DNA of 24,669 nucleotides from a virus. A program made the translations under genes and the position numbers. The notes under the pieces were generated by a model. It saw only the letters and a program-made list of their open reading frames with translations, was not told the origin of the DNA and made no database searches. This document shows positions 1 through 24,669 of this stretch, one piece after another (the stretch's first letter is position 1; the number at the start of each line of letters is the position of its first letter). Where the stretch lies: positions 1-24,669 of IMG/VR virus record IMGVR_UViG_3300046360_000116. One strand, given 5' to 3'.

Positions 1-112
1 ACGGATTGACAGGCCGGAAAGACGGCTACTTAAATTAACAACCTCCATGCTATGCGTGGTTTGCTATCCCTCCCCGCCATAAATGACGGGGTATCTCGCA
101 AAGGAAATTTTG
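1..112. other. structured GC-rich left-edge segment, no gene called
   Basis: This stretch is clearly richer in G+C than the phage genes and holds three small hairpins in a row: GGCCG/CGGCT at 12-16 and 23-27, CCATGC/GCGTGG at 45-50 and 54-59 (one G-T pair), and CCCCG/CGGGG at 72-76 and 87-91. A reading frame open from the window edge ends in TAA at 80-82, but it is too short to identify. The last bases (100-105, AAAGGA) are the ribosome binding site of the following gene. A chain of hairpins like this could be the end of a transposable element (IS200/IS605 ends are hairpin-rich), a structured RNA, or the terminator of a gene outside the window. I cannot choose between these from the sequence. 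Confidence 0.3.
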
Positions 113-583
113 ATGAAGATTAAAATATTAGTTTTATCAATGCTAGCTGCAACAAATATTTATGCCAATACTGGAATTATTAATCTAAAACTTACTCAAG
201 TTTTAGTAGAACATGTTGACAGAATTCCAGAACAAAATTTAAAAACAAAGAGTGCAATGTGCACCGCTTCTGCTAATCCTGCAAGTGGAAAAGCTGGGCA
301 AAATATTATGGCAAGTGGATACGTAAGTTATGTTATTACCAATAATACAGCTTCAACACAAAATTATTCTATCGACGAATATATGTGCATAAATGGATTT
401 GGATGTACTCATGTTAGAAATTCAGCAACTTTAAATAGCCATATGACAGGAAATGGTGGTGGAACAATTTCTACAACTCAATATATTTCATCAAAAGGAA
501 ATTATATTGATCAATCTAGTATTCAAATTACCGGTGAATCCACATGCTTTGTTCAAGGAACAAGTACTGTGACAGTTTCTTAA
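113..583 (+). CDS. small secreted protein, unknown function (candidate moron)
   Basis: This 156-aa protein is the only plus-strand gene and converges on the late operon. The ATG at 113 is chosen over the one at 83 because AAAGGA at 100-105 lies seven bases before it and because this start gives a clean Sec signal peptide (Lys-rich start, hydrophobic core, likely cleavage after the Ala of IYA, residues 16-18). The mature part is Ser/Thr/Asn-rich with four cysteines: one near MCTAS, two in the MCINGFGC segment and one in STCFVQ. This suggests a small disulphide-stabilised beta-sandwich in the periplasm or outside the cell. I do not recognise the family. A terminator follows directly, so it is probably transcribed alone. 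If this is a prophage it is a candidate lysogenic-conversion gene; it could equally be a host gene next to the phage. Confidence 0.75.
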   Translation: MKIKILVLSMLAATNIYANTGIINLKLTQVLVEHVDRIPEQNLKTKSAMCTASANPASGKAGQNIMASGYVSYVITNNTASTQNYSIDEYMCINGFGCTHVRNSATLNSHMTGNGGGTISTTQYISSKGNYIDQSSIQITGESTCFVQGTSTVTVS

Positions 584-594
584 TATTAAATATT

Positions 595-621
595 AAGCGC
601 CACTCCAATAAAGTGGCGCTT
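595..621. terminator. bidirectional intrinsic terminator
   Basis: An inverted repeat with arms at 595-603 and 613-621 (core AGCGCCAC / GTGGCGCT) encloses a nine-base loop. It sits in the 43-base gap between two convergent genes. A T-rich run (TTTAATTTT) follows on the plus strand and a weaker TTAATATTT run on the minus strand. It should end both the secreted-protein transcript and the minus-strand late operon. Confidence 0.85.
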
Positions 622-626
622 TAATT

Positions 627-1673
627 TTAAGTTTTAATACATTTGTTTATTACACTAGCAGGTTGCATAATACTATGTGCTCCACCGCCACCTTGAGCAG
701 TAATAGGAATATTTTCTGAATTTCCTCCTGGTTGAGCAAACGTATGTTTTCCACCACCAGCACAATTAAAATTAAAATACGCGAATACTGCTCCTGGAGC
801 ATGATTATGATTAGGCATTTCAGCAATGGTTAATGTATGAGTTTCAGATCCACCAGATTGGCCTACAATATTTCCTATCGTAGCTGTTCCTGATCCACCA
901 GACCCTATTGTTGTAGATCGATTCAATGCTGGAATATTAAATGTTGTTGAACCGTCACCATTACCCCAATTGAAAAATTGAACTGCTACTGTTGCACTAG
1001 CTGTCGCTGTATTTGACATAACAATAGCTGTTCCACTAGAAATGGATGCTATTGTTGTTCCTGAAGGAATCCCTGTGCCTTCCAATGCCATTCCAGCATA
1101 CATTTTCGAAGTATCAGAAAGTCCAGTCAATGTATTTACTGTATTTGTTGTTGTTCCCATTTGTGTTTGACTAATGACACTTAATAGTCCTGCATAGGTT
1201 GTTCGGCTTACTGCACTACCATCGCAATTCAAATAACCTGAAGGGGCTGTAACACCGGAAAAATCAATAATTGTACCTGATTGGACACCTTCAGTATTCC
1301 CACTTATTACTTTCCATGTTGAATCTGTTCCAGGCGTATTTGTATTATTCGAAATTTGATTCTCATAAACTATTCCACTGTAATAAACTCGTGAATAGAT
1401 AGGATAAGAAACAGTATTTCCTACAACCCATGGAGGTGTACCGTATTGCTGATATTGTTGAAGATTATTTGTTATATCAAAAAATAATTGATTCATTTGA
1501 CCACGAGGAATAGGCAAAGCTGCTGGATTCGTCAATAGATTATATTCATAAGGATCTGTCCAACCAGCAAAATAACTTACTGATCCATCACCCGCCGCAT
1601 TTGTAGGAATAGATGCCAAATCATCGGCATTTTGACCAAAGGGATAAACATAATAATAATAGGGAGCTGGCAT
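627..1673 (-). CDS. tail fibre protein with phage tail collar domain
   Basis: This 348-aa protein is the last gene of the late operon, started at an ATG after AAAAGGAA. Residues 1-60 (Tyr-rich start, PIPRGQMNQLFFDIT) look like a baseplate-attachment part. About residues 80-122 resemble a small carbohydrate-binding-like module (PPWVVGNTVSYPIYSRVYY, then a Trp). From about residue 130 there is a phage tail collar domain: GTIIDFSG, AP.GYL.CDG, then WGNGDGSTTFNIPAL, and a C-terminal glycine-rich part with PNHNHAPG, the His-rich motif of collar/short-fibre tips. A 66-residue foreign domain (about 169-234) splits the collar domain between VIS and WGNGDG. The protein probably sits at the distal tail and contacts the host surface. 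The next gene upstream is the DUF2612 baseplate gene. Confidence 0.85.
   Translation of the reverse strand: MPAPYYYYVYPFGQNADDLASIPTNAAGDGSVSYFAGWTDPYEYNLLTNPAALPIPRGQMNQLFFDITNNLQQYQQYGTPPWVVGNTVSYPIYSRVYYSGIVYENQISNNTNTPGTDSTWKVISGNTEGVQSGTIIDFSGVTAPSGYLNCDGSAVSRTTYAGLLSVISQTQMGTTTNTVNTLTGLSDTSKMYAGMALEGTGIPSGTTIASISSGTAIVMSNTATASATVAVQFFNWGNGDGSTTFNIPALNRSTTIGSGGSGTATIGNIVGQSGGSETHTLTIAEMPNHNHAPGAVFAYFNFNCAGGGKHTFAQPGGNSENIPITAQGGGGAHSIMQPASVINKCIKT
972..1169 (-). repeat. beta decoration domain inserted in collar domain
   Basis: This stretch encodes residues 169-234 of the tail fibre. The signature is a GM.L.G.GIP.GTT..SI pattern followed by an IVMSNTATAS strand. The same pattern occurs twice in baseplate J (2656-3051) and once in the sheath (9992-10189). 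Here it interrupts a collar domain that would otherwise run from VIS straight to WGNGDGSTTF. Confidence 0.75.
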
Positions 1674-1702
1674 AAAAAAATTCCTTTTATAAAATTAATA
1701 AA

Positions 1703-2527
1703 TTATTCAGTAATCATTACTTCGCCACTTTCTGAAACCATAACCATTTTACTTTCAGTAACCATAACTTGTTCAATAAATTCTCTTTCAGTGAATGATA
1801 ATATAAATGGATCTATAAAATTTCCATTTGAAAAATTTCTATTTGTATTTTCGTAATGCTCAAAAGTACCAGCATTAAATCCAAATTGAAATCCATAATT
1901 AATATGAACTTTAATTCCCACCCCTACCGGACGAGGAAATAAGTCAAGTGTCTGTATAGCATCAAATAGATTTTGAGAAAAATCACCGCTGGTAAATATA
2001 TAAGTCATTGTCATATTCAGACCATCTAAGGCATAAATAGTGCCTGAATATCCAATATTTGAAGTAGATACTAGATAATTAAAAAAATCATTAATTACTG
2101 TTATAGATCCTCTATTGCTTAATTGAAAATATCTTAATCTTAATAAAAATCTTTGTTCTTCTAAAGTAAGAGATATTGCTGTTCCTTTAGATGAAAAGTT
2201 ACTATTTTCGAAGTTTAGATATGTGTTTTCCAAGGTTGGATAACTTAGTATCTGATTAAATCCCCAGATAGGAGCATCACTTGACTCTGGAATATTCTCA
2301 AAAAATAAAGGAACAAATAAAATATATGACCAGACACTTAAACCAAAACCATTCGCTGTCAACAAATTAAAAACATTGGTATACCAATCAATCCAAAATT
2401 GAGTTTGATATAAATCATACCAATTTTGTTTTTGATTTATTAAACTTAATAAATTAGTAGATTCGTCATATTGCCATAATATGGCTTGTAATAGATTAAC
2501 CTTATAATTGAATTCTTCTATATTCAT
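1703..2527 (-). CDS. baseplate protein, DUF2612 family
   Basis: This 274-aa protein is a DUF2612-type baseplate component (P2 gpI-like role at the baseplate edge, linking J to the fibres). Family features are the aromatic N-terminal half (FWIDWYTNVFNLLTANGFGL), an LTLEEQRFLLRLRYF segment, an INDFFNYL segment, and a final Pro-Arg-Pro-.-Gly-Val (FPRPVGVGIKV) beta region. The ATG at 2527 is chosen because it overlaps the stop of gene J as ATGA; upstream in-frame codons lie inside J. The C-terminus carries a short repeating tail with an eight-residue period (VMVTESK, MVMVSESG, EVMITE), which is odd for the family. The order J, DUF2612, fibre is the usual one. Confidence 0.8.
   Translation of the reverse strand: MNIEEFNYKVNLLQAILWQYDESTNLLSLINQKQNWYDLYQTQFWIDWYTNVFNLLTANGFGLSVWSYILFVPLFFENIPESSDAPIWGFNQILSYPTLENTYLNFENSNFSSKGTAISLTLEEQRFLLRLRYFQLSNRGSITVINDFFNYLVSTSNIGYSGTIYALDGLNMTMTYIFTSGDFSQNLFDAIQTLDLFPRPVGVGIKVHINYGFQFGFNAGTFEHYENTNRNFSNGNFIDPFILSFTEREFIEQVMVTESKMVMVSESGEVMITE
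1706..1768 (-). repeat. C-terminal octapeptide repeat tail
   Basis: The last 21 residues of the DUF2612 protein consist of about two and a half imperfect copies of an eight-residue unit, VMV[TS]ES, in three successive strands. The DNA shows a matching 24-base period. It probably forms a short beta extension at the fibre junction. Confidence 0.5.
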
Positions 2528-4194
2528 ACTGAACTCACGGATATATAAGGCGCGGATGTTATAGCCTGTTGCCATACGCCTATTGGAATTTCAGTTGTTT
2601 GATAAATAGGCGTTGTAGTGAATTTTAAAATATCAGTTAAAGTGACTGCTAATGCTGGCGTAAAAGTTAATGTTTCTGTTCCGCTAATTGTTGCATTAGC
2701 TGACATTGTGATCCCTGTTGAACCAACTAATGATACAACTGTTGTCGATCCTGGTATTCCTGCTCCAGTTATTCCCATCCCAATAACAACTCCTGAATTT
2801 GAATTCATGCCTGTTACAGTATTCAAACCACTCGTAATAGTTCCTTGTAAGTTAAAAGAAGAAAAAACGGCATTTCCAGACATTGTAATATCGTGACTTC
2901 CCACGATTGTTGCTACTGTTGTTCCAGTAGGAATATTTCCGCCTGAATCAGTAATAGTCATTCCAATTTGAATTCCCACATAAGGTGAAATAGGAGCATT
3001 GTATGTCAAACCAGAAACAGTATTAGCCCCATTTGTTATGACACCTTGTTGCGTGAAAGATTCAACGCCAACTTGTATTTCTTGTACAAATAATCCAGGC
3101 ACTAATATATTTATTGCTGCTGCTAATTGAAATGGTGAAACAGCTGCACCAACAACAAATCCTGATTGTCCTGGTAAATTACCCGTTGCATATTGAATTA
3201 TCGCATTCTGTACTGCTGACGTGACATTTTGAACAGTGGTAAAAGCATGAACTGTTACCTGGATACTAATATTTACTAACGACGGTAAATCGAATAAAAC
3301 ATTAATTATCTGATTAGAAAATTGATTAAGAAAAGGATACGAAATAGGAATTCCCAAACCATTATTATAAGCCGCTCCTGCACTTTTACTATAAGTTAAT
3401 GCACTTGCTATTAATTCAAGTGAGGCTGTTCCGCCTACGACTGCATAAATTGAATGTGGAACCATTAAAATATCATTTATCGTTTGCGGAGTACTGCTTA
3501 CATTTTCTTGAAAAGTAACGCCTGATTGAGAAACACCAGGAATCATATATAAGGCGGCTATCACATTTGCAGCTATACTATTACCTTGTGCGCCTAACGC
3601 ATTTTGTCTTAATATTCTAGCTTGTGTATCAGATTGTGTTGACGCTCCTTGAGTAGCTGCCAATGGATTTGTAACCGTTTCCCATCCTAGTATATTGCTA
3701 ACGATTGTCGTCAAAGTATTTGCGGGTGCAGGTATCGCTCCAGTAGAAACAGATTGAAAAGGAACATTTAAAAGAATTCCACCCGTTGGGATTACAGTTA
3801 AGGAAACAATTTCAAAAACAACTGAACCGTCATCATTAGATATCTGAGCACCCGCTGGAATAGAAGTACCAACAACACCAGTAATTGTGCAATCAACTTT
3901 TGAGTGTGATGCAGGTATTCTCTGTAATCCCAATAATTGCATGAGAGCATCTAAAAAAACACCACCAGCAACATTCGGATTTATTTGATTTGCTAATGCA
4001 ACATTATTATCCGCAACTGCAATTCTTGAAAGAGTTTCGATTGTTATTAACATTCCTTGAGGAGTACTGGGATCAATATTAAGATCTGATCCAAAAGTAT
4101 TAAGATATTCCGCCTGTACTTCAAGTTGAATTTCATTTGCATCGGCAGTTATAACACCAGTGCTTTCAATATAATCATAAACATCATTAGCCAC
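2524..4194 (-). CDS. baseplate J-like protein
   Basis: This 556-aa protein belongs to the baseplate J / T4 gp6-like wedge family. A GTG start at 4194 is chosen: AGGAGG stands five bases before it and it overlaps the upstream stop as GTGGCTAA. A TTG 18 bases further upstream has no such site. Family features: N-terminal helices ending in PQGMLITIETLSR, the ANQINPNVAGGVFLD segment, a beta region with DCTITGVVGTSIPAGAQI, and the ATQGASTQSDTQARILRQ segment with NSIAANVIAAL typical of J proteins. Near the C-terminus (about residues 382-513) two tandem copies of a beta decoration domain precede the final GVWQQAITSAP tail. These lengthen the protein beyond a plain J protein. It forms the periphery of the baseplate with the gp25-like protein encoded just upstream. 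Confidence 0.9.
   Translation of the reverse strand: MANDVYDYIESTGVITADANEIQLEVQAEYLNTFGSDLNIDPSTPQGMLITIETLSRIAVADNNVALANQINPNVAGGVFLDALMQLLGLQRIPASHSKVDCTITGVVGTSIPAGAQISNDDGSVVFEIVSLTVIPTGGILLNVPFQSVSTGAIPAPANTLTTIVSNILGWETVTNPLAATQGASTQSDTQARILRQNALGAQGNSIAANVIAALYMIPGVSQSGVTFQENVSSTPQTINDILMVPHSIYAVVGGTASLELIASALTYSKSAGAAYNNGLGIPISYPFLNQFSNQIINVLFDLPSLVNISIQVTVHAFTTVQNVTSAVQNAIIQYATGNLPGQSGFVVGAAVSPFQLAAAINILVPGLFVQEIQVGVESFTQQGVITNGANTVSGLTYNAPISPYVGIQIGMTITDSGGNIPTGTTVATIVGSHDITMSGNAVFSSFNLQGTITSGLNTVTGMNSNSGVVIGMGITGAGIPGSTTVVSLVGSTGITMSANATISGTETLTFTPALAVTLTDILKFTTTPIYQTTEIPIGVWQQAITSAPYISVSSV
2656..3051 (-). repeat. tandem pair of beta decoration domains in J
   Basis: Two copies are encoded back to back, at about 2845-3051 and 2656-2844. 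Both show the pattern G.I..G.NTV.G, then IGM.IT..G.IP..TTV..IVGS or LVGS, then ITMS.NA. They are relatives of the inserts in the tail fibre and the sheath. Confidence 0.75.
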
Positions 4195-4555
4195 TGATTC
4201 CTCCTGAACCAAATACGGTTCGAATAACTGCTGTGTATGTTAAATTATTATCAATTTGTGAAGTGATTAAGGAAACCACTTCGACAACATTGGGAACATT
4301 TAGAAATGCAACTCTCAAAGCTGCTGTATATTGTTGTATATTAGGAACACCAATCCAGACGACTTGAAAAAATGGGATACCTTGATTCACATCGAAAATA
4401 ATTTCACCAAGAACTGTTTGTGCTGCCTGCGCACAAGCTTCAAGAACTGCCTCAATATCACGACTAATTGATATATTATGATTAGAATCTAAATAAATAT
4501 CATCATAGGCTACACCTGGGATATTATTATTAACATTTGCTGATAGTGTTTGCAT
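4187..4555 (-). CDS. baseplate wedge protein, gp25-like
   Basis: This 122-aa protein has the size, position (directly before baseplate J) and features of a gp25/GPW-like wedge subunit. These include DIYLDSNHNISISRDIEAV at the start, a central helix (ACAQAAQTVLGEI), then FDVNQGIPF and LRVAFLNVPNVVEVVSL, matching the family pattern in which a short helix and a GIP[FY] turn precede a beta sheet. The ATG at 4555 follows AAAAGGA at good spacing. It should form the inner wedge that links the tube-hub complex to J and helps trigger sheath contraction. The stop overlaps the GTG of J by eight bases. Confidence 0.75.
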   Translation of the reverse strand: MQTLSANVNNNIPGVAYDDIYLDSNHNISISRDIEAVLEACAQAAQTVLGEIIFDVNQGIPFFQVVWIGVPNIQQYTAALRVAFLNVPNVVEVVSLITSQIDNNLTYTAVIRTVFGSGGISG

Positions 4556-4564
4556 AAAATCCTT

Positions 4565-5281
4565 TTAAGGCACAAATGGCGTAATTGATCCTGAAGCAGT
4601 GATATCTCCTACGACACGTTCGTTTCCTGTTACTGTTAATGCATTCGTTGCTCCCCCGCTAACTGTAACACCTTCTGTCGCAATTACAGGGCTATTAATT
4701 GTTAATGAGCTTGCGCCTATACCTGTTACGACTCCATCAATTTGAAGTCCACCCGTTATCTCTACCAATGGAGCGGTGAGCTTTATTCTATCAGATTGTA
4801 AACTGATTTTAATCGTTCCGTCGATATTTTGTAGCACCACACTACTAGCATCTTCCGGCGAAATATTATATCCGGTCATAATGTCTGGGATAAATAAACC
4901 ATCTGCAAAATTCTTTATTCTAGCTGTATTAGGGGCTGCCTGTTGATAGTTTTGAAGAAATAGGGATATATCCCTATCATTTGCAATAACCCATCCCAAA
5001 TCACCTGTATTTAAGCTAAAGCTTAAGAAAAAACCACCGCCTCCAAGAAGCAATACAGGCAAGCTTGCTATTTGTGAACGCGGTATAATTTTTCCGTCCG
5101 TTGTGACAATCGAGATCAATAATTGAACTTGAACTCGATTTGTTGTTCTATCATAGGCCAACACCTTGGCAGGTAGCATCCCATTAATATTTTGAATAAA
5201 TTTTTTGAAACAAAATTGTAAAGTACCGGACAAAGTACCATTATTCGCAGGATCAATGTCGGGTGCATTAGGTATAATCAA
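4565..5281 (-). CDS. baseplate central spike, Gp138-type
   Basis: This 238-aa protein resembles the Gp138 N-terminal OB-fold spike family. The start DPANNGTLSGTL is followed by GMLPAKVLAYDRTTNRVQVQ and then LPVLLLGGGGFFLSFSLNTGDLGW with NDRDISLFL, the typical OB-fold strands. After about residue 150 the chain becomes a repetitive beta stretch (TIKISLQSDRIKL, LQIDGVVTGIG, TVSGGATNALTVTG), as expected for a trimeric membrane-piercing needle. I choose a TTG start at 5281: AGAGGA lies seven bases before it and it overlaps the preceding stop as TTGA. An ATG at 5333-5335 would force a 58-base overlap with the hub gene, but it cannot be excluded. Confidence 0.85.
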   Translation of the reverse strand: MIIPNAPDIDPANNGTLSGTLQFCFKKFIQNINGMLPAKVLAYDRTTNRVQVQLLISIVTTDGKIIPRSQIASLPVLLLGGGGFFLSFSLNTGDLGWVIANDRDISLFLQNYQQAAPNTARIKNFADGLFIPDIMTGYNISPEDASSVVLQNIDGTIKISLQSDRIKLTAPLVEITGGLQIDGVVTGIGASSLTINSPVIATEGVTVSGGATNALTVTGNERVVGDITASGSITPFVP

Positions 5282-6117
5282 TTCCGTATCCTCTGCGCTT
5301 CTGCAATATAATAAAATGGTGTATCTCTCGTACATATTTCAAATGACAATTTATAAATCACATATTCTCCGTTGGCGGCAGGATAAATATTGCTTTGTAT
5401 TCTTATCAAACCACCAATAAGAACTCTATTATCCAATAAGAATTTAACTTTAATTCCTTGTTCTGTAAATTCTGGTATTCCTATCATTCCCGTACTTGGG
5501 CTTACAATCTTTAAAGTATTTCTCAATGGAACCCCAGCATCTTTAACTACTAAAACACCATCATCTTGGTAAGCATTTATACCACCTAAATTATTCAATT
5601 CTGCGATTTGATTTATTCCAGATCCTGAAAAATTATAATTAGAAATATTTTTAGTAGTTGCTTCATATCTTAAAATAAGTCCTGTTAAATTTGCTACTGA
5701 TGCTGAAATCTGCTGAGTTGTCGCTTGACCTGATTGACTAACACCAACAACTTGAGTTTTTAAAAAATTTCCAGTTAAACATTTCAATGTAATCCCGACA
5801 TCGGGGGGTTGCGATAAGCTAGAATATATAATATTACCAGTGTAAATAATAGCTGTTCCATAGGATTGTCTCCCTGCTTCAACGGTAATACTTTTAATTG
5901 TATTATTACGATTGTATGGTGTAGTTTCTGTCAATATATAATCTTGAGTTTCTCTATCTAAATTAGCAATAATAATATTAGATTCATTTTGCAATGAATT
6001 AGCAAATTTTGTTCCCGTTGCCTGAATATAAAATGGAGTAGAATATGTTTTTATTCTCCCATTTACCTCCAAAGATACTTTTATTATCCTAGGATCTAAT
6101 TCATTAGGCATTGGCAT
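5278..6117 (-). CDS. baseplate hub protein
   Basis: This 279-aa protein lies between the plug-like and spike genes, the place of the hub (gp27 / gpD-like) in compact myophages. It starts with MPNELDPRIIKVSLEVNGR and shows two beta regions (ITVEAGRQSYGTAIIYTGNI, LKIVSPSTGMIGIPEF) with a final FEICTRDTPFYYIAEAQ. The pattern 'V..AGy....iy.G.i' followed by a GMIGIPEFTEQGI segment matches known phage hub proteins. The ATG at 6117 is chosen because GGAAATTATTT precedes it; another ATG six bases later is possible. It should form the trimer holding the spike below the tube. It overlaps both neighbours. Confidence 0.75.
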   Translation of the reverse strand: MPMPNELDPRIIKVSLEVNGRIKTYSTPFYIQATGTKFANSLQNESNIIIANLDRETQDYILTETTPYNRNNTIKSITVEAGRQSYGTAIIYTGNIIYSSLSQPPDVGITLKCLTGNFLKTQVVGVSQSGQATTQQISASVANLTGLILRYEATTKNISNYNFSGSGINQIAELNNLGGINAYQDDGVLVVKDAGVPLRNTLKIVSPSTGMIGIPEFTEQGIKVKFLLDNRVLIGGLIRIQSNIYPAANGEYVIYKLSFEICTRDTPFYYIAEAQRIRN

Positions 6118-6439
6118 AAATAATTTCCAATTCTGATTCTGATGCATAAATCAGAAATTGTGTTATACCAAATTGTCTCCAATCTGGATAATCATCATTC
6201 TGTGTTATAAATACAAAATTTCCATTTTCTAAATAATGAGATTCAATTAATGGAAATCCATAAACCGCTCTAACCCCTGTCACTATTACTATATTATTTA
6301 TTATTATATCTACTGATATGACACCACTTGTTCCATCCAAATTATCTTGAGTTGCATGGAAATTAAGATCGAATTGATTATCATTTAGTTGAATAGATAG
6401 AGATTGATTAGGGATATTTTGTAATGGTATTTGAATCAT
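6104..6439 (-). CDS. baseplate plug-like protein, DUF6983 family
   Basis: This 111-aa protein resembles the small DUF6983 / cyanophage-type baseplate plug family. The features are an IQIPLQNIPNQSLSIQL start, an IINNIVIVTGVRAVYGFPLI core, a YLENGNFVFITQNDDYPDW segment and a GITQFLIYASESELE end, which match the family almost motif by motif. In solved small contractile baseplates this protein fills the centre of the baseplate between hub and Dit-like ring. The ribosome binding site is weak (GGGA at the end of the previous gene), so coupling to the upstream gene is likely. Confidence 0.75.
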   Translation of the reverse strand: MIQIPLQNIPNQSLSIQLNDNQFDLNFHATQDNLDGTSGVISVDIIINNIVIVTGVRAVYGFPLIESHYLENGNFVFITQNDDYPDWRQFGITQFLIYASESELEIIYANA

Positions 6440-6443
6440 ATTA

Positions 6444-7007
6444 TTATCCCGAAATAGTTATAGGTTTAGATAAATTAAATAAATCTTGAGCAGTTGTCAT
6501 TTGTTTTATATTCGCTGATGTTCCTTGCTGTTGTCCTCGATCAATCGTTGATGAATTTGATGGATATTTTGGAACATTTGTGGATTGAGCAGTAACATAT
6601 ACTACTTGTTTTAAACTTAATGCTATTGTTAAAGCATCATACATATTAGGATCTTCTTCATGTGGCAATGCAGATATAATCTGATTCTGATATATGCCTG
6701 CTCGCGTCTGAACAATTACTAATGTTGCTTGAAAAAAATATTGTCTAATTGATTTATAAACATCTTGATAATCAGACGATGCAAGTATTAGAGATAAATC
6801 TATTTCAATAGGTAATACGATTCTATGATCTGTAATAATTGCGCCTGTTTCTATGGGATGCTCCATTAATTTAGATTGTTCTTTTATAACTGCCTTTATT
6901 GATTTTGCTTGTTTGAATAATTCATTATAGTTTTTATCAAATATAGCAACTGTATCTACAGCTGAAGAGGGAAGCAATGTATTAATAATATTTAATGGAT
7001 TAGACAT
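6444..7007 (-). CDS. Dit-like phage tail/baseplate protein
   Basis: This 187-aa protein fits the Dit-like N-terminal domain family: a VAIFDKNYNELFKQAKSIKAV start, then EHPIETGAIITDHRIVLPIE, IRQYFFQATLVIVQTRAG and ALPHEEDPNMYDALTIAL with a KQVVYVTAQ strand. After that comes a flexible QQQG-containing tail. The ATG at 7007 overlaps the tape-measure stop by eight bases (ATGTCTAA) and has GGCGG upstream; ATGs at 7013 and further upstream are less likely. It should form the ring joining the distal tube to the baseplate. Its position directly after the tape measure supports this. Confidence 0.75.
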   Translation of the reverse strand: MSNPLNIINTLLPSSAVDTVAIFDKNYNELFKQAKSIKAVIKEQSKLMEHPIETGAIITDHRIVLPIEIDLSLILASSDYQDVYKSIRQYFFQATLVIVQTRAGIYQNQIISALPHEEDPNMYDALTIALSLKQVVYVTAQSTNVPKYPSNSSTIDRGQQQGTSANIKQMTTAQDLFNLSKPITISG

Positions 7008-8364
7008 ATACATTATCCGCCGAGTTTGCACTAGCTTGCTCTGTTTGAGATGTGAAATATTTGTTAAGCTCTGCTCTTAATCCATAAGCCACTCCTTGAG
7101 CATCGTTTGTCTGAATATCCATATTAATATTACTTATATTAATATTATTATTTCTGTTAAACAAAGATGAATTAATAACACCATTTGATGATGCACTATT
7201 GATAGGAGATGATGACGCATCATTCAAAAATCTTTTTCCAATTTCTTGACCGACATACTTTCCAGAAGAAGATCCAAATCCTAATATTTCAGATAATTTA
7301 TTATGTATAAAACTTAATGGATTTATCAGAGATAAAAGATCTGTAATGGCTTTTTTTACAACATCCTTTATATTTTCTCCCCATTTTTTCCAAGCGTTTT
7401 TGTTTTTTGTTATTTCAAAAATAGACAGCCCTATAGAATCAACAAAGTTATTAAATTTATCTATTAATTCACCGGTTAATGAATTACTACCGCTTAAAAA
7501 TGCTTTAAAATCTTCATATAAAATACCAACTAATGCGATCATTAATAATACTGATCCAGTAATCAATATTTGTTCTGCAAATATAATACCTAATGCTGCA
7601 CCTATACCAATCAATGATCCGATAACAACATCTTTATGTTGAGAAAGATATTCAAATCCTTTTGTCAAATAATTGAAAAATTTTATTAAATATGGTAATA
7701 AATCACTTTCTACAGCATTTGCCAATGTTCGAAAACCATGCTGTAAATTCAATAGAGATTTATTATATTCAGTCGTTAATTCAATATCTTTTTGAGTGAC
7801 AACACCTAATTCTCTTTGTTGTTTTAAAGCAGATTCTACTTCTCTTCTACCTTGTTGCAATAATAAAATTGTGGCCTCATCTAATCCTAATGATTTCCCC
7901 AATTTAAATGCTGAAAAACGGCTAACTTTGCTGAATACATCGGCAAGTTGAGGAAGAAATCTCAATGCTACTGAGGGATTTGTATTGAAATGCTCAGATA
8001 AATTTTTGAGAGAATTTTGAAACCCTTCTGCTGTTCCTCCCGCTTGCCTAACGGCATTATCCCACGTATCCAATTGTTCGGCATTAACACCCAAAGCTCT
8101 GGAGGTTTTACCTAATTCAATATCATAATCAAGCGTATTTTTAAATCCTGATATTACAGCGTTAACAGAAGCAAACCCTGCTAAAATTCCAGATAATGGT
8201 GCTAATATTCCTAAGAATTTCTCACCTAATCTTCCGCTAATATTGTCAGTTTCTTTTAGAGATTGATTTAATTTCTTTGTCGTATTGAGTGCTTCTTCTG
8301 AACCTTTTTTAAGATTAGAAGTATCACTTTTAAATAAAATATAAAAAGTCTCAAGTATCGACAT
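7000..8364 (-). CDS. tail tape measure protein
   Basis: This 454-aa protein follows the chaperone frameshift pair, as tape measures do. It has a helical, Lys/Glu/Leu-rich N-terminus (KKGSEEALNTTKKLNQSLKE), a conserved AERALGV-like segment (SRALGVNAEQLDTWDNAVRQ) and a TAEGF.NSLKNLSEHF segment. A hydrophobic, probably membrane-spanning stretch lies at about residues 247-283 (GSLIGIGAALGIIFAEQ, then LLMIALVGILYED). The tail end is Asn/Ser-rich. The start overlaps the upstream stop as TAATG. At about 1.5 angstrom per residue, the known ruler relation, it would set a tail of roughly 65-70 nm, short for a myovirus. It is coded in one intact frame. Confidence 0.88.
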   Translation of the reverse strand: MSILETFYILFKSDTSNLKKGSEEALNTTKKLNQSLKETDNISGRLGEKFLGILAPLSGILAGFASVNAVISGFKNTLDYDIELGKTSRALGVNAEQLDTWDNAVRQAGGTAEGFQNSLKNLSEHFNTNPSVALRFLPQLADVFSKVSRFSAFKLGKSLGLDEATILLLQQGRREVESALKQQRELGVVTQKDIELTTEYNKSLLNLQHGFRTLANAVESDLLPYLIKFFNYLTKGFEYLSQHKDVVIGSLIGIGAALGIIFAEQILITGSVLLMIALVGILYEDFKAFLSGSNSLTGELIDKFNNFVDSIGLSIFEITKNKNAWKKWGENIKDVVKKAITDLLSLINPLSFIHNKLSEILGFGSSSGKYVGQEIGKRFLNDASSSPINSASSNGVINSSLFNRNNNINISNINMDIQTNDAQGVAYGLRAELNKYFTSQTEQASANSADNVYV

Positions 8365-8899
8365 TATAATCCCTTATTTTTTTTAGCTCGCTCCATTGCT
8401 TTATATTCATTGTATCTTGTAATAGCGATAATTTCCCATAAATTCATGGCATCTTCTAAACTATAAATTGTTTTTAATTCGTTGAGGGTTGCTTTTCCGT
8501 CAGCGATGATTGTTGCGACAAATGGATCAATATTTTTGAAATCGATTCCGGTATTTTCTGGGCGATATCTTGTAAGAAAGTCGAGACTCGCCCGCTGAGA
8601 AAAAAAGAGCAATTATACTCCATCATTGCAACTTCAAGTTTTGCCAATGTTTCCCAATTTCCTGTATGATTATCTATTAATGCCGTAGTAGTTAGCATTA
8701 ATGGTGCTGATTTATCATGAATCTTAACTCCAACATACATCATCATTTTTTGCATGATTTCTTCGTTAACTTTATAATCCCCAACTTTTGGAATGGCTGA
8801 AGATGTATAACGAGCAATAATTTCACGTCCAGCAACGGCAGGAAATTTTGACAAAATAAATGTTTTTCCATCAATTTCTATTTCTTTAGGTTCAATCAT
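8364..8899 (-). CDS. tail assembly chaperone, -1 frameshift fusion form
   Basis: This is the long form of the tail chaperone (the lambda gpGT role). It reads 8899-8600 in the first frame (100 residues), slips back one base at the T-TTT-TTT heptamer (8606-8600) and continues to the stop at 8364-8366 for 78 more residues, 178 in all. The second part (SQRASLDFLTRYRPENTGID, then DPFVATIIADGKATL and YSLEDAMNLWEIIAITRYN) has no start codon with a good ribosome site, which supports expression only by frameshift. Fusion products of this kind help fold and load the tape measure while tube subunits assemble, and are not in the finished virion. The stop couples to the tape-measure ATG as TAATG. Confidence 0.85.
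8474..8899 (-). CDS. tail assembly chaperone, short form
   Basis: This 141-aa protein is the unshifted product (lambda gpG role). It starts IDGKTFILSKFPAVAGREI, has GDYKVNEEIMQKMMMYVGV and NHTGNWETLAKLEVAMMEYN, and ends in PSTN. This matches the chaperone family found beside DUF3277-type tube genes. It begins with an ATG that overlaps the tube-gene stop as ATGA. The last 41 residues lie beyond the slip site and are unique to this form. It is normally made in large excess over the fusion. Confidence 0.82.
   Translation of the reverse strand: MIEPKEIEIDGKTFILSKFPAVAGREIIARYTSSAIPKVGDYKVNEEIMQKMMMYVGVKIHDKSAPLMLTTTALIDNHTGNWETLAKLEVAMMEYNCSFFLSGRVSTFLQDIAQKIPESISKILIHLSQQSSLTEKQPSTN
8560..8606 (-). 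promoter_or_regulatory. -1 programmed frameshift signal with stimulatory hairpin
   Basis: On the minus strand the heptamer T-TTT-TTT (8606-8600) is exactly in the X-XXY-YYZ register of the first frame (tcT TTT TTT ctc). Six bases downstream a stem begins: GGGCGA (8593-8588) pairs with TCGCCC (8565-8560). Four more pairs (GUCU with AGAU, one G-U) lie inside, past a bulged A. A slip puts the ribosome exactly into the second open frame, which would otherwise lack a good start. Confidence 0.85.
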
Positions 8900-9341
8900 A
8901 ATCCGCCTATTTTATTTTCAAAAGCGAACTGATAATTTTTCGACTTCAATCTCCCAGCACTTGATACAGCGCTACCTGGCAAGCCATCTGTGATAGCTCC
9001 ATTAATCAATGTAATAGGAGTATTATTCGGATATATACCAGTCATTGTAATAATATCTCTGGCACCTGTTTTCCCTTTTCCTACTCGATTCGCTTCTAAT
9101 AAAACAGCTAAATTAAGATCGCTAAAACTTTCTGGAATAACGTTCAATGTAACAATAATTGATTTGCTTTTGACCAAATAATCAAATCGCCATTTAATCC
9201 CATTGCTTTATCTGCAATTTGAATAGATGGTAAATCAAAAGGATCTGAATCATCAGCGAATTCTGTAATCAAAAGTCCTATAGGAAAACTATTGGACGCA
9301 ATAATATTAATCGATAAGCCAAAACCTGAAATATTTTGCAT
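8896..9341 (-). CDS. tail tube protein, frame-disrupted (DUF3277-like)
   Basis: This is the gene for the inner tail tube, about 148 aa if intact. Frame one starts at the ATG at 9341 (GGAG upstream) and runs to TGA at 9144-9146 as 65 residues, the last few nonsense after WSKAN. Frame two continues the protein sense from about 9160 ([54 protein letters not shown]) to 8896. Adding one C next to 9161 (CAA to CCAA) restores [15 protein letters not shown] without a break, which matches what such tube proteins look like. No slippery heptamer exists here, so a one-base loss (sequencing error or real mutation) fits better than programmed shifting. The place between sheath and chaperone is the tube position, and no other tube gene is visible in this window. 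Confidence 0.75.
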
Positions 9342-9361
9342 TTTATTTCACTCCATGAAAA

Positions 9362-11149
9362 TTATATTAACGTATGCGTCCCTGTGATCTTACTCACAAC
9401 GTCATCTTTACTATAGATTAATGTATATGTTGCAGTATAAACGGCTGGATTTCCTGAAGATGTAATAATTACATCGACATAATAACCACTATTCTGCACT
9501 TGATACCAAGCCAACGGATCACCAGTCTCATCATAAATAAATGTTTTCTGTGTGGTATTTAATTTCTTTCCAACACTAATGACTCCATTATTTAATGCTT
9601 GGTTTATTACCGATTGTAATGTAGCAAGGATTTGACTTCGACCTTGATTATTTGCTGAAATTCTATTTACAGCTAATAACAAATTCATTAAAGCAACTGT
9701 TGCAGCATCTTTCAGCCAAATTTCATTTACATAAACATTCATACCGATTAAATTAGTTGTTATTGATTCACCTTGAAGATTTCCATTTTGATAGAATGCA
9801 ATTTGTTGCCCTGCTTGCTGAGTAACACCATAATAGTTAACATTCAAACTATCATATGCACTCTTTGTAGAATCTGAATTAACACTTGGTGTTAGTCCTG
9901 CGACTTGTTGATACTCATAATTTTGTACTGAGTTTGTCGCTGTATAATCCGTTGCTGCTTCAATCATCATGGGAAACATTTCTGGAAATTGAAGAGTAGT
10001 AAATGTGATATTTTCTGTCACACTTCCTGTTGCCGGATTAGACATTGTAATTTGTGTAGAACTAAGAATACTTTGAACAACTGTTCCATTGGGTATATCA
10101 GTACCAGAAATAGGCATTCCAACTGATAAACCTGAAGTGCTGGTAAATGTAGCAATATTTGAACTACTCGTTAATGTACCTAGTAAAACAGTGGTGATAG
10201 CAGGAGAGTTAGTTAATCCAACACCTTCTATGGCACCAATTCCAGGAGAAATAGTTGATGTATATGCCGTAACATTAGCAGGCGTTACAGGAACGGAATA
10301 CATATAAATGACATTTTTTGATTGATTCCAAATTGCAGCGTCATAAATATTCTGCAATGACAAATTCAAATTTGTTAAAAATGCAAAGGAACCGAAATTA
10401 TTCGATGCATTATCAGAATTATTTAATGTTTGTGTTATGCTTTCTACTGCGGATCCTGTTGACCATATAGCGCCAGGTAAAAAATTACCGTTGATATCAG
10501 ACGATTGTGGCAACCATCCTAATAAGCCAGTGCCTGTAATATTTGTTCCACCACCTCCGGCAACAACTTGAATCGGATTTGTAACTGCCCCATTAGCACC
10601 ACCTGTTAAGAAAAATCCACCATAATTAATACCATCAAAAGACGATTGATATGTAACCGTGGCTGCTGTCCACATAGAACCACCGCCTGTTTCAGCTTGA
10701 ATAGCATTCTCAATAATGGTTGCTACTGCTGCTAGACTTCCTGCACCACTAAAATCCATTCCACTCAATGTGAAAGTGAATCCACCCATTGTTAGAATAA
10801 AAGATCCTGAACTTATTGATGTCCAGTTAGCTAACAAACTTCCATTATTTTGCAAAGGAATAATAGAAGGTGCTACTGCTGATTGAACGAATCTTGCAAA
10901 CTGTATAGATTGTGGTTGAGTTTGATTTTTACTTATCCATGAAAAATAAAATACAGCTCTTAAATACTCTTCGGATTGATTTCCGAAATAACTAGCAACT
11001 TCTGCTGAGCTATCAAATGAAACAAATGTTTGAGGGGGTAATAGAGGATTAGCTGTAAATAAACGAGCCACAAGTGATCTGGTTGTAACTATTGATGCTC
11101 CACCTATTCCTGATGTAATATCAACATAATTCGTAATAGAAATTGCCAT
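9362..11149 (-). CDS. tail sheath-like protein, DUF3383 family
   Basis: This 595-aa protein matches DUF3383 sheath proteins. Features: a TNYVDITSGIGG start, an FFSxSEE-like segment (DSSAEVASYFGNQSEEYLRA), YFSWISKNQTQPQSIQFARF, a glycine/Thr-rich middle domain, FPEMFPMMIEAATDY, a DSTKSAYDSLNVNYYGVTQQ motif and a C-terminal region with GKKLNTTQKTFIYDETGD. AAGGGAG lies nine bases before the ATG. The protein should polymerise around the tube and contract on infection. It is about 70 residues longer than a plain member because a decoration domain (residues 321-386) is inserted just before the FPEMFPMM motif. The tail terminator gene lies upstream and the tube gene downstream, as expected. Confidence 0.9.
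   Translation of the reverse strand: MAISITNYVDITSGIGGASIVTTRSLVARLFTANPLLPPQTFVSFDSSAEVASYFGNQSEEYLRAVFYFSWISKNQTQPQSIQFARFVQSAVAPSIIPLQNNGSLLANWTSISSGSFILTMGGFTFTLSGMDFSGAGSLAAVATIIENAIQAETGGGSMWTAATVTYQSSFDGINYGGFFLTGGANGAVTNPIQVVAGGGGTNITGTGLLGWLPQSSDINGNFLPGAIWSTGSAVESITQTLNNSDNASNNFGSFAFLTNLNLSLQNIYDAAIWNQSKNVIYMYSVPVTPANVTAYTSTISPGIGAIEGVGLTNSPAITTVLLGTLTSSSNIATFTSTSGLSVGMPISGTDIPNGTVVQSILSSTQITMSNPATGSVTENITFTTLQFPEMFPMMIEAATDYTATNSVQNYEYQQVAGLTPSVNSDSTKSAYDSLNVNYYGVTQQAGQQIAFYQNGNLQGESITTNLIGMNVYVNEIWLKDAATVALMNLLLAVNRISANNQGRSQILATLQSVINQALNNGVISVGKKLNTTQKTFIYDETGDPLAWYQVQNSGYYVDVIITSSGNPAVYTATYTLIYSKDDVVSKITGTHTLI
9992..10189 (-). repeat. beta decoration domain inserted in sheath
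   Basis: This stretch encodes sheath residues 321-386: GTLTSSSNIATFTSTSGLSV, then GMPISGTDIPNGTVVQSI, then TQITMSNPATGSV. The spacing of the G.GIP.GT..., SI and ITMS.PAT motifs equals that in the fibre and J inserts. The flanking residues belong to the normal sheath fold. Confidence 0.75.
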
Positions 11150-11184
11150 GTTTAAAACTCCCTTTTAAATAATTTTCCCTATCT

Positions 11185-11727
11185 TCAAACAGGGATAATA
11201 TTATAATCATAGTTAGTGATTATTGGACTTATTGATTCTCTTTTATTTTCATATGTCAAAACAAAATCAAATGACGGTGAAGCTTCAAATTGATCTCTAT
11301 CATCGACAAAATAAGGATTCAATAAATCTGTGACTCTTAATATTCCTATTCCAGATTCGTTAAGTATATCTCTAGTATTGTCACTTTGCATAATACTAGA
11401 TACTTCATAGACTAAATCGGAGGCTGTATATTGATTAGGTGTCGTAGGATATTGCAGTACTAAAGCTGATATTTGAAATGTCGATTCCATATACTGAACT
11501 TCTTTATGGATCATTTGAGTATTATTCCACTTATCATATCGACCCAAAAAGCCGTATCGTTTACTAGCTACTTTAAAAAAATAAATTGTTGGTGATGTAT
11601 TTATACCTTGCTGTGTTGGTTGATTTGATTGTTTAACGATCACATTATTAAAGCCATCTTGTACCAATCCATTTTTTATTATAGGTAAAAATATTTGAAT
11701 CAATTGATTATCACTGAGAGTAGTCAT
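11185..11727 (-). CDS. phage neck/tail terminator protein
   Basis: This 180-aa protein resembles the neck terminator family (gp12-like, LIC_12616 type). Features are a helical LSDNQLIQIFLPIIKNGL start, a TIYFFKVASKRYGFLGRYDKW strand segment, YMESTFQISALVLQYP, and a C-terminal DDRDQFEASPSFDFVLTYE, the last being a family hallmark. It should cap the tail tube and sheath and dock to the head connector. Its ATG overlaps the preceding stop (ATGA) and its stop is followed by a 35-base gap before the sheath gene. Confidence 0.8.
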   Translation of the reverse strand: MTTLSDNQLIQIFLPIIKNGLVQDGFNNVIVKQSNQPTQQGINTSPTIYFFKVASKRYGFLGRYDKWNNTQMIHKEVQYMESTFQISALVLQYPTTPNQYTASDLVYEVSSIMQSDNTRDILNESGIGILRVTDLLNPYFVDDRDQFEASPSFDFVLTYENKRESISPIITNYDYNIIPV

Positions 11728-12185
11728 TCGTTACCTCCCAAGAAATTACCATTTCCAAAATTTAGGTAGCTATTATGATTCGTTTTAGAGTTGAATCCCC
11801 ATACTTGTTGATCTGCATTATCATTCCCGATTTGGATACATAGAACGCCTTTCCATCCATCAATCATAAACCAGTCATTAGCTGATTCACATTGATATCT
11901 TTGACCATTAAATGAAATCTGATCTCCTGATATATCGCGTTTAACATCCATTAAATTATTACTTGTATAAAATGTGTAATAACTTTTTTGAAAATCCAGA
12001 CCATAAACTGTATAAAGATTTCTAGGTACAGGCTGAAAGCTTCCGCTCATTTTTGTACCGATATCGTATTGCGTTATATCTTGACCAATAGCATTAGGAA
12101 TTCGACCTAAATCTCTATAATAGACAACACTTTCCTGTGAAATAATCCGAAACGCCATATTTAAAACATTTGCACCTGGGATCAT
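11724..12185 (-). CDS. phage collar / head-tail joining protein
   Basis: This 153-aa protein fits a collar family found with DUF3383 tails: MIPGANVLNMAFRIISQESV at the start, then YYRDLGR, GSFQPVPRNLYTVYGLDFQK, YYTFYTS, DISGDQISFNGQRYQCES and DWFMIDGWKGVLC. It probably forms a ring in the neck between connector and tail terminator. ATGA overlaps occur at both ends, which suggests coupled translation. I infer the exact ring from gene order, not from a catalytic or binding motif. Confidence 0.75.
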   Translation of the reverse strand: MIPGANVLNMAFRIISQESVVYYRDLGRIPNAIGQDITQYDIGTKMSGSFQPVPRNLYTVYGLDFQKSYYTFYTSNNLMDVKRDISGDQISFNGQRYQCESANDWFMIDGWKGVLCIQIGNDNADQQVWGFNSKTNHNSYLNFGNGNFLGGNE

Positions 12186-12715
12186 TCATTTTCCACCTTG
12201 TAAGCGACTGTTGCTAACATAAGTCCTGTATCGATTAAAGGTTTAGTAACATTTCCCAAAGCTGAGTAACTTATTCTTCCTTTTATTTTACTTAATTTTG
12301 AGCTTTTTCTAATTCTTTGAATAACTGTACTTTCTGCTAATGCAGGAGAATATACTTTTCGAATTGATTCTCTTATTCCGGCTGCTGCTTTAGAACCGAT
12401 TGCATCCAGTACATCTTCAATTTTTAATTGATTTTTTAATACTTTTTTAGATCCATCAAATCCTATTTTTTCCCATGTATTTTTATCTCTAACTAATGTA
12501 GGTCTTAAAAATGGTCTAGCTGGAACATTTCTAGAAGGATTACCAAATTCATTTGAAACCACGACTTCTGCTATATAGGGAGGATTTTTATTTTCTTTAC
12601 TAATGGGATATTTTGCACCATCAATCCATCCCACCTTACAAACTTTATTGTGCAAATTTTTTAAAGCATTTTCTAAAGCTTTTCCACCATCGCCTTGAAT
12701 AGTTTTTATCTCCAT
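12182..12715 (-). CDS. head-tail connector / tail completion protein, HK97 gp10-like
   Basis: This 177-aa protein has the hallmarks of gp10-like virion morphogenesis proteins: KVGWIDGAKYP, AEVVVSNEFGNPSRNVPARP with FLRPTL, a helical AAAGIRESIRKVYSPALAES part, and KPLIDTGLML near the end. The ATG at 12715 is preferred because GGAAGG stands five bases before it; an ATG at 12733 has its AAGGTGG too close. It overlaps the DUF4054 gene by ten bases. It likely closes the head-tail interface or completes the tail end. Confidence 0.8.
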   Translation of the reverse strand: MEIKTIQGDGGKALENALKNLHNKVCKVGWIDGAKYPISKENKNPPYIAEVVVSNEFGNPSRNVPARPFLRPTLVRDKNTWEKIGFDGSKKVLKNQLKIEDVLDAIGSKAAAGIRESIRKVYSPALAESTVIQRIRKSSKLSKIKGRISYSALGNVTKPLIDTGLMLATVAYKVENE

Positions 12716-13179
12716 TGACGCCTTCCCCAGCATCCACCTTGATACCCGAATGCTTGCAATGGAGCACTTCCACCGATGTAAAAACCACCCACTGAGTTAA
12801 CTTGTAGGAGAGCTAATAATGATTGTCCAGGTGGCGTTAAATTAAGCCACCATTGGAATTGATTTGGAAGAGGAGGAGGCGTTAAACCTACGCTAACCTT
12901 ATCGATAGTGGCTGTTTGCATTAAACCAGGAACTTGAGTATTTCCCGCACCTGATGCAATTATACCCGAAAGAAACGCTAAATGAGCAACCATTAGATTT
13001 AATGCATATTGTCTCATCGAACCTTGAAGAGCGCCCCAATTAGCCACTGTGCTAATATAATTGCTAGCGATATCCCAATATGTTTGCATTAATGATTCTG
13101 GATATGTAACTGGATTTGCGAACGCCGGACACTGCAATTTGAAAAGTGCATAATCAAACGTCAACAATGTATAAGTCAT
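12706..13179 (-). CDS. head-tail adaptor, DUF4054 family
   Basis: This 157-aa protein matches DUF4054: FKLQCPAFANPVTYPESLMQ, then YWDIASNYI, RQYALNLMVAHLAFLSG, a VSVGLTPPPLPNQFQWWLN segment with TPPGQSLLALLQ, and a Gly-rich GGFYIGG end. These proteins are the first adaptor ring below the portal (the gp6/gp15-like position). The start overlaps the preceding stop as TAATG. The Trp-Trp-Leu and PPP motifs are the most diagnostic parts. Confidence 0.85.
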   Translation of the reverse strand: MTYTLLTFDYALFKLQCPAFANPVTYPESLMQTYWDIASNYISTVANWGALQGSMRQYALNLMVAHLAFLSGIIASGAGNTQVPGLMQTATIDKVSVGLTPPPLPNQFQWWLNLTPPGQSLLALLQVNSVGGFYIGGSAPLQAFGYQGGCWGRRQWR

Positions 13180-13589
13180 TAATGTTTACTCTTAGGTAAT
13201 CCTTTAAATGTTTTGATAGTTTCGTCGCCATTTTCTCCTTTTTCAAAATCTTTTGGAGTTAACGGTGATGATCCATCCTTTTGAGCCATATTTTGTATCT
13301 TTTTTTCAGGTTCAACTTTCTTTTTATCGTAGCTTAAAAAACCTGCTGCTACATGCCTCTGAAAACTTTGATTTTTGAGTAAAAAATCCAGATCTTCATT
13401 ACTTACTTGGGTTACGACACCTAATGGAGTATGTAGACTTTTAGTGGCAACTCCATGACCACCATTAATTACGACTTTACGAAGAATTTTATTGTGACCT
13501 GGAGATGACTTATTTTCACTGATAGGAGGACTTTTTTGATATTCAACATAAGTACCACTACATGTTGCAGTGCTATAAACATAAGGCAT
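13179..13589 (-). CDS. conserved hypothetical head-region protein
   Basis: This 136-aa protein between capsid and DUF4054 genes has no recognised Pfam-type domain. The first 75 residues look folded and conserved (MPYVYSTATCSGTYVEYQ, VINGGHGVATKSLHTPLGVV, NEDLDFLLKNQSFQRHVAAG, then FLSYDKKKVEP). The rest is a charged, Lys/Pro/Gly-rich, probably disordered tail. GGAG lies eight bases before the ATG. Position suggests a head or connector accessory protein. The N-terminal Tyr/Thr pattern and the SFQRH segment are what to search with. I do not assign a function. Confidence 0.75.
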   Translation of the reverse strand: MPYVYSTATCSGTYVEYQKSPPISENKSSPGHNKILRKVVINGGHGVATKSLHTPLGVVTQVSNEDLDFLLKNQSFQRHVAAGFLSYDKKKVEPEKKIQNMAQKDGSSPLTPKDFEKGENGDETIKTFKGLPKSKH

Positions 13590-13617
13590 TAATAAAGCTC
13601 CATTTTATTTAATTTTG

Positions 13618-13641
13618 AAGCGCAACTTTTATGTCGCGCTT
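13618..13641 (-). terminator. hairpin after major capsid gene
   Basis: AAGCGC (13618-13623) and GCGCTT (13636-13641) pair, with two further pairs inside after a mismatch. It lies eight bases past the capsid stop in a 59-base gap, a large one for this operon. The minus-strand side has only CAAAATTAAAT after it, not a real T run. It may be a leaky terminator or an RNA stabiliser giving more capsid than downstream products. Confidence 0.4.
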
Positions 13642-13648
13642 ATCGATC

Positions 13649-14776
13649 TTAGATACCAAACCATCGCGTTACTGCGAAAGGTCTTTTACACATAGCGCCT
13701 GCTGTGGCATTGCTATAATCTTCTTCATATGCTTTTGCCAATTGCTGTACGCCTAAAACCTGGAATTTAGTAGGTACAGGTTGAATCCATACACGACCGC
13801 CATCTGTAGACATATCATCAATTTTATCAGCAAAAAGATAAAATACATTATCGCTTGTATATGCATTATTAAGCTGAGGAGCAGAAACAACTCGAATTCT
13901 TGGATATGCTACTCGTAGCCAATCTCTCACAGAAATACCAAAATCAGAAGTTGTTGATAAATAATCAACTGCATCTGTTGAAATTGCTAATGTCATATCA
14001 ACTTTTTCAGGATCGATAGTATCTTGAGATTGTGTTCGTAATGTCACAATAGCTGTACGAATATCTTTGCAAATTTCTAGAAAGGTTTTCGTAGACCACG
14101 TTGTAAAAGTTGAAGCACCGGCTGCCACCTCGGTATAGGCCAGCAAACCAGGATCATTAAGGAAACCGTAAGTATTATTATCACCAGAATTGAACCCATA
14201 AAAACCAACCGCATTACGATTGATTTCTAAGTTTAAAGCAGCGGCTTCTCGTTTCATTCCTGAATCGTCAACAAGCATACGAGCGGCTCGTGCTGATTCT
14301 AAAACGCCGACTTTCATTCCTTCTTCAAAACGAACTACGGTTCGATAATTAAAATTCACGTTCCAGCTTGATAAAGGTACGTTAGTATAATCACCATAAA
14401 CTTGACCGGCACCTGTACGTTCTAAAATACCTTGAACGATCTGTTCATCTTCCCATGATCCTGTAATCATTAGACCGATGATATCATCAATTTTACGAGC
14501 AGCAGTGATTACAAAAACAAATCCTGGAAGCCAATTCTGTAAAAATTGAACTGGCGTACCAACTGATCCGGTCGTGATTGTGGGTTGAATAGCATCCATT
14601 GCATAAAGATGATCCAAGGCTTGTTTATAGCCATCCATCATTTTTTTAACAGAATTTGAATTGATATTAATACCTATTTTTGGCAATGCACGGTATTCTG
14701 TTGATTTAAAATCTTCTAATGCTTTAAAATTCTTTGCGGGAATGTAAGATCTTTCCGCTTTAACGTGACTCATCAT
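13649..14776 (-). CDS. major capsid protein, DUF2184 family
   Basis: This 375-aa protein matches the DUF2184 capsid family (HK97 fold). It has a short N-arm, the GTPVQFLQNWLPGFV segment, an ARKIDDIIGLMITGSWEDEQ motif, YGDYTNVPLSSWNVNFNYRT with VVRFEEGM, a long alpha region (ESARAARMLVDDSGMKREAA), and YGFLNDPGLLAYTEVA. The C-terminal half contains TLAISTDAVDYLSTTSDFG and a final CKRPFAVTRWFGI. No large N-terminal delta domain is visible, so a separate scaffold is expected; see the nested scaffold at 15335-15925. AAAGGAC precedes an ATGATG pair, and either ATG could start the protein. Confidence 0.92.
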   Translation of the reverse strand: MMSHVKAERSYIPAKNFKALEDFKSTEYRALPKIGININSNSVKKMMDGYKQALDHLYAMDAIQPTITTGSVGTPVQFLQNWLPGFVFVITAARKIDDIIGLMITGSWEDEQIVQGILERTGAGQVYGDYTNVPLSSWNVNFNYRTVVRFEEGMKVGVLESARAARMLVDDSGMKREAAALNLEINRNAVGFYGFNSGDNNTYGFLNDPGLLAYTEVAAGASTFTTWSTKTFLEICKDIRTAIVTLRTQSQDTIDPEKVDMTLAISTDAVDYLSTTSDFGISVRDWLRVAYPRIRVVSAPQLNNAYTSDNVFYLFADKIDDMSTDGGRVWIQPVPTKFQVLGVQQLAKAYEEDYSNATAGAMCKRPFAVTRWFGI

Positions 14777-14811
14777 AATTAATGTCCTTTTAAAATTTAA
14801 TCATCCGTTGA

Positions 14812-15333
14812 TTAAGCAGTAGGTTGACCAACTCCTGGGTTTAAAGTAATAACCGCAAGTCCAGCACCTGTCACGGTAAAATAATCGACTACCGCATTCG
14901 CCCATGATTTACCACCAGGTAAAGATGTCGTAGGTGTTACAGTTGATAATGCACCTGTCGTTTGATCATAAACCACAAGATCACCGATATTCGCTGCACC
15001 TGGTAATGTTACGAAGAAGCTTCCCATTGTGGCGCATTCAATCTGCGTGAAATTAGGAACCACTAATGTGGGAGCCAATGGAATTCCACCGGAACCGAAT
15101 AATGCCACATCTTTAGGATCGACTAAAATACCTGCGTATACTGCCGTACCACCCGCATTCCCTGCGGCAACAAATCCTTGAGATGTGATAGAGCAACCAG
15201 TTGCACCGATGACATTATAAGAGGCTAGAGCTGAATCAATAGTATAAGACTGCGCTCTCCAAGGACTATCAGAATATTGTTCGCCTGGTACACCACCACC
15301 TTGATAAATTTGAACGTTATTTTGGAAAGGCAT
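14812..15333 (-). CDS. capsid structural cement (decoration) protein
   Basis: This 173-aa protein is a beta-rich, Gly/Ala/Thr-rich chain with few charges. Its pattern fits the structural cement (Gp24-like/DUF2190-type) group: MPFQNNVQIYQGGGVPGEQY, DSPWRAQSY, GCSITSQGFVAAGNAGGTAV with YAGILVDPKD, and GSFFVTLPGAANIGDLVVYD. It sits between the protease/scaffold and capsid genes, as such cement proteins do. It probably stabilises the mature shell at threefold or local junctions. The ribosome site AAAGGAG lies inside the last codons of the protease gene. Confidence 0.8.
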   Translation of the reverse strand: MPFQNNVQIYQGGGVPGEQYSDSPWRAQSYTIDSALASYNVIGATGCSITSQGFVAAGNAGGTAVYAGILVDPKDVALFGSGGIPLAPTLVVPNFTQIECATMGSFFVTLPGAANIGDLVVYDQTTGALSTVTPTTSLPGGKSWANAVVDYFTVTGAGLAVITLNPGVGQPTA

Positions 15334-15334
15334 C

Positions 15335-15925
15335 TTATTTAACTCCTTTTAAATAGCTGTCAATACAGCTCGATTGAATATTAGAATCATGTGTGATTCG
15401 AGAGACGGAATTTGCTTTTGAAGCAGCTAAAAACCCTTCCAACATAGAAACTTCATGGCCTGGAATACATTTCAATCCCAGTTTTTTAATACCATATTTA
15501 GCAACTTCTTTGTGAGTTTTTTCTGAATGATCAAAAGTACCAATATGTTTTGATAATTTTTCAGCAAGTGAATTCCTTCGAGAAATTTCCAGGAATAAAC
15601 TTTTAGCATCCATTCCTTTTCCATCTTTTCCTTTTTTATCTGCTGGCTTTTCCATATCCCCATCTTCCTCGGTATCTTCATCTTCAACTTCAGCTTTATT
15701 TATAAATTTTTTGTAAGCCCCTTCTTCATCTTTTGCATCACCCTCTTTTTCTGCTTCTTCAGATAATTCTTTTTTGGCTTCGCCTTCACTTTCGCCTTCA
15801 TCTTCAATTTTAGCTGGAGACATGTTACCAAGCATTTCTTGTAAATTTCTAATGGCTCCCACACATTCTTCTAGAGTCATCATGTCATCTTTTACCGGTT
15901 CATCTTTTCTTTCTTTATCTGCCAT
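15335..15925 (-). CDS. nested scaffolding protein (in-frame internal start)
   Basis: An ATG at 15925 (Met244 of the protease) is preceded by AAGGAG with six bases between, as good as any site in the operon and not required by the protein sequence. Translation from it would give a 196-aa product, MADKERKDEPVKDDMM onward: strongly acidic (long Glu/Asp runs), then Lys-rich, then a C-terminal helical part (SLFLEISRRNSLAEKL). This is the profile of phage scaffold proteins, and the arrangement copies lambda C/Nu3. The exact use of this start is inferred; a protein-level test is needed. Confidence 0.55.
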   Translation of the reverse strand: MADKERKDEPVKDDMMTLEECVGAIRNLQEMLGNMSPAKIEDEGESEGEAKKELSEEAEKEGDAKDEEGAYKKFINKAEVEDEDTEEDGDMEKPADKKGKDGKGMDAKSLFLEISRRNSLAEKLSKHIGTFDHSEKTHKEVAKYGIKKLGLKCIPGHEVSMLEGFLAASKANSVSRITHDSNIQSSCIDSYLKGVK

Positions 15926-16654
15926 TAGAAGCTCCTTGCTATCTATTGTGAATTTGAATTTATCTAATACGGCAACGTCCGATCCAGAACGCCCCTCATC
16001 AACCAAAGCAAGATGATTACCTCTAATGCTTCGTTGAATTGCATCATAATTTTGACCATTATATACCCCAGGGGTCAAATCGTACAAGCACCTATATCCG
16101 ATAGATAATTCTTTTTTACCCTGTTCGATTAGGCTGGCTAATTTTTCAGAAAATATTTTAATATTCGCTTTTAGATATCCATCATGAAAATAAACATCTT
16201 CACCTATGACGCCATGAATTCCTTTTTTTTCTGCCGGGAGCATCCCTTCATCTTCAGAACCAAGCATAGCGTGCTCATCTGTCCAAGGAAGCAATTTAAA
16301 CGAGTTTATTGTTTCTGTATTAGATAATTCCTCTTCTGGTCGATAGACCTGATAAATTCTATCCGGTTCAAGATCTGGACTTATTTGCGCGCCTGAATAA
16401 GGGAAAATCCCTACCTTGCTAATGGGATTTCCTTTTATTTCTGTCCACCCGTTTAAATCAGAATTTCTGGCAGTATCAGGTTCTTGATCATAAATTTTGA
16501 ATGATTCGCCTTTGTCGTCATCTTTAGTATCTTCCCTAGACTTTGAATAAGCAATCGCCGCGGCCTGTTTAGGATCCATATTAGGATGTGCATTCAATTC
16601 CGTTTTAATATTTTTACTTATCGTTTTTTGGCTAGAGCCAGATTTTAATGGCAT
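15335..16654 (-). CDS. prohead protease (DUF2213) fused to scaffold region
   Basis: This 439-aa protein has three parts. Residues 1-45 are a small basic N-module (MPLKSGSSQKTISKNI, DPKQAAAIAYSKSRE). Residues 50-232 are a DUF2213 prohead protease: LLPWTDEHAMLG, HGVIGEDVYFHDGYLKANI, a KELSIGYRC segment (candidate catalytic Ser184) and RGNHLALVDEGRSGSDVAVL (candidate His214). Residues 244-439 are a very acidic, then helical scaffold-like region. An AGGAGG site eight bases upstream supports the ATG at 16654. The protease should trim scaffold and capsid parts during head maturation. The assignment of catalytic residues is by motif only. The internal ATG at residue 244 has its own strong ribosome site, so a separate scaffold product is likely. 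Confidence 0.87.
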   Translation of the reverse strand: MPLKSGSSQKTISKNIKTELNAHPNMDPKQAAAIAYSKSREDTKDDDKGESFKIYDQEPDTARNSDLNGWTEIKGNPISKVGIFPYSGAQISPDLEPDRIYQVYRPEEELSNTETINSFKLLPWTDEHAMLGSEDEGMLPAEKKGIHGVIGEDVYFHDGYLKANIKIFSEKLASLIEQGKKELSIGYRCLYDLTPGVYNGQNYDAIQRSIRGNHLALVDEGRSGSDVAVLDKFKFTIDSKELLMADKERKDEPVKDDMMTLEECVGAIRNLQEMLGNMSPAKIEDEGESEGEAKKELSEEAEKEGDAKDEEGAYKKFINKAEVEDEDTEEDGDMEKPADKKGKDGKGMDAKSLFLEISRRNSLAEKLSKHIGTFDHSEKTHKEVAKYGIKKLGLKCIPGHEVSMLEGFLAASKANSVSRITHDSNIQSSCIDSYLKGVK

Positions 16655-16670
16655 TTCCTTTGCCTCCTAT

Positions 16671-17573
16671 CTAATCATTGTCATCCGAAAAATCTATTAC
16701 AGGATTTATTGTACACCTACAATTTATCGGATTTCCAGGAATGCCGCGATCACTTTCTGGAACTCCAAGTTCGGCTTGTTCGGCCTCTAAATTCTCAAAA
16801 GAGAATATATGCCCATCTATTTTAATATGAGATTTTCTAGGAGAAACACCACCATAACTATGAATCCACTCAAATTTCTTAACACCAATAGAAACTAATC
16901 TTTGTTTATTTATATTATTATATGCCTTTCTAGTTTGATCTAGTGCTATATTTTGTGCTCTTCTTTGTGTTTGTTTTCCATATTTTTGTATTTCTGGAGC
17001 TAAATCATGAATACCATTACCTGTCGTTATGGATCTCATTACAGCACCCGTCACATTTTTAAAATATTCTTGAGGAATAGATTTTATCAATGAAACATTT
17101 TCTGCGATAATAGCGGTTGATACATCTTCCATACCCGTAGGAATGATGCCAGTTTTTATTGATAATCCACCGCTTAATTTACCTAGACTGCTATGCAGCG
17201 TAGATTTACTTACTTCACTTGAATTTATTACCATTTTAGATGCTAAATCTTTAGACTTTGAAGAAAATAGTTTATTAAATTTACTTAATAGATAATTAGT
17301 CAAAATTCTAGCTTGAGAAGAAATACTTGCATCCATTGCTATTTTCTGAATATTTTCTTGTTGTGAAAAAAAATCATCTGCTATTTCACCATTAAATAAC
17401 TTCTTTAATTGTTTATTTGTTTCATCAATCATTTTTTTAGTCATTTTTTTTAATTCTAAAGTATACTTTCTTTGTAGAGAAGCATTATAATTAAGCTGTT
17501 GACCACGTAAAATGACATTACGATTCTCTACCCATTTATTTTTCTTTTTTGTTAATGGTAATGAATTAGCCAT
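16671..17573 (-). CDS. phage head morphogenesis protein, MuF/SPP1 gp7-like
   Basis: This 300-aa protein has a helical Lys-rich N-terminus and, in the C-terminal third, the MuF-like domain: NIALDQTRKAYNNINKQRL, then KKFEWIHSYGG, PRKSHIKIDGHIF and a final GNPINCRCTINPV. The HxxxDG and INCRC motifs are family hallmarks. It is a minor head protein placed after the portal, thought to help portal incorporation or to be ejected. The ATG at 17573 overlaps the upstream stop by eight bases (ATGGCTAA). In-frame codons further upstream belong to the overlapping small gene and are unlikely to be used. Confidence 0.88.
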   Translation of the reverse strand: MANSLPLTKKKNKWVENRNVILRGQQLNYNASLQRKYTLELKKMTKKMIDETNKQLKKLFNGEIADDFFSQQENIQKIAMDASISSQARILTNYLLSKFNKLFSSKSKDLASKMVINSSEVSKSTLHSSLGKLSGGLSIKTGIIPTGMEDVSTAIIAENVSLIKSIPQEYFKNVTGAVMRSITTGNGIHDLAPEIQKYGKQTQRRAQNIALDQTRKAYNNINKQRLVSIGVKKFEWIHSYGGVSPRKSHIKIDGHIFSFENLEAEQAELGVPESDRGIPGNPINCRCTINPVIDFSDDND

Positions 17574-17796
17574 CCTTTTTCTCTTCCATTTTTTCGGATT
17601 GATCACGGACGATAGAATGAAAAGCCCAATGTGCAGCTTGTTGCAAATTAACAATAGATAAATCCATTTCTCTGTTATTAATTTGTTTTAAATATTTTTC
17701 TAACTTTCTAAATTCTTGTTGAACTGTTTTCAACATAGAATGATGATCTGTAGGAACATCATTCCTAATATTCAAATCATAATTATCAACTGTCAC
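17566..17796 (-). CDS. Acb2/Tad1-like small helical protein (possible anti-defence)
   Basis: This 76-aa helical protein lies between portal and MuF-like genes. A GTG at 17796 is chosen because GGAGG lies about nine bases before it; a TTG 18 bases further upstream has no such site. The core is two helices: [20 protein letters not shown] and, after a NNRE turn, [20 protein letters not shown] with RD following. The second helix, with L.I..LQ.A..WA..[AS]I.R, looks like the Acb2/Tad1 hairpin family, small phage proteins that sequester cyclic nucleotide alarm signals of CBASS or Thoeris defence. This is from memory of the family pattern, not a search. It could also be a structural accessory. Overlaps at both ends show it is co-translated with head genes. 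Confidence 0.65.
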
Positions 17797-19348
17797 TTGG
17801 TTTTTCCTCCACAAATTCTTTGTTTTCGTTATTTAATTCTTCGTTATTTTGCTCAATTTCTTCATCAACCATGCCATTATATCCACTTTCAGAATCAACG
17901 ATTAATCGTTGTCTTTCGTCATTTCCATCAATAGCACCACTCGTCATTAGAATTTGCCCTGTTTCTGCTTTTGTTTTATTAAGAATTGCTAACTCTTCAG
18001 CTGTCATAGCATCTAAAGGCTTCCATTGAACTTCAGTATCAAAAGGTGCGATATTAAATTCATCGCATATTTCAGATCGAATCAACAATAAATGATGACG
18101 TTGAATCAAAGGCGTTAAAGCATGGCATTGAAGACTCTCAAGCATTTCATGATAGCTTGCCTCCTCATATTCACCTGTCGCATTAAAACCTTTTGGTGAT
18201 GTTCCTAAAAGCTTTACGGCAGGTACGTTTGATGCTGCTGCTACTAATTGATATTGAGTCATGATAACTTCATCAAGATCTGCTAGTGAAGTATCAAATT
18301 GAGACATTTTTTCCTCAAGACCTAATAATTTAATTCCATAATTATCACGAAGATTAACCCATTCTTGAATACGTGATGTGACACCTTGATTTGATACAGG
18401 ATTGTTCGGTTGATTAGCTAGAGACTGTGCTAAATCAATGTTAATAACATCTGTTCTCTTCGTTAAAGCCAACATAGGTGCTTCATTAGCTATTCTTTCC
18501 GCAGCATATACACGTTCATAAATTTTTTGAGGTATTGGAATTCCTCCATAAATATATGTGGGTTTTAATATATCTGCTACTTCTTCAGTACGATAAACAA
18601 TAAGATGCGATTTATGCACAAGTTTACCGGCGATATTCCACCATGTCGGTTCATAGAATCCTATGCTAGAAGGATCACCCGATGCCTCTTGATCAAGTTG
18701 TGGAGTTACCCAATATGGATCTATTTGAGATATACCTTTATAACTTCCAGGTTTTACACCATCTGGATTAAACGGCTTAAAATAATATTCTTCATCATCT
18801 GAATCGACTTTAAACATCGCTATTCTGATTCCAAATATACGACCAAACTGTAAAAATTGAACAAGATTATATTCTAGTCGATATTCCATATCCAACTTTC
18901 TCATTTTATCTAAAATCTTTGGATCAATATCTGTTCCGTCATTTACAGTAACATCAAAACCTTTTCTGATTGCATCTTCAGCAGGCATTAAACACGCTTT
19001 CGAAACCAGCCATTGCTGAGCCAGCATAGCGCATAATTGATAACCTATAAATGTTTGATTTGCATACCAGAGCAACTGCGGTACGGGTATGACTTCATTA
19101 CCATAAAACGATGATTTTATACTTTGAGCATTATCCATAGCAAAATTAAATTTCTTTGAATCCATAGCGTGTTTTACTTCAGGCGTAATACTATTTTTAA
19201 ATGTATGATCCCAAACATTTTCAATTTTTGAAATCATTGCATCAATAGCAAAATCATTTGTGCTGAATATTTGCCTTGGCTTTTCTTTGAATTCTTTTTG
19301 AGTAGGTTTTTCAACTTTTCTGAATCTATTAAAAAATTCCTTTATCAT
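17786..19348 (-). CDS. portal protein, DUF1073 family
   Basis: This 520-aa protein is the dodecameric head vertex through which DNA enters and leaves. Family features: an aromatic [20 protein letters not shown] segment, [33 protein letters not shown], a [10 protein letters not shown] motif, and [13 protein letters not shown] with [20 protein letters not shown]. The C-terminal part has [20 protein letters not shown], the conserved DUF1073 clip region. The ATG at 19348 overlaps the terminase stop as ATGA, with AAGGA upstream. An upstream in-frame start would lie inside terminase and is rejected. The C-terminal tail is Glu/Asn-rich. Confidence 0.92.
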
Positions 19349-20961
19349 GTCCAAAATCCTTGTATTCGTTTTTGTCGTGAAAAACAAATCATTAAAGCAT
19401 CCGCTAAATTAGGTGATATTGCACCATCCGGCATTTTATCAACTATAATTTTACCCACATTATCTTCTGAATAGGTCGGTTGAGATATCTCACTGATTAA
19501 CTTATTAAGATTAGTTAATTCACTAGCAAGACTTATAATGCTATCAGGATTATAATCTGTTTTTCCATTCATAGCTTTGTAAGTTTCTTGAAATCTATAT
19601 CTTAAATCCCACCATGCTTGAGCCTTGGCATTTTTGAAATAATCCTCATTAGTTCTTCCTCTTCCAGCAGGCTTAACACCGCTAAAAAATTCCAGAGGAT
19701 CTCTAGTAGGATCAATTACTGACCCTGATCCTCTAAATTGATGACATAACACTTGGGTTTGTCCGGCGATTCGTCGTTTGTCATTAATGATACGAGCGTC
19801 ACCCCTAACACCAGCTCCAAGACCATCACCATCGTAATAAATAATATCAATATTATGCCTATCGCATAAGTGAAAAGCTTTTTCAACTGAATCAAAGATA
19901 TCCGCATTTTTTCCGCTCCATTCTTCCAGAACATTAACTAAAATTCCTTGACGGCCACAATAGGCGTTCTTATCTTTTCCTTGATCGGCTATATCAAGCC
20001 CCGAAATTAATGAACCTGTCGGCTTTATATTAAGCTTTAAATGAGAATCAACGGATGCTTGCACCCATGCAGAAGGTATCAAAACACCTTCCATCGATGC
20101 TGAGTAATCCAAATCAATTTCCTGTGCTATAACTACAGGATCATCAATGTCTCTACATTTTTCTAAATACCAGTTTTGATCCTTCCGTGGATCATCTCGC
20201 CAGGAGAAAGTAAACACTGATATTTTGCCTCCAAAGCGTTTGCGGGCAAAAGGGTTATTCATGCCATGTGGTGTACTGATATCCACACGACAATTCGTTG
20301 TTTGTGAGAGGGATGCTTCGACCAAATCAGGTCTAGGAAGCCATGCACTTTCATCAACTATATAAAATGAAGCTCGATCACCTCGACCGATTCCATCTCC
20401 CGCTTCTCCTGATATTATAGATCCAGTATCAGGAAAATTTATTCTCATATGGGGAGCATGTTTATCAATATTCCATGATCCTTTAAATTCTCGTGGTAAA
20501 CAATTTATAAATTGTCTGCATTTATGTAACAATGATTTAGGATCACCTAGCTTGTCAACATATTCTTGTTTTCGACTTCCAAATCCGACCGTCAAACCAT
20601 CATTAAATAAGCACATAGTGGAGGCTAAAGCGATGGTCAACCAGCTTAACCCCATTTCTCTTGATTTCTCAGTTAACCCTGGCTTACCACGACGCCAAAT
20701 ATCAAGGAACCAATCAACCCATTCTTCTTGTTTAGGAAATAGAAGAAATGGACAGACGGAGGGTAAACCTCTTTCGATATTTCTTGGATCGTAAGTTACA
20801 CCCCAATCAATAATAAATTGAGCAGGATGTGTTCTATAATATTTTTTCAATCCATTTAATATAGATTCATCTTTCTTGATTTCATTTAATCTTTTTATTC
20901 TCCAGTTAAAAACTGAAGTATAATCAGGATTTTTAAAATCAAATTCGAATGGAATTGGCAT
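19345..20961 (-). CDS. terL: terminase large subunit
   Basis: This 538-aa DNA-packaging motor has an N-terminal ATPase and a C-terminal nuclease. Visible motifs: an atypical Walker A ([10 protein letters not shown], about residues 98-107), Walker B with catalytic Glu ([14 protein letters not shown] at about 201-204), coupling motif ISTPHG (about 228-233), and RNase H-like nuclease acidic residues at GLDIADQG (about 321-328), [12 protein letters not shown] (Asp377 region) and [11 protein letters not shown] near the end. The ATG at 20961 shares its A with the upstream stop (TAATG); a TTG nine bases earlier has no better site. All motor motifs look intact. Its partner small subunit is not recognisable in the window. 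Confidence 0.95.
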
Positions 20962-21239
20962 TATTGGCAAGAATCTAATGCTACAGGTGAATCAACTTCC
21001 TGTTTATTTTCTGAGTTATTAGAATGCAATTCTAATTCACTTTCTAATTTTAATATTTTTTGATTAAGCTCATTATTTAATGCCATTAATTCTCTTTCTC
21101 TTTCTTGATATAAAATATTAGTCGCTTTTAAATCATTGTTATCACCTAGCATGCATCCTAAAGTATGATTTGCTGCGGAAATTTTAGCATTTGCAACTTT
21201 TAATAAATTTTTTGTTTCATCTAATTGTTGTTGTAACAT
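20961..21239 (-). CDS. small coiled-coil protein upstream of terminase
   Basis: This 92-aa protein is almost entirely predicted helix: heptad-like LQQQLDETKNLLKVANAKIS, a break around CMLGDNND, then YQERERELMALNNELNQKIL with KLESELELHS, and an acidic, disordered tail. AAGGAA lies upstream of the ATG, and the stop overlaps the terminase ATG as TAATG. That junction and place are where many phages encode the small terminase subunit, but I see no helix-turn-helix DNA-binding part. It may be an unusual small terminase, a packaging accessory, or a tail chaperone-like factor. I cannot choose. Confidence 0.7.
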   Translation of the reverse strand: MLQQQLDETKNLLKVANAKISAANHTLGCMLGDNNDLKATNILYQERERELMALNNELNQKILKLESELELHSNNSENKQEVDSPVALDSCQ

Positions 21240-21270
21240 AAATAATTATTCCTTAAATTAAAATTAAAAA

Positions 21271-22662
21271 CTATGGTGTTCCACCATCCGTTATAGTCCA
21301 GCTATAAGTTACGGTCAATAATAATCTTCCTGCCGTTCCATTAAATCCACCTGTTGTTGCATCATAATGAGAATTACCACCATTGAATGTAACTCCTATT
21401 TTAGGTGTGATTTGTGATCCCCATCCGGCCAATATTCCATTATAGTTTGCTGTTGATAATGTGATTTGATCAAACATATATTGTCCGGTTATTAATGATG
21501 TTATATTCCAGTTACCTAGATTCTGATCAAATGATGTTGCTAACTGAAACATAGATGACATATCAGTAACTAAGGAAGTATCCCAAGAAGAAATATCTTG
21601 ATTAAAAGCCGCTGCCTGATAAAACATATAATCCATTCTTGTGACTGAGGATGTATTCCAAGAAGAAATATCTCTGTTAAAAATAGTTGTTTCACTAAAC
21701 ATACTTGTCATTGTTGTAACTTTTGAAGTATCAAACGAAGAAATATCCTCATTAAAACCGTCTGCTTGAAAAAACATATAATCCATTTCTGTCACATTTG
21801 ATGTATTCCAGACCCCTATATTTTGATTGAATGCTATTGCGTCATTAAACATATTAGACATTGTAGTAACTGAAGATGTATCCCATGAAGAAATATTTTG
21901 ATCAAAAGCTACTGCTTGAAAAAACATATAATCCATTGCTGTTACATTTGATGTATCCCAAACCCCTATATTTTGATTGAATACAATTGCAGTATTAAAC
22001 ATATTAGACATTGATGTAACTGATGTTGTGACCCAGTTATTCAAACTATGATTAAATGTTAAACAAGCAAGAAACATAAGACTCATATCAGTTACTGCTG
22101 ATGTATTCCATGAACTTAAATCTTGATCAAAAATACCGGCATTTGCAAATGCAGAACTCATATTTGTTATTGAGGAAACATTCCAACTATTCATACTTGG
22201 AACACTCGTAAGAAATCTGCAATCCTGGAATATTTGAAAAAATGTAGTTGTTCCTGTTAAATCTAAAATATCTGTAGCTGTCACGGTCATGTTATTACAA
22301 CCAGCAAAATATGAACCATCATTACCCAGATTTAATATTCCCCAATTAGAAATATCTAATAATTTTATAGCATCTCCCGCTTCATTAAATACAAATCCTT
22401 TGCATATACCAGATATAGTTATTGTGTAAACACCTGAACTACTGTAAGTATGGAGTAAATTTGCATCATTCCATGTTGTTATAGTATTAGTATTTCCATC
22501 GCCCCAATCCACCAAACAGTTATATGTACCTGACACCACAAAAGGTAATTGAACTTGAGTATTTGAGCTTGTTGATCCACCTGTATTGGCTGTATTCCAA
22601 GAAGAAACAAAAAATGGGCTAGTAGTATTAGCTTGTCTAAAGGACAATCCAGGAGATAACAT
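21271..22662 (-). CDS. BspA/DUF285 leucine-rich-like repeat protein
   Basis: This 463-aa protein starts with a PKD-like beta domain (residues 15-92, with LVDWGDGN at 50-57 and YTITISG) followed by ten units of exactly 25 residues whose pattern is SSW.TS.VT.M..MF..A..FNQ.I, with Trp or Phe at 160, 185, 210 and every 25 on to 385. The end carries [16 protein letters not shown] and SWTITDGG, also typical of such proteins. BspA/DUF285 proteins are surface adhesins in many bacteria. No signal peptide is visible here, so export through the host Sec pathway is unlikely. Its place in a phage gene block makes virion attachment or host-surface binding a reasonable inference. GAGGT precedes the ATG. Confidence 0.85.
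21472..22191 (-). repeat. ten 75-base BspA-type coding repeats
   Basis: The repeats encode residues 158-397 with a strict 25-residue period. Within them the two 150-base stretches around 21762-21865 and 21912-22015 are nearly identical, showing that pairs of units were duplicated together. Confidence 0.85.
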
Positions 22663-22671
22663 AAATTGACC

Positions 22672-23073
22672 TCATAAGAAATTCTGAGAAAAAACCGTAT
22701 TCAAATGTGAGCCATCATAATAACTTGTAATAATATCAATTGCAGCATTTCCCGTGCTAACTGTCATAGAAGTACCACCTGGCCATTTAAATAAATTTCC
22801 ATAGGCTAATGTAAATGGCGATCCACCTTGCGTTATAACCCAAGTATAATAGGTACCTGCAACAAGATTTAATGGATTACTTAGCGTTGTATTTTCACTC
22901 AAAGTTGTTTTAAATATATTTCCAAGTTCTGCATTAGTTGCTGTTAAATTTCCTGAACTTGAAACAGTTACAGGAGAGCTTGTTTGGGCTGCTGTAAATG
23001 TATTTGCCGTAGATACAACATTAGCTAATGTAGTCGGAACACCTGGACAATTCGTTGAGTTATTGGTTGTCAT
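22672..23073 (-). CDS. beta-rich phage protein, probable virion or fibre component
   Basis: This 133-aa protein starts at an ATG (23073) with AAGGAAA about nine bases upstream; an in-frame ATG at 23133 lacks such a site. The chain is Thr/Ser/Asn-rich and beta-like: STANTFTAAQTSSPVTVSSS, then NLVAGTYYTWVITQGGSPFT, LFKWPGGTSMTVSTGNAAID, and a final YYDGSHLNTVFSQNFL. The WPGGT...ID...SYYDG pattern is common at the end of metagenomic phage tail and fibre proteins. It lies between the paralogous pair and the BspA-like protein, and no signal peptide is visible. Function is inferred from context only. Confidence 0.7.
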   Translation of the reverse strand: MTTNNSTNCPGVPTTLANVVSTANTFTAAQTSSPVTVSSSGNLTATNAELGNIFKTTLSENTTLSNPLNLVAGTYYTWVITQGGSPFTLAYGNLFKWPGGTSMTVSTGNAAIDIITSYYDGSHLNTVFSQNFL

Positions 23074-23210
23074 GATTAGATTTCCTTGTCTAATTAAACA
23101 ATTGTTATATTTCCTTGTGGCGCACCTAGGCATGCGAAATTCGTATTAGCCACTGTACAAAACAAGCAATTCAGCCATAATTAACATCCTTGTTAATATT
23201 TAATTTTATT
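23074..23210 (-). other. intergenic gap with possible tiny broken ORF
   Basis: This is one of the few real gaps. An AAGGAT ribosome site at 23186-23191 sits in the loop of a six-pair hairpin (ATTAAC/GTTAAT, 23180-23185 and 23192-23197), followed by ATG at 23178. That frame ends after ten residues (MAELLVLYSG). Skipping one T would open a 27-residue frame (MAECLFCTVANTNFACLGAP onward) to TAA at 23094. No terminator or promoter is convincing here. Confidence 0.25.
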
Positions 23211-24107
23211 TTAATTCACAAAAGCAGAAACCCATGGTACTGCTATAGTATTTCCTGCCAATGTCCATGCTGTAGGCGATGTAATAGTAGATGGACGACC
23301 TGATATAGTTGCAAATATTCCTGTTTGTATATCATCGGCAAGACCTGCTCGAATAATCATCGTAGTTGTGGCTTGGTCACCTAGAACTATCCATAGTACG
23401 TCACCTATAACTGCTGCTGTTGAAAGGGAAATAGTTGTATTCTTAATGCCTGTAGTGTTGGCCACACCCGAAATATCTGCAAATCCCAATCTTGTTAATG
23501 TCGGATTGCCATTTAAGTTAACAGAACCTTTAAATATTGCAATTTCAGCATAAGTGATGGTGGCGCATGCCGTTGTGACATTATATGTAACATTAATAGA
23601 TGATGAAGCTACCGGACAAACTCCAGCATAAATAGCGTACGAAGTGGCGCTTGTTAAAGATAATGTTGTGCTAGTGTTTGCTGCATCCTTTATAGGTTTT
23701 AACAGTTTATCGCCAGCAAGAGAAGTCGTACCAATTTTTTTAGCCCCTGTAGAATCAGACATTACCCAACCGCTATTTGTAGTATAGGTTAAAGAATCAC
23801 CTGGATTAAGAGTCCATGATAATATAACTCGATTTGTAGCATTATCTAAATAGCGTATTGTTATCTTATGCGCTATGGTATCGACATTAAAAATATTAAC
23901 AAGCTTTACTTGGCGTTGAGTAGAACTTGCAGGGGAAGCCACTATGGTCACTACGTTTGTTCCATTTAGCACTGTATCTGATGCCGAAGGAACAAATGTA
24001 GTGGTAGTAATGTCAGCGTAACTTACCGACACATCTGGATTAGTTGTGGCGGCTGCCGTATCCATTAAAGCAGTTAAACTTTTATTTGTAGCATCTAATA
24101 TAATCAT
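23211..24107 (-). CDS. phage beta-structured protein, paralogue of left-adjacent gene
   Basis: This 298-aa protein has two parts. The first 125 residues resemble a beta module found in phage fibres (VTIVASPASSTQRQVKLVNI, TIRYLDNATNRVILSWTLNP, GDSLTYTTNSGWVMSD). The rest (about 140-298) is shared with the protein encoded at 24114-24669: AIYAG.....SSSINVTYNV, CATITYAEIAIFKG, LTRLGFADISGVANTTGI, GDVLWIVLGDQATTT and a PWVSAFVN end. GAGG precedes the ATG and overlaps the upstream stop, so the two are coupled. No signal peptide is seen. It is probably a tail-tip or virion surface component, but nothing fixes its function. Confidence 0.75.
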   Translation of the reverse strand: MIILDATNKSLTALMDTAAATTNPDVSVSYADITTTTFVPSASDTVLNGTNVVTIVASPASSTQRQVKLVNIFNVDTIAHKITIRYLDNATNRVILSWTLNPGDSLTYTTNSGWVMSDSTGAKKIGTTSLAGDKLLKPIKDAANTSTTLSLTSATSYAIYAGVCPVASSSINVTYNVTTACATITYAEIAIFKGSVNLNGNPTLTRLGFADISGVANTTGIKNTTISLSTAAVIGDVLWIVLGDQATTTMIIRAGLADDIQTGIFATISGRPSTITSPTAWTLAGNTIAVPWVSAFVN

Positions 24108-24113
24108 ATGACC

Positions 24114-24669
24114 TCAATTTAAATAAGCTGCAATCCATGGATAATTTGAAGGTTGATTTACCATCTGTATTGTAGAGGATGTTGATGGTCTTGTTCCACC
24201 TACGTATGCATAAGACAAAGAATCAAGCGCAGGAGTTCCGCCACTATCAATACCTGCGCCACGAAAAATAGGCATAGTCGTCGCTTGATGACCTTGTACA
24301 AACCATATTGTATCGCCTATAGAAATAGAAGGGGAACAAGCAATATTTACTGAAAATATTCCAGTCGAATTAATAATTGCGGATGTATCAGTAAAACCCA
24401 ATCTAGTTAAATTTTGTGATATAGTTCCATTTGCTACATATTGCGAAGCAGTTAAATTAGTGGCAGGATTCCCTTTATAGATAGCAAATTCAGAATAAGT
24501 AATCGTGGCTATTGCTGTAGTAATTCTACAAAGTATATTAACTGAAGATGATGCTTTTGTTGCTGTACCTATATACAAGCCTATGGCAGCTTGACTTAAT
24601 CCAGACAAGGAATATGTATTTGATACAGACGCGATATCTTTATCGTATGAAAACATTAAAGATACAGGA
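24114..24669 (-). CDS. partial beta-structured phage protein, cut by window edge
   Basis: The frame is open to the window edge, and four codons before the ATG at 24656 are also open, so the true start may lie outside. At least 180 residues are visible. They follow the same order as the C-terminal part of the next protein: GLYIGTATKASSSVNILCRI, TITYSEFAIYKG, LTRLGFTDTSAIINSTGI, GDTIWFVQGHQATTMPIFRG and PWIAAYLN. A longer GNPATNLTASQYVANGTISQ loop is extra here. The two genes are tandem paralogues. Function is unknown; by context it is part of a fibre or surface module. Confidence 0.7.
   Translation of the reverse strand, partial: PVSLMFSYDKDIASVSNTYSLSGLSQAAIGLYIGTATKASSSVNILCRITTAIATITYSEFAIYKGNPATNLTASQYVANGTISQNLTRLGFTDTSAIINSTGIFSVNIACSPSISIGDTIWFVQGHQATTMPIFRGAGIDSGGTPALDSLSYAYVGGTRPSTSSTIQMVNQPSNYPWIAAYLN

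Follow-up and report, generated by a model that had tools for sequence, protein, structure and literature searches.

Mycoplasmas, Listeria, algal giant viruses and many phages all encode proteins with DUF285 repeats. Two DUF285 proteins of the giant algal virus AaV, AaV_052 and AaV_382, have been detected by mass spectrometry in purified particles (PMC7507832), and Vibrio phage pir03 encodes DUF285 proteins, ORF 200/287, to which no role has been assigned (PMC7765460); the literature that we searched yielded no proteomic analysis of virions for the DUF285 protein of any phage. The window analysed here (24,669 nt, the whole of the stretch taken from IMG/VR record IMGVR_UViG_3300046360_000116) is a 24.7-kb virus fragment from a contractile-tailed phage, and one of its genes (21271–22662, minus strand) encodes a 463-aa protein in which a PKD-like domain is followed by DUF285 (TIGR02167) repeats. 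This protein adds to a known, uncharacterised kind of protein, and we consider that it is probably an accessory virion adhesin, carried at a fibre tip or as a decoration of the head or neck.

The minus strand of the window encodes the terminase large subunit (TerL), a portal, a Mu-F-like protein, a capsid protein, a sheath-like DUF3383 protein, an E217-type tail protein, a baseplate J-like protein and, at the end of the tail module, a collar-domain tail fibre (627–1673). TerL (19345–20970, minus strand), which served as the anchor for comparison with related phages, is 88–71% identical to its counterparts in contigs L023–L026 and about 57–60% identical to those of prophages of beta- and gammaproteobacteria and of phages such as Magia. 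The adjoining gene (20961–21239, minus strand) encodes a 92-aa coiled-coil-like protein with a 54% identical homologue just before TerL in L023 and L024; it is not the terminase small subunit (TerS), since L023 carries a TerS in addition to the homologue of the 92-aa gene. The DUF285 gene itself extends from an ATG at 22662 to a stop codon at 21271, with a Shine–Dalgarno sequence, GAGG (22670–22673, minus strand), about 7 nt upstream of the ATG, and only 9 nt separate the ATG from the stop codon of the preceding gene. That gene (22672–23133, minus strand) encodes a 153-aa protein with an ANTFTAAQ-type fibre domain and a weak match to PHROG 19200, 'virion structural protein' (E=0.0012). Beyond it lie two adjacent orphan genes (23211–24656, minus strand) with no homologue found elsewhere: the first (23211–24107, minus strand) encodes a 298-aa beta-rich-looking protein, for which neither IMG/VR nor phage records yielded a homologue, and the second (24114–24656, minus strand) a 180-aa paralogue of its C-terminal part (about 40% identical over ~160 aa), the model of which was too poor for use (pLDDT 50).

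Three further features of the window were observed outside this region. The E217 gp32-type gene is split (8896–9341, minus strand), in that two ORFs in different frames match positions 1–60 and 57–142 of PF22764, and therefore either the gene is frame-disrupted or the contig contains an indel error. The overlapping ORFs 8474–8899 and 8364–8612 (8364–8899, minus strand), which separate the tail protein gene from the likely tape-measure gene and have a TTTTTTC slippery heptamer near 8605, are probably a tail-assembly chaperone pair expressed through programmed frameshifting. At the fibre end, the sole clear gene on the opposite strand (83–583, plus strand) encodes a 166-aa product that matches no family and begins with a signal-peptide-like sequence.

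The initial annotation, made from the sequence of the window, had described the protein as a PKD-like domain plus ten exact BspA units of 25 residues, and this description is confirmed with some corrections. The protein comprises, in order, a tip of 14 disordered residues, the weak PKD-like domain, ten DUF285 units in register and a WTITDGG-type C-terminus. The units occupy residues 159–408 (21439–22188, minus strand) and start at residues 159, 184, 209 and so on to 384, a spacing of exactly 25 residues, and self-identity at a lag of 25 is 26.3% compared with 7.5 ± 1.2% in shuffled sequences (maximum of 2000 shuffles 12.1%). 'Exact' nevertheless applies to the spacing and not to the sequences, because units 1–9 are 36–76% identical to one another and the degenerate tenth unit is 16–28% identical to the others. 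The label 'BspA-type' was also imprecise with regard to family, since a Pfam search found no match to LRR_5 (PF13306) at E≤0.01, and the protein belongs instead to DUF285 (PF03382; E=5.9e-121, 397.6 bits versus a cutoff of 25) and TIGR02167 (E=3.1e-32, 109.8 bits versus a cutoff of 30), although the predicted fold, a leucine-rich repeat (LRR) solenoid, is indeed BspA-like. The PKD-like (Ig-like) N-terminal beta domain (residues ~17–90; 22393–22614, minus strand) gave a PKD_4 match below the Pfam cutoff (17.2 bits versus 27; PF18911/PF00801), as did that of a relative, L010 (24.6 versus 27), yet its strands are confidently modelled and a PKD-like motif, which opens with VDWGDG and continues in a 13-residue stretch, is conserved in viral relatives. 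The C-terminal cap (21271–21438, minus strand), with an ending of 11 residues, is common to viral and bacterial family members.

At the DNA level the repeat region has a higher-order periodicity of 150 bp, equivalent to two units, and identity reaches 81% between units 3 and 5 and 85% between units 4 and 6; the array therefore grew as blocks of one or two units were duplicated. Comparison of sister units gave dN/dS values of 0.3–0.6, which do not point to diversifying selection. The palindromic signature described for PARCEL repeats (Roske et al., 2010; PMC2996958) was absent from the repeat DNA, in which the dyad score was 1.62 compared with 1.64 ± 0.05 in synonymous-codon shuffles and no 7-bp inverted repeats were present. 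Because this dyad test differs from the MEME method of Roske et al., the protein is filed under DUF285/TIGR02167 rather than among the palindromic PARCELs.

Structure prediction, which the initial annotation had proposed as a check, returned a model with a pLDDT of 87.5 in which a beta domain is followed by an LRR-like solenoid. Foldseek matched the model to those of viral DUF285 proteins and to no PDB entry at E≤0.001, and no PDB sequence relative was found at E≤1; the similarity to LRR structures in the PDB comes from a second-look aligner, with which LRR proteins ranked best (Z 14–19 over ~300 residues), among them the bacterial LRR surface proteins 4fs7 (Z 19.1) and 4gt6 (Z 14.1). The DUF285 array is thus predicted to adopt an LRR solenoid fold. 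Each unit contributes one strand residue in the model, at unit position 9, which is one of the variable positions.

The gene was first placed in a late operon just upstream of the packaging genes, a reading strengthened by synteny, and it lies in the late structural gene block shared with fibre and decoration genes. In L023 and L024, whose TerL is 88% identical to that of the window, a gap of ~5.9 kb between TerS and TerL holds an 895-aa fibre-like protein with T7 tail-fibre repeats (PHROG 2647 'head decoration', E=1.3e-12), other beta-rich ORFs and the homologue of the 92-aa gene. L025 (TerL 75% identical) encodes a C1q-domain protein, scoring above cutoff, just before TerL, and in Magia and IFTN9 TerS directly abuts TerL. 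The DUF285 gene is therefore part of a variable cassette beside TerL, and from gene order this slot would correspond to the TerS–TerL interval; TerS is missing from the window because the contig ends first. Elsewhere the DUF285 gene was recovered in L202, part of a 45.9-kb contig with a 58% identical TerL and the order TerS, an 81-aa protein, a 724-aa fibre protein and the DUF285 gene; in L206, just upstream of a TerS/TerL of another type; and in Butyrivibrio phage Arian, inside a longer TerS–TerL interval. The nearest relatives, L023–L026, are without it, and so the gene is not essential. The slot appears to be modular across phages, other phages placing other adhesive domains there. A ParB-like/N6-N4 DNA methyltransferase gene directly precedes TerS in both L023 (151–1377) and L202 (1952–3187).

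The association with a fibre-domain gene is recurrent. A profile search found the ANTFTAAQ-type domain directly preceding a DUF285 gene in five independent loci (the window, L149, L202, L145 and L224), of which L149 and L145 were retrieved by the fibre domain alone and not by DUF285; the domain of the 22672–23133 product also occurs in longer fibre-like proteins. L148 has the same fibre domain followed by a repetitive propeller-like ORF (6336–7364), flanked by portal and capsid genes of P22 type, and at this position L008 has a DUF285 gene. The pairing suggests a base protein with an exchangeable tip. Nine contigs, L011–L019, which are siphovirus-like, encode the PKD and DUF285 module as the C-terminal part of a head-completion (Hc1) protein at its usual place among the connector genes; the profile search covered L012 (7573–8880: PF05521, E=1.3e-8; PHROG 25 'head closure Hc1'), whose ORF and layout the other contigs share. 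Of the comparative evidence, this covalent join to a virion protein speaks most strongly for a module carried on particles, at least in the L011–L019 phages. Among the neighbours of 35 DUF285 loci, listed without a background control, are genes for tail fibre, portal, TerL/TerS, scaffold, holin and endolysin. In the cultured phages ACG-2014f, LAh10, pEt-SU, S-CBWM1, MD-2021a and Tr1 the DUF285 gene adjoins baseplate, collar, tail-fibre or tail-assembly genes. No extra domains were recognized at the N-termini of L184, L163 and L164.

One alternative is that the tail's principal receptor-binding protein is encoded here, at a distance from the tail genes. Fibre proteins lie next to TerS/TerL in this lineage, and several of the cultured phages carry a DUF285 gene next to a baseplate or tail-fibre gene. 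Against this, the window already has its collar-domain fibre, close relatives manage without a DUF285 gene, and one phage group has the module joined to a head-completion protein; we regard a main tail receptor-binding role as unlikely.

At least 554 IMG/VR stretches encode relatives of the 463-aa protein, the best match in the phage collection being only about 39% identical (LR756500.1), and in the sample of Pseudomonadota genomes only 6 of 398 gave a match. Close homologues are thus not confined to host genomes, since the gene occurs at hundreds of viral loci. (One record, L091, is titled Chryseobacterium sp. 18061; the 'phylum' sample around it shares genomes with the Pseudomonas-centred sample, and the title may be wrong.) The original observation that the protein lacks a secretion signal is borne out by a direct reading of its first 18 residues and by a crude hydropathy test (maximum over 11 residues 0.25), and by these means neither a signal peptide nor the cell-wall or outer-membrane anchor expected of a secreted bacterial surface adhesin was found. 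In a crude test of 77 non-redundant viral homologues none was positive, and the phage-like copy L243 likewise has no signal-peptide-like start, whereas the chromosomal copies L253 (between alr- and metE-like genes), L255 and L244 begin with signal-peptide-like sequences, that of L244 falling slightly short of the threshold. Bacterial surface proteins are the best-known members of the family, and its secreted-looking chromosomal homologues would favour a cargo (moron) gene whose product changes the surface of the lysogen or infected cell in the manner of cellular DUF285 surface proteins. The unsecreted viral forms, the co-directional and tightly spaced position between late genes and the fusion to a structural protein in L011–L019 all argue otherwise, and make a moron role very improbable.

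LRR solenoids often serve intracellular protein contacts, and the DUF285 copies PAU gp103 and Goslar_00161 lie away from structural genes. On these grounds the protein might be an assembly chaperone or host-takeover factor that uses its LRR-like surface for protein–protein contacts outside the virion. The PKD-like domain, the pairing with fibre-domain genes, the head-completion fusion in other phages and the DUF285 proteins in AaV virions weigh against such a factor, which we consider a very improbable explanation. In the PAU cryo-EM paper we found no link between gp103 and the capsid arch.

We therefore favour the accessory virion adhesin. The 463-aa protein is most likely in the virus particle, as in many other phages its relatives either neighbour genes for fibres or are joined to a protein of head assembly. 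The earlier suggestion of a virion surface protein is in part supported, being strengthened by synteny, the head-completion fusion, the fibre-gene pairing and the split between secreted chromosomal and unsecreted viral forms, and the DUF285 proteins of AaV particles lend it published support. Counting against it are the PAU and Goslar copies outside structural blocks, the lack of the gene in L023–L026 and the dN/dS values, which carry no signal of diversifying selection. Our working model is that the DUF285 protein is synthesized inside the cell at a late stage, together with the other structural proteins, as its position and the lack of a signal peptide indicate. It would then be incorporated into the particle, where it would form a fibre tip or a decoration and probably sit on the protein encoded by the neighbouring fibre-type gene. 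Placement would probably be on the head or neck and not on the baseplate, on evidence that does not separate head, neck and tail. The PKD-like domain may act as a spacer or mount, and the variable positions lining the strands (unit position 9 and its neighbours) may form a face that binds a glycan, a protein or another surface.

It is tempting to speculate, and we do so only tentatively, that an exchangeable adhesin encoded by two genes is widespread among tailed phages, in which a fibre or base protein bears an unsecreted PKD and DUF285 LRR tip (or a propeller or C1q domain) on the head or neck, sometimes fused to the head-closure protein. If so, the long-unassigned DUF285 repeat would have a concrete phage function, and tailed phages would possess an LRR-type recognition module with a bearing on host range and on phage adhesion to surfaces. 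The head-completion fusion and the recurrent fibre pairing lead to a specific, testable claim, that phage DUF285 proteins are adhesins borne on particles.

The protein resembles the PARCEL/DUF285/TIGR02167 proteins of Roske et al. (2010) in its 25-residue tandem repeats, its DUF285 match far above cutoff and the lateral distribution of the family, including viruses, and differs from them in the absence of the palindromic DNA signature and of a signal peptide and in its location in a phage late operon. With the BspA-type LRR_5 surface proteins represented by 4fs7 and 4gt6 it shares the predicted LRR-like fold; it has no PF13306 match at E≤0.01 and a different repeat consensus, and is not secreted. 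The pir03 proteins, the '26-residue repeat' protein of ACG-2014f and the 'BspA family' proteins of LAh10 and pEt-SU belong to the same repeat family in tailed phages and are often encoded next to baseplate or fibre genes, whereas the form in the window is a compact 463-aa PKD and repeat protein of a small myovirus, encoded beside TerL with a fibre-domain partner gene. Finally, the proteins that occupy the slot by TerL in L023/L024 and L025 are likewise beta-rich and variable between relatives, and in place of their fibre repeats or C1q head the phage described here would have an LRR-type tip.
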